Source of the DNA: Prevotella sp.
GTDB taxonomy: Bacteria > Bacteroidota > Bacteroidia > Bacteroidales > Bacteroidaceae
DNA: 50,098 bases
NCBI GenBank assembly: GCA_017447515.1
Contig: JAFSNG010000014.1
Span: forward strand, 1 to 50,098
Direction: 5' to 3'
Shown here: positions 1-50,098 of the stretch, piece after piece
How the letters are laid out: every line of letters starts with the position of its first letter
Numbering within the stretch: position 1 is the first letter of the stretch
Program-made: the position numbers and the translations under genes
Notes under the pieces: model-generated
Seen by the model: only the letters and a program-made list of their open reading frames with translations
What the model was told of the DNA's origin: nothing
Database searches by the model: none

Positions 1-216
1 CCCGCCGGACTGAAGTTCCGTCTCGAAGGCCGCACGCTACATATCGATGGTATCGACAGCTCCGAAACCGTCACCGTGTTCGACCTCAGCGGGCGCCCCG
101 TGCTCCGCACAGAAACCTCCTCAGACGGTATCCTCTCCCTGCCTGGGCTCTCCGCAGGAGTCTACGCCGTACAGGTCGGCCACCGTGGCTCAACGCTCAT
201 CAGACTTGCACTTTGA
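1..216 (+). CDS. C-terminal part of a secreted protein with T9SS type A sorting domain (partial)
   Basis: The window opens inside a reading frame that stays open from base 1 to a TGA at 214-216, giving 71 residues. The segment has the form of a type IX secretion system type A C-terminal sorting domain: a short beta-rich module with VTVFDLSGRPVL in the middle and SAGVYAVQVGHRGSTLIRLAL at the very end. In Bacteroidetes this domain directs outer-membrane translocation and is removed or anchored at the cell surface. The catalytic or binding part of the protein lies left of the window, so its function cannot be read here. No start is present. Codon use is GC-rich at third positions, as in several other genes of the window. 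The sorting-domain call is fairly secure from the motif pattern. Confidence 0.8.
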   Translation, partial: PAGLKFRLEGRTLHIDGIDSSETVTVFDLSGRPVLRTETSSDGILSLPGLSAGVYAVQVGHRGSTLIRLAL

Positions 217-285
217 ACTGCCCATGTCTGAAAAAGAAAGAATACATAACTAAATACATTTTTATTCACTTAATACATTACAACA

Positions 286-939
286 ATGAAAAAGATTATG
301 ATGACGTTGACCAATGGTCGAGCCTGCTCACGCTCGACAAAACGAACGAGCTCGTTTGGTGCTCGCTTAATCGCAGCCTTCGCAGCCGTCCTTTGCTGCG
401 CAATGACAACAACAGTATTCACCGCCTGCGGTGGCGACGACGACAACGGCAACACGTCGCCAGCCCAATCCAAGGTTGTAGGCTATCAAGTGGACTATAG
501 CCTTGTCTTCCCAAAGGAAGTGGACGGAAACAAAGGCAACGTGTACTTACTTTGCGACAAGATCGAAGTAGGCTATATCGACGAGAACGGACAGGAAAAG
601 AGAGAAGTTGTCAACAACGGGCAATGGACCAAGTCTGTTACCTATAAACAGAACCTCAACGGCTATCTCAAGCTCTATCTGACCAAACCGGCCAGCATTG
701 ATACAGAGAGCCTTACCTACAACCTCTACAGATGCGGCGTTACCATGACGCCAAACGAATTCTATCAGGGCATTCAGGAAATCTACAGTGACGGTACAAA
801 GAAGGTACTCACCATCGGCTCTGCCGACGTTAAACAACGTGTATCATCGGTCGACATTTCCAAAAACAAGGTTGCGCAGTATGTTGAAGAGCGTCTCAAG
901 GAAGAGGTTGAAATCTTGACCATCGAATTACGTTTATAA
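286..939 (+). CDS. Putative lipoprotein of unknown function
   Basis: 217 residues. An unusually long signal region ends in the lipobox TVFTAC with the lipidated cysteine at residue 48, followed by GGDDD, a common acidic start of Bacteroidetes surface or outer-membrane lipoproteins. The mature part (residues 48-217) looks beta-rich and ends in a charged helix; I do not recognise the family. The signal peptide is odd. Between the initial MKKIMMTL and the hydrophobic core AAFAAVLCCAM lies an inserted-looking basic, Ser-rich stretch (residues 11-27). Its DNA (about 325-365) matches a dispersed palindromic element found elsewhere in the window. The start at 286 is the first ATG of the frame and follows an AT-rich leader. 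The gene sits 69 bp after the T9SS protein and may be co-transcribed with the next gene. Confidence 0.75.
   Translation: MKKIMMTLTNGRACSRSTKRTSSFGARLIAAFAAVLCCAMTTTVFTACGGDDDNGNTSPAQSKVVGYQVDYSLVFPKEVDGNKGNVYLLCDKIEVGYIDENGQEKREVVNNGQWTKSVTYKQNLNGYLKLYLTKPASIDTESLTYNLYRCGVTMTPNEFYQGIQEIYSDGTKKVLTIGSADVKQRVSSVDISKNKVAQYVEERLKEEVEILTIELRL
325..365 (+). repeat. Copy of a dispersed palindromic element inside the lipoprotein signal-peptide codons
   Basis: The stretch starts with CGCTCGAC, passes through an inverted repeat centred on CGAGCTCG, and ends with GTGCTCGCTTA. The same two boundary words, in the same order and with a different self-complementary interior, bound the element in the MATE/GH115 spacer when that spacer is read on its minus strand. 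Here the element is read through in frame and encodes the extra basic n-region of the lipoprotein signal peptide. Confidence 0.6.
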
Positions 940-995
940 ATGGCGGAGTGAACACCCCATCGCCCCACCAGAATACAAACGTAATACAAGTAAAT

Positions 996-1925
996 ATGAA
1001 AAAGCTTTTAATGGCAGCTATCCTTTGCTGGGCAATGACAACAGTAGTGAATGCTCAGACGTCAGAGCCCGAGAGCAATATGGACAAGTATCTGCGCCTG
1101 TCGAAGGAGGCCGACGAGAACCCCACCAACTGGCAGGCTCAGTTGGAGGTGGGCCACATGCTGCTCGACAAGGAGAACAGCTTTTACAACATGTCGCGCG
1201 CCGCCAAATACTATGAGCGCATCTACCAGCAGGCCGCCGGCTTCAACAAGGAAGTGCCCGACTCCGTTGTCTTCGAGTCGATTGTCATGCTGATGACGAT
1301 GGCTTCCGACAAGAAGGACGTGAAGAAGGTCTTGTTCTACACTGACGAACTGGTGCGTGCTGAGAAGATGGGTGTGGACGTCAACAGGGACTATGTTATC
1401 ACCTGCGGCTGGATGGGCGTGGTGTATAGCCTGATGAACGGCGATCCTGCGAAGGCGTTGTGTTACATGCTGGATGTGCGCAAGCTTGCCACTGCTGAAA
1501 AGAAACCGGGCATTGACTATTCTGACCCGATGACCGTCATGCTGTACGAGAATCTGCTGTCGGAATACCGTAAGACGTTTGGCGACAGGCTGCCCGAATT
1601 TACCTTGGACGGCAAGAAGTATATCGTCATTGCCATGAACAAGTGGAATGTGGAGATGCCACTCATGGGCTGGATGGGCGGCGTTGACGACGATGGTAAC
1701 GACGAGAAAGCCAACGAGCTGAAGCTGTTTTACGGTGAAGACGGCAAGGTCTATGACGACATGCACGGCGAAATGAACTACAGTTTCAATTTCACCAAGG
1801 ATGGTTTCGTACCCCAGGAGGGCTACAATGTCCGCATGATTACCGTCACGCCCGAACAGCGTCAGAAGATGGTGGACGCCTACCACAACTACATGAAGAA
1901 GTACAAGAAGGACCAGAAAAAGTAG
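996..1925 (+). CDS. Secreted TPR-like protein of unknown function
   Basis: 309 residues. A signal peptide of about 20 residues (MKKLLMAAILCWAMTTVVNA, then QTS) precedes a helical region of about residues 25-190 that looks like degenerate tetratricopeptide repeats (NPTNWQAQLEVGHMLLDKEN, AAKYYERIYQQA). The C-terminal third is rich in Gly, Asp and aromatic residues and ends in a lysine-rich tail. The ATG at 996 is chosen over an upstream in-frame start at 948 because only the shorter form begins with a normal signal peptide. It follows the lipoprotein by 56 bp on the same strand and is probably part of the same unit. Its signal-peptide DNA is nearly identical to that of the lipoprotein over 23 bp although the proteins are unrelated. 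I cannot assign a function; export to the periplasm is likely. Confidence 0.75.
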   Translation: MKKLLMAAILCWAMTTVVNAQTSEPESNMDKYLRLSKEADENPTNWQAQLEVGHMLLDKENSFYNMSRAAKYYERIYQQAAGFNKEVPDSVVFESIVMLMTMASDKKDVKKVLFYTDELVRAEKMGVDVNRDYVITCGWMGVVYSLMNGDPAKALCYMLDVRKLATAEKKPGIDYSDPMTVMLYENLLSEYRKTFGDRLPEFTLDGKKYIVIAMNKWNVEMPLMGWMGGVDDDGNDEKANELKLFYGEDGKVYDDMHGEMNYSFNFTKDGFVPQEGYNVRMITVTPEQRQKMVDAYHNYMKKYKKDQKK

Positions 1926-1941
1926 CCTTTCCCTGCCTGGC

Positions 1942-2532
1942 TTATAAGTCAGGTAATAGTTGGTCTGCTACTTCGCACAGTTCTGCGTACCACGATTCGC
2001 CAAAACGACGGATAAGTGGTTCGCGCAGAAACTGATAGACGCGGATGTGTTCTGCTTGGCCTTTGACGACAGCATCCTTGCAAACCATCCATTTGTGGTA
2101 GTTCAAACCTACGAGTCCGTCACCGAAAATCTTCTCGCGGATGGGATAGAGTGAACAGCTGATGGGCTTGCAGAAATTGGTCTTACCCTCGCGATAAGCC
2201 TTTTCCAATGCACACAGGCAGTTGTCGCCATCGTAGCAGGTAAAGACACAGTCCCTTCCCCTCACAATACTTGTCACCATATCTCCATCGCGATCGGCAT
2301 AGGCCACGCCTTGTTGGTCAATGACGCTCTGTGCTGATGCAGAGAGCATTGGCCATACTGTGTCGAGAGCATCCTCAATAGAAGCTATCTCGTCGAGTGT
2401 TACTGGGGCACCATCACTGCCTTCGACACAACAGATGCCCTTGCACTTCTCGTAGTCACAGCAGAAGTACTCGGTCAGTATCTCAGAGGAGATCAAGACG
2501 CCTCCTATTTCGAGAATGGGTGGGATGTTCAT
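1942..2532 (-). CDS. DUF3109 family cysteine-rich protein
   Basis: 196 residues without a signal peptide. The cysteine pattern FCCDYEKCKGICC near residues 23-36, followed by CVFTCYDGDNCLCALE and FCKPISCSLYPIR, is that of the Bacteroidetes DUF3109 proteins, which resemble YkgJ-type CxxC proteins thought to bind a metal or iron-sulfur cluster. No enzymatic role is established. It is the last gene of an apparent three-gene unit with ung and the thioredoxin-fold lipoprotein, 31 bp after ung. Its 3' end converges on the TPR-like gene with only 16 bp between the two stop codons. Family assignment is good; function is unknown. Confidence 0.85.
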   Translation of the reverse strand: MNIPPILEIGGVLISSEILTEYFCCDYEKCKGICCVEGSDGAPVTLDEIASIEDALDTVWPMLSASAQSVIDQQGVAYADRDGDMVTSIVRGRDCVFTCYDGDNCLCALEKAYREGKTNFCKPISCSLYPIREKIFGDGLVGLNYHKWMVCKDAVVKGQAEHIRVYQFLREPLIRRFGESWYAELCEVADQLLPDL

Positions 2533-2563
2533 TTTAAATGAGTAATTAGAGGTGAGAGGTAAG

Positions 2564-3229
2564 TTACCAATTGATAGGAGTTATGCCGTTTTGCTGGAGA
2601 TAGGCATTACAGCGTGAGAACTGGTGTTGTCCGAACCAACCACCACGATTGGCACTGAGTGGAGAGGGATGGACAGATTCAAGCACGAGGTTCTGTTGAC
2701 GATTAATCATATACGCCTTCGAACGGGCATAGCCGCCCCAAAGCATATAGACCAGATGTTGACGATGCTGGGCCAAAGCCTGAATGGCAGCATCGGTAAA
2801 CTTTTGCCAACCCAGCATGGAGTGGCTGTTGGCCACATGGGCACGAACGGTTAGTGTAGCATTGAGCAGAAGCACACCCTGTTCTGCCCAGCGCGTCAGA
2901 TTGCCTGAAGTAGGAATAGGGATGCCGAGGTCTTGCTCTATCTCCTTGAAGATATTCTGCAACGAAGGAGGGAATTGTACCTCATCCTGAACAGAAAAGC
3001 TCAATCCATGAGCCTGTCCTGGCTCGTGATAGGGATCCTGTCCGATAATCACCACCTTCACCTGATTGAACGGACACAGATTGAAGGCATTGAAGATGAA
3101 CCTGCCTGGAGGATAGCAGGTGCCTGCAGCATACTCCTGACGCACCGATTGGGTGAGCTGTTCGAAATAAGGCTTCTCAAACTCGCCTTGCAAGTATTCC
3201 TTCCACGTAGGTTCTATCTGTACGTTCAT
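2564..3229 (-). CDS. ung: Uracil-DNA glycosylase
   Basis: 221 residues, the usual length of family 1 uracil-DNA glycosylases. It removes uracil from DNA after cytosine deamination or dUTP incorporation and starts base excision repair. The water-activating motif GQDPYH is at residues 63-68 (catalytic Asp65), and the DNA-intercalation motif HPSPLS is at 187-192 (catalytic His187). The uracil-pocket Asn is within LLNATLTV around residue 123. The gene starts 6 bp after the stop of the lipoprotein gene at 3236, so the two are very probably co-transcribed. The spacer to the DUF3109 gene carries a short GTGAGAG-type repeat near 2545-2563. Confidence 0.97.
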   Translation of the reverse strand: MNVQIEPTWKEYLQGEFEKPYFEQLTQSVRQEYAAGTCYPPGRFIFNAFNLCPFNQVKVVIIGQDPYHEPGQAHGLSFSVQDEVQFPPSLQNIFKEIEQDLGIPIPTSGNLTRWAEQGVLLLNATLTVRAHVANSHSMLGWQKFTDAAIQALAQHRQHLVYMLWGGYARSKAYMINRQQNLVLESVHPSPLSANRGGWFGQHQFSRCNAYLQQNGITPINW

Positions 3230-3235
3230 GTGTTC

Positions 3236-4378
3236 CTACAGCAATTTTTTGATTTCTTGCTCTACATCCTTCATCGTCTGCGAACGACCTACGATATTGT
3301 TGCCGCGATCAATCAGGAAGAACTCTGGTACATTTTGTACGTTATAAAGGGACAGAATCGATGAATTGATGCCGCTCTCGTCGCGTACGCTAATCCAGGG
3401 AAGGGCAGCGGTCTGCTGTTTCCAGAAGTGTTCGTCACCATCAAGGCTCACCTGATAGATCTCCAGGCCTTGCGAATGATACTTGTTATAGAGTTCGCGC
3501 AACAACAGGATACGGGCTGGCGAATCATCCATTGCGAATATGTGGAAGTCGAGCAGTACCACCTTGCCCTTCAAATCGGTCAGGTGACGCAGCTGACCCT
3601 TATTGTCGCGCAGGGCAATATCGATAAGACCAGCTTCCTGGATCTTCGAAGGGTCGATAGTTCGGCTGCTTTCTGCATCGGCAATGCGGACGTTCTTCAT
3701 GCCTTCAATGGCGATATTGTGCAGGTTGGCACCACGTTCTGCCGTTGGCCATAGGTGATCCCAACTGGTAGCAACAGCAGCAAAGGCCTTGATGTCGTCT
3801 CGATCAGTACGCGGATTGAAAAGCAGGCTATTACCTAATGTCTGGAACAGTGCGAAATAAGCATACGCCTTGTCAGGATGAGCGAAGATATAGCGTGCCT
3901 TTACATCCTGCTTGTAGACATCTATCATGGCAAGAATACTATCGTTCGCCTGATCAACAGTCAGTGCCTCACTGCGACTGACGTTGATGGCACGTTGTAG
4001 CAGGTCCATCTGCAACAGGGCCAGTTCCTGAATCTTCTGACAGTTCTCAGAACCGCTCACCTCATATTTCGAAGCCATCTGTGGATACTCAGCCTTAATA
4101 GTCACCGTTTCGGTAGAGTCTATCGAGAGCGAGATAATCTGGTCGCTGATGCGCAGGCGATAAAAATCAGGAGCCTCCGTCTGTGCACCACTGAAACTGA
4201 AAGCACCATCGTCGTCCAGTTTCACGGAATCCAAGACGTCTATACCTGTCAACGCAATATTCTCAAAGTAAAGCACTGAGTCTTTGGCGTTGGTAATGTT
4301 ACCTTCTACATGGAATTTTTTCTCTCCGCACGAGGCCATTGTCAAGGCTACAAGGGCGGCAATTACATATTTTTTCAT
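3236..4378 (-). CDS. DUF4369/thioredoxin-fold lipoprotein lacking the redox CxxC
   Basis: 380 residues. The start at 4378 gives a clean lipoprotein signal peptide, MKKYVIAALVALTMASC, with lipobox cysteine 17. An N-terminal beta domain (about 20-120; FHVEGNITNAKDSVLYFENI) matches DUF4369. A C-terminal thioredoxin/AhpC-like domain (about 250-380) contains GKVVLLDFHIFAMDDSPARI and the cis-Pro region NVQNVPEFFLIDRGN. Family members usually carry a WCxxC motif where this protein has FAMDDSPA, so it cannot perform dithiol exchange in the normal way. A binding or scaffold role is an inference. A frame open further upstream to 4507 runs through the promoter and repeat and is not used. A Bacteroidetes promoter lies at 4402-4433. 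Confidence 0.85.
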   Translation of the reverse strand: MKKYVIAALVALTMASCGEKKFHVEGNITNAKDSVLYFENIALTGIDVLDSVKLDDDGAFSFSGAQTEAPDFYRLRISDQIISLSIDSTETVTIKAEYPQMASKYEVSGSENCQKIQELALLQMDLLQRAINVSRSEALTVDQANDSILAMIDVYKQDVKARYIFAHPDKAYAYFALFQTLGNSLLFNPRTDRDDIKAFAAVATSWDHLWPTAERGANLHNIAIEGMKNVRIADAESSRTIDPSKIQEAGLIDIALRDNKGQLRHLTDLKGKVVLLDFHIFAMDDSPARILLLRELYNKYHSQGLEIYQVSLDGDEHFWKQQTAALPWISVRDESGINSSILSLYNVQNVPEFFLIDRGNNIVGRSQTMKDVEQEIKKLL

Positions 4379-4401
4379 CTTGCTTTTGTTATTTTTGCCT
4401 G

Positions 4402-4433
4402 CAAAGATACGAATAAGCGAGTAAAATACCAAA
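4402..4433 (-). promoter_or_regulatory. Promoter of the thioredoxin-fold lipoprotein gene
   Basis: On the minus strand TATCTTTG (4402-4409) matches the Bacteroidetes -7 element. TTTG (4430-4433) lies 20 bp upstream, the expected -33 distance. Transcription would start about 15-20 bp before the ATG at 4378. The sequence between the boxes, CTCGCTTATTCG, recurs in the MATE and GH115 promoters. Confidence 0.7.
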
Positions 4434-4491
4434 TTTATTTGAGTATTTTCGAGCGAGAGTATCTTCTCGCGAAGCGAAAAGATAGTGCAAA
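4429..4491. repeat. Dispersed intergenic repeat (second partial copy at 22486-22618)
   Basis: CCAAATTTATTTGAG (4429-4443) and a following block of about 42 bp (4450-4491, starting CGAGCGAGAGTATCTTCTCG) recur almost unchanged at 22604-22618 and 22486-22527, and a weaker copy of the first word lies at 21038-21052. The order of the two blocks differs between loci. No coding frame runs through them. Confidence 0.7.
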
Positions 4492-4517
4492 TCGAGCGAA
4501 TAACCAAATATTGAGGC

Positions 4518-7178
4518 CTATTTTTGTATTCCGAAGTCAGCTTGTTGGGCTTCTACCTCTTGTAAAAGCTTGTTTTTCTCTGCGTCAGAGAGGGTAGAGG
4601 AACTAGATTCTCTAGATTGTCTAGAATCTCTAGATGTTCTAGAAAGGTTTGATTCCTGATAGCACATGGGCAGATCGTAAGGAATACTCTCTATTTCCAA
4701 TTCGGCAGAAGTGGGCACATGAATACCAGGGAATTGCACCTCAGCCTTAATCTTTATCTTACCAGCCTGCTTCGTGCTACGTATCAGTACAGGAGCAGAA
4801 CCCCATTCAACAGCACGCGGATTGGCATTGATACTGGCGTCGCCAATGATTTCACCTTTGCCCTCAACGGTAAAGCGGATGTTTTCTTTGGCCAAGCGAC
4901 GAACATGTCCCAAGTCATCAGTAACTTCACAGACAACGACGACGAAATCAGAACCGTCAGCCACGAGTTTTTTGCCCATTTCATCGACATAAAGGCGCAA
5001 TTTGGTACTTCTGCGCGAAGGCATCTTTTCAGTTTTACAAACCACTTTGCCATCCACGAAACCCTCAGCAACCATCTTGACGCTCTGCCAGTTCTTTTGT
5101 GTGTAACTCCAGTTACGAGCCTCGAAGAAATCCCAAGCATCCTTGAAGACGACAAGACCTTTATCCACAGGCTGTGTCCAACAATGTTCACCATCGTACA
5201 TCGTGAGGCACACGCTGTCGCAATTAGAAAAAACGGTGACGTCCTTTTCAGAGAACTGCGTCATCTCGTGGGCAATAGTAACCGTGGGCTGTTCTGTAGG
5301 TTGTTGTAGCATGGCCGCAAACATATCAAAGGCGGTCTTTTTCTGACGGAAGGCATCGTAGATACCTCCCCAGTAGGGGTCAGGGTGATAGCCACGCTGG
5401 TGGTCGAAGGGGTGCCACTGGCAACCGCCGATGAACTGACCTGTGGTATGGAACAGTTCCTGTGTAGAACGATAAAGGCTCATGGCCTGTACGAGCATAG
5501 GTCGCTCACCCCATGAACGGGAAGCGCGATTCAGATTGTTATGTGCATACCAGTCGTCTACCAATTCGCCAAACTCACGCGTAAAGATACATTGCTTGAT
5601 CTTCTTGGGGTCTCCGATGGATAAATCATCGGACGCGAAGTCATCCCCTGGCCAGCCATAGACGACGTCGTAATGTTCAGCAACACCAGCGGAATGCACG
5701 TCAGCAGCTGCTACAGGACGATAGGGATAGGGGTATTCGTCCTTCGTGATCTGTAAGGCTTTTAAGGCGAAATCCTCAGGATAGCGTGTCTCGTTGAGGA
5801 TGGGTTCCCACATTAGGACACAGGGATGATTCCTGTCGCGACGAATGATGTTGCATGTATTCTCGTGAACCTTCTCGTCCCAGCCTTTTTCCTTGTTCCA
5901 ATATTGCCAACCAGGAGTCGCTACGATGATAAAAAGTCCCATTTCATCGCAGGCATCCATAAACGATGGGTCTTGTGGATAGTGGGCTGTACGGATAATA
6001 GTAAAGCCAGCATCACGCAAGCGCTTGGCGTCTCGCCATTGCTGGGAATTAGGCAGGGCATTGCCCACATAGGCGAAGTCCTGATGGCGATTGGCGCCAA
6101 CTAACTGATGATATTTCTTGCCATTGAGATAGAAGCCAGGCTGGCGTCCTTGTGCATCATCCGTGCGAACAAATTCGAAAGAGCGGATGCCAATGCGAGT
6201 AACGCCTCCATCGAGCGATTGCTTACCCTCCTTAATGCGAGTGGTTATATGATATAAATAAGGTGTCTCAGGCGACCATAGCTTGGGGTTTTTGACGAGG
6301 AAACGCTGGGTAATGGTGCGCGCCTCGCCTGGCCTCAGGCTCAGTTTTGTTTGTTGCTGTGCCACAGCAACAGACGGAACAACGGGTGCAATGGGCGGTG
6401 TGAGGGCGTTCTCAATAGTGATGGAATGGGGCTTACTGTCGTTATTGCGTACTTCGGTATTGACGAAAACCTCAGCGCTCTTGTCGCTGATGTTGGCATA
6501 ATGGACGAAGATGCCACCACCTGCCACCTTGTTTTCCTCGAGGGCATCTGTGATGGCGACCTTGTTTTTCGCAATAAGCCATACGTCGCGATAGACGCCT
6601 CCATGATAAGCGAAGTCAAGCTGTGCCTGTTTCTTACCTGGAGGGTAGGCTTTGTCGTCGCTGTTGTCAGCGCAGATGGCGACGACACAGTCGTCACCTG
6701 CGGATAAGCCAAGAGCAGACAGGGAGACGGTAATGGGGAGATAGCCGCCTTCGTGCTCCTTGACCTTTTGGCCATTGACGTAGATGGTTTGCTTACCCAT
6801 GATGGCCTCGAAGTGGAGGGTGACGTCGCGACCTGCGCATTCCCTGGGCAGACAAAAGTGCTTGCGATACCAGGCAATGCCTTGATAGTTACGACACCCA
6901 CTAGCCTCAGCAGGCATCAATTGTACAGTATGGGGCGTAGAGACAACCTCCCACGATTTATCGTTGAAATCGGCCTTTTCTGCACCAACTACATCCCCCA
7001 GATGGAATCGCCAGCCAGCATTGAAGTTCCACACCAAGCGCCCGCTATTATCCAAAGGGAAGAGCCCAGCTACAGAGGTTTGTGCCTTTAAAGGCAAAAA
7101 GGTAAAAAGACAAAAAGGCAATAAAACAATTACCTTCTTAATACACCACCTGTTATTCGTCATTATTGTTCTCTTCAT
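4518..7178 (-). CDS. Glycoside hydrolase family 2 protein (beta-galactosidase-like)
   Basis: 886 residues with a signal peptide ending near KAQ33. Sugar-binding jelly-roll domain (about 40-205; AWYRKHFCLP), immunoglobulin-like domain (about 210-340), TIM barrel (about 345-620), then C-terminal Ig-like domains. The acid/base is Glu463 in WEPILNETRYP and the likely nucleophile Glu535 in FTREFGELVDDW, the family 2 arrangement. Substrate cannot be fixed from sequence; beta-galactoside or beta-glucuronide cleavage in pectin side chains fits the neighbours. Odd points: codons 845-857 are a run of Ser-Arg-X triplets made by the 9-bp CTAGAnnnT repeat (4603-4647), and the hydrophobic core of the signal peptide is encoded by an 8-bp tandem repeat (7093-7124). 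Last enzyme of a minus-strand series; the esterase gene ends 17 bp upstream. Confidence 0.92.
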   Translation of the reverse strand: MKRTIMTNNRWCIKKVIVLLPFCLFTFLPLKAQTSVAGLFPLDNSGRLVWNFNAGWRFHLGDVVGAEKADFNDKSWEVVSTPHTVQLMPAEASGCRNYQGIAWYRKHFCLPRECAGRDVTLHFEAIMGKQTIYVNGQKVKEHEGGYLPITVSLSALGLSAGDDCVVAICADNSDDKAYPPGKKQAQLDFAYHGGVYRDVWLIAKNKVAITDALEENKVAGGGIFVHYANISDKSAEVFVNTEVRNNDSKPHSITIENALTPPIAPVVPSVAVAQQQTKLSLRPGEARTITQRFLVKNPKLWSPETPYLYHITTRIKEGKQSLDGGVTRIGIRSFEFVRTDDAQGRQPGFYLNGKKYHQLVGANRHQDFAYVGNALPNSQQWRDAKRLRDAGFTIIRTAHYPQDPSFMDACDEMGLFIIVATPGWQYWNKEKGWDEKVHENTCNIIRRDRNHPCVLMWEPILNETRYPEDFALKALQITKDEYPYPYRPVAAADVHSAGVAEHYDVVYGWPGDDFASDDLSIGDPKKIKQCIFTREFGELVDDWYAHNNLNRASRSWGERPMLVQAMSLYRSTQELFHTTGQFIGGCQWHPFDHQRGYHPDPYWGGIYDAFRQKKTAFDMFAAMLQQPTEQPTVTIAHEMTQFSEKDVTVFSNCDSVCLTMYDGEHCWTQPVDKGLVVFKDAWDFFEARNWSYTQKNWQSVKMVAEGFVDGKVVCKTEKMPSRRSTKLRLYVDEMGKKLVADGSDFVVVVCEVTDDLGHVRRLAKENIRFTVEGKGEIIGDASINANPRAVEWGSAPVLIRSTKQAGKIKIKAEVQFPGIHVPTSAELEIESIPYDLPMCYQESNLSRTSRDSRQSRESSSSTLSDAEKNKLLQEVEAQQADFGIQK
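4603..4647. repeat. CTAGAnnnT 9-bp tandem repeat, five units, in coding DNA
   Basis: Units on the plus strand: CTAGATTCT, CTAGATTGT, CTAGAATCT, CTAGATGTT, CTAGAAAGG, with no spacing between them. They lie in frame near the 3' end of the GH2 gene and encode LSRTSRDSRQSRES. The triplet at positions 6-8 of each unit varies while the CTAGA core does not. Confidence 0.9.
7093..7124. repeat. 8-bp tandem repeat in signal-peptide codons of the GH2 gene
   Basis: GGCAAAAA, GGTAAAAA, GACAAAAA, GGCAATAA in direct succession. On the coding (minus) strand it is T-rich and encodes the hydrophobic core LLPFCLFTFLP of the signal peptide. Confidence 0.65.
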
Positions 7179-7195
7179 ATTGTTTTTTTACCTTT

Positions 7196-8689
7196 TTATT
7201 TAGGGTTATTATAATCTCCCGTTGCTTTGTTCACAATGTTAAGCGTGGGTTCCCAATCGTCTGTACGGAAAGAACTCACAGGCAAGGCATCGTGCATCAG
7301 GTCGCCAACCACATAATCCTTGAAAGCATAACGCACGGCAACAGGCGTTTTAACCTTGTCGCAAACAACATAGACGCGATTGCGAGACGCCCACACCTTT
7401 GTGGCAGGATGAAACACCTTGTCTGAGCCTGCCACCTCGAAATTGCGACTAATGGTTTTCCCGTCAGTATCAGTTGTCGTAAGGCTGTTGACATGCTCGA
7501 AGTACACCCACTCCTTCGAGCGGTCGAAACTCACAACAGCAGTATCGTTTTGGAATGTCACTTCCTTGTATTTTGCAAAGTCGGGCAGACCCTTTATGTC
7601 GTAGGTGTTGCTAAGGGCAAGGATAGCGAGGCGCTCTCCTGCCTGACGCTTCTTGCGAGGATGAATGACGTCTTTGATACCTGTATCCAACAATACCGCC
7701 ATGCGACAGTTGGGAACCATCGACTCCACCTTCTCTTGCTGTTCACGAAGGAAAGCACTGTTGTAGAGAGCCCAGTCTGTCTCGTCATACCCCCAAGGTG
7801 CTATCTGACAGTAATAGAAAGGAAAGTCGCCCTGTTTCCAATCCTCGCGCCACCCCTGAATCATACGCGCCATTAAGGGAGCATAATAGTCGTAGCGAGG
7901 CACATTATCCTCGCCCTGATACCAGATGGCTCCACGAATACCATAACCAATGAGGGGCTTGAGTTGTCCATTATAAAGGGCCGTCGGACAACGTTGCTGC
8001 AACTTCTTGACGTCCTCCTCCGTAATCGTCTGCTTCACCTTGGGGAAGGTCTTGAGCCAGTCTGCCTGCATCCAGGCCTCACAGGCAGAACCACCAAAAG
8101 CAGTACAAATCAATCCAACAGGGACACCCAACATCTTTCGCAACGCCTTGCCAAAGAAATAGGCAGTAGCCGAGAACTCACGAACACTGGCAGCATTGGC
8201 AGGTTGCCAAATTCCTGCGAGATCCGTTTGCGGTTCCAGTGAAGCGTGACGCTTGCCATAGAACAATCGCAGTTCATTATCGTTGCAAGAGAGCAATTCC
8301 TCTGTGGCACCTTCTACAGGTTGAGCCTTATAGCCCTTCATCAGCATCTCCATGTTCGACTGACCAGAGCATATCCACACCTCGCCAATCATCACGTTGC
8401 GAAGGATGACAGCTGATGGTTCAAGAATCATCACTTCGTAAGGGCCACCAGCCTTTGGCGTCTTCACCTTCACCTCGAAGTCGCCCATGTCATCAGCCTT
8501 CACCTTGTAGGTTTTATTGTCCCATGTGGTCATGATGCTCACCATTTTATTGGCATCCGCCTTTCCCCAGATGTTACATTCTGACTGTTGTTGCAACACC
8601 ATGTTGTCGCTGAAGAACTGGGGCAACTTGACCTCAGCATTCGCTGTGATGGCTATAAACGCAACGATGGCACAAATTAATTTTCTCAT
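7196..8689 (-). CDS. Sialate O-acetylesterase-family (SGNH) carbohydrate esterase
   Basis: 497 residues from the ATG at 8689, with signal peptide MRKLICAIVAFIAITANA. A frame extension to a TTG at 8713 would overlap the upstream gene and lengthen the signal n-region, so it is not used. The family motif SGQSNMEM contains the nucleophile Ser111. WYQGEDN and the late DVIHPRKK (Asp and His of the catalytic triad) complete the SGNH/SASA pattern. Such enzymes remove O-acetyl groups from sialic acid or, in pectin loci, from acetylated plant polysaccharide. With GH106 and GH2 neighbours and no sialidase in sight, deacetylation of a pectic glycan is the better inference. It follows the GH106 gene by 20 bp, and that spacer holds a 9-bp repeat. 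Confidence 0.9.
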   Translation of the reverse strand: MRKLICAIVAFIAITANAEVKLPQFFSDNMVLQQQSECNIWGKADANKMVSIMTTWDNKTYKVKADDMGDFEVKVKTPKAGGPYEVMILEPSAVILRNVMIGEVWICSGQSNMEMLMKGYKAQPVEGATEELLSCNDNELRLFYGKRHASLEPQTDLAGIWQPANAASVREFSATAYFFGKALRKMLGVPVGLICTAFGGSACEAWMQADWLKTFPKVKQTITEEDVKKLQQRCPTALYNGQLKPLIGYGIRGAIWYQGEDNVPRYDYYAPLMARMIQGWREDWKQGDFPFYYCQIAPWGYDETDWALYNSAFLREQQEKVESMVPNCRMAVLLDTGIKDVIHPRKKRQAGERLAILALSNTYDIKGLPDFAKYKEVTFQNDTAVVSFDRSKEWVYFEHVNSLTTTDTDGKTISRNFEVAGSDKVFHPATKVWASRNRVYVVCDKVKTPVAVRYAFKDYVVGDLMHDALPVSSFRTDDWEPTLNIVNKATGDYNNPK

Positions 8690-8691
8690 AT

Positions 8692-8718
8692 TTTTTCCGT
8701 TTAATCCGTTCAATCTGT
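8692..8718. repeat. 9-bp tandem repeat at the GH106 stop codon
   Basis: TTTTTCCGT, TTAATCCGT, TCAATCTGT in direct succession. The GH106 stop codon (8710-8712 on the minus strand) lies in the third unit, and the array runs up to the start of the esterase gene. Confidence 0.55.
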
Positions 8719-11700
8719 GGTCGTTATAATTACCGGTGGTTCAAGGAGGCCTGCAGGCAATAATCCTTCACCCTTCGTGCGATACTTGGCATTCGTCCAA
8801 ATACCTTCGTAGGGCGCTTTGCCAAGATCTTCGCCTCGCAGGGCATTATGCCAAGTGTTCACCACCTCGATTTCTATCGTATTTTTGCCCTTTTGCAAAG
8901 CACCAGTAATCTCTACCTCGTAGGGAGCCATCCACGCAATGCCGCAATCCTTGCCATTAATCCATACGTGGGCGATATCCTTCACGTTGGGGAACGACAA
9001 CCAAGTGCGCCCCTGAGGAACTTCGTTCTTTTTCAGTTTCCACGTCGTCGTGTAACGCGCGTGACCACTGAAATAGCGAATCCTGTCGTCTGCATGTTGG
9101 CTCCAGTCGAAGAGCGACTGGCTCTTGATGGTTAAGCCTGCCTCTCGGAAGGTGATAGTCCAAGGCTCGCTATTTATTCCCAGCGTGGGAATGTTTTGTT
9201 CCCAGCGTGGGAAAATTTTATTCCCAGCCTGGGAATATTCGCTTTGCCGGTAGCTCACAAACAACGAGCCGTAAGCAGGCAATGTGATGGTGTCTTGATA
9301 GTCGTACGATTCATCCGTTAGGGGATTGTAAACCAACGCTTTTCCTTTGTGCTCTGACCCAGAAGTCAGAGTGTGGCAAGCAATTTCACGGAAAACAGGT
9401 GAGAAAGTCTGCTCTTGGTTCGTTTGGTTCGAGAGAAAATAAATGTCTTCACCTTTTCCTGTACGATGAGCGTAGGCAATGCCTTCAGGTAGAATGACGT
9501 CTGGTGCAACTTTCTCAAAAGTGCTATCCTTGTAGGGCTTGTCAACAATCTGAACGCCTTGTCTGCGCAGTTGGGCTATGCGTTTCTTGGCTTCTGGAGA
9601 AACCAGAACCCATTGGGGAACAACCAATACCTTATAATTAAAGGGCTGATTGAGCAGGGCATCCTTGTTCATCGAGTCGTACTGATAGCCGTGAAGTGGA
9701 TTGATCCAGTCCTTTAAATCGACGATTCCAACGGAATGTCGCACGCCAACAGGCGATTCCTCCATCGGCTGGCCGACATTGGCCAGTCGTTTGCGTTCGG
9801 AGGCCACTCGTTCCGCACCAAACAAACCAGGCAACATTGGTACAAGGCGGTCTGGAGTAAAGGCACGACAGGGCATTTCTTCCCCAATATAGACGGCTAT
9901 GTCGATAACTGGCTTGCCCTTTTGTAGGAGTGTTTGACAACGGGTGATATAATCCACAAAAGGCTTTGCCTCAGGGAACCAAATCTGGTCGCGCTGAAAA
10001 AAAAGGCCGATTCCATCGAGCGTCATGCCTGGTTTGCGGTCGAGCCAAGGGTTGTGGGTATTCACGTGGAAGAAGAGACGATTCATGCCAAGGGCGAAGT
10101 TCCTATCCAATAACGCCTTGATACTTGCTGGTGTCTCGTCCCACACACCACGCACTTCAGTAAAACCTTCTGCTTGGATAATATTCTTCCCATAGACGTG
10201 AGCCCCGCTGATGGCGTCGAGCATATCGGTGGGTTTGTCGTGGGTAGGAGAATTCAACCAAAACTCACCCATAGGCACGTCAACATACTTAAAATGTTCC
10301 ATTCCATCGGAAACCATCGTGGGCGCAACGCTCTCTGATGACAACTGCACACCATATTCTTTGGCCTTTTGGGCAATGGTGACGAAGAACACCTCGTTCA
10401 CCAGTTCATTGATGGTCTTGCGAATGTCTCTTAGCGTCTCTTCTGCCCCCATCATAGGAACACCAGCATAGACGGGCAGGAGGGGAATGATATCATAGCC
10501 TCGCCTGCGCACAAACTCCTGGGCAAAGTTTCGGCTCCAGTTTTGCGAACCACACTCCCATGAGTCGACGTGCAGATACTTAACAACTTTGTGGTTTGGA
10601 CGATTCATAAAGAGCCCAAACCAACGGTCTACTTGTTTGCTGACAGCCTTACGAGAGAATTTGTCGCATTCCAAGCCCTTTGCCCCACCAGCTGTAGCAT
10701 TAGTATGCCCCGTTGAGGTATGGCCCATTCGCAGGATGCGCCAAGTGCCTTCAGGCAACTCCACGTCAACGTAGTCGCCTTGCATCTTGAATGGTTTGAT
10801 ATCTCTAGGGTGCAGGAAATCTTCGTAGGGCAGGTCAATATCTGGCGTCTCTGGGGCTATGCGCCAAACGTAACCGGCCTTGCCTTCCCAGTTGTCGATG
10901 AGTGGCCAACTGCCAAACTTGATGCCCTTCAGTCGCAAAACGGGTTTCCACTTGGCGGCATCCAGGTCTTCGGCACCAGGTTCCGAACCTTCAGGCGTCC
11001 ATTCCATACGCACATACTTCACCTTACAGGGAGGAATGGAGAAAGTTGTATTAAAGTCTGTATTTTGCCAACCCTGACGAGGAGGCGTCAACTGCTTGAC
11101 AGTCTGAAAGATAACTCCGTCGTGCGACGCCTTTATCGTTAGTCGCTGACATTGGATATTGGTGCCTGAGGGTTCTATCTCGATATTTCGCACCAACGTA
11201 GGTTTGTCGAATTCGTACTGAATCCAGCAAGGTTCGTCAGCACATAGCACCCCCTTGGCGTTTATTTTGACCTCAGGAGAATAAGATAGAGAGCCTTTGG
11301 GATAACCCAAGGACACAGTAACAGGAATGGCATATGCCGCAATATCCTCATAGTAATGTTCGTAGTGCTGAGGCTTTTGCATGAGGAAATGGTGTTTGCC
11401 TCCAGTGACGACGGTATCGCAGAAGACAACCTTCTGCATGGATTCTTCTGGTGAAATCCAAGGTCCGCCAGCGAGTGCAAAACCGTCGCAGACGTGAATG
11501 CCCATTTCCAAGCTGAGGGAATCGGCTTGCGCGAACGAGTAGTCCACCATTCGCCAAAAGTTCTCACTCAAGGTATCAGCCGTTCCTTGATATTCTGGTC
11601 GTTCTTGTGACCCACGAATAGGCATCAGGTAACAGCCACCCAGTCCCACATCCTTCATCGCCTGCAGATCGGCCTTAATGCCTACTTCTGATACGGCGCC

Positions 11701-11799
11701 ATACATCCAATACCAGAAAGTCCAAGGACGAGTCGTGTCGTTACCTCGCGACATAATTGCGAGGCACAGGACAAGAGCAAGTGTGGTCAGTCGTTTCAT
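8710..11799 (-). CDS. Glycoside hydrolase family 106 protein (alpha-L-rhamnosidase)
   Basis: 1029 residues, signal peptide MKRLTTLALVLCLAIMSRG. The opening RPWTFWYWMYGAVSEVGI, with a following ADLQAMKDVGLGGCYLMPI, is the hallmark of GH106 alpha-L-rhamnosidases. The catalytic barrel continues through HVDSWECGSQNWS and the region around NIIQAEGFTEVRG, which carry acidic residues in the places where the family keeps its catalytic glutamates. A C-terminal beta-sandwich ends with HVWINGKDCGIAWMAPYEVEI. Length is normal. GH106 enzymes release terminal rhamnose from rhamnogalacturonan-type pectins. An internal array of three 15-bp palindromes (9177-9235) encodes residues around NKIFPRWEQNIPTLGIN, a linker-like stretch before the last domain. 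GH2 lies 37 bp upstream and the esterase 20 bp downstream in the same direction. Confidence 0.88.
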   Translation of the reverse strand: MKRLTTLALVLCLAIMSRGNDTTRPWTFWYWMYGAVSEVGIKADLQAMKDVGLGGCYLMPIRGSQERPEYQGTADTLSENFWRMVDYSFAQADSLSLEMGIHVCDGFALAGGPWISPEESMQKVVFCDTVVTGGKHHFLMQKPQHYEHYYEDIAAYAIPVTVSLGYPKGSLSYSPEVKINAKGVLCADEPCWIQYEFDKPTLVRNIEIEPSGTNIQCQRLTIKASHDGVIFQTVKQLTPPRQGWQNTDFNTTFSIPPCKVKYVRMEWTPEGSEPGAEDLDAAKWKPVLRLKGIKFGSWPLIDNWEGKAGYVWRIAPETPDIDLPYEDFLHPRDIKPFKMQGDYVDVELPEGTWRILRMGHTSTGHTNATAGGAKGLECDKFSRKAVSKQVDRWFGLFMNRPNHKVVKYLHVDSWECGSQNWSRNFAQEFVRRRGYDIIPLLPVYAGVPMMGAEETLRDIRKTINELVNEVFFVTIAQKAKEYGVQLSSESVAPTMVSDGMEHFKYVDVPMGEFWLNSPTHDKPTDMLDAISGAHVYGKNIIQAEGFTEVRGVWDETPASIKALLDRNFALGMNRLFFHVNTHNPWLDRKPGMTLDGIGLFFQRDQIWFPEAKPFVDYITRCQTLLQKGKPVIDIAVYIGEEMPCRAFTPDRLVPMLPGLFGAERVASERKRLANVGQPMEESPVGVRHSVGIVDLKDWINPLHGYQYDSMNKDALLNQPFNYKVLVVPQWVLVSPEAKKRIAQLRRQGVQIVDKPYKDSTFEKVAPDVILPEGIAYAHRTGKGEDIYFLSNQTNQEQTFSPVFREIACHTLTSGSEHKGKALVYNPLTDESYDYQDTITLPAYGSLFVSYRQSEYSQAGNKIFPRWEQNIPTLGINSEPWTITFREAGLTIKSQSLFDWSQHADDRIRYFSGHARYTTTWKLKKNEVPQGRTWLSFPNVKDIAHVWINGKDCGIAWMAPYEVEITGALQKGKNTIEIEVVNTWHNALRGEDLGKAPYEGIWTNAKYRTKGEGLLPAGLLEPPVIITTTD
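9177..9235. repeat. Three 15-bp palindromes at exact 22-bp period within the GH106 gene
   Basis: TTCCCAGCGTGGGAA at 9177-9191 and 9199-9213, and TTCCCAGCCTGGGAA at 9221-9235. Each has 6-bp perfect arms around a 3-bp centre. Spacers are 7 bp and AT-rich. Because 22 is not a multiple of 3, each copy is read in a different frame. Confidence 0.9.
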
Positions 11800-11800
11800 A

Positions 11801-11827
11801 GCATCCGTGTAATTCGTTCGATTCGTT
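11801..11827. repeat. Degenerate 9-bp tandem repeat in the GH2-GH106 spacer
   Basis: GCATCCGTG, TAATTCGTT, CGATTCGTT. The unit resembles that at 8692-8718, so both spacers flanking the GH106 gene carry related arrays. It lies between the GH2 stop (11837) and the GH106 start (11799). Confidence 0.5.
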
Positions 11828-11836
11828 GATTAGAAA

Positions 11837-14671
11837 TCACTCGAAGTGCAGGATGGCATTGATGCTTCCTTTCCCCTTGCTCCAATAAGGCTGTGCGCTG
11901 GGACCATTGAGGTCAGTGGTATTTACCTTGTTGCGAACGGCAGGAATGGCCTTGAGGATAGAGATACCTGTCTCTGGCAGGGTATAGAGGATATGGTCGC
12001 GACCATCACGAGGCGTATAGACGCCAATCTTTCCAGCTATCGTTTCTATACCAACGGCTCCTTCAGTAGTATTTAGCTTCATCCAGGAGACATTGTTAAA
12101 GTAACCTTTGAACTCAGGATAGTCCCACGACTCACCAGGAATGGGGTCGTTGTAGTCGTTCTGCCAATAGCCATATTGAGGACCTTCCTGACGATTCTGC
12201 CAAACGCGATAGGGTCCTTTGCCTACCCATTGCTTGCTTTTCACCATCGTCTCAGGATAGTCGAAGCAAATACCCATCAGGTCGACGACGCCATTGAAGT
12301 AATAGTCGACGTTCATATACATACCGCCATCAACGAGGAAGCGCCAAGTAACCGTATTGATGGAACCATGCAGATAGTTGGCAACCAGTGTACTGTCACT
12401 AAAGGTGAAACCATCAAAGGCACCTTGGTCAGGATACTCCGTATATTGCGTCTTTTTCTGGAAGGCCTTGTTGTCGTCGTGGTTGTAAAAACCATCCTGC
12501 GAACGGTCAGCACGCTTGGCAGCTACAAAGCGGGGACCATTGCTGAACGAGAGTTTTTTTTCGCCTATGGAGACGCCTATCAACCTACCCGTCTTCTTGC
12601 TAAAGGTATACTGGCGATTGCCATTCTGCACCAACAATTGGTTTGTATCCTCTGTATACGAGTATTTCTGGGTATTCTTGTGTAGGTTTCTCTTGCTCAG
12701 GTTATCGGTGCCGAGTTTTACCATGTGTCTATGGCTCCACGTAAAGATTTCCTTTCCATACGGGTCAATAGCTGTCAACTCAATCACATCAGCATCTGTC
12801 CTTTCGATTTTCAGCCTGGCTTTTTCACCTGGTGCAGCATCAGGCGAAGTAAGCTTTACGGTTTTGATGACCTTGACCTCCGACTCTCCGTAAGCAGGCA
12901 TCTTGAGCAGTCTGTAGCTGAACTGGCAGTCCTTCAGGTTGATGAAGTTATAGCAGTTCTGAATGGTGAAGGCACCGCTGTCAAAATACAACACCTGAAC
13001 AGGACTCCACACCTCGCGGATGGTATAGAACGAACCTTCCTTTTCCATGTGGGGACCAACGATGCCGTCAGAGCCGAAGTTGCCCACAGGGTCAAGAATG
13101 CCATTTTTGTCCGTACGAACCACAGCCTGATCCATCAGGTCCCACAGGAAACCGCCTGCACAACGTGGATTGCTCATCATCAACTTCCAGTAGTCTTTCA
13201 AGCCTGCCCCATGTCCTCCGTCATACAATCCGTGCAGAAACTCAGTAGGCATAAAGATTTCCTTTTGGCGCATATAGTCTGCTGTTTCACCCCACGAACG
13301 ATAGTGCTTGGTCTCGAAACCATTACGATTAGCCCAAGGATAGAGTACTACACGCTGTTGAGGGTCGAACTGCGCGAATACTGGCTCCAGTTCGTAATTA
13401 AAACCACCTTCGTTACCATTGCTCCAGAAGATGATGCTAGGATGGTTCACATCACGCGTCACCATCTCCTCAACGATTTGCGAACCCACTATCGTTTCGT
13501 GTGCCTTATGCCAGCCGGGCTGTTCACACTCTACATAAAGGCCTAATGAGTCGCAGGCATCCAAAAACTCCGGGTCAGCAGGATAGTGACTCAATCGGAC
13601 AGCATTCATATTCATCGATTTAATCAGCAACACATCCTCGATATTCTTCTGCTTCGACAGCGTACGACCACTTTCAGGACGGAAGGAATGGCGGTTGACG
13701 CCCTTGAAAATCACTTTCTTCCCATTGATAAACACACCATCCTCCTTGTCGCCTTTGTAGGTGTGGCGATATTCTATCGTGCGGAAGCCAAACTTCTGAC
13801 GCTCAATGTGGAGCGTACGACCCTCTGCGTCTTTCAACGTAAAGACAGCGGTATAGAGGTTAGGCTGTTCAGCATTCCACAACTTGGGATTCTCCGTGCG
13901 GAACTCAACCTTGGCCTCGTCGCTGGCAACGATATAAGACGGACTTGTGGCGACCTTCTTTCCATTGGCGTCAACCAAATCGACGGTCACACTGGAGCCG
14001 GCAACGGCACGATTCAGGAAGACATCAGCCGTAAAGGAACCATCCGCCTTAGCATCAATGGCCACCCGCTGGATGTTCTGCGAAGGCTTGCTGACAATGA
14101 ATACCGGCCGCCAGATGCCGCCAAAGTTCCAGTAGTCAGCCCTGCGCTCAGCTAGATTCACCTGCGGATTGGTGCTCTCCTTCAGTACTTCAACCTCCAA
14201 GCGGTTCTTCTTCGAACCAAAGAACACACGGTCTGACACGTCTATCGTATGGCGCGTAAAGCCACCCTGATAAGTGCCATTACCCGCTTTGCGACCATTG
14301 ATCTCGACATGAATCTCCGTAAATGCAGCCTCGAAGACGAGCTGAATCTGACGACCAGCCCACTCCTGAGGCAACATAAACTCCGTCTTATACTTTCCTG
14401 TCTCGTCAGCAATACCCTCTGGCGTGGCCTTGCCATAGAAGCGCATGCCATACTGATAGGTGCCAAAACCCTGCAATTCCCAGCACGAGGGCACACCAAT
14501 CTTCGTCCACTTACCGCTATTGCGACCATCCGAGCACAGGAAGTCCCACTGCACCATATCGTCGCAACCATGACCACTCAGATACTGTCGCTGGGTTTCC
14601 ACCAGCTTCTGAGCCTGCACGCCTAAAGCCACCAAGCCCACTAACGTCAAAAGGAAAGTTCTTTTCATCAT
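11837..14671 (-). CDS. Glycoside hydrolase family 2 beta-galactosidase
   Basis: 944 residues, signal peptide ending near VQA20 (two adjacent ATGs at 14671 and 14668 are equally possible starts). The layout is the large LacZ-like one: sugar-binding domain (about 50-195), Ig-like domain, TIM barrel (about 310-600), second Ig-like domain and a C-terminal beta-sandwich (about 690-940) with the late VGIETIAGKIG. The acid/base is Glu421 in WSNGNEGG and the nucleophile Glu477 in MPTEFLHGL. Both match family 2 enzymes. It probably removes beta-galactosyl or related residues from pectic side chains in the periplasm. It lies in the same-direction series of five enzymes, 43 bp after the GH3 stop. Confidence 0.93.
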   Translation of the reverse strand: MMKRTFLLTLVGLVALGVQAQKLVETQRQYLSGHGCDDMVQWDFLCSDGRNSGKWTKIGVPSCWELQGFGTYQYGMRFYGKATPEGIADETGKYKTEFMLPQEWAGRQIQLVFEAAFTEIHVEINGRKAGNGTYQGGFTRHTIDVSDRVFFGSKKNRLEVEVLKESTNPQVNLAERRADYWNFGGIWRPVFIVSKPSQNIQRVAIDAKADGSFTADVFLNRAVAGSSVTVDLVDANGKKVATSPSYIVASDEAKVEFRTENPKLWNAEQPNLYTAVFTLKDAEGRTLHIERQKFGFRTIEYRHTYKGDKEDGVFINGKKVIFKGVNRHSFRPESGRTLSKQKNIEDVLLIKSMNMNAVRLSHYPADPEFLDACDSLGLYVECEQPGWHKAHETIVGSQIVEEMVTRDVNHPSIIFWSNGNEGGFNYELEPVFAQFDPQQRVVLYPWANRNGFETKHYRSWGETADYMRQKEIFMPTEFLHGLYDGGHGAGLKDYWKLMMSNPRCAGGFLWDLMDQAVVRTDKNGILDPVGNFGSDGIVGPHMEKEGSFYTIREVWSPVQVLYFDSGAFTIQNCYNFINLKDCQFSYRLLKMPAYGESEVKVIKTVKLTSPDAAPGEKARLKIERTDADVIELTAIDPYGKEIFTWSHRHMVKLGTDNLSKRNLHKNTQKYSYTEDTNQLLVQNGNRQYTFSKKTGRLIGVSIGEKKLSFSNGPRFVAAKRADRSQDGFYNHDDNKAFQKKTQYTEYPDQGAFDGFTFSDSTLVANYLHGSINTVTWRFLVDGGMYMNVDYYFNGVVDLMGICFDYPETMVKSKQWVGKGPYRVWQNRQEGPQYGYWQNDYNDPIPGESWDYPEFKGYFNNVSWMKLNTTEGAVGIETIAGKIGVYTPRDGRDHILYTLPETGISILKAIPAVRNKVNTTDLNGPSAQPYWSKGKGSINAILHFE

Positions 14672-14714
14672 TGCTATACCTTATTTATATATAGACGAAC
14701 TTCCTCGGATTTTG

Positions 14715-17063
14715 TTAGTGTTTCAATAAGTTAAGCTTTTGCTGGGGAGCCAGCGCATTGTTGACTTTTTCCGTATATTCCTTCAAGGTGAGTGCTACTG
14801 ATAAAGGCAGATTGCGACTGGAGTTGCCAATGCGGAACGTATAGCTACCAGCCTCTGTGAGCCACTGAGAATCAGCCTCGTCGAAGCTGACAAGGTCGCG
14901 AACGGGAATGGTCATGGTCAGCGTCTGACTCTCACCAGGTTGTAGCTCGCGCGTCTTGGCGAAGGCTTTCAGTTCCTGAGCAGGCTTTTCGAGTTTGCCC
15001 TTAGGTGCTTGTACATAGACTTGGGCCACCTCCTTACCACTGACAGCGCCAGTGTTCTTAACGGTGATGCTTACCTCAACAACATCCTTACCCTTGGCCT
15101 TAACCACAGGTTTCGAGAATTCAAAGGTCGTATAGCTTAGTCCGAATCCGAAGGGATAGGCCACCTCGCGGTTGAAGGTATCGAAGAAACGATAGCCCAC
15201 ATAGATATCCTCTTCGTGATTGGTATAGTCGTAGCCGGCAACCTGACCCGTGTAGCCTCTTGTCACCTCGTAGGTATAAAAGTCCATCGTGCCAGGATAA
15301 CCCTTCGTCGAAGGATGGTCCGTAGCAGCAAGCGGCCACGTCATGGTGAGTTTGCCAGACGGATTCACCTTACCCGTCAGCAGGTCGGCCACAGAATTGC
15401 CACCTTCCATACCTGGCTGCCAAGCACAAAGAATAGCATCCGGATAGCCACTCCACGAGGCCGTCTCAATGACAGAACCCGAGTTGATGATCACCACCAC
15501 GGGCTTGCCTGCCTGGTGGAAGGCGTTGCAGACGTCCTTGATGAGCGCCAGCTCCTCAGGAACGAGGTTGAACTCGGTAGCGATATCGCGGTCGATACCC
15601 TCACCTGCTTGACGACCAATGGTGATGATGGCCGCGTCGGCACCAGCCACCTCTTTGTCGATAGCAATCGGGGAAATACCAATCTCAGGATACTTCTGTT
15701 GCCCCATCATCTCCGTCTGGAACCACTTGGCAGGATGACGCTCTGCCTGGAATTTTACCCGTGCATAGTCAATGTACTTACGATAGATGTCGGTAAGCGT
15801 TGCAGACGAGTTGATACCAGCATTCTTCAAACCAGTAAGCATATCCACCACGTATGGCGGATGAACGCAACCTGAACCTGTACCACCGCTGAGAAAGTCG
15901 TAAGAATTCTCGCCAAAGAGCGCAACGGTCTTAATCTTACCATCTTTCCAAGGCAGGGCACCATTGTTCTTCAGCAGCACGATACCCTCGGCAGCACTCT
16001 GGCGCGTAATGGCAGCATGAGCCTCGAAGTCAGGTTTGTTGGTATAGGGATAATTATTGAAGCTGGGCGTCTTGACGATATATTCCAGCATACGGCGCAC
16101 GTTGCGGTCGACGTCCTCCATACTGAGTTTGCCGCTCTTGATACCCTCGATAATCTCCTGCACCTGGGCGGGCTGGCCTGGTTCCATCAGATCGTTGCCG
16201 GCATGAACCTCGTTGATGGTGGGCAGACCCTTGCGGATGCCAATCCAGTCGGTCATCACGATACCCTTATAGCCCCAGTCCTCGCGCAGAATCTTTGTGA
16301 GTAGGTCGTAATTACCCATCGAAAACTCACCGTTCACCTTATTATAACTGGCCATGATGGTCCAAGGGTCGCTCTCGCGGACGGCAATCTCGAAACCACG
16401 CAGATAGAGCTCGCGGGCTGCACGCTGGCTGACCCGCTCGTCGACGCTGGTACGATCCGTCTCCTGCGAATTGACGGCAAAGTGCTTGGCACTCACACCA
16501 GCACCCTGACTCTGCACACCCTTGATATAAGCCGCGGCAATCTTTCCCGTCACCAGCGGGTCCTCGCTGTAGTACTCGAAGTTACGGCCACACAGCGGAT
16601 TGCGGTGCAGGTTCATGCCTGGACCGAGAATCACGTCACAGCGATACTCCTTGGTCTCATTGCCGATAGCCTCGCCCACCCTGCTGACCAGTTCCGTGTT
16701 CCACGTCGAAGCCAGACACGAGCCAATGGGGAAAGCTGTAGCATAGTACGTCTGCGTCGTACCCTCACGCGTGGGGTCAATACGCACTCCGGCAGGGCCG
16801 TCGGTAAGTACCGTTGCGGGGATTCCCAGCCGTTCGATGCGGGGTGTCGTACCAGCAGCACCAGCCACCAGGTCGGCCTCACCGCCTACGACGGCTCCCG
16901 CGCCAAAGAAATTGTTAGCACCGCCAACCAATAGTTTGGCCTTTTCTTCAATCGTCATAGCCTTCAACACCTCGTCGATATTGTCGGCACGCAGTTTTGT
17001 TTGTGCAGTCATTGTTGATGCCATTAAAAGGAGCAGCACTCCTGTAATCATTGTTCTTTTCAT
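14715..17063 (-). CDS. Glycoside hydrolase family 3 beta-glucosidase-like enzyme
   Basis: 782 residues, signal peptide MKRTMITGVLLLLMASTMTA. GH3 TIM barrel at about 25-320 with LTDGPAGVR, AKHFAVNSQETDR (substrate-binding KHF at 193-195) and the nucleophile Asp272 in KGIVMTDW. The alpha/beta sandwich domain spans about 350-590. A fibronectin III-like C-terminal domain (about 640-770) begins near PFGFGLSYTTFEFS. All parts of a complete periplasmic GH3 enzyme are present. Exact sugar (glucose, xylose or other) is not readable. It is the first enzyme of the minus-strand glycan series and follows a conserved unknown gene by 45 bp; that spacer is filled with an AACTTTC tandem repeat. Confidence 0.94.
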   Translation of the reverse strand: MKRTMITGVLLLLMASTMTAQTKLRADNIDEVLKAMTIEEKAKLLVGGANNFFGAGAVVGGEADLVAGAAGTTPRIERLGIPATVLTDGPAGVRIDPTREGTTQTYYATAFPIGSCLASTWNTELVSRVGEAIGNETKEYRCDVILGPGMNLHRNPLCGRNFEYYSEDPLVTGKIAAAYIKGVQSQGAGVSAKHFAVNSQETDRTSVDERVSQRAARELYLRGFEIAVRESDPWTIMASYNKVNGEFSMGNYDLLTKILREDWGYKGIVMTDWIGIRKGLPTINEVHAGNDLMEPGQPAQVQEIIEGIKSGKLSMEDVDRNVRRMLEYIVKTPSFNNYPYTNKPDFEAHAAITRQSAAEGIVLLKNNGALPWKDGKIKTVALFGENSYDFLSGGTGSGCVHPPYVVDMLTGLKNAGINSSATLTDIYRKYIDYARVKFQAERHPAKWFQTEMMGQQKYPEIGISPIAIDKEVAGADAAIITIGRQAGEGIDRDIATEFNLVPEELALIKDVCNAFHQAGKPVVVIINSGSVIETASWSGYPDAILCAWQPGMEGGNSVADLLTGKVNPSGKLTMTWPLAATDHPSTKGYPGTMDFYTYEVTRGYTGQVAGYDYTNHEEDIYVGYRFFDTFNREVAYPFGFGLSYTTFEFSKPVVKAKGKDVVEVSITVKNTGAVSGKEVAQVYVQAPKGKLEKPAQELKAFAKTRELQPGESQTLTMTIPVRDLVSFDEADSQWLTEAGSYTFRIGNSSRNLPLSVALTLKEYTEKVNNALAPQQKLNLLKH

Positions 17064-17082
17064 ACGTTGTTATTGGTTTATT

Positions 17083-17117
17083 AACTTTCAACTTTCAATT
17101 GTTAACTTTCAACTCTT
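17083..17117. repeat. AACTTTC 7-bp tandem repeat spanning a stop codon
   Basis: AACTTTC, AACTTTC, AATTGTT, AACTTTC, AACTCTT in direct succession. The stop codon of the unknown gene (17109-17111) lies inside it, and the array runs towards the GH3 start at 17063. Confidence 0.75.
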
Positions 17118-17759
17118 AAAGTACACCTTCAGCTGCTCGGCATAGTCGGCCAACTGTCGCGTGTCGATGTTGCCATAGCGTTGCCAAATCTGCTGACAGG
17201 GCAGCAACAACGCACTGAACGTCACGTCGCGACGGCGCAGATAAGGGTCGCAGTGCTGGTACACGTCCAATATCTCTACCACCAATTTGGCAGGGATGCG
17301 CAACAGGCGCGCCAATTCCTGCACCTCAGGGGTTTCAGCAACCATCGTGATGGGTGTCAGACGAAAATAGAGGTCGAGCGTCACCACGAGCATGATGGGC
17401 GTCAGGCGTTCGTCCTCGCTGATGGGACGGAAGTCGCGCTCGAAAGTTTCCTGCACGTCGACACCCTCAAAGAAATCGCCTCCCGAGTTGAACCCAATCA
17501 TCTGGCGCAGCAGCTTGACAGCACGGCTCAGACGACGCGGATTCTCGCCATACTCCTTCCAGATGCGCTCTATGCGGGGAGTACGCAGGCGCGCTATGTC
17601 GCCCAGTCTCTCGTGAAGCACCTCCGGATGGATGTGCAGTTCCATACTGAGGTTCACCATTTCGCGGTCGTACGTCGGTTTCATACCTGTCGGCTTGCGC
17701 AGGTATTGTTGCATTAGCAACAGCCAATAATCGTCTTGCCAGGGTTGTTTTGTTGCCAT
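17109..17759 (-). CDS. Conserved protein of unknown function
   Basis: 216 residues from the ATG at 17759 (MATKQPWQDDYWLLLMQQYL). A frame open further upstream to 17942 runs through the divergent promoters and the neighbouring gene and is rejected. No signal peptide or membrane segment; it looks mostly helical and cytoplasmic, with many Arg and Leu residues (TPRIERIWKEYGENPRRLSRAVKLLRQM). I believe similar proteins occur across Bacteroidales but know no named domain or function. It lies directly upstream of the glycoside hydrolase series on the same strand, so co-transcription is possible; the content does not look like a classical DNA-binding regulator. It is divergent from the histidine phosphatase pair. 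Confidence 0.75.
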   Translation of the reverse strand: MATKQPWQDDYWLLLMQQYLRKPTGMKPTYDREMVNLSMELHIHPEVLHERLGDIARLRTPRIERIWKEYGENPRRLSRAVKLLRQMIGFNSGGDFFEGVDVQETFERDFRPISEDERLTPIMLVVTLDLYFRLTPITMVAETPEVQELARLLRIPAKLVVEILDVYQHCDPYLRRRDVTFSALLLPCQQIWQRYGNIDTRQLADYAEQLKVYFKS

Positions 17760-17783
17760 ATTCTGACTTTTTTCGGTTTTTAT

Positions 17784-17815
17784 TTTGCAAATATACGAAT
17801 TATTTTTTAATTTTG
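17784..17815 (+). promoter_or_regulatory. Promoter of the first histidine phosphatase gene
   Basis: TTTG (17784-17787) and TAATTTTG (17808-17815) are separated by 20 bp, matching the -33/-7 layout of Bacteroidetes promoters. The ATG at 17836 follows 20 bp later. Confidence 0.65.
17788..17795 (-). promoter_or_regulatory. -7 element for the conserved unknown gene
   Basis: TATATTTG on the minus strand, 28 bp upstream of the ATG at 17759. It overlaps the core of the divergent plus-strand promoter, so the two transcripts may compete. No clear -33 box at the usual distance. Confidence 0.5.
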
Positions 17816-17835
17816 CACACAAATTGAAAGAACTT

Positions 17836-19158
17836 ATGAGAAAAATCTTGCTTTGTGCCATCCTGACGGTCATGGCCGTGGGCATCGAGGCACAGAGTAT
17901 ACGCGAGGAAATTCGCGACAATATCCGTTGCTCGGCCGGCAACTATCTGGCTTACCCGGAACCTGCGCAGTTGAAGCTGACGCCTGCTCCCGAGGGTAAG
18001 CACCCCTTCTATATCAGCCACTACGGACGCCACGGCTCGCGCTATCTCATCGGGGCCAACGACTACGAGGCTCCCTACGCCGTGATGGCCGAGGCCGACA
18101 GTCTGGGCAAGCTGACTCCCTTGGGCAAGGACGTGGTGCAAAGGCTGGACATCATCCGCAAGGACGCTCACGGCCGCTACGGTGAGCTGACGCGTCTGGG
18201 TGCCCTGCAACACCAGCAAATCATGCGACGCATGGTCGACCGCTTCCCTGAGGTCTTTGCCGAGGGGGCAGACGTCGATGCCCGCAGCACGACGTCGCTC
18301 CGCGTATTCCTGTCGATGGAGAATGCCATGATGCAGCTCTCGCGCATGTGTCCGAAGGTATTCATCCACCACAACGCCACCCAGCGCGACATGTACTACT
18401 TGTGCGGTTCCGACCCCCGTCTGGAGGCGTTGAAGCAGGATTCGGCCACACAGGCACTGCTCACCACCTTCAGCCAGCGTTACGACACCAGCAGCCGCCT
18501 GATGCAGTCGCTGTTCAACGATACGGCCTACGTCCGGCAGCACATCGATGCCGACAAGTTCAGCAACAGCCTCTACGAACTGGCCAACAGCCTGCAAAAC
18601 ACCGACCTCAGCCTGCGGATGACACTGTACGACCTGTTTACCGACGACGAGCTGTACGACTACTGGAGGAAGGGCAACGCGTGGTGGTATGTCAACTACG
18701 GTTTCTGTCCCGCAAGCGGCGGCAGTCAGCCCTACTGCCAGCGAACCCTGTTGCGCAAAATCATCAACGACGCCGATGTCAGCATCCAGCTGAAACAGCC
18801 TGGCGCCCAGCTGCGCTATGGTCACGACACGATGCTGCTGCCGCTGGTGTGCCTGCTGGAAATCATTGCAGCGCCACACTCTCAAAGAGAGAACCGTTTC
18901 GGACTGGCCACCGCCGACCTTGAATCGCTCGACCGCAAGGGCTGGGCCAACTACAAGGTCATCCCGATGGCAGGCAACCTGCAGCTTGTGTTCTATCGCA
19001 GCAGTCCCGACGACACGGACGTCGTCGTCAAGGTGCTGCTCAACGAGAACGAAGTCCAGCTGCCGCTGAAGAACCACCATGGGCCCTACTACCTCTGGCG
19101 CGACTTCCGCGAATACTATCTAAAGAAACTTGACGCGTATGAGGAAAGTGAGAAGTGA
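17836..19158 (+). CDS. Histidine-type phosphatase, GHD type (first of tandem pair)
   Basis: 440 residues. The ATG at 17836 gives the signal peptide MRKILLCAILTVMAVGIEAQ; the frame is open further upstream through the promoter, which is not used. The phosphoryl-accepting motif of the histidine acid phosphatase clan is SHYGRHGSRYL (RHGSR at 65-69, nucleophile His66), and the distal motif is RYGHDT with His330-Asp331. These enzymes, including periplasmic phytases and inositol polyphosphate phosphatases, cleave phosphomonoesters by a phosphohistidine route. The second copy has Glu in place of the distal Asp. The 3' end overlaps the next gene by 20 bp, and the stop codon TGA lies inside a GTGAGAG repeat. 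GC content is visibly higher than in the neighbouring glycosidase genes. Confidence 0.9.
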   Translation: MRKILLCAILTVMAVGIEAQSIREEIRDNIRCSAGNYLAYPEPAQLKLTPAPEGKHPFYISHYGRHGSRYLIGANDYEAPYAVMAEADSLGKLTPLGKDVVQRLDIIRKDAHGRYGELTRLGALQHQQIMRRMVDRFPEVFAEGADVDARSTTSLRVFLSMENAMMQLSRMCPKVFIHHNATQRDMYYLCGSDPRLEALKQDSATQALLTTFSQRYDTSSRLMQSLFNDTAYVRQHIDADKFSNSLYELANSLQNTDLSLRMTLYDLFTDDELYDYWRKGNAWWYVNYGFCPASGGSQPYCQRTLLRKIINDADVSIQLKQPGAQLRYGHDTMLLPLVCLLEIIAAPHSQRENRFGLATADLESLDRKGWANYKVIPMAGNLQLVFYRSSPDDTDVVVKVLLNENEVQLPLKNHHGPYYLWRDFREYYLKKLDAYEESEK

Positions 19159-20572
19159 GAGGTTAGAGGTGAGAGGTGAGAGATTACTCTCAGTACTCGC
19201 AGTAGTGCTCTTGGCACTTTCGGCGTGGGGACAGGTAAGCGTGTCGGAAGGCCAGCCGCTGTCGGCCTTCGAGAAGATTCGCCAGAACCGCAACTTCTCA
19301 GCCAGCAACTACTGCATCTATCCCGACAGCACGCTGCCCGCACTGACCCCTGCTCCCGAGGGCAAGAAGCCCTTCTACATCAGCCACTACGGACGCCACG
19401 GCTCGCGCTATCTCAGCAACCGCAAGGCCTACGACATACCCTACCGCATGCTCTGCCGTGCCGACAGCCTCGCACTGCTCACCCCGACAGGCAAGGACGT
19501 GCTTAGCGAACTGCGCCACATCATCGACGACTCCGAGGGACGCTGGGGCGACCTCACGGGACTGGGCAAGCGGCAGCACCGCCAGATAGCCTGCCGCATG
19601 GTGGAACGCTTCCCCGAGGTGTTCAGCGACGGTGCCTACGTCGACGCTCGTAGCACCACCGTCACGCGTTGCGTGCTCTCGATGGGTGCCGCTGTCCAGC
19701 AGCTGGTGGCCCTCAATCCGCGCCTGGACGTCACCATGCGCGCCTCGCGAAAGGACATGTGGTATATGAACCACCAGGACACGCTGCTGCGCAACAGGAT
19801 GGAGACCCCCGAGACCCGGCAGGCCTTCAACGCCTTCTGCCAGCCGCTCATCGGCAACTACCGCCTCATGCAGATGCTGTTCACCGATGTGGACGCCGCA
19901 CGGAAGGTGCTCGACGGCTGCGTGGCCACCCTCCAGCCGCGAAACGGCGAGCAATGGCTCAATTACTACCTGCTCTTGTCGGCTCTCATCCAGCAGAACA
20001 CGCGCATGAGCGAGCGGTCGCAACTCGTCGACCTCTTCACCTATGAGGACATCCACTGCTTCTGGCAGTGCGAGAATGCGTGGTGGTACGCCAACTACGG
20101 CCCTTCGCCACTCAACGGCGGCGACCAGCCCTACTCCCAGCGTTACCTGCTGCGCCACATGATCCACGAGGCCGACAGCTGCTTGCGACTGCCGCGCCCG
20201 GGAGCCTCGCTGCGCTTCGGCCACGAGACCGTCATGCTGCCGCTGACCTGCCTGCTGGGCATCAACGGCTTCGACTTCCAGACCGCTGACCTCGCCGCCC
20301 TCGAACCCAACGGCTGGTGGGCGTGCCTCGTATTCCCCATGGCATCGAACATCCAGCTCGTGTTCTACCGCAGCAGTCCCGACGACAAGGACATCGTCAT
20401 CAAGGTGCTGCTCAACGAACAGGAGGCTACGCTGCCCGTTCCGACAGACATAGCCCCCTACTACCGTTGGCGCGACTTCCGCGACTACTACCTCCGCCGG
20501 CTCGATTCTTACGAGAGAGGTCGAAGGTCGAAGGTCAAAGGTAAGAGATTACTTCCGACATCTTCCATCTAA
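19139..20572 (+). CDS. Histidine-type phosphatase, GHE type (second of tandem pair)
   Basis: 477 residues from the ATG at 19139; a TTG at 19130 would add three residues. It is a paralogue of the preceding gene: SHYGRHGSRYL (nucleophile His87), and CENAWWYANYG is close to the equivalent NAWWYVNYG. The distal motif is RFGHET with His362-Glu363. Glu at this place is typical of the multiple inositol polyphosphate phosphatase branch, whereas Asp is typical of classical acid phosphatases and AppA phytases, so the two copies may differ in mechanism or substrate. The n-region of the signal peptide (RKVRSERLEVRGERLL) is encoded by a 7-bp repeat, and the C-terminal basic tail (RGRRSKVKGKRLL) by another, so both ends of the protein are repeat-derived. 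Confidence 0.88.
   Translation: MRKVRSERLEVRGERLLSVLAVVLLALSAWGQVSVSEGQPLSAFEKIRQNRNFSASNYCIYPDSTLPALTPAPEGKKPFYISHYGRHGSRYLSNRKAYDIPYRMLCRADSLALLTPTGKDVLSELRHIIDDSEGRWGDLTGLGKRQHRQIACRMVERFPEVFSDGAYVDARSTTVTRCVLSMGAAVQQLVALNPRLDVTMRASRKDMWYMNHQDTLLRNRMETPETRQAFNAFCQPLIGNYRLMQMLFTDVDAARKVLDGCVATLQPRNGEQWLNYYLLLSALIQQNTRMSERSQLVDLFTYEDIHCFWQCENAWWYANYGPSPLNGGDQPYSQRYLLRHMIHEADSCLRLPRPGASLRFGHETVMLPLTCLLGINGFDFQTADLAALEPNGWWACLVFPMASNIQLVFYRSSPDDKDIVIKVLLNEQEATLPVPTDIAPYYRWRDFRDYYLRRLDSYERGRRSKVKGKRLLPTSSI
19148..19182. repeat. GTGAGAG 7-bp tandem repeat across the overlap of the phosphatase genes
   Basis: GTGAGAA, GTGAGAG, GTTAGAG, GTGAGAG, GTGAGAG. It contains the TGA stop of the first phosphatase (19156-19158) and is translated in the second phosphatase as its basic signal-peptide n-region. 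Confidence 0.85.
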
Positions 20573-20583
20573 CATCTTACATC
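20517..20583. repeat. Two adjoining 7-bp tandem repeats spanning convergent stop codons
   Basis: GAGGTCG, AAGGTCG, AAGGTCA, AAGGTAA (20517-20544), two divergent 7-mers, then CATCTTC, CATCTAA, CATCTTA, CATC (20559-20583). The stop of the second phosphatase (20570-20572) and that of sufE (20577-20579) each lie in a CATCTnA unit. Confidence 0.8.
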
Positions 20584-21002
20584 GCTTTGGCTTGGAACGC
20601 CAAGGCATATACCCTCATTTGCTTCACCATGGCCAGCAGACCGTTGGAGCGCGTCGGCGACAGGTGCTCTTTCAACCCGATCTCGTCGATGAAGTACAGT
20701 TCAGCATCCAGAATCTCCTGTGGTCTGTGGCCGCTCAGCACGCGAATCAGCAGTGCCACGATGCCCTTCACGATCAGCGCATCGCTCTCCGCCCGGAACG
20801 TGACGATGCCGTCCACGCAGTCCGCCACCAGCCACACGCGGCTCTGGCAACCGTCTATCAGGTTGCTCTCCGTCTTATACCTCTCCTCCAGCGGCTCCTG
20901 TTCGTTGCCCAGGTCTATCAGCAGCTGGTACTTATCCATCCAGTCGTCGAAACCACCGAATTCCTCAATGATTTCGTCTTGTATCTCATTAATTGTTGCC
21001 AT
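20577..21002 (-). CDS. sufE: SufE-family cysteine desulfurase accessory protein
   Basis: 141 residues from the ATG at 21002 (MATINEIQDEIIEEFGGFDDW); a frame open to 21041 would include the promoter and is rejected. The sulfur-accepting cysteine is Cys52 in NLIDGCQSRVW, the signature of SufE/CsdE. SufE takes persulfide sulfur from the desulfurase SufS and passes it to the SufBCD scaffold for iron-sulfur cluster assembly in the cytoplasm. None of the other suf genes are in the window, which is common in Bacteroidetes. It converges on the second phosphatase with four bases between the stop codons. Length is typical. Confidence 0.93.
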   Translation of the reverse strand: MATINEIQDEIIEEFGGFDDWMDKYQLLIDLGNEQEPLEERYKTESNLIDGCQSRVWLVADCVDGIVTFRAESDALIVKGIVALLIRVLSGHRPQEILDAELYFIDEIGLKEHLSPTRSNGLLAMVKQMRVYALAFQAKAM

Positions 21003-21010
21003 ATCGCCTG

Positions 21011-21042
21011 CGAAGGTACGAAAAAAAACGCAAACAGCCAAA
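21011..21042 (-). promoter_or_regulatory. Promoter of sufE
   Basis: On the minus strand TACCTTCG (21011-21018) is one base off TAnnTTTG, and TTTG (21039-21042) lies 20 bp upstream. The -33 box is part of the CCAAATnTATTTGAG word (21038-21052) shared with 4429-4443 and 22604-22618. Confidence 0.6.
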
Positions 21043-21057
21043 TGTATTTGAGCTTTT

Positions 21058-22419
21058 TCAAGGTTTATTGTCTTTCACAAAACCTTTAGTCCTCCATTCC
21101 CCTGAGCGCCAGCGACGCACGAGGATAACACCACGGACGTTCTCGTCAAGAGCGAAACCTACCCACATGCCCACAAGGCCAAATCCCAGTGGGATGCCGA
21201 TGACGTAGCTTAAGCCCACAGCAATGGTCCACTGGAAGATGACACCCACAACGAAGGGATAGACGGTATCGCCCGTGGCACGCAAAGTGCTACCTGCAAA
21301 GATGTTCGACGTGCGTCCGATTTCCAGAAACCAGTCTACAACCAGCACCCAGATGCCCATGGTGATGATCTCCTCGTTGTCTGTGAATGCGGTGAGGATG
21401 CTACGACCTGCCAAAGCAAGAATGGCCGAACCGGTAAGAGTGATAATCATAGACCATCGGTAGAAATAGTTGCCTAAGATAAAAGCTGCTTGATGCCGCT
21501 GTTGGCCTACGAGGTGACCAACAAGGATGTCGCCACCTTGTGTGATGCTGAGGCAGAAGAGATAGACGAACATAATCATGTTGTGGCAGTAGGCCCGGGT
21601 GGCGAGGGCCTCGTTGCTGATTTGGTTGATGAAATAGGTGATAACCACCTGCGACAGACAGTAGGATATGTTCTCGCTCATGGCCGGGATGCCGATATAT
21701 AGCAGGTTACGCAGCTCCTGCCAAGGCATGGGGCGGAAGTAATGCAACGGGAAGCGTGGAATATGGACGCGGAAGTGGATAATGGCAAGCAACACCATGG
21801 CAATGGCGCGGCTGGCGGCGGTGGCAATGGCCGCTCCCTCGACGCCCAGTTGCGGACAGCCCCAATGGCCGAAGATGAGGGCGTAGTTGCCAATAATGTT
21901 CAGCACGTTGACAACGCCTGTGACAACCATCGGATAGATGACCTTGTCGGCACTGCGCAGCGAGGCTGAAAAAGTCAGCGCCAGGGCTTGGAAGAACGAC
22001 AGGGCACCCGTCAGCCGCAGGTAGACCAGTCCGTCGCCCATCAGTTCCGGGCGCAGGCCCATCATCAGCAACAAATGCTCGGCATAGAAGAATAGCACGG
22101 CACTGACTGTCAGTCCTACCAGCAGATTGATGGCGAGGGTCATGCCCACGACCTGCACCAGCCGCTTCCTCAGTCCCGCCCCGATATACTGTGCACAAAG
22201 GATAGCCGCACCCATCGAAAAGAACTGATAGACGAGGAATACCAGCGAGATAAGCTGGTTGTCCAGTCCCACGGCAGCCACGCTATTGTCGCTATAGCGA
22301 CTCAGCATCACAGTATCGACGGCACCCAGCAACATCACCAGCGCCATCTCGATGAATACCGGGATGGTAAGCACTTTCAGTTGTCGTTTCAGGGTCGCAT
22401 TGCTAGTTTCGTTTGCCAT
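21058..22419 (-). CDS. MATE-family multidrug/cation exporter
   Basis: 453 residues with about 12 hydrophobic segments, the usual size of MATE transporters, which expel drugs or metabolites in exchange for Na+ or H+. The start MANETSNATLKRQL at 22419 is chosen; the frame open upstream to 22548 runs through the intergenic repeat. The two homologous halves begin near PVFIEMALVMLLGAVDTVMLS and GIPAMSENISYCLSQVVITYF, and the loop AGSTLRATGDTVYP in the last third is typical. Substrate cannot be inferred. It is a single-gene unit with its own promoter at 22428-22458, located between sufE (stop 21058, upstream of the sufE promoter) and the divergent GH115 gene. Confidence 0.92.
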   Translation of the reverse strand: MANETSNATLKRQLKVLTIPVFIEMALVMLLGAVDTVMLSRYSDNSVAAVGLDNQLISLVFLVYQFFSMGAAILCAQYIGAGLRKRLVQVVGMTLAINLLVGLTVSAVLFFYAEHLLLMMGLRPELMGDGLVYLRLTGALSFFQALALTFSASLRSADKVIYPMVVTGVVNVLNIIGNYALIFGHWGCPQLGVEGAAIATAASRAIAMVLLAIIHFRVHIPRFPLHYFRPMPWQELRNLLYIGIPAMSENISYCLSQVVITYFINQISNEALATRAYCHNMIMFVYLFCLSITQGGDILVGHLVGQQRHQAAFILGNYFYRWSMIITLTGSAILALAGRSILTAFTDNEEIITMGIWVLVVDWFLEIGRTSNIFAGSTLRATGDTVYPFVVGVIFQWTIAVGLSYVIGIPLGFGLVGMWVGFALDENVRGVILVRRWRSGEWRTKGFVKDNKP

Positions 22420-22427
22420 ACAGCCTA

Positions 22428-22458
22428 CAAAGGTACGAATAAGCGAGCACAATTCAAA
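22428..22458 (-). promoter_or_regulatory. Promoter of the MATE gene
   Basis: On the minus strand TACCTTTG (22428-22435) and TTTG (22455-22458) with a 19-bp gap. The intervening GTGCTCGCTTATTCG is the boundary word of the dispersed element. Confidence 0.75.
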
Positions 22459-22624
22459 ACAAAAAGCGTTTTTTGTTTTAATTGTCGAGCGAAAGTATCT
22501 TCTCGCAAAGCGAAAAGGTAGTGCAAAATTTCGATTAAGCGAAGGCAATGAGAATAAATTTTCATTCCTAAGCGTGAGAAAGTTGATTAAACCGAGTGAT
22601 AAACCAAATTTATTTGAGTTTTCC

Positions 22625-22656
22625 TTTGGTATTTCGCTCGCTTATTCGTATTTTTG
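22625..22656 (+). promoter_or_regulatory. Promoter of the GH115 gene
   Basis: TTTG (22625-22628) and TATTTTTG (22649-22656), 20 bp apart, followed by the ATG at 22687. The promoter body is almost the same as that of the lipoprotein gene at 4402-4433. Confidence 0.75.
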
Positions 22657-22686
22657 TACCCGAAACGAACTACATGTGATAAATAT

Positions 22687-24963
22687 ATGAAACTCCGATT
22701 ATTCTATGGTATGATGCTCGCCTTATGCGTTTTGGGCGCACAGGGCGCAGAGGTTGTATGGTTTGACGGACAGCATCCGATAACCTACCAGATGCCGAAG
22801 GACGTGGAGCCTGTAGTGATGACCGCCTTGGAGATGTGGAAAGACGACATGCAGCAGGTAACTGGGGTGGAACCAGTGGCCTCGGACAAAGCGACTATCC
22901 AGGTAGTGCATGCGCCGACATTGACGGCAGACGGTTTCCGTATTTATATAAAAGGTGGGCAGATAATCGTTGAAGGCGGTAACGGACGGGGTATGGCTTA
23001 CGGTCTGCTCGAACTCTCACGTCTGGCAGGCGTCTCGCCTTGGATATGGTGGGGCGATGTGGTGCCAGAAAAGAAAGACCGTTTGGTGATGAGTGAGGAT
23101 TTCGTGACAGAGCAACGTCCGAGTGTGACTTATCGCGGCATCTTCCTCAACGATGAAGACTGGAGCCTGCGTCCATGGAGCAGAAAGACCTTTGATCCTG
23201 CGCCAAATGGCCAAATAGGCGTCAAAACCTACAAGAAGATTTTCCAGTTGTTGCTGCGTCTGCATGCCAATGCTGTCTGGCCTGCGATGCATCCTGGCAC
23301 AACGGCTTTCTTTAAGATTCCTGGGGCGAAGCAGATGGCAGACAGCTGTGGTATCGTCGTCGGCACCAGCCATTGTGAACCATTATTGCGTAATAATGTC
23401 GACGAGTGGGATGCTGCCCTGCGAGGCGCTTTCAACTATCGCACCAATCGCGAGGCTGTGCATCAGTATTGGATTGAACGCCTGCAAGAGGTGAAGCTAT
23501 CAAAAGACAACATGTTTACCATTGGCATGCGCGGCATCCACGATAGTTCGATGGAGGGTTACAAGACGGAGCAGGAGAAGTTCGACGGACTTCAGCAAGT
23601 CATCAACGACCAACAGGAACTGCTCCGTAAGCATATCGGCGCCCCTGAGAAACAGATGCAGGTGTTCGTGCCTTACAAGGAAGTACTGCAATTGTATGAG
23701 AAGGGCTTGCAAGTGCCTGACTATGTGACGCTTATGTGGTGTGACGACAACTATGGCTATATCACTCGTCTGTCGAACACGGCAGAACAACAACGTACTG
23801 GTGGCGCTGGTGTCTATTATCACCTCTCATACTGGGGGCGTCCACACGATTACCTTTGGTTGACGACCACCCAACCAGGATTGATTTACAACGAAATGCG
23901 GCAGGCATACGACCATCACGTGCGGAAACTCTGGATTGCCAATGTACACGATCCGAAGGTGGCTGGCTACGACCTCGAGCTCTTCCTCGATATGGCGTGG
24001 AATATCGATTGCGTCAATGGTGAGACACTTAACAGCCATTACCGGTCGTGGCTCTGTCGCGAGTTTGGACAGGAGGTCTGCAATAGGCTCTTTCCCGCGA
24101 TGCATGAGTTCTACCGGCTATGTGGAATCCGACGTCCTGAGTTCATGGGATATACGCAGGTGGAACTCGACAAACGCATTTATGAGCGTGGCCTTTCAAG
24201 AGTCGACACGGTGCCTCTGACAGCCGCTGATGCGGCATTGCGACTGGCTGCCTTTGAACGTATCGAGGCTACCATCGCTGAATGTCGTCCTATGCTACGA
24301 CCTAAACTCCACGATGCATGGTTTGCCACCATCGAATACCCCGTACGTGCAGCTGCCGCCATGAGTCGGAAAATTCTTTCCAACCGCACGGAGAGTCATC
24401 AGGCGTATGAGGAGATCCAGTCGCTCACCTCGCAATATAACGAGATGAACGAGGGTAAGTGGCGTTATCTGATGGATGCCGCACCTCGCAAACTGCCTGT
24501 GTTTGAAGATGTCAATGCCACACTCTCGCAGGGAGAATCGATGCTGTTGTGTAAGAATGCTTGCGATTATGATTCTGCCTCTGAGGGCGCAAAAGTTATT
24601 CAGATGCTTGGCCATTCGATGAATGCCGTAGCCTTGCCGAAAGATGGTATGCTGACTTATCGTTTCGATGTGGACACGGATGGCGACTATATCCTACAGA
24701 CTGCTCTCATCCCCACGCAACCTAATGATAACGGCGACTTGCGCTACAGCGTCAGCATCGATGGACGGCAACCAGTGGTTTATAACCTAAAAGAACCTTT
24801 CCGTTCTGAAGGCTGGAAACAGAATGTACTTCGTGGTCAGGCCCTTCGCCAGCTAAAGGTCAACCTCAGCAAGGGCAACCATACGCTTACCATTCGTGCC
24901 CTCGATGCCCATATCGTGGTAGATCAGTGGAATGTGCGGAGGACATCCCTCACCCGAACTTGA
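22687..24963 (+). CDS. Glycoside hydrolase family 115 alpha-glucuronidase
   Basis: 758 residues from the ATG at 22687, signal peptide MKLRLFYGMMLALCVLGAQG. GH115 enzymes release (4-O-methyl-)glucuronic acid linked alpha-1,2 to xylan, and some act on arabinogalactan. Supporting stretches are GMAYGLLELSRLAGVSPW with WWGDVVPEKK, RGIFLNDEDWSLRPW, LRLHANAVWPAMHPGTTAFF, GTSHCEPLLRNN and LMWCDDNYGYI. A beta-sandwich C-terminal domain (about 640-755) ends the protein. It is somewhat shorter than the 800-900 residues I associate with the family, with no sign of a frameshift. The stop at 24961-24963 overlaps the 3' end of ftsZ by 14 bp on the opposite strand. It stands alone, without other xylan genes nearby. 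Confidence 0.92.
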   Translation: MKLRLFYGMMLALCVLGAQGAEVVWFDGQHPITYQMPKDVEPVVMTALEMWKDDMQQVTGVEPVASDKATIQVVHAPTLTADGFRIYIKGGQIIVEGGNGRGMAYGLLELSRLAGVSPWIWWGDVVPEKKDRLVMSEDFVTEQRPSVTYRGIFLNDEDWSLRPWSRKTFDPAPNGQIGVKTYKKIFQLLLRLHANAVWPAMHPGTTAFFKIPGAKQMADSCGIVVGTSHCEPLLRNNVDEWDAALRGAFNYRTNREAVHQYWIERLQEVKLSKDNMFTIGMRGIHDSSMEGYKTEQEKFDGLQQVINDQQELLRKHIGAPEKQMQVFVPYKEVLQLYEKGLQVPDYVTLMWCDDNYGYITRLSNTAEQQRTGGAGVYYHLSYWGRPHDYLWLTTTQPGLIYNEMRQAYDHHVRKLWIANVHDPKVAGYDLELFLDMAWNIDCVNGETLNSHYRSWLCREFGQEVCNRLFPAMHEFYRLCGIRRPEFMGYTQVELDKRIYERGLSRVDTVPLTAADAALRLAAFERIEATIAECRPMLRPKLHDAWFATIEYPVRAAAAMSRKILSNRTESHQAYEEIQSLTSQYNEMNEGKWRYLMDAAPRKLPVFEDVNATLSQGESMLLCKNACDYDSASEGAKVIQMLGHSMNAVALPKDGMLTYRFDVDTDGDYILQTALIPTQPNDNGDLRYSVSIDGRQPVVYNLKEPFRSEGWKQNVLRGQALRQLKVNLSKGNHTLTIRALDAHIVVDQWNVRRTSLTRT

Positions 24964-26284
24964 TGGTTCCCTGTATGGGTTCTGCGGGCTGTGGTGCGGC
25001 GGGTTCGGCGGTGGGCGGAGCGTCGTCGCCGTAGGCCTGGCTGTAGATGCTGTCGAGGATTTCGCGCGTGCGCTTGTAGGTGGGGGTCTGCTCTACGGCA
25101 GAGATGACGTCGTCGTTGTCGAGGTCCTCGGGGCGGAACAGGTAGATGTGCGGGCGGCGCTTGTAGCGCTTGCTCTGGCCGTCGCCGCCATAGTAGCGGT
25201 TGCGGCGGTCCTGACGCTGGGCTTCCTTCTCCTGCTCGGCGGCAATGCGGGTGGCCTCCTCCTGCGTGTTGCGGTGCTGGCGGTGGCTGGCCATGCCGTC
25301 GACGCGGTCGATGCCGAAGCCAGTGGCCAGGATGGTGACCTTCACGCGCTTGCCCAGCTCGGGGTCGGTGGCCAGTCCCCACTTGATTTCGAAGTCGTTG
25401 CCGAACTTGCCCATGAAGTCGTTCACGTCGTTCATCTCCTCCATCATCAGCGAGCCGGAGCCGTCCTTGTTGCCGGCAAACGAGATGCTGAGCAGGATCT
25501 TCTTGGAGTTGAACACGTCGTTCTCGTTGAGCAGCGGCGAGTTGAGGGCGTCGTCGATGGCTTTCCTGACGCGACCCTCGCCCTCGCCGTAGCCGGTGGA
25601 CATAATGGCCACGCCGCCGTCCTTGAGCACGGTCTTCACGTCGTTGAAGTCGAGGTTGATGAGTCCATGGACGGTGATGATCTCGGCTATGGACTTGGCG
25701 GCGACGCTGAGCGTGTCGTCGGCCTTGCCGAAGGCGTCGAGCACGGTGAGCTCGGGGTAGATCTCGCGCAGGCGTTCGTTGTTGATGACCAAGAGGGCGT
25801 CGACGTGCTTCGACATCTCCTCGACACCGTCCAGTGCCTGGTCAATCTTGCGGTCGCCCTCGAAGCGGAAGGGAATGGTGACGATGCCTACGGTGAGGAT
25901 GCCCATCTCCTTCGACACGCGGGCAATGACGGGAGCGGCTCCGGTGCCCGTGCCGCCGCCCATGCCGGCAGTGATGAAGGCCATGCGCGTGCCGTCGTTA
26001 AAGAGGTTCTTGATGTCGTCCAGGCTCTCTTCGGCAGCGGCTCGCGCCTTTTCGGGGCGGTTGCCGGCACCAAGTCCTTCCTTGCCCAACTGCAGGTGGA
26101 CGGGGACGGGCGAGTCGTTCAGCGCCTGGTTGTCGGTATTACACAGTACGAAGGTGACATCGTGGATGCCTTCGCGGTACATGTGGTTGACGGCATTGCC
26201 GCCACCTCCACCAACGCCTATCACCTTGATTATGCTATTCTCTTTCTCGGGCTCGCCAAAGTCGAGCAGTATGTTATTATCCAT
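24950..26284 (-). CDS. ftsZ: Cell division protein FtsZ
   Basis: 444 residues. FtsZ is the tubulin-like GTPase that forms the division ring. GTP-binding signature GGGTGTG at residues 109-115 after ITAGM, N-terminal VIGVGGGGGNAVNHM, and the T7 loop region LINLDFNDVKTVL. The globular core ends near 340. A basic linker (HRQHRNTQEEATRIAAEQEK) and the Bacteroidetes-type C-terminal segment DLDNDDVISAVEQTPTYKR follow, then a proline-rich tail ending IQGTIKFG. It is the last gene of the dcw cluster, 31 bp after ftsA, and converges on GH115 with a 14-bp overlap of the coding ends. Third-position GC is high here and in ftsA compared with the upstream mur genes. Confidence 0.98.
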   Translation of the reverse strand: MDNNILLDFGEPEKENSIIKVIGVGGGGGNAVNHMYREGIHDVTFVLCNTDNQALNDSPVPVHLQLGKEGLGAGNRPEKARAAAEESLDDIKNLFNDGTRMAFITAGMGGGTGTGAAPVIARVSKEMGILTVGIVTIPFRFEGDRKIDQALDGVEEMSKHVDALLVINNERLREIYPELTVLDAFGKADDTLSVAAKSIAEIITVHGLINLDFNDVKTVLKDGGVAIMSTGYGEGEGRVRKAIDDALNSPLLNENDVFNSKKILLSISFAGNKDGSGSLMMEEMNDVNDFMGKFGNDFEIKWGLATDPELGKRVKVTILATGFGIDRVDGMASHRQHRNTQEEATRIAAEQEKEAQRQDRRNRYYGGDGQSKRYKRRPHIYLFRPEDLDNDDVISAVEQTPTYKRTREILDSIYSQAYGDDAPPTAEPAAPQPAEPIQGTIKFG

Positions 26285-26315
26285 CTTTCGTTCAATTAGA
26301 AGTTAGTAATCGGTT

Positions 26316-27773
26316 TTATTCTTCCTCGGGACCGAGAATGGTCTCGCCAAGGTTCTTGAGTTTCTTCCAGCCCTTGTTCCAGAAGCTGTTCTCCTTGCGG
26401 ATGCGCGCTGCCTCGCGGGCTTCCTCCTCGGCCTTCTCGCGAGCCTGGCGCTCCTCGTCCTCCTTCTTGCGCAAGGCCTCCTCCTCGGCACGGCGGATCT
26501 CCTCGGCCGTACGCACCACGCCGGCGGGAGTCTCGGAAGCCTGACGGGCGCGACGCTGCTCGAGGGTCTCGGGCGTGGTGACGGTGCGCTGCTGCGGGGC
26601 AAAGAGGTCGCCCGTCAGGGGCAGCTCGCCACCGGCGCAGTTGATGTCGCCCTTGGCCAGCAGTCCCAGCACGGTGTTCATCATGCCGTCGTGGGCATTG
26701 ATGTCGGCAATGGTCGACGTGATGGTCTGCGTCACGAACTTGGCGATGCGGATCTTGTCGACGTGGGTATAGTTCTGGAAGGCCTTCTCGATGTCCTTCA
26801 GGTTTGCACCGCCGCCGGTGAGGATGATGCCGCCGAGCAGCTTGTCGCAGTACTCCTCGGGCACCTGGCACCACACGTTGGCAATGATTTCCTCCAGGCG
26901 GCCTTCGACAATCTCGATGAACTTGCGCGTCTCCACCTGACGGTCCTGGTCGATGGAGTATTTCATGTTGTTGTCGATGTCGTTGTTGTCGGTAAACGCC
27001 GAGGCATACTTGAGCTTCATCTTCTCGGCGTCGCTCTCCTCCATCTGCAGCGAGGCAATGTCCTTGGTGATGTTGTTGGCACCAAGGGGAATGACGGCCA
27101 GATGGCGCAGGATGTTCTTCGAATAGACGCTGACCGTCGTCGTGTCGGCACCCAGGTCGACCAGTGCACAGCCCGAACGGCGCTCAGCCTCGGTGAGCAC
27201 GCTGTCGGCCAGTGCCAGCGGGGCAAGGTAGAACTCGGCAATGTTGATGTCTGCCGCCTCGAAACACTTGTTGAGGTTGGCATAGAACGACTTGCGCTGC
27301 AGGATGTTGAGGAAGTTGCCCTCAATGCGATTACACTGAATGCCCACCGGGTCGAGCTGGAACTGCGAATCCACCCTGTACTCCTGCGCAGCAGCGTCGA
27401 TAATCTGCTGGTCGGGGTATTTCATGTTACGGTTCTCGTCCATCAGTTCAATCACCATGTCCTGCGTGACCTGCGTGCCGGTGGGCAGGTCCTTGGCAAT
27501 CAGATTGCGAATAGAGCGAATAGACTGTCCGCCCACACCAACATACACCTGGGTGATGCCCGTCTTAAGCTGTTTCTCCAGACGGTTGATGATGTTCGTC
27601 AGGCACTGGGCAGTCTTGTCGATGTTGTAAACCACACCTTTGCGGATGCACGACGAGGAATCTTCCTTGACACAGGCCAGCACCTGAATGCTGCCGTCAA
27701 GGTTTTTCTTTCCCGCAATACCGGTAATCTTCGATGATCCCAGTTCAATAGCTACGATAAAGTCCTTTGCCAT
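26316..27773 (-). CDS. ftsA: Cell division protein FtsA
   Basis: 485 residues, actin-like ATPase that tethers FtsZ filaments to the membrane. Phosphate-1 motif ELGSSKITGIAG at the N-terminus, CALVDLGADTTTVSVYS around residue 200 and GGIILTGGGANLKDIEKAF in the phosphate-2/adenosine region. It is longer than the ~420 residues of E. coli FtsA: after about residue 400 comes a strongly charged helical linker (EEIRRAEEEALRKKEDEE) ending in NSFWNKGWKKLKNLGETIL, a plausible amphipathic membrane-targeting helix. The start at 27773 gives MAKDFIVAIELGSSK. The leader between ftsQ and ftsA is filled with 7-bp repeats. Confidence 0.97.
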   Translation of the reverse strand: MAKDFIVAIELGSSKITGIAGKKNLDGSIQVLACVKEDSSSCIRKGVVYNIDKTAQCLTNIINRLEKQLKTGITQVYVGVGGQSIRSIRNLIAKDLPTGTQVTQDMVIELMDENRNMKYPDQQIIDAAAQEYRVDSQFQLDPVGIQCNRIEGNFLNILQRKSFYANLNKCFEAADINIAEFYLAPLALADSVLTEAERRSGCALVDLGADTTTVSVYSKNILRHLAVIPLGANNITKDIASLQMEESDAEKMKLKYASAFTDNNDIDNNMKYSIDQDRQVETRKFIEIVEGRLEEIIANVWCQVPEEYCDKLLGGIILTGGGANLKDIEKAFQNYTHVDKIRIAKFVTQTITSTIADINAHDGMMNTVLGLLAKGDINCAGGELPLTGDLFAPQQRTVTTPETLEQRRARQASETPAGVVRTAEEIRRAEEEALRKKEDEERQAREKAEEEAREAARIRKENSFWNKGWKKLKNLGETILGPEEE

Positions 27774-27779
27774 ATATTT

Positions 27780-27866
27780 AACTCTTAACTCTTATTTTCC
27801 TAATTCTCACCTTCGACCTTCGACCTTTGACCTTTGACCTCAGACCTTTGACCTTTCATCCCTCAC
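27780..27866. repeat. 7-bp tandem repeats filling the ftsQ-ftsA spacer
   Basis: AACTCTT twice (27780-27793), then CTTCGAC, CTTCGAC, CTTTGAC, CTTTGAC, CTCAGAC, CTTTGAC (27811-27852) and degenerate CTTTCAT, CCCTCAC to 27866. The ftsQ stop codon (27863-27865) is inside the last unit. On the mRNA the array is purine-rich and ends about 6 bases before the ftsA ATG. Confidence 0.9.
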
Positions 27867-28606
27867 CTCTTCTTGCAGATGATCTGATTGTCAAACTCCA
27901 AACTGATGTAGGAATACTTGTTCCAGCCAGCCTTGCTCAGACCATACTTGTAGAACTTCTCCAGACGCTCCAGCTTGCGAGCAATGCCGGTGGGCTGACC
28001 TAGGTAGACAACATGGTCGCCAACACGCGGAACCAGCTCCAGCGAGCCGTCGGACAGCACGTTGAGCTGCTCCACCTGCGAACGCCATATCTTATGCTGG
28101 ATGAGGTAGTTGCCGACAGGGGGCAACACCCGCTTGGCATACTGCTTCGTCACGTGACCCGTCACCACCACCAAGTCGCTGGCGTGCTGGGTGTTGGGCA
28201 TGATGTTGCCGTGCGTGTCGACATAGTAGTCGTCGCCGTTGTCGGCCTTCACACGAGCCACGGGAAGGCGTTGCGTCAACTTGATGAAGACACGGCCCGA
28301 CTGCGTCTTGTAGCACTGCGCACTCTCCACGAAGGCATTCTTCACCAGCGCCTCCTCGATGCGCCGCGCCGACACCTGACTCATCGGGTCGCCTAACGGA
28401 TAGAGGCGCGCATGTTGCAACTGATGCTTGATTTCGTCTGGAGTCAGAAATCCCTTCACCTCACCTTCCGCAATGTCGATTTTCACCTCTTTACACACGT
28501 CGGAAAGCTCGTCAGGACGGTTGAAAGCCGTGATGGCAAGAACCAGATAGACCGCCAGCACGGTGTCTATCAGGATGATGAATGATTTCTTCCAATTGAC
28601 GTTCAT
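27863..28606 (-). CDS. ftsQ: Cell division protein FtsQ
   Basis: 247 residues. One N-terminal membrane segment (about 9-28, FIILIDTVLAVYLVLAITAF) is followed by a periplasmic part with a POTRA-like region (about 40-115, VKGFLTPDEIKHQLQHARLY) and a beta domain ending DNQIICKKR. FtsQ links the early and late division proteins in the periplasm. Sequence conservation is low in this family, and the call rests on topology, size and the position between murC and ftsA. The start ATG at 28606 lies 44 bp after the murC stop, in a repeat-filled spacer. Its own stop is inside another repeat. Confidence 0.92.
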   Translation of the reverse strand: MNVNWKKSFIILIDTVLAVYLVLAITAFNRPDELSDVCKEVKIDIAEGEVKGFLTPDEIKHQLQHARLYPLGDPMSQVSARRIEEALVKNAFVESAQCYKTQSGRVFIKLTQRLPVARVKADNGDDYYVDTHGNIMPNTQHASDLVVVTGHVTKQYAKRVLPPVGNYLIQHKIWRSQVEQLNVLSDGSLELVPRVGDHVVYLGQPTGIARKLERLEKFYKYGLSKAGWNKYSYISLEFDNQIICKKR

Positions 28607-28612
28607 ATCGTT

Positions 28613-28661
28613 CTCTTAATTCTTACCTCTTACTTCTCACCTCTTACCTCTCACCTCTTAT
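28613..28661. repeat. 7-bp tandem repeat filling the murC-ftsQ spacer
   Basis: CTCTTAA, TTCTTAC, CTCTTAC, TTCTCAC, CTCTTAC, CTCTCAC, CTCTTAT in direct succession. The murC stop codon (28651-28653) is inside it. On the mRNA the unit reads GTAAGAG or GTGAGAG and leads up to the ftsQ ATG. Confidence 0.9.
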
Positions 28662-30027
28662 TATTCAGAATCCTGGTGATATCGGGCACCATATTGTCGA
28701 GGTCGCCGGCACCCAGCACGATGAGCACGTCGAAGTCGCGCGACTTGACGAACTCCAGCACATCGGCCTTTTGGATGATTTGCTTCTCGATACCGGGACG
28801 CAGATTGTCGTAGATGAGCTGTGAGGTAACACCCTCGATGGGCAACTCACGAGCTGGATATATTTCAGTAAGGATGACCTCGTCCAGCAGACTCAGCGCA
28901 TCGGCAAAATCCTTGTAGAAATCGCGGGTGCGGGTATAGAGGTGAGGCTGGAAGATGGCCGTGATCTTACGGTCCTGATACAGCTCACGGATGCTGCGCA
29001 CGCTCTGGTAAATCTCCTTGGGATGGTGGGCATAGTCCGAGAGGAAGACGTGGCGGTCGTTCTTGATCTTGAAATCGAAACGACGCTCAACGCCACTGTA
29101 GGTCTTCATGCCGATGCGCAACTCCTCGGCCGTACAGCCGGCAAGCTGAGCCATCGCCATGGCGGCAATACCATTCTCGATGTTGATGGGAACCGGCTGG
29201 CCTAACTGGATGTTCTTGATGGACTCGACAGGCGACACGAAGTCGAAGGTGATTTCACCATGGGCTATGCGGATGTTCTCGGCATGGAAGTCGCCTTCAT
29301 TCAGAGCATAGTCATAGCGGTGAACGCCCGAAGGCTGGTTCTCCTTCATCTCCAAATCGCGATGGATAATCAGTGCGCCCTGAGGCTGGATAAGCTCCGT
29401 ATAATGACGGAAACTCTCCAGGTAGGCCTCCTTGGTGCCATAGATATCCAAATGGTCGGGGTCTGTCGAGGTAATCACCGTCATGTAGGGCGACAACCAG
29501 TGGAACGAGCGGTCGAACTCGTCGGCCTCAATCACCACATAGTCCGAGTCGGAAAGGATGTAGTTCGTGCCATAGTTCTTGGAAATGCCACCGAGGAAGG
29601 CGTTACAGTCCAGGTGGCTCTGGTGCAGGATATGCGCACACATGGTCGACGTGGTCGTCTTGCCATGAGTGCCTGCCACGCACAGTCCCTTATGCCGACG
29701 CGTCAGGGTGCCTAACACCTGCGCACGCTTCTGAATCTCAAAACCATGCTCGCAGAAATACTTCAGTTCCTGATGGCTCTCGGGAATGGCGGGGGTATAG
29801 ATAATCAGGCTCGACTCCGGTCGGCGACAGGCATGGGGAATGTCGTCCACATTCTCTTCGTAATGAATCAGGGCGCCTTCTTTCTCCAACTGGCGTGTGA
29901 GGGTGCTGGGGGTCTTGTCGTAACCGCCAACCACGACGCCGCAATGGATAAAGTAGCGCGCAATGGCACTCATGCCGATGCCACCGACTCCGATGAAATA
30001 TACTGCTTTGATGTCTTTTAATTCCAT
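28651..30027 (-). CDS. murC: UDP-N-acetylmuramate--L-alanine ligase MurC
   Basis: 458 residues. It adds L-alanine to UDP-MurNAc, the first step of the stem peptide. N-terminal Rossmann motif VYFIGVGGIGMSAIARYF, ATP P-loop VAGTHGKTTTSTM near residue 110, and Mur ligase C-terminal domain with SDYAHHPKEI and IFQPHLYTRTRDF. The protein is complete and of the usual length. It lies 26 bp after the murG stop. The last codons (NNKR) and stop are followed by, and the stop is included in, the spacer repeat towards ftsQ. Confidence 0.98.
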   Translation of the reverse strand: MELKDIKAVYFIGVGGIGMSAIARYFIHCGVVVGGYDKTPSTLTRQLEKEGALIHYEENVDDIPHACRRPESSLIIYTPAIPESHQELKYFCEHGFEIQKRAQVLGTLTRRHKGLCVAGTHGKTTTSTMCAHILHQSHLDCNAFLGGISKNYGTNYILSDSDYVVIEADEFDRSFHWLSPYMTVITSTDPDHLDIYGTKEAYLESFRHYTELIQPQGALIIHRDLEMKENQPSGVHRYDYALNEGDFHAENIRIAHGEITFDFVSPVESIKNIQLGQPVPINIENGIAAMAMAQLAGCTAEELRIGMKTYSGVERRFDFKIKNDRHVFLSDYAHHPKEIYQSVRSIRELYQDRKITAIFQPHLYTRTRDFYKDFADALSLLDEVILTEIYPARELPIEGVTSQLIYDNLRPGIEKQIIQKADVLEFVKSRDFDVLIVLGAGDLDNMVPDITRILNNKR

Positions 30028-30053
30028 ATATCGTTTCTCGTTTCTTGAGAGGG

Positions 30054-31169
30054 TTATCTGTTCTTGCTTGCGAGGGTGACCACCTCCTTGGCAATGATTT
30101 CGGCCGAGGCAGGCAGCGCCATCTTCAGAATATGCTCACTGAGACTCCGCAACTTCGCATCGTCCTTGACAGTGTCAATAGCCAGCGGCATCAGTAATGT
30201 CGGAGCCTCGACATCCTTCACGTAGAGCGCAGCATCCTTGTTGACCAATGCGAGAGCGTTCTTCGTCTGGTGATCCTCAGCAACATTCGGCGAAGGAACA
30301 AGGATGACGGGTTTGCCCAGCAGGCAGAACTCGCTGATAGAACCGGCACCAGCACGGCTGACAACCAAGTCGGCGGCCTTGTAGGCTGCGCCCATGTCGC
30401 TGATGAAATCGGTTACCACCATATTTTCTATCTTTGCCTCCTTGGCAAGCTGTTCCTTAATTTGCTCATAATAATACTTACCGGTCTGCCAGATAAACTG
30501 TACACCACTCTGGCGGATATCGTCAAGGTGTTTCAGCACACTCTCGTTCACAGTACGTGCGCCAAGGCTGCCGCCGACGATGAGCACCGTCTTCTTCGAC
30601 GCATCAAGGCCAAACGTGCGAAGAGCCTCTGCCTTCGTCTGCGTATTCTCCAACAACTGCTGGCGCACAGGATTGCCGGTCAGCAGAATCTTATCGGCCG
30701 GGAAGAAACGTTCCATGCCTTCGTACGCCACACAAATCTTGGCTGCCTTCTTGGCAAGCAGTTTGTTGGTGACACCGGCATAGGAATTCTGTTCCTGAAT
30801 CAGGCAAGGAATGCCCATAGCTGCCGCCTTGTTCAGCGTCGGACCACTGGCATAGCCGCCCACGCCGACTGCCACCTGCGGACGGAACTCTTTGATAATC
30901 TGCTTGGCCATGCGCTGACTCTTCCAAATCTTGAAGAGCACCTTGACATTCTTCAACAGGTTCTTGCGGTCGAAACCCTGAATGGGCAGACCTTTTATCT
31001 CGTAGCCCGCAGCAGGAACACGCTGCATCTCCATACGCCCCAAGGCTCCTACAAACAGTATCTTTGCATCAGGGTGCATTGCCTTGATGGCATTGGCAAT
31101 GGATACAGCCGGAAAGATGTGTCCGCCCGTGCCGCCACCGCTAATGATTACTCTTAACTCGTCGTTCAT
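30054..31169 (-). CDS. murG: UDP-GlcNAc:undecaprenyl-P-P-MurNAc-pentapeptide transferase MurG
   Basis: 371 residues. It converts lipid I into lipid II at the inner face of the membrane. N-terminal ISGGGTGGHIFPAVSIANAI is the glycine-rich loop of the family; IVGGSLGARTVNESV and the donor-site stretch VSRAGAGSISEFCLLGKPVILVP (split between residues about 265 and 290) are also present. Length is normal. It lies 49 bp after the ftsW stop, the widest gap in the mur part of the cluster. That gap holds a -7-like promoter element at 31195-31202, so transcription may restart here. Confidence 0.98.
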   Translation of the reverse strand: MNDELRVIISGGGTGGHIFPAVSIANAIKAMHPDAKILFVGALGRMEMQRVPAAGYEIKGLPIQGFDRKNLLKNVKVLFKIWKSQRMAKQIIKEFRPQVAVGVGGYASGPTLNKAAAMGIPCLIQEQNSYAGVTNKLLAKKAAKICVAYEGMERFFPADKILLTGNPVRQQLLENTQTKAEALRTFGLDASKKTVLIVGGSLGARTVNESVLKHLDDIRQSGVQFIWQTGKYYYEQIKEQLAKEAKIENMVVTDFISDMGAAYKAADLVVSRAGAGSISEFCLLGKPVILVPSPNVAEDHQTKNALALVNKDAALYVKDVEAPTLLMPLAIDTVKDDAKLRSLSEHILKMALPASAEIIAKEVVTLASKNR

Positions 31170-31194
31170 ATATGTTGTATTTAGAATACGCTTG

Positions 31195-31202
31195 CAAAAG
31201 TA
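31195..31202 (-). promoter_or_regulatory. Possible internal promoter (-7 element) upstream of murG
   Basis: TACTTTTG on the minus strand fits TAnnTTTG and is followed by GC and 25 bp to the murG ATG. No TTTG box was found at 19-20 bp upstream, so it may be weak or fortuitous. Confidence 0.4.
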
Positions 31203-31218
31203 CTAATTTTCTATCAAA

Positions 31219-32478
31219 TCAAGCCCTATTTGGCCCATTTTCTTTCACTTTCTTCATTTTTGCTGACCTGCTGACGCTCAAAATGGCTCCAATGTAGGCG
31301 CAATTGATGATGGTCGACGTACCACCTTTGGAGATGAGTGGCAACGGCTGTCCCGTAACTGGGGCCAGTCCGACAGCTACCATCATGTTGAAAGTGGCCT
31401 GGATGACCAGCAACAGTCCGAGGCCCATCGCCAAGAATGCGGGGAAATTGTTCTCACACCGACTGGCAATACGTGCACAGCGGTAAAGCAGCACAATATA
31501 GAGGAACATGACCGCAAAAGCGCCTATGATTCCCAATTCCTCGATGACGATGGCATAGATGAAGTCCGAGAATGCCTGCGACAGGAAGTCACGCTCCGTA
31601 CTCTTGCCTGGGCCCTTGCCGATGATGCCGCTCGAAACGATGGCGATGTTGGCATGAGCCACCTGTGCATCCTTGTCGAGGTCATACTCTTGGGGCGTCG
31701 GCTTGGGCTTGCCGAACTTCATGATACGGCTCTTCCATGTGTCAGCACGGTGGAACATCTTTTCCACGAAGTTCTTTTCCTTCTTGGGCTGATTGGCTTG
31801 ATCGACCTGCTCAGTCTTGGTCAGCGTCTTTTCTTCATCGCTGATGTCATGACCCACGAGCATAACCATCGAAACGGCCACCACTCCCATAAATACGATA
31901 ATGCCCACCAGTTTTCCCAACTGCTTCAGCGAAACGAGCCCAATGAACATCATCAGGATGACGACGGCAAAGAGCATCGCCGCCGTAGAGAGGTTCTCAA
32001 GACCTATCAGCAAACAAGCAGGAATGGTAATCGACAGAATCCACTTAAAGGCTTTTTTGTCTGCCCCGTTCTCACGCTGCATGGCGGCAAGAATCTGCGC
32101 CACAGCCAATACAATCGTTCCCTTGGCAATCTCAGAAGGCTGGAACGTAAAGCCAAACAGGTTAATCCAACGTCCGGCATCACCGACCTTCGTTCCTGCC
32201 AGCAGCACCCAAAGCAGGGTAATCACCGAAATCAGTATCAGGAAAGGCGTCATCAACTTGAAATACCTACAAGGAATGTTCAGCGTGAGGATAGCCACGA
32301 CGACACCTGCCATAATGGTAAAGGCATGATAGGCTATAGGACCCACGTAGTTCTGACTCTTATACGTCAGTCCGCTGGAAGCCGAGAAGACCTCCACGAT
32401 ACTGATCATGCAGAGGAAGAAGAACACCATCCAGATGACCTTGTCGCCCTTGAAGAGATTACTGATTCGATTGTTCAT
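31219..32478 (-). CDS. ftsW: Cell division protein FtsW (SEDS glycosyltransferase)
   Basis: 419 residues with about ten membrane segments. FtsW polymerises lipid II into glycan strands together with FtsI. The SEDS motif FSDFIYAIVIEELGIIGA contains the conserved Asp, and PLISKGGTSTIINCAYIGAIL is near the C-terminus. A long hydrophilic insertion (about residues 205-280; EEKTLTKTEQVDQANQPKKE onward) lies between membrane segments, which I regard as a Bacteroidetes feature. FtsW rather than RodA is chosen because of the dcw position. The gene starts 40 bp after the murD stop; the intervening DNA is a CTAGAnnnT array. Confidence 0.95.
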   Translation of the reverse strand: MNNRISNLFKGDKVIWMVFFFLCMISIVEVFSASSGLTYKSQNYVGPIAYHAFTIMAGVVVAILTLNIPCRYFKLMTPFLILISVITLLWVLLAGTKVGDAGRWINLFGFTFQPSEIAKGTIVLAVAQILAAMQRENGADKKAFKWILSITIPACLLIGLENLSTAAMLFAVVILMMFIGLVSLKQLGKLVGIIVFMGVVAVSMVMLVGHDISDEEKTLTKTEQVDQANQPKKEKNFVEKMFHRADTWKSRIMKFGKPKPTPQEYDLDKDAQVAHANIAIVSSGIIGKGPGKSTERDFLSQAFSDFIYAIVIEELGIIGAFAVMFLYIVLLYRCARIASRCENNFPAFLAMGLGLLLVIQATFNMMVAVGLAPVTGQPLPLISKGGTSTIINCAYIGAILSVSRSAKMKKVKENGPNRA

Positions 32479-32491
32479 ATTCTATCATTAT

Positions 32492-32527
32492 CTAGAGTTT
32501 CTAGAATATCTAGATTATCTAGAGATT
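32492..32527. repeat. CTAGAnnnT 9-bp tandem repeat, four units, in the murD-ftsW spacer
   Basis: CTAGAGTTT, CTAGAATAT, CTAGATTAT, CTAGAGATT. The murD TAG stop (32519-32521, minus strand) is formed by the CTAG core of the first unit met by transcription; the other units lie between murD and ftsW. Confidence 0.9.
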
Positions 32528-33850
32528 CCTCGCTAATTCCTTAAACTGCTCACCTCTGTCTTCCATATTTTTAAAGAGGTCGAACGACGCACAACAGGGT
32601 GACAGCAACACCGTCATACCCGGCTCGGCCATCTCGTAACAGGCGGCCACGCAATCCTTCATGGAGTGCGTGTCTCGAACAGGAATGCCCAGTGAGTCGA
32701 AATTATCGTGCAACTTCTGGTTATCAGCCCCCAGATAAACCAGCCCGGCACACTTCTCCTTCACCAACGGCTTGATTGGCTCGTAGTCATTGCCCTTATC
32801 CTTACCACCAATAATGAGGATAGTCTTGGTCTTCATCGACTCCAATGCATACCAGCACGCATCGACATTGGTGGCTTTCGAATCATTGATATACTGTACG
32901 CCACGAACGGTGCACACCTTCTCCAAACGGTGCTCAACGCCCGGGAAATCGCTCAACGACTTACGGATGACCTCTTTCTTGATACCTGCAACATCTGACG
33001 CGATACCTGCAGCCAGCGAGTTGTAGATATTATGTTTTCCTGTCAGACTCAGCGACTCCTGTTCCATATTAAACGGTTCGGGTTTTTCAATCTTATACTG
33101 CCCTTCCTCGATATAACCGATACTGCCCTTTTCTTTCAGTTCAGAGAATGGATACTGTATGGCCTTAATGTCATACTTCTCCAGTTCCCTCTTGATAATC
33201 GGGTCATCATTCCAATAAATGAAAGCATCCTTCGGCGTCTGATTTCGAATGATGCGCATCTTGGCATCGACATAGTTCTGCATCTTGAAATCATAGCGGT
33301 CCAGATGGTCGGGCGTGATATTGAGCAAAATGGCAACATTGGCCCGGAAATCATACATATTGTCGAGCTGGAAAGAAGACAACTCGATAATGTAATATTC
33401 ATGCGGATCCTCAGCAACCTGCAGGGCTAACGAGTTTCCAATATTACCTGCCAGACCGGCATCATAGCCTGCCTCCTTGAAGATATGATAGATAAGGCTC
33501 GTCGTCGTTGTCTTACCATTTGAACCTGTAATACATATCATCTTCGAGTTGGTATAGCGACCGGCAAACTCAATCTCACTGATGATATGAATGCCTTTCT
33601 CCTTGATTTTTACAATCATCGGAGCCGTATCAGGAATACCCGGACTCTTGATGACCTCGTCGGCATCCAGAATTTTCTCTTCCGTATGATGTCCTTCCTC
33701 CCAGCTAATCTGGTGGTCGTCCATCAACTTCTTATACTTATCGTTGATTTTCGACATGTCACTGACAAACACGTCGAAACCTTGCTTCTTGGCCAGAACG
33801 GCAGCTCCTGCTCCGCTCTCTCCTGCTCCTAATATAACTATCTTACTCAT
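32519..33850 (-). CDS. murD: UDP-N-acetylmuramoyl-L-alanine--D-glutamate ligase MurD
   Basis: 443 residues. It adds D-glutamate to UDP-MurNAc-L-Ala. N-terminal GAGESGAGAAVLAKKQGFDVFVSD, P-loop CITGSNGKTTTTSLI near residue 110, TPDHLDRYD and the C-terminal PGVEHRLEKVCTVRGV followed by INDSKATN are all diagnostic of MurD. Complete and of normal length. The stop codon TAG is part of the 9-bp repeat array. The start is 2 bp from the mraY stop, so translation is probably coupled. Confidence 0.98.
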   Translation of the reverse strand: MSKIVILGAGESGAGAAVLAKKQGFDVFVSDMSKINDKYKKLMDDHQISWEEGHHTEEKILDADEVIKSPGIPDTAPMIVKIKEKGIHIISEIEFAGRYTNSKMICITGSNGKTTTTSLIYHIFKEAGYDAGLAGNIGNSLALQVAEDPHEYYIIELSSFQLDNMYDFRANVAILLNITPDHLDRYDFKMQNYVDAKMRIIRNQTPKDAFIYWNDDPIIKRELEKYDIKAIQYPFSELKEKGSIGYIEEGQYKIEKPEPFNMEQESLSLTGKHNIYNSLAAGIASDVAGIKKEVIRKSLSDFPGVEHRLEKVCTVRGVQYINDSKATNVDACWYALESMKTKTILIIGGKDKGNDYEPIKPLVKEKCAGLVYLGADNQKLHDNFDSLGIPVRDTHSMKDCVAACYEMAEPGMTVLLSPCCASFDLFKNMEDRGEQFKELARNL

Positions 33851-33852
33851 CT

Positions 33853-35124
33853 TTATCTAATCTTCAAAGTAATAATCGTTAATGCTGCCAATATAATTGT
33901 GATAATCCAGAAACGGATGGTAATCTTCGACTCATGGAACGGACGGTGGGGCCAGCCCTTTAGAATGTACGTACTGGTCTGATCCAACTGGGAGTCAAGT
34001 TTGCGGAAGGTATCATGGATCGGGGTAGCACGGAAGACTCTCACACGCTTTCCCTTGCGCTTCTGCAGTTTAAACCACTGTGTCTGGATGATGACACTAA
34101 GACTTTCAATAAGGAAGATTCCGCACAAGATGGGGAGCATCAGTTCCTTATGGATGATAACGGCACAAACACCGATAATACCACCAATGGTCAACGAACC
34201 CGTATCGCCCATAAACACCTGAGCGGGGAAGGCATTGTACCAAAGGAAACCCACCATAGCTCCGATGAAAGCAGAAAGGAACACAACCAGTTCTTGTGAA
34301 CCGGGGATATACATGATGTCGAAATAGGCGGCATAGATGATGTGGGACGAAATATAGGTAAATATCAACAACGCCGCACCGATAATAGCCGAATTACCCG
34401 CACACATGCCGTCCATGCCATCATTCAGATTAGCACCGTTCGACAAGGCCGTCACAACGAGTATCGTCATGATGACAAATAATATCCAACCTGCTGCCAC
34501 CTTATACTCACCCAAGAACGACATAATACTGGAGTAGTTCAGGTTGTGGTTCTTAATAAAGGGGATGGTAGTCTGCAGCGACTTCACAGCCTCCGTCTTG
34601 TGCTTTACCACAATCTCCTGATTCTGCTTAATTTCAGATACGTTCTCGCGGACGACAGCATCAGGACTGAGCCAGAGCGTCAATCCGACAATAAAACCGA
34701 TTGACACCTGTCCAACGATCTTATAGATACCTTTGAGACCATCCTTGTTCTTGCGGAATATCTTGATATAATCATCCATAAAGCCAAGGAATCCAAGCCA
34801 TACAGTGGTACCTATCATCAGCAATAGATAGATATTACGCATACGTCCTAACAGCAGTACAGGAATCAAGATACTGACAATGATGATGATGCCACCCATT
34901 GTAGGTACTCCTTTTTTCTCTACACCGAACGGGTCGATACTGGGGTCGCGAGCGGTCTCGGCAATATTACGGCGCTTCATCCACTTGATGAAATACTCAC
35001 CAAACCACGCTGAGATAACAAGCGACAAGATAAGGGCCAGCAACGAACGGAACGAGATATACGACCAGAGATGCGCACCTGGAATATCATATTGCTCTAA
35101 GAATCTGAAAATGTAGTATAGCAT
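33853..35124 (-). CDS. mraY: Phospho-MurNAc-pentapeptide transferase MraY
   Basis: 423 residues with about ten membrane segments. It attaches phospho-MurNAc-pentapeptide to undecaprenyl phosphate to make lipid I. Conserved sites are GVPTMGG near residue 73, LSNGANLNDGMDGMCAG (Mg and catalytic Asp), and FMGDTGSLTIGG. It is about 60 residues longer than the E. coli protein because of a hydrophilic loop (about 175-215; ENVSEIKQNQEIVVKHKTEA), as I recall for Bacteroidetes homologues. It is followed directly by murD and preceded by murE at 20 bp. Confidence 0.98.
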   Translation of the reverse strand: MLYYIFRFLEQYDIPGAHLWSYISFRSLLALILSLVISAWFGEYFIKWMKRRNIAETARDPSIDPFGVEKKGVPTMGGIIIIVSILIPVLLLGRMRNIYLLLMIGTTVWLGFLGFMDDYIKIFRKNKDGLKGIYKIVGQVSIGFIVGLTLWLSPDAVVRENVSEIKQNQEIVVKHKTEAVKSLQTTIPFIKNHNLNYSSIMSFLGEYKVAAGWILFVIMTILVVTALSNGANLNDGMDGMCAGNSAIIGAALLIFTYISSHIIYAAYFDIMYIPGSQELVVFLSAFIGAMVGFLWYNAFPAQVFMGDTGSLTIGGIIGVCAVIIHKELMLPILCGIFLIESLSVIIQTQWFKLQKRKGKRVRVFRATPIHDTFRKLDSQLDQTSTYILKGWPHRPFHESKITIRFWIITIILAALTIITLKIR

Positions 35125-35144
35125 ATCTTTCCTTTATTTCGTTA

Positions 35145-36614
35145 TTACGAGTTGATTCCGAAAATCTCCCTAACGATTTCCCTGTCATCGAAATGGTGCT
35201 TCACACCCTTGATTTCCTGATAATCCTCATGACCCTTGCCGGCAATGAGGATAACATCACCCTTCTGAGCCAGCATACTGGCTGTACGGATAGCTTCCTT
35301 GCGGTCTACAATACTCACCACCTTCTTCATCTGCTGAGGAGTTAGACCTGCCAACATATCATTGATGATATCCTGAGGCTCCTCAAAACGCGGATTGTCG
35401 GAAGTGATAATCACCTTGTCACTCTGCTTGACGGCCTCCTGAGCCATCAGCGGACGCTTGCCTTTATCACGGTTTCCACCGGCTCCACAAACAGTGATGA
35501 CCTGTCCACCCTTACCATCCAATACTTCATGAATGGCATTCAGCACATTCTCCAAAGCATCGGGCGTATGGGCATAGTCTACAATGGCGGTCACTCCTTC
35601 CTGCGAACGGATGGGTTCCAGTCGGCCTACCACACTCTTCAACGTGCTAAGCACCAGGAGTACGTCTTCTGGTTTCTTCCCCAACATAATAGCAGCACCA
35701 TAGACGGCTAACAGGTTGGAGACATTGAACTTTCCAATGAATTGAACACCGACCTCACGACCGTCAATCTCCAGATACATGCCTTCGAAATGGCACTCGA
35801 TGATACGGGCACGGAAATCGGCCATCGAACGGGTGCTATAGGTCTTCACCTGAGCTTTTGTATTCTGCACCATCACACGACCGTTCTTATCGTCGGCATT
35901 CGTAATAGCAAAGGCATCCTTTGGCAGTCCATCGAAGAAAGCCTTCTTGGCATCACGGTAGTTCTCGAAGGTCTTGTGGTAGTCCAAATGGTCACGAGTA
36001 AGGTTGGTAAAGAGACCACCTGCAAATTTCAGCCCGCCAATACGCTTTTGGGCGATGGCGTGACTGGAACACTCCATAAAGGCGTATTCACAACCTGCTT
36101 CCACCATCTTGGCCAGCAGTCGATTGAGTTCGATGGGGTCAGGAGTGGTATGGTCGGCAGGAATCACTTCGCCCTCAATATAGTTGCTGACAGTAGAAAG
36201 CAGGCCGCACTTATGACCAAACTTACGGAACATATTATATAATAAGGTGGCGATAGTGGTCTTGCCGTTGGTTCCTGTCACACCGACCAGCTTCAGTTTC
36301 TGCGAGGGCTCACCATAGAACATGGTAGCAACCTGTCCCACAGCATCTTCCGTTGAAGCCACCTGCACATAGGTCACACCATTGTTCCCCATCGCGTCAG
36401 CATCGGGCAAATCCTCACACAACACAGCTTTCGCTCCCAACTCAATGGCCTTGGGAATGAAACGATGACCATCCGTCTGCGTACCCTTGATGGCTACGAA
36501 AAGATGACCATTCTCTACCTTACGGGAGTCAATGTTCACCCCCGTGATGTCCACCTCCGCATCACCCACAATGGCCAGAGGAGTTACATGCTTTAATAGT
36601 TCTGTCAGCTTCAT
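35145..36614 (-). CDS. murE: UDP-MurNAc-tripeptide synthetase MurE, meso-diaminopimelate type
   Basis: 489 residues. It adds the third residue of the peptidoglycan stem peptide. P-loop [15 protein letters not shown] near residue 115 and [11 protein letters not shown] around 180. The specificity motif DNPR at residues 406-409 is the one that binds meso-diaminopimelate (lysine-type enzymes lack it), so this organism should have meso-DAP peptidoglycan. The late GKGHEDYQ is also present. It starts 19 bp after the ftsI stop. All domains are complete. Confidence 0.98.
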
Positions 36615-36633
36615 ACACCTTATTATATATATA

Positions 36634-38766
36634 TTAATGCAACGTCAAAACACATTCCCCGCCTTTGACAATTTCCTTGCCGGCAGGATAGCTCTGCGAC
36701 TTCACCTTACCACGGCCTTGTATCTTCACCTTCAGACCACGGCTCTCCAACAGATAGACAGCATCCTTGGCACCCATGCCTGTCACGTCGGGGGTCACTG
36801 TCTCGCCATAGACCTTGGCCGGCTGACTGACACGCTTGTTGACGCCTAACTCACCCAAGATGTAATTGGCCGATGCAGCATCACCATTCTTCACGTCAGG
36901 AATGACTACCGAATGCTCGTCATGGGCATCGTCCACACTCATCTTCAGATGACGTGCCATCACTCCCTCTGCGATATGATGGAATACTACACCGCTCATA
37001 CCACCACCTGAGGCGGGCAGTCCGGACTTCTTGATACAGACAATACAAGAGTAACGAGGATTATCTGCAGGGAAATAGCCTGCAAACGAGAGCCAGTATT
37101 GTACTATACCACTCTTATAGCCCGACTTACCCTGTGACACCTGGGCAGTACCGGTCTTACCTGCCACCTTGAATAACGGCGAACCGGCCTTTCTACCCAA
37201 ACCCTGACTGACCACATGTTCCAAAATGGTCTGAATGGTCTTCAGTGCCGCTGGTCTTGCAATGCGCTCCTTGATGACCTCTGGTTCGAACTCCTTGACG
37301 GTCTCACCATTCTTGACAATCTTCTTAACGAAGCGAGGCCTCATCATCTTACCATTATTGGCAATGGCATTATAGAAGGTTACCGTATTGATAGGGGCAA
37401 TCTGCGTCTCATAGCCTATCGACATCCAAGGCAACGTAGTGGCATACCAGTTATCGTCATAACGCCCGTTCTTTTTGCGCTGTGGCATACGGATAAGGGG
37501 AGGACGGTAACCAGGAAGGATATCCTGCAACTTCAGATCCTGGCCGATACCCACTCTGTAAAGACCCTTGACATAACGTTCTGCCTCATTGTGATAGAAC
37601 TTGTCTATCACATGGCTCACACCGATATTCGAACTGACCTCCAACGTTCTGGCCACATTGATATCACCATAGCCGCCACGACGCCAGTTGTGGTCTTTCA
37701 TCTCTCGACCGTACATCGGCATGACACCACCGCCTGTATGGATGATGTAACTGGTATCTTGTGGATTCTCACCCAATACGCCATCGTCCAAAGCGACAAG
37801 GATAGAGGCAGTCTTAAACACCGAACCAGGCTCACAACGATAACTCATCGCAGAGTTGACGGCTTCGATGTAGTTGCCGTTTTCGTTCCGCATCAGATTG
37901 ACAATAGCCTTTACGTCACCTGTCTCTACTTCCATCAGGATAGCCACGCCCAGTTCCCCATTGACCTCAGGCCGCTTCAACATATCCAACAATGAACGCT
38001 CTGCCAAGTCCTGCATATTGACATCAATGGTCGTCACGATATCATAGCCGTCAACGGGCAGCGTCACGGGGATATTCATATATTTGTTCAGCACCTTACG
38101 GCGACCCGTGATACCAGGAACACCTCGGAGGATGGAGTCGTTGGAGAGTTCCAAACCATAATAGGCGGAGTCTTTGGCACCATACAGACCGCCAATGGTG
38201 CGCATGGCCAGTGAACCAAACGGACGGCGGCGGGAATTGAAGGGCTCATCATGGAAACCACTCTTGTAACGGGGCATATTAAAGAATGGCAGCTGGCTAA
38301 CCTCAACAAAGGTGTTATAGTCTATACGACGTTTCCAAATGGGCCAGTGACGGGCTCCAACGGTACCATTTTTGTTGACCTTATGGCGACCCTCCTCCAA
38401 ATCGTGCTTGAACTCTGCCGCAGATTTCGACGGGAATATCTTGTTCAGGCCATTACAAACAGAATCCAGTTTGTCAAGCCACAACGAATCGTCCTTCTCA
38501 AAGGCTGCTGCCTGAAAGTCCATAAAGATCTTATATTCCGGAATAGAAGTAGCCATCAACTGTCCGTCACAGCTGAGGATATTACCTCGGTTGGGCTTTA
38601 CGCTGACACTGTCGCGCTTCAGGCGATCGGCAACCTCCGTCCAGTACTGCTTTTTGGCAGTCATGATATAGAGGGCCTTGCCAATGACAGCAAGCCCGAT
38701 GACTGTCAGTAGCACTGCAATCATCATGTATCGGGGCATGACTTTATCGTTATCGAACTTACTCAT
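36634..38766 (-). CDS. ftsI: Penicillin-binding protein FtsI (class B, with PASTA domain)
   Basis: 710 residues. Septal transpeptidase that cross-links glycan strands. One N-terminal membrane anchor (about 14-35), a dimerisation/pedestal domain, then the transpeptidase with SVFK (active Ser315 and Lys318), SSN (378-380) and KTG (537-539). A single PASTA domain ends the protein (about 655-710; [20 protein letters not shown]). The PASTA extension is usual for Bacteroidetes FtsI and absent in E. coli. It lies 6 bp after the ftsL-like gene and 19 bp before murE. Confidence 0.97.
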
Positions 38767-38772
38767 CTCTTC

Positions 38773-39258
38773 TTATTCCGGCACTTCTATGATGTAGGGC
38801 GGCTGGTCGGCTTGATGCAACAGCGAGTCCTGATTTTGTTTCAATATCTCTAAGACATGACTCTCACGGCATTTCTCCGTTAACGTGCTTGACGAGGAGA
38901 GGGCCTTGTATTTGGCGTCTGTCAGTCTCTGCTCAAGTTTATCAATAGCAATCATATCCTGCTGACACTGATAGCGAAAGGCAACATAAACAATAGAGAA
39001 CGCCACAATCAGAACAAAGAGCCATATCTGCGAACGGACAACCTCGGTCGTCAGCAGGTCGCCACCCAATATGGTGCGCAGGTTCAGCTGACCAGAAGGT
39101 TTCGGGTCTTCCTCGCTGGCTGTCTCCTTAATCATCTGGAGCGTCTCCTTCAGTGTCGATTCCTTGGCATCTTCACCAGCTTCGGAAACGTACTCCTCTG
39201 CCAGTGGCTGTTCCTCTATCACCAAGGGGACCTCTTCTTGTTTCTTGTCTTCTGCCAT
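38773..39258 (-). CDS. ftsL: FtsL-like bitopic division protein
   Basis: 161 residues. An acidic cytoplasmic part of about 75 residues (MAEDKKQEEVPLVIEEQPLA) precedes one membrane segment (about 78-98, IWLFVLIVAFSIVYVAF) and a periplasmic helix suited to a coiled coil (DMIAIDKLEQRLTDAKYKAL), ending YIIEVPE. This is the topology of FtsL, which pairs with FtsB and FtsQ and supports FtsW/FtsI. Sequence is poorly conserved; the assignment rests on topology and on the position between rsmH and ftsI. It begins 4 bp after the rsmH stop. The cytoplasmic domain is longer than in E. coli. Confidence 0.85.
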   Translation of the reverse strand: MAEDKKQEEVPLVIEEQPLAEEYVSEAGEDAKESTLKETLQMIKETASEEDPKPSGQLNLRTILGGDLLTTEVVRSQIWLFVLIVAFSIVYVAFRYQCQQDMIAIDKLEQRLTDAKYKALSSSSTLTEKCRESHVLEILKQNQDSLLHQADQPPYIIEVPE

Positions 39259-39262
39259 TACA

Positions 39263-40174
39263 CTATACTTTTTCTGCTATTCTCAATTTTGCACTTCTGC
39301 TGCGAGGATTGCGCTGCTGCTCGTCCTCTGTAGGGGTGATCAACTTCTCAACCAACCGATAGGGCGACGATATACGGCCAAAAAAGTCCTGATCAACCTT
39401 ACCTTCCGCGTTGCCAGCCTTCATGACATTCTTCACGATGCGGTCTTCCAGCGAATGATAGGTAATAACACTCAGCCTTCCACCCTCACGGAGCAGTTCC
39501 GTAGCTCCTTTTAACATATCACACAGGGCATCCATCTCGTGGTTCACCTCAATACGCAGTGCCTGATACAACTTGGCCATATCCTTCTTTTCGCGTTCAG
39601 AACGCATCAAAGGCTCAACAGCTTCAGCCAACTGTCCCGTGGTCGTTATCTCCTGCTGCCGGCGATAGTCGCAAATCGCCTTGGCTATCCGACGGGCATT
39701 CTTCAACTCTCCGTAGAGATAGAACACATCGGCCAACTGCTCCTCGCTATAGTTGTTCAGTATATCGGCGGCCGTCTGTCCGGCTCGTTTGTTCATCCTC
39801 ATATCCAACGGAGCATCAAAACGGAAGGAGAAGCCTCGTGTCTCATCATCGAAATGATGACTGGACACACCTAAATCTCCTAACAGACCATCTATCTTCT
39901 CTACTTCATAGTAACGCATCCACTGGCTGATATATCTAAAGTTGCTGCGAACGAAGGTAAATCTATCATCATCGACCATATTTTTCTCCGCATCAGCATC
40001 CTGGTCGAAGCTATACAAATGACCTTTCTTCCCCAGACGGGACAGAATCTCTTTCGAATGACCGCCGCCACCGAAAGTTACATCCACGTAAATGCCGTCG
40101 GGCTGGATATCCAGCCCGTCGACGCTCTCTTTCAAGAGAACAGGAACGTGGTATGTCTCTGCGGTCGTAATCAT
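39263..40174 (-). CDS. rsmH: 16S rRNA (cytosine1402-N4)-methyltransferase RsmH
   Basis: 303 residues. It methylates N4 of C1402 in 16S rRNA. N-terminal HVPVLLKESVDGLDI and the SAM-binding loop YVDVTFGGGGHSKEIL are diagnostic, as is the later DGLLGDLGVSSHHFD. The C-terminal VITYHSLEDRIVKNVM closes the family pattern. It stands second in the dcw cluster, 21 bp after mraZ, as in most bacteria. Confidence 0.98.
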   Translation of the reverse strand: MITTAETYHVPVLLKESVDGLDIQPDGIYVDVTFGGGGHSKEILSRLGKKGHLYSFDQDADAEKNMVDDDRFTFVRSNFRYISQWMRYYEVEKIDGLLGDLGVSSHHFDDETRGFSFRFDAPLDMRMNKRAGQTAADILNNYSEEQLADVFYLYGELKNARRIAKAICDYRRQQEITTTGQLAEAVEPLMRSEREKKDMAKLYQALRIEVNHEMDALCDMLKGATELLREGGRLSVITYHSLEDRIVKNVMKAGNAEGKVDQDFFGRISSPYRLVEKLITPTEDEQQRNPRSRSAKLRIAEKV

Positions 40175-40195
40175 CGTCTTTTATCTCTTTCTCGG

Positions 40196-40672
40196 TCATT
40201 CTTGTTCAGCCATCATCAGCTGTTCAAGGGCATTGCCAAAGTCCTCTGGTTTCATTTGCTGTTCTTCGGCTTTACGACTACTCCATATCTCTATGGTATC
40301 GCCCATACCGACAAACTTAATGTCCTGATCTATCTTAGCCATACGCAGATAACGCTTCGGTATCAGGAAACGTCCATTGCCGTCCAGTGTTACCAACTCC
40401 ACCTCCGACACAAACTGACGAAACACCTGCTGCTCCTGACGGTTCCATCTGTTCAGGCGGGCCCTCAACAAATCCATCTGCTCATTCCACACGCTTTCAG
40501 GATACAGCACCAGACAGGCTTGGAACACATCCTTACGCAACACAAGGCGCTGACTATGGTCAGCGTCACCAGTGTCACCGCCCCCTGCCTGTAAAACCTT
40601 GCGGAAGGTGGCGGGAAGGAAAGCGCGTCCCTTCACGTCAATCTTGGCTTCTATGTTGCCTAAAAAACGCAT
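40196..40672 (-). CDS. mraZ: Transcriptional regulator MraZ
   Basis: 158 residues from the ATG at 40672 (MRFLGNIEAKIDVKGRAFLPATF). A frame open to 40735 would place the promoter inside the gene and is rejected. Two SpoVT/AbrB-like MraZ domains: DVKGRAFLPATFRKVL in the first, TLDGNGRFLIPKRYLRMA in the second. MraZ binds spaced repeats upstream of its own gene and controls the dcw cluster; matching boxes are present at 40731-40755. It is the first gene of the cluster and is divergent from glsA. Confidence 0.96.
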   Translation of the reverse strand: MRFLGNIEAKIDVKGRAFLPATFRKVLQAGGGDTGDADHSQRLVLRKDVFQACLVLYPESVWNEQMDLLRARLNRWNRQEQQVFRQFVSEVELVTLDGNGRFLIPKRYLRMAKIDQDIKFVGMGDTIEIWSSRKAEEQQMKPEDFGNALEQLMMAEQE

Positions 40673-40712
40673 GCGTACCTCTTTTATGTTTAATTTTTTA
40701 TGAGTTTGGCTG

Positions 40713-40720
40713 CAAAGGTA
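40713..40720 (-). promoter_or_regulatory. -7 element of the mraZ/dcw promoter
   Basis: TACCTTTG on the minus strand, 40 bp upstream of the mraZ ATG. No clear TTTG box stands at -33; that position is occupied by the GTGG boxes. Confidence 0.65.
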
Positions 40721-40730
40721 ATCATTTTCC

Positions 40731-40755
40731 CCCACATTCCCCCACTTTTCTCCAC
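40731..40755 (-). promoter_or_regulatory. MraZ operator: three GTGG boxes at 10-bp period
   Basis: On the minus strand GTGGA (40751-40755), GTGGG (40741-40745) and GTGGG (40731-40735) follow each other with exactly five bases between them. E. coli MraZ binds TGGGN repeats separated by 5 nt upstream of mraZ, so the layout fits. The boxes cover the -33 region of the promoter, which suits autorepression. Confidence 0.8.
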
Positions 40756-40790
40756 TTTTTTTTAGTGAATAATTTATAAAAAGTTACTTT

Positions 40791-40818
40791 ATTGCACATT
40801 TTTCTTCAAAAGTGCAAT
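40791..40818. promoter_or_regulatory. Inverted repeat upstream of the glsA promoter
   Basis: ATTGCAC (40791-40797) and GTGCAAT (40812-40818) are perfect 7-bp inverted repeats 14 bp apart, just upstream of the glsA -7 box. The 21-bp centre-to-centre distance would place both half-sites on one DNA face. A regulator site is possible; none is identified. Confidence 0.4.
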
Positions 40819-40838
40819 CATTATCTAAATAAAATCAC

Positions 40839-40846
40839 TATCTTTG
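40839..40846 (+). promoter_or_regulatory. -7 element of the glsA promoter
   Basis: TATCTTTG followed by CA, 26 bp before the ATG at 40873. No TTTG at -33 was found, which may indicate dependence on an activator or merely a weak box. Confidence 0.6.
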
Positions 40847-40872
40847 CACATCGTTAAGAAGAATATAGAGAA

Positions 40873-41697
40873 ATGGGACAGATCACAGAAAAAACCATTG
40901 ACATTGATCAGATACTAAAAAACAAAATGGGAACCAAAGCCAAGTGGGTTCCTGGTTTCTTGGTGTCATGGCTCAAACGCATTGCCCATCAGGACCAGGT
41001 GAATGCTTTTCTTTGGGGGGCTCGTGACAAGGTAGGTACCCCTTGGCTCGAAGCCTGCATAGAGTATCTGCAGATAACACTCAAGGTAGAAGGAATAGAA
41101 AACCTGCCCGCCAAAGATGACGGACGGCTTTATACCATCGTGTCAAACCATCCTCTGGGTGGTATTGATGGTGTCGCGCTTGGAACGATTATAGGACGGC
41201 ATTACGACTCCCGATTCCGCTATTTGGTCAACGACCTCTTGATGTACCTCCCTGGACTTGCTCCACTCTGCATCCCTATCAACAAAACTGGACACCAAAG
41301 CCGTAACTTCCCTGCTATGGTGAAGGCTGGCTTCGAAAGTGACAACCACATGTTGATGTTCCCTGCCGGCATCTGTTCACGTCGTAAGAACAAGGTCATC
41401 AGAGATATTCCTTGGTCGAAGACGTTCATATCAAAGAGCGTAGAATACCAGCGCGACGTCGTACCCGTCCATTTCAGCGGACAGAACTCCAATTTCTTCT
41501 ACCGCCTGGCCAATTTCTCCGACCGTTTCCTGCCTTTCAACTTGGCCATGCTTTTCCTCGTTGACGAGATGTATAAGAACGTCGGCAAGACTTTCGAGGT
41601 TAAAATTGGAAAACCGATTCCCTGGCAGACCTTCGACAAGAGCAAGACTCCATTGGAATGGGCACAATACGTACAAGACCAGGTCTATAATCTCTAG
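40873..41697 (+). CDS. glsA: GlsA-type O-acyltransferase of glycine-lipid synthesis
   Basis: 274 residues. A lysophospholipid acyltransferase-like protein with the catalytic motif written HPLGGID (His93 to Asp99, HX5D rather than the usual HX4D) in VSNHPLGGIDG, and a second block FPAGICSRR near residue 165. Together with the GNAT gene that follows, it corresponds to the glsA/glsB pair that makes N-acyloxyacyl glycine lipids in Bacteroides thetaiotaomicron. GlsA adds the ester-linked second fatty acid. The order glsA-glsB and the 52-bp spacing suggest co-transcription. The gene ends NL-stop with its TAG supplied by the first unit of a CTAGAnnnT repeat. Divergent from mraZ. Confidence 0.88.
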   Translation: MGQITEKTIDIDQILKNKMGTKAKWVPGFLVSWLKRIAHQDQVNAFLWGARDKVGTPWLEACIEYLQITLKVEGIENLPAKDDGRLYTIVSNHPLGGIDGVALGTIIGRHYDSRFRYLVNDLLMYLPGLAPLCIPINKTGHQSRNFPAMVKAGFESDNHMLMFPAGICSRRKNKVIRDIPWSKTFISKSVEYQRDVVPVHFSGQNSNFFYRLANFSDRFLPFNLAMLFLVDEMYKNVGKTFEVKIGKPIPWQTFDKSKTPLEWAQYVQDQVYNL

Positions 41698-41720
41698 GAA
41701 ATCTAGATCCTCTAGAACAT
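41694..41720. repeat. CTAGAnnnT 9-bp tandem repeat, three units, in the glsA-glsB spacer
   Basis: CTAGGAAAT, CTAGATCCT, CTAGAACAT, followed by a further CTAG. The glsA stop TAG (41695-41697) is in the first unit. The last nine coding-end bases AATCTCTAG are the same as at the end of murD. Confidence 0.9.
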
Positions 41721-41749
41721 CTAGTTAACAACTATAATAACTTCAAACA

Positions 41750-42742
41750 ATGGAACAACCTATCATCTCTCCCATCAGCAAGGAAATCCTCAAGAGCGAG
41801 TTGACACCCGACAAGCAGTTGCGAATGACCAACAAGAGCAACAACGAAATCTACATCATCACGGCGCATAATGCCCCAAACGTGATGCAGGAGATTGGTC
41901 GTTTGCGTGAAATCGTTTTCCGTGAGGCTGGCGGTGGAACGGGCAAGTCTGTGGATATTGATGAGTTTGACGTCTGCGACAACTGCTACAAACAGCTCAT
42001 CGTATGGAATCCTGAGGAGGAGGAGATTATCGGGGGTTATCGTTACCTGTTAGGTTCCGACTGGGAGTACGACGAGAAAGGCCAGCCCATCCTCGCCACC
42101 AGTCATATGTTCCATTTCTCTGAAAAATTCTTGAAGGATTATGCACCCTGGACGGTAGAACTGGGACGCTCTTTTGTCTCACTACCCTACCAGTCGTCCA
42201 AAATGGGAGCGAAAAGCATGTTCGCCCTCGACAACCTGTGGGACGGTCTGGGAGCACTCACCGTCGTCCGTCCTTCCGTCAAATACTATTTTGGCAAGAT
42301 GACCATGTATCCCTCTTACATCCGTAAAGGACGCGACATGATACTCTTCTTCCTCAAAAAGCACTTTGATGACAAAGAACGACTCATCATTCCAATGAAA
42401 CCGCTGGAAATCGAAACAGATCCCGCTGAATTGGAAGCGCTCTTCTGCGGCACTAACTTCAAAGAGGACTACATGATTCTGAATCGTGAAATCCGCAAGC
42501 TGGGCTATAACATCCCGCCATTGGTTAATGCCTATATGGGACTCTCACCGACGATGAAACTCTTTGGCACCGCCATCAACTATGGCTTCGGTGATGTAGA
42601 GGAGACTGGTATCCTGATTGCCATCGACGAGATTTTTGAATTCAAACGCAAACGCCATATCGATTCATTCATCCAAGCACACCGCAACGAACTTGAACTG
42701 ACCTCTGGCGCCAACAAACTGATTTACAAGAACAAAGACTAA
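41750..42742 (+). CDS. glsB: GlsB-type GNAT N-acyltransferase of glycine-lipid synthesis
   Basis: 330 residues, no signal peptide. An acyl-ACP-dependent GNAT-like domain: IGRLREIVFREAGGGTGKSVDIDE and VDIDEFDVCDNCYKQLIVW, then ELGRSFVSLPYQ, resemble OlsB-type enzymes. In B. thetaiotaomicron GlsB transfers a 3-hydroxy fatty acid to the amino group of glycine, and GlsA then acylates the hydroxyl. A C-terminal extension (about 250-330) is shared, to my knowledge, with Bacteroidetes homologues. It follows glsA at 52 bp, the spacer being largely a 9-bp repeat. The next gene starts 12 bp after its stop. Confidence 0.87.
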   Translation: MEQPIISPISKEILKSELTPDKQLRMTNKSNNEIYIITAHNAPNVMQEIGRLREIVFREAGGGTGKSVDIDEFDVCDNCYKQLIVWNPEEEEIIGGYRYLLGSDWEYDEKGQPILATSHMFHFSEKFLKDYAPWTVELGRSFVSLPYQSSKMGAKSMFALDNLWDGLGALTVVRPSVKYYFGKMTMYPSYIRKGRDMILFFLKKHFDDKERLIIPMKPLEIETDPAELEALFCGTNFKEDYMILNREIRKLGYNIPPLVNAYMGLSPTMKLFGTAINYGFGDVEETGILIAIDEIFEFKRKRHIDSFIQAHRNELELTSGANKLIYKNKD

Positions 42743-42754
42743 CACAAAACGAAC

Positions 42755-44965
42755 ATGCTAAGACTTCTCCTTTTAGGGGCTCTAATGCCCTTATTGTCTC
42801 ATGCCCAGCACCTTGACTCCCTCCACATCATGGTGGATGCGACGTCATCAGTTAATACTCCTTATACTTATCGCACCTTTCAAGAAGCCAGCAATCATTT
42901 TACTGACGGTATTACTGTCTATATCCGTCCCGGCGTCTATTGGATTGACGACCCTGATGACCAAATGGTGAAAGTGGGAGAAAATGGTCGGGAACCCTTC
43001 GGCATGGTTATCCGCTGTCACCGACTCCACCTGATGGGTTTAGGACAACAGCCACATGATGTCGTTCTGGCTTCCCAGCGAGGTCAGACACAGGGGGCTG
43101 TCGGCAATTTCACCATGTTCGACTTCTGGTGCGACTCGCTTACTGTCGAGAATCTCACCATGGGCAACTACTGCAATGTCGACTTGATTTACCCGCTCAA
43201 TCCACAATTAAACCGGCCAAAACGCAGTGATGCCATTACCCAGGCCCATGTGGGCTATGTTCATGGGGAGAGTCTCATCGCCAAACGCGTCCGCTTCATT
43301 AGTCGTCTCAACCTCAACCCACTGAACGGTGCACGCCATTCTTATTATGAGGACTGCCATTTTGAATGTACGGATGATGCACTGAACGGCACTGCAACCT
43401 ATCGCCATTGCGACTTCGACCTCTACGGGCAAAAGCCTTTCTGGAGCACATTTGGTGCTGGAGCATTGTTCGTCGATTGCGATTTTTATGTCAAGGGCAA
43501 CAGCCGCAACATGTATTTCTGCAAACAGGGAGGCCCTGTCACAGTCATCGATTGCCGCTATCATGCACCATCAGACAACATCTACCTCGGTTGGACCGCT
43601 TATCCACAACCCTGGCTTCGCTGCTACCAGAAAAACTTCACACTCAACGGCAAACAATATACGATAGGTGCCAAGCAACCTCAAAACACACTGTCGCCAT
43701 CGTTCTTAAACGCATCCCTACAGAACCCGCCATTCCTCTCTATCAACAAACACGAAGCGACATTACTGACAGGACAGGATACGCTCCTGCTCTCCGCACC
43801 ACAGGCCACTTCATGGCATACTGAGAAAGGCTATGAACAGTATGTTTCCCTTACAGCCTCTAAAGACGGCATTCAGGTCGTTCCTTGTAACAACACCGAT
43901 GAAACTGTCCATTTTTGTATTATCGCATCCACGGAAGACGGATGCGAGGCAGCCTGCAATATCACGGTCAAGCCCTCGATACTGCCTTCGCCTTCGTTGA
44001 CAAAGGCACCGAAAATCACGAACAAAGGCAACTACCTGTTCCTTGATTACACACTGGATTTACAGAGTCGTCGTGACGAGTCACTCATCACCTGGTATCG
44101 CGACGGCATCCCCGTAGCCACGAGTCATGGAACACCTGAGCGCACCTACCCACTCAACGAGTCTGATGCCCAGCATACCTTCAAGGCTACCATTGTCCCC
44201 AAACACCAGCGAAGCGACTACGGAACACCCGTCGCTGCCGAATTGAAAGTCAAGAAAGTTCCTGTCAGGAATACACTCGAAACAGACTTCCGTGATTTCT
44301 ATTGCGACTGGCAACCTGAAATCATGAATGGCGGATGGACTGTAGATGGTTACAAACCTGCCGATACCGCTGAATACCCTTGGGCGTTTAATCCTCAGAA
44401 ACCGATGTGGGAATACGGCAAAGGCTTCAATGGCGCTGTTGGAATGGGACTTTTACAAGCTCAGCGCGGTGCACGTCTACGATATACCCCAGCAAAAAGG
44501 AACTATGGTGATATGTCATTGACGCTCGTCGTAGATCCTACAAAGACCGCTGGACAGGGGTTCGGTTCCGCCACAGGACAATATATGGATGTGTGTCTGA
44601 AATTCGATACCGAATCGCTGACGGGGTATGGCCTCCGCATCGTCCGAACTACCAAACATGCCAAAGCCGTCGATTTCTATTTGGTTCGTTATGATCATGG
44701 TCAGGTGACACCCTTAACAGAACCTGTTTCATCTACTTGTTACCTGACAAACTGCACCATTTCGCTCGACTTCAGCGGAAAAACTCTGACCGCTCATGTT
44801 TCAACGACAACTCTACAGCCCGCCGATTCTCCCTTAGCCAAAGAGGTCAACCTACAGGTAACAATAGAGGAGAATACTTTTGGGGGCATCCATATCCAAC
44901 ATACCGGTTCCTGCGGTGAGAGCACAACGATGCTCCACCATCTAAAAGCAGAATGGAAGGAATAG
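42755..44965 (+). CDS. Secreted beta-helix (pectin lyase-fold) protein with C-terminal beta-sandwich
   Basis: 736 residues, signal peptide MLRLLLLGALMPLLSHAQ. Residues about 20-300 form a pectinesterase/pectate lyase-like right-handed beta-helix: YRTFQEASNHFTDGITVYIR, PGVYWIDDPDDQ, FDFWCDSLTVENLTMGNYCN, RHSYYEDCHFECTDDALNG, GALFVDCDFYVKG. The standard CE8 catalytic motifs (QDTL, DFIFG, LGRPW) are not evident, though SDNIYLGWTAYPQPW stands near the corresponding place. Ig-like segments (about 340-510) and a laminin-G/concanavalin-like sandwich (about 525-735) follow. Probably a periplasmic or surface glycan-active protein; activity is unassigned. Only 12 bp separates it from glsB, so it may share that transcript, an odd pairing. 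It converges on dgt with 14 bp between the stops. Confidence 0.8.
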   Translation: MLRLLLLGALMPLLSHAQHLDSLHIMVDATSSVNTPYTYRTFQEASNHFTDGITVYIRPGVYWIDDPDDQMVKVGENGREPFGMVIRCHRLHLMGLGQQPHDVVLASQRGQTQGAVGNFTMFDFWCDSLTVENLTMGNYCNVDLIYPLNPQLNRPKRSDAITQAHVGYVHGESLIAKRVRFISRLNLNPLNGARHSYYEDCHFECTDDALNGTATYRHCDFDLYGQKPFWSTFGAGALFVDCDFYVKGNSRNMYFCKQGGPVTVIDCRYHAPSDNIYLGWTAYPQPWLRCYQKNFTLNGKQYTIGAKQPQNTLSPSFLNASLQNPPFLSINKHEATLLTGQDTLLLSAPQATSWHTEKGYEQYVSLTASKDGIQVVPCNNTDETVHFCIIASTEDGCEAACNITVKPSILPSPSLTKAPKITNKGNYLFLDYTLDLQSRRDESLITWYRDGIPVATSHGTPERTYPLNESDAQHTFKATIVPKHQRSDYGTPVAAELKVKKVPVRNTLETDFRDFYCDWQPEIMNGGWTVDGYKPADTAEYPWAFNPQKPMWEYGKGFNGAVGMGLLQAQRGARLRYTPAKRNYGDMSLTLVVDPTKTAGQGFGSATGQYMDVCLKFDTESLTGYGLRIVRTTKHAKAVDFYLVRYDHGQVTPLTEPVSSTCYLTNCTISLDFSGKTLTAHVSTTTLQPADSPLAKEVNLQVTIEENTFGGIHIQHTGSCGESTTMLHHLKAEWKE

Positions 44966-44979
44966 CTTCCTTCATTTGC

Positions 44980-46323
44980 TTAGATTATCGGCAACGAAAT
45001 ACCATTGATCTTCTGGTAGACATCCAGGGCATAGACATCCGTCATGCCTGAGATATAGTCGATGATGGCCATCAGCCTCGTCTCCAAATCATCAGCGTTG
45101 ATGTCGTACTGTGAGGAAACGCGCCCTATAAGCTGCTGGGAGTAATAGCGTTCCGGATTCATCACCGCCTCCGTCATCTTATCCATCAGCGTTGCCATAA
45201 TCTGGTAACCTGACAACTCCACATCAAGTACCGGACGGCTCTTATAGATTTTTTGGACGGATAGTTTTGCACAGCGTTTGTAGGCCTCACACTGTTGGGG
45301 ACTGATATGGTCTATCAGGCTGCCTTCAAAAGTACCGTTCAATATCTCCTCCTCATGGGCTACAAAAGTCTTGACACATTCGTTCTCCAATTTACCGATG
45401 ACACAAGCACGCAAATAAACCACCATCTCGTTCTCATCGGTCAACTGCTCGTCAATGATACGTTGTTTGATGCGCCCTTGCGTTTCTTCATCAAAGAAGT
45501 CGAGAAACAGCTTCGAAACCTGGTCATACGACAGAATCTTCACCTTATGGGCATCCTCCAAGTCCATGATTTCATAGCAGATATCATCGGCAGCCTCCAC
45601 CAGATACACCAATGGATGACGCACATATCGTAGGGGCTCGCCAGGCTTCGACGTGCAGAAAACACCCATTTCATCAGCCACTCGCTGGTAGATTTCCTTC
45701 TCGCTGTCAAAAAAGCCAAACTTCCCCTTCTTGCTAGGAGCCATCGACGAATACGGATACTTCACGATACTGGCAATGGTGGAATACGTCATTACAAAAC
45801 CACCAGAACGCCGACCCTTAAACTGATGCGTCAGCAATCGGAAGGCATTGGCATTACCTTCGAAATGAGTGATGTCTGACCAGAACGCCGGCGAAACCTT
45901 CGCCTGTAGCGCCCGTCCTGCTCCTTCCGTAAAAAAAGTCTGGATGGCCTTCTCGCCGGAATGGCCGAAAGGAGGATTACCCAAGTCGTGCGCCAGACAG
46001 GCCGTTGCCACAATCTGACCAATCTCCTCAAACAGCGTGCCGCGCAGTTCCGGATGACGGTCTTTTATCAACAACCGCGACACATCATTGCCCAATGACA
46101 TACCCACGCTGGCTACCTCCAGCGAGTGTGTCAGCCTGTTATGCACAAATACGCTTCCCGGCAATGGGAACACCTGTGTCTTGTTCTGCAGACGTCGGAA
46201 CGGTGCCGAAAAAATCAGCCTGTCATAGTCACGCTTAAACTCCGTACGGTCATCGTGTCGTTCCACATGGCGGTGCTCCTGCCCCAGCCGCTTATTGGAT
46301 ATCAATTGTTTCCAGTCCATCAT
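44980..46323 (-). CDS. dgt: Deoxyguanosinetriphosphate triphosphohydrolase-like protein
   Basis: 447 residues. HD-domain dNTP triphosphohydrolase that splits dGTP (or other dNTPs) to the deoxynucleoside and triphosphate. Metal ligands are visible as His66 (NRLTHSLEV), His112-Asp113 (CLAHDLGNPPFGH), with His121 nearby, and a later Asp in VEAADDICYEIMD. N-terminal FSAPFRRLQNKTQVFPL is typical. Length fits the family. It is the last gene of the minus-strand unit after the helix-hairpin-helix gene; the 42-bp spacer holds an AACTTCnnn repeat. Confidence 0.95.
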   Translation of the reverse strand: MMDWKQLISNKRLGQEHRHVERHDDRTEFKRDYDRLIFSAPFRRLQNKTQVFPLPGSVFVHNRLTHSLEVASVGMSLGNDVSRLLIKDRHPELRGTLFEEIGQIVATACLAHDLGNPPFGHSGEKAIQTFFTEGAGRALQAKVSPAFWSDITHFEGNANAFRLLTHQFKGRRSGGFVMTYSTIASIVKYPYSSMAPSKKGKFGFFDSEKEIYQRVADEMGVFCTSKPGEPLRYVRHPLVYLVEAADDICYEIMDLEDAHKVKILSYDQVSKLFLDFFDEETQGRIKQRIIDEQLTDENEMVVYLRACVIGKLENECVKTFVAHEEEILNGTFEGSLIDHISPQQCEAYKRCAKLSVQKIYKSRPVLDVELSGYQIMATLMDKMTEAVMNPERYYSQQLIGRVSSQYDINADDLETRLMAIIDYISGMTDVYALDVYQKINGISLPII

Positions 46324-46332
46324 ATCTTCTCA

Positions 46333-46368
46333 AACTTCCTTAACTTCTCTAACTTCTTTAACTTCCTA
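46333..46368. repeat. AACTTCnnn 9-bp tandem repeat in the spacer before dgt
   Basis: AACTTCCTT, AACTTCTCT, AACTTCTTT, AACTTCCTA. The stop TAG of the helix-hairpin-helix gene (46366-46368) is the end of the last unit and is followed by GAATTCC. On the mRNA the unit is purine-rich (AAAGAAGTT). Confidence 0.8.
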
Positions 46369-47277
46369 GAATTCCACATACGGTTCCAACCGCCGAATAG
46401 CCTCCGGCGGGAAATCCTTCGACAAACGCAAATCGTCCAAACTCGCAATCTTCCCATGCAACCGGCGATAGTCGACAATGATCTTGGCCTGATAATAATT
46501 AATGTATGGATGCTTGCGCAGTTGTTGTAGCGTCAGCTTATTGACGTTCAGCTTCTTGGGCGAAGCACCCTGAATCACGAAATACTTCTTCGACTCTTGC
46601 GGGAAACCCTCTATTTCGTCCAGCTGGTCAATACTGACATAACCACCCAACCATTGCCCATGACGCACTATTTCCTTAGCATAATAAGTCCCAATACCAG
46701 GTACTGTCCGCAACTGCGCCGTATCAGCGGTATTCAGCACAACATGCTCGTTCTCCTTTATCTTAACGGGATAGTGCAGGCTAGAATCCCTAGGCTCTCT
46801 AGAGTCTCTAGAAGCTCTAGAATATCTAGACTCTCTATATTCTACTACCGTCGCCGCCGGCAGATAATCGCTTGAAATCTGGATATAAGGTTCCAACTCG
46901 CGATACTGCTTGACGGTCAGTCCATAGAGCTGTGCAAAATCCTCTTTCCGCCTATAGACACCCCCCTTCGCCCTGTATTTATAGATGTTCTTCACCTGCC
47001 ATGGCTGCAGTCCCAACCTCAGCAATTGCGTACTATCAGCTGTATTGGGGTCAAACGGAAACCGCTCTACAGAACGGCTTTCCACCGCATAATAGGAATT
47101 ACTAGAATCTCTATTCTCTCTAGAACCTCTAGACAATCTAGATTCTCTAGAATATCTCGTTTCCTCATCACCTTCTGTCCGCGTCGGCGGGTTTCCCCCG
47201 CCGAGCCATATCCCCACCAGCGCCAACACTCCGACGCACACCGCTGCTATCGCTACCTTTCGGTCATTCCGATTCAT
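46366..47277 (-). CDS. Helix-hairpin-helix (ComEA-like) protein with repeat-derived Ser-Arg linkers
   Basis: 303 residues. One N-terminal membrane segment (about 9-26, AIAAVCVGVLALVGIWLG), then helix-hairpin-helix units: FDPNTADSTQLLRLGLQPW (about 74), LNTADTAQLRTVPGIGTYYAKEI (about 176-200) and LNVNKLTLQQLRKHPYINYYQAKII (about 243). Such modules bind DNA without sequence specificity; ComEA receives DNA in competence, but that role is not established in Bacteroidales. Two linkers, about residues 41-58 (YSRESRLSRGSRENRDSS) and about 147-163, are Ser-Arg-X runs encoded by CTAGAnnnT arrays. Both separate folded parts, so the repeat seems tolerated only in linkers. The start overlaps the stop of the transporter gene by four bases (ATGA), implying translational coupling. 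Confidence 0.85.
   Translation of the reverse strand: MNRNDRKVAIAAVCVGVLALVGIWLGGGNPPTRTEGDEETRYSRESRLSRGSRENRDSSNSYYAVESRSVERFPFDPNTADSTQLLRLGLQPWQVKNIYKYRAKGGVYRRKEDFAQLYGLTVKQYRELEPYIQISSDYLPAATVVEYRESRYSRASRDSREPRDSSLHYPVKIKENEHVVLNTADTAQLRTVPGIGTYYAKEIVRHGQWLGGYVSIDQLDEIEGFPQESKKYFVIQGASPKKLNVNKLTLQQLRKHPYINYYQAKIIVDYRRLHGKIASLDDLRLSKDFPPEAIRRLEPYVEF
46781..46843. repeat. CTAGAnnnT 9-bp tandem repeat, seven units, in coding DNA
   Basis: CTAGAATCC, CTAGGCTCT, CTAGAGTCT, CTAGAAGCT, CTAGAATAT, CTAGACTCT, CTATATTCT. In frame in the helix-hairpin-helix gene, encoding ESRYSRASRDSREPRDSS. Confidence 0.92.
47102..47155. repeat. CTAGAnnnT 9-bp tandem repeat, six units, in coding DNA
   Basis: CTAGAATCT, CTATTCTCT, CTAGAACCT, CTAGACAAT, CTAGATTCT, CTAGAATAT. 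Second array in the same gene, encoding RYSRESRLSRGSRENRDSS. The two arrays share the core but differ in most triplets, so they are not a recent simple copy of each other. Confidence 0.92.
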
Positions 47278-48626
47278 ACCACACCCAATTGATGCAAAAA
47301 AATCAGCATAATACAGATAGGACAGACATACCGCACGGCAAAGAGGAAGATGCTAAAGAACCTACCACTTACCTGCTCATTATTCGTAAACTCACTGCGC
47401 ACCACCTGTTTCGGAACATACCAACCAACAAACAAGCACGTCAGCATACCACCTAATGGCAACATGACATTGGCCGTCAACTGGTCGCAAAAGCCCATCA
47501 GCGGATGTCCCATCAGCTGCAGTTCTTTGTAGGCACCTACCGACAATGCACAGAACACACAGATAACCGATGCCACTACCGTTATGATACAGGCCGCCTT
47601 GGGACGGGATATGTTAAACTCCTCTGTGAAGAATGCCGTCCCGATTTCGTGCATCGAGATGGTTGATGTCAATGCAGCAAATACCAATAGCGCATAGAAC
47701 ATCACCCCGATGATATACCCCGAAAAGGGGAAACTGGCGAAAGCCTGCTGAAACACGTTCGGCAACGTGATGAATATCAATGACGGTCCGGAATCGGGAC
47801 TCACCCCCACCGACGCTGCAGCAGGAAATATCATCAGTCCTGCCAGAATGGCTATTGCCGTGTCTAACACCACAATCTGTCCTGCCGAATTCAGCAGGTT
47901 CGTTTCCTTCGTGAAATAGCTGGCATACGTACACAAAACGGCTGTACCTAATGACAGCGAGAAGAATGCCTGTCCCAAAGCCTCAAGCAACATTTTACTG
48001 CTCACCTTCGAGAAATCAGGCATCAGCAAAAACCTCACGCCCTCTATCGCTCCTGGCAACATACACGAAGCCAAGACAATGATGAGGAGCAGTATCAAAA
48101 GGATGGGCATCAGCAATTTCGAAGCACGTTCTATACCGCTTTTCACCCCACGCACCACTACCAAATCTGTCAGCAGTACGAAGCCCACACCCCATAACAC
48201 GGGTTTCAACGCATCGCTGGAGAAAGAAACAAAGTAGTTCTTCACATATTCCGCATCACCACTCAGCTGCCCGACCACAGAAGCATACAGGTATTGCAGA
48301 CACCAGCCCGCCACCACGGCATAAAAACCCAGAATAATCGTCGCCGTCAGTATACCCAGATAGCCCACCAACTTCCAAGGACGACCACCGCTGAGCTTAT
48401 CGTAGGCTCGGGCAGCATTGGCCTGTGCATGGCGGCCTATGATAAACTCACTCACCATACCAGGCAGTCCCAATATCAAGATACACCCTATATATATAAG
48501 TATAAAGGCTGCGCCGCCATTCTCACCAGTCATATAGGGGAACCGCCACACGTTTCCCAGTCCGACGGCCGATCCTGCCGTAGCCAGCACAATGCCAACC
48601 TTACTGCCAAAACTCCCTCTCTCCAT
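47274..48626 (-). CDS. Neurotransmitter:sodium symporter family transporter (second of tandem pair)
   Basis: 450 residues with about 11-12 membrane segments and the LeuT fold. The N-terminal GSKVGIVLATAGSAVGLGNVW with RFPYMTGENGGAAF is the family signature; the unwound TM1 (AGSAVGLGNVWRFP) forms substrate and Na+ sites. Further family stretches are PSLIFITLPNVFQQAF and SMHEIGTAFFTEEF. It should take up an amino acid or related amine with Na+. It is a close paralogue of the upstream gene (spacing 37 bp) and overlaps the next gene by 4 bp. Confidence 0.95.
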   Translation of the reverse strand: MERGSFGSKVGIVLATAGSAVGLGNVWRFPYMTGENGGAAFILIYIGCILILGLPGMVSEFIIGRHAQANAARAYDKLSGGRPWKLVGYLGILTATIILGFYAVVAGWCLQYLYASVVGQLSGDAEYVKNYFVSFSSDALKPVLWGVGFVLLTDLVVVRGVKSGIERASKLLMPILLILLLIIVLASCMLPGAIEGVRFLLMPDFSKVSSKMLLEALGQAFFSLSLGTAVLCTYASYFTKETNLLNSAGQIVVLDTAIAILAGLMIFPAAASVGVSPDSGPSLIFITLPNVFQQAFASFPFSGYIIGVMFYALLVFAALTSTISMHEIGTAFFTEEFNISRPKAACIITVVASVICVFCALSVGAYKELQLMGHPLMGFCDQLTANVMLPLGGMLTCLFVGWYVPKQVVRSEFTNNEQVSGRFFSIFLFAVRYVCPICIMLIFLHQLGVV

Positions 48627-48663
48627 TTATTCTCCACTTGAAACTAATCATCATTTCTGATTC

Positions 48664-50022
48664 CTAATCTAATAGCCCCAGTTGATGCAGGAAAATAAAC
48701 AGTATCGCCATCGGACAAACATACTTCACCAGGAAGATATACAGATGGAAGAATCGTCCGCGCAGCGTTCCCCAGTTGGTAAACTCCTGACGCACTAACT
48801 TATGTGGCACAAACCATCCAATAAAGATACATGTCAGGAAGCCCACGATAGGCAGGAAAATCTGTCCCGTCACGAAGTCGAAGATGTCAAACAGCGTCTG
48901 TTCCCATACCGTCATGAATTCTACCGCACCCAGCGACAGCGAACAAAGAGCACCGATAATCATCGTCGTGATGGTCACAATGCGTGCCGCCTTCTTGCGG
49001 GTTATCACCAATTCCTCATGCAGGAATGCGGTCGACACCTCATGCAGCGATATCAGTGATGTCAATGCTGCCAGTGTCAACAGTGCAAAGAATACCAACG
49101 AGATAGCATAACCCAATGCAGGGATACCAGCAAAGGCCTGTTGGAACACGTTCGGCAGGGTGATGAATACCAACGAGGCACCCGAGTCCGGACTCACACC
49201 GACGGCAAAAGCTGCAGGGAATATCATCAGTCCTGCCAGAATGGCCACGATACAGTCTATCAGCGCAATCTGCGTGGCTGAACCCATCAGGTTCGTTTCC
49301 CTTGAGAAATAGCTGGCATAGGTACACAGACAACCCATGGCAATACTCAGTGAATAGAATGCCTGTCCCAAGGCACTTAGGAATACATCACTGTTGATTT
49401 TCGTAAAGTCCGGCTTAAACAGGAAGTCGATACCCTTCTCGGCACCCGGCAACATACACGATGCCACCACGATGACCAATAATAATATAAATAAGGTGGG
49501 CATCATCAACTTCGAGGCCCGTTCAATACCGTCACGCACTCCCTTTGCAATAATCAGATACGTCAGTCCCAGCATGACGACCGTCCACAGCACGGGTTTC
49601 ACAGGGTCGGTACTCAGCGAGGCGAAATACTGCCGGAAATACTCCGGCGAACCTGACATGTGGCCTATCAGCGAAGCCCAGATATACTGTCCGCACCAAC
49701 CGGCCACCACAGCATAGTAGCCCGTGATGAGGAATCCCGTCAACACACCCATATAGCCGATGATCGACCAAGGACCACCCCCGGCCAGTTTCCTGTAAGC
49801 CCTCGCCGTATTGGCTCTTCCGTGACGACCCACGATAAACTCGCTGACCATACAGGGAATACCCAACAGTAGCACACACAATACATAGATGATGATAAAC
49901 ACCGCACCACCATTCTCGCCGGTCATATAGGGGAACCGCCACACGTTTCCCAGTCCGACGGCCGAACCCGCCGTAGCCAGAATCACACCGATGTGGCTTC
50001 CGAAGTTAGCCCTCTTTAACAT
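48664..50022 (-). CDS. Neurotransmitter:sodium symporter family transporter (first of tandem pair)
   Basis: 452 residues from the ATG at 50022 (MLKRANFGSHIGVILATAG). In-frame ATGs at 50049 and 50043 and a TTG at 50061 lie further upstream, but the promoter -7 box at 50059-50066 would leave them nearly without leader, and the paralogue starts at the position equivalent to 50022. Same LeuT-fold signature as the next gene (GSAVGLGNVWRFPYMTGENG, then GAVFIII). It heads an apparent unit of two transporters, the helix-hairpin-helix gene and dgt. Substrate unknown; amino acid uptake is likely. Confidence 0.93.
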   Translation of the reverse strand: MLKRANFGSHIGVILATAGSAVGLGNVWRFPYMTGENGGAVFIIIYVLCVLLLGIPCMVSEFIVGRHGRANTARAYRKLAGGGPWSIIGYMGVLTGFLITGYYAVVAGWCGQYIWASLIGHMSGSPEYFRQYFASLSTDPVKPVLWTVVMLGLTYLIIAKGVRDGIERASKLMMPTLFILLLVIVVASCMLPGAEKGIDFLFKPDFTKINSDVFLSALGQAFYSLSIAMGCLCTYASYFSRETNLMGSATQIALIDCIVAILAGLMIFPAAFAVGVSPDSGASLVFITLPNVFQQAFAGIPALGYAISLVFFALLTLAALTSLISLHEVSTAFLHEELVITRKKAARIVTITTMIIGALCSLSLGAVEFMTVWEQTLFDIFDFVTGQIFLPIVGFLTCIFIGWFVPHKLVRQEFTNWGTLRGRFFHLYIFLVKYVCPMAILFIFLHQLGLLD

Positions 50023-50058
50023 TGCCCTTTCGTTAGTCTTCATTCTCATAATCGTCTG

Positions 50059-50066
50059 CAAAAGTA
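50059..50066 (-). promoter_or_regulatory. -7 element of the transporter operon
   Basis: TACTTTTG on the minus strand followed by CAG, 36 bp upstream of the chosen start at 50022. A -33 box is not evident. Confidence 0.5.
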
Positions 50067-50073
50067 CAAAAAA

Positions 50074-50098
50074 GTTTAGAGTTAAGTGTTTAGAGTTA
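50074..50098. repeat. GTTTAGA 7-bp tandem repeat at the right edge
   Basis: GTTTAGA, GTTAAGT, GTTTAGA, GTTA, running off the window. It has the same form as the spacer repeats inside the window, and probably marks the end of a gene further right. Confidence 0.7.

Follow-up and report, generated by a model that had tools for sequence, protein, structure and literature searches.

Some rumen Prevotella genomes carry dozens of short arrays in which the tetranucleotide CTAG recurs at a 9 bp pitch, and within these arrays CTAG is under strong purifying selection at the DNA level, in noncoding gaps as well as in coding sequence, where two frames are used. Bases that adjoin CTAG are less strictly constrained, the three central bases of each spacer (NNN) drift approximately as silent sites do, and between sister species the arrays are kept as wholes, though their length often changes. 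Of the explanations put forward in a preliminary description of this DNA, a protein-binding array now reads best: in our judgment there is about an even chance that purifying selection maintains the arrays as double-stranded DNA sites acting in cis and read by a putative CTAG-specific protein.

The window (the whole 50,098 nt stretch analyzed) comes from a Prevotella sp. genome, here called G000, of which 1.92 Mb was analyzed (61% complete). It contains five CTAG arrays, all of which lie where the preliminary description had placed them. The first (bp 4603–4647) has five CTAGs at 9 bp pitch and lies inside an 886 aa ORF (4518–7178, − strand) for a glycoside hydrolase family 2 (GH2) protein, where it is read in the Ser-Arg-X frame near the C-terminus. 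The second (bp 32492–32527; four CTAGs) fills the gap between murD and ftsW, and its CTAG at 32519 contains the TAG stop codon of the murD-like gene (32519–33850, − strand). The third (bp 41694–41724) occupies a gap between two + strand genes and starts where an acyltransferase gene (PF19576; 40873–41697, + strand) stops, the stop codon of that gene lying within the first CTAG; the array had been counted as three units, but there are four CTAGs (41694, 41703, 41712, and 41721). The last two arrays lie in one ORF of 303 aa (46366–47277, − strand) that encodes a helix-hairpin-helix protein (HHH_3, PF12836), and both are in-frame Ser-Arg-X stretches, one in a linker (bp 46781–46843) and the other in the N-terminal linker (bp 47102–47155). 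The seven and six units that had been reported for these two are six and five intact CTAGs, respectively, plus one CTAT in each. The genes that host or neighbor the window arrays are those for the GH2 glycoside hydrolase, murD, ftsW, the acyltransferase, an acetyltransferase, and the helix-hairpin-helix protein. The closest named relatives of the latter are in uncultured rumen-type Prevotellaceae MAGs RUG14561, RUG443, RUG12019, and RUG405, with best segments 87–89% identical. The window also has a 22 bp tandem repeat in three copies (bp 9173–9239) inside ORF 8710–11799 (− strand), near the 3′ end of that ORF.

CTAG is rare in this DNA outside the arrays, as had been supposed. There are 32 CTAGs in the window against a Markov expectation of 75.5, and 24 of the 32 are inside the five arrays; in a 187 kb sample of G000, made up of the window and stretches picked because they carry arrays, 109 of 140 CTAGs sit in 23 arrays, and the concern that CTAG might simply be common everywhere does not hold for this genome. 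At four thresholds, tandem arrays of all periods numbered 10, 10, 5, and 4 in the window and 0 in each of three Markov-resampled windows. The preliminary description had suggested scanning the genome for further arrays, and such a scan of G000 gave 43 overlapping forward matches to a three-unit TCTAGA-N3 pattern and none to the reversed pattern.

Among 301 genomes of the family, four TCTAGA units were found in 23 and four CTAGs at 9 bp pitch in 82, the latter spread over 12 of 30 genera; the reversed control matched two genomes, once each. Four-unit CTAG arrays are absent from the other 219 sampled genomes, so any function that they have must be dispensable or replaceable. In a scan of the phylum with the four-unit CTAG pattern only, 3 of 395 genomes matched, G000 among them. 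The reversed control of that scan, four GATCs at 9 bp pitch, gave up to 26 matches per genome in a distant family of the phylum (f18; G834, G998, G1060, and others), which may represent an independent array class. A phage origin for the CTAG arrays is not supported: 27 of 2.9 million IMG/VR contigs match, 21 of them with only three units, and bp 46600–47300 of the window had no match among 50,697 phage records.

The sequence around CTAG differs between species in the manner of dialects. The palindromic core TCTAGA, which had been taken as the conserved element, is indeed common in G000 (90 of 109 intact array CTAGs), but the true invariant is CTAG, and the flanking bases are a property of the species: ACTAGT makes up 63 of 94 array CTAGs in G500, and G377 uses both ACTAGT and TCTAGA. 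The five bases between CTAGs are mostly ANNNT in the G000 species and TNNNA in another. When covariation of the flanking bases within the palindrome was set against covariation across the spacer, one pair dominated within single-dialect genomes. Long runs are preferred, and pairs scarce, only to a modest extent; in ten genomes of the genus, 258 of 347 runs of at least two CTAGs have at least three units, compared with some 225 expected under a geometric distribution of equal mean. Four CTAG pairs at 10 bp distance were seen in G500 outside the 9 bp arrays and are perhaps a pitch variant.

Orthologous arrays from the sister species G683, G552, and G585, and from G544 (two stretches), were compared both among themselves and to those of G000. 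The reference arrays had been selected for having CTAG, and the spacers of the same arrays serve as the control. In the 38 of 97 ortholog pairs that are equal in length, CTAG differs at 18 of 716 bases, the flanking bases at 18 of 358, and the triplets at 90 of 411, counts that are not independent over the 38 pairs; in the 13 closest of them, whose flanks are 94% or more identical, CTAG and NNN differ less sharply (8/232 and 17/132). The pairs represent five genomes, all closely related, and their number is small once cut to one per locus, a set that keeps the 20 of 30 locus groups with an equal-length pair and drops ten. In this reduced set, internal CTAGs differ at 1 of 176 coding and 1 of 60 noncoding bases and terminal CTAGs at 3 of 104 and 2 of 56, while spacer triplets differ at 48 of 168 and 12 of 63; the bases next to CTAG have an intermediate rate in coding loci (8/112) and no differences in noncoding ones (0/42). 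The gene calls are greedy longest ORFs, which in G683 (L134) misplace the helix-hairpin-helix gene, so that one of its two arrays appears inside an antisense ORF and the other as intergenic. Because of this misclassification, a test restricted to strictly noncoding loci was made, and in the six such loci CTAG differs at 2 of 96 bases, triplets at 11 of 51 (Fisher p = 1.7e-4), and inner flanking bases at 0 of 34.

Between G000 and G585, divergence at the first, second, and third codon positions is 7.6, 2.8, and 26.8%, respectively; thus, the spacers change about as silent sites do and CTAG is about as strict as second codon positions. The spacers differ at 20 of 81 bases in eight pairs of G000 with a sister, a rate like that of third codon positions, and the triplet diversification that the preliminary description had entertained is accordingly rejected: what stands out between sister species is the near absence of change in CTAG. 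That description had also allowed that simple inheritance might account for the arrays; they are indeed inherited between sister species, but the triplets have drifted and are not identical.

The placement of the arrays relative to genes was surveyed in G000, G683, and G500, where, of 65 arrays, 36 fall within ORFs and the other 29 in intergenic gaps. Of the intergenic arrays, 28 lie in codirectional or convergent gaps and one has a neighbor on one side only; none of the 29 lies between divergent genes. Eleven of the 29 absorb the stop codon of a neighbor as the TAG of the terminal CTAG, all of them in G000 and G683 and none among nine in G500, and part of the 29 end near a downstream start. 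Placement in ORF interiors and in codirectional and convergent gaps, with no array in a divergent one, suggests that the arrays may serve chromosome architecture as a whole and not the control of promoters.

Arrays within ORFs are translated on the sense strand as Ser-Arg-X or Leu-Glu/Asp-X, and in G500 mostly as Thr-Ser-X. It might therefore be supposed that selection acts on the protein, favoring Ser-Arg-X or Leu-Glu/Asp-X linkers, since so many arrays are in frame inside ORFs. In other species the linkers of the helix-hairpin-helix protein also carry three-residue repeats, encoded by other 9 bp repeats and reading Pro-Thr-X, Gly-Ala/Thr-Asn, or Thr-Ser-X (L178:10125–10207, L180:10420–10484, and L190:10103–10179). 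Such selection is nevertheless hardly credible as the explanation of the arrays: it is contradicted by the noncoding arrays, two frames are in use among 16 coding loci (5 and 11), and third codon positions that fall within CTAG show next to no change (3/84).

Retention of whole arrays was scored as any signal of the same period in the target, and by this measure CTAG arrays were retained in 97 of 100 sister comparisons (both directions counted), with 51 of 52 reference arrays kept in every sister compared. In the same genomes and again in both directions, control arrays of period 7 were kept in 53 of 91 cases, those of period 8 in 28 of 43, and other period-9 arrays in 6 of 12. Individual CTAGs behave according to where they lie. 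In four genome pairs, array CTAGs were kept in 67/75, 82/85, 87/93, and 51/54 cases (89–96%), and isolated CTAGs in 4/19, 10/37, 8/31, and 1/10 (10–27%); eight other palindromic tetramers were kept at 36 to 85%. Since isolated CTAGs are lost and array CTAGs kept, the tetramer has no intrinsic protection against mutation.

These comparisons bear on the idea that the arrays are neutral degenerate minisatellites, in which slippage yields 9 bp units seeded at TAG or CTAG that are then blurred by point mutation, with the period-7 and period-8 arrays made likewise. Copy number does vary between relatives, as it would for a VNTR: 59 of the 97 ortholog pairs are unequal in length, 28 by a multiple of 9 and 31 otherwise, in segments that include some flank. 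In some sister arrays (groups 5 and 6) a neighboring spacer is doubled or tripled. The same genomes commonly carry volatile period-7 and period-8 arrays; degenerate period-7 arrays lie in the window at bp 17083–17119, 19146–19182, 27809–27870, and 28613–28660 (units such as ACCTTTG and AGGTGAG), and such arrays are often missing at the orthologous site in a sister species. The near-identical neighboring units of a VNTR are, on the other hand, not a feature of the CTAG arrays. Neighboring triplets match exactly in 1 of 66, 2 of 58, and 1 of 53 pairs in three genomes, no more often than the means of 2.5, 2.0, and 1.4 obtained by shuffling, and the preliminary description, which saw the triplets as separate draws, was right to the extent that adjacent ones are not copies. 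They are not wholly separate, however: triplets of one array share more bases than triplets from different arrays, which points to some common origin or composition, and those two units apart are identical in 4/43, 2/38, and 4/31 cases against shuffled means of 1.7, 1.3, and 0.8 (the third genome is G500, 0.83). We disfavor the neutral minisatellite and consider it unlikely, as it does not account for the far lower divergence of CTAG than of the spacers (noncoding loci included), for the retention of CTAG arrays where period-7 arrays are often lost, or for isolated CTAGs being unconserved, which shows that CTAG is not simply a mutational cold spot.

Slippage-like arrays are seen in G299, a near-complete genome of about 40% GC in which CTAG is common and the arrays have repeated spacers and near-identical neighboring units. 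The minisatellite reading gains from this genome, and the strict pattern must accordingly be a property of some lineages; at the same time, the slippage-like arrays together with the abundance of CTAG in most of the sampled stretches make G299 no model for the window genome. Among the matches listed, its arrays lie at 1.21–1.90 Mb of a 1.98 Mb contig, most of them at 1.60–1.71 Mb, and GC skew sampled at 20 positions pointed clearly to neither an origin nor a terminus. Three places in G299 (C3:1520449, 1623911, and 1670199) have an identical order of spacers, two of them in the other orientation, as if an array-bearing element had been copied.

Sites of CTAG arrays can also hold other arrays. 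In one gap G683 (L137:3091) and G585 (L264:13417) have a CTAG array and G552 (L245:5632–5666) has an 8 bp array of ATAACGNN, with flanks about 94% identical, so an array site can pass to another class. The murD–ftsW gap, compared at 30 loci (G000 and the next 29 of 386 matching genomes), contains TCTAGA-type arrays, an ACTAGT array, other 8 and 9 bp arrays, a 7 bp array, or almost no gap at all. Both the presence of other arrays or none in the murD–ftsW gap of related species and the 8 bp array in place of a CTAG array in one sister are evidence against the reading of the arrays as sites for a CTAG-specific protein. The ATAACGNN class resembles a fixed core with a free doublet, and one Prevotella MAG has dense 9 bp arrays of other cores, ATAAGTCCT, GGAGTTAAA, and CCATCAGTC (L198:2894–2987, 4534–4763, and 9884–9994).

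The 8 bp array found where sister species have a CTAG array would also fit an insertion process in which each added unit is CTAG plus a 5 nt filler, with CTAG duplicated like a target site and the fillers random from the start. Adjacent fillers are not copies of each other, and the outer base of the terminal CTAG is less uniform than the inner one (most clearly in G500, where the right outer base is T in 7 of 22), as if the unit were CTAG+WNNNW. Yet the outer flanking bases diverge between sisters no differently from the inner ones (4/84 and 14/274), so that the unit may instead be a hexamer; the fillers are recognizably homologous between sister species and drift, and a site with a single CTAG was seen in none of the 97 ortholog pairs. 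The conservation of CTAG in old units would also be left unexplained, and we consider this process very unlikely.

As single strands the arrays fold well, with a mean MFE of −13.8 kcal/mol for 21 arrays and −3.3 kcal/mol for shuffled sequences, and four-unit arrays fold into a rod of two 6 bp helices. It is therefore conceivable, if rather unlikely, that the arrays act as RNA, the units in mRNA forming a rod of 6 bp helices with 3 nt loops that would shield transcripts or help to process them, in operon gaps and at the ends of genes, much like REP elements. Their absence from divergent gaps and the greater uniformity of the inner flanking bases would fit such a role. Under a pairing constraint, changes on the sense strand that preserve G-U pairing (TTAG, CTGG) should be more frequent than those that break it (CTAA, CCAG); with convergent-gap arrays excluded, 17 compatible and 24 incompatible changes were counted, a small sample that gives no support for RNA pairing as the constraint. 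In addition, more than half of the arrays surveyed lie in ORFs, and free pairing would leave unexplained why each species uses one flanking pair (T-A or A-T) genome-wide.

We prefer the reading as double-stranded DNA sites. A sequence-specific protein, probably a dimer, would bind the runs of CTAG, perhaps cooperatively; binding by one such reader would explain the fixed pitch, why isolated CTAGs survive poorly, and, if reader and site co-evolve, the species dialect. Slippage or recombination between units would generate new ones, whose spacers would drift afterwards. More tentatively, and with less than even confidence, the arrays may constitute a DNA address system in Prevotella and its relatives, in which a chromosome-wide protein reads CTAG runs of 9 bp pitch in species dialects, isolated CTAGs are purged, and other classes such as the 8 bp ATAACGNN arrays are perhaps read by sister proteins able to take over sites. 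Should a reader exist, rumen bacteria would have a DNA-binding system that is new and acts chromosome-wide, and the dialects would allow the specificity of the reader to be followed by genome comparison. Bacterial short tandem repeats are mostly taken for slippage noise or phase-variation switches; here one repeat class has a strict DNA-level constraint on a four-base word, for which the period-7 and period-8 arrays, volatile in the same genomes, provide a control.

No description of CTAG nonamer arrays turned up in searches of one open-access library; several known systems share features with them. In the met-box arrays of MetJ and the operators of TrpR, a dimer binds tandem palindromes cooperatively at a short fixed pitch, and TrpR recognizes CTAG; these are promoter operators of a few genes, with a pitch of 8. 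The CTAG arrays resemble such operators in having a conserved recognition word at fixed pitch, and differ in numbering in the tens and in lying away from divergent promoters (0/29 in divergent gaps). The SlmA and Noc sites of nucleoid occlusion and the DNA-uptake sites (DUS) occur as tens or more of dispersed single sites per genome, also within genes, and have dialects between species; the CTAG arrays are like them in number, dispersal, and dialects, and unlike them in being tandem arrays rather than single sites.

In Salmonella, CTAG is reported to be rare and partly conserved, and stem-loops have been proposed for intergenic CTAG sequences (PMC5337935). The main text of that study does not use the word "tandem," whereas the Prevotella arrays are tandem, and in the Prevotella genomes compared here isolated CTAGs are unconserved and array CTAGs conserved. 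REP palindromes are described as 20–40 bp elements dispersed at gene ends, in GTAG- and CGTC-tagged families (PMC3733652). The CTAG arrays likewise are dispersed palindromic DNA at gene ends; they differ in consisting of 9 bp tandem units that are often inside ORFs (36/65), although as single strands they fold well. The nearest known system is that of the TAACTGA heptamer direct repeats reported from Beggiatoaceae, Cyanobacteria, and some Bacteroidetes, with 169 sets in one genome (MacGregor 2015, PMC4679880). Like the CTAG arrays, these form many short tandem sets per genome, are patchy across taxa, have an unknown reader, and in some cases overlap stop codons or lie in the ends of ORFs. They are, however, as described in that paper, repeats of an exact heptamer that mostly lie just upstream of start codons and were proposed to be a translational signal, whereas the CTAG arrays have a pitch of 9, only CTAG fixed, free spacers, and flank dialects, and lie inside ORFs in 36 of 65 cases.
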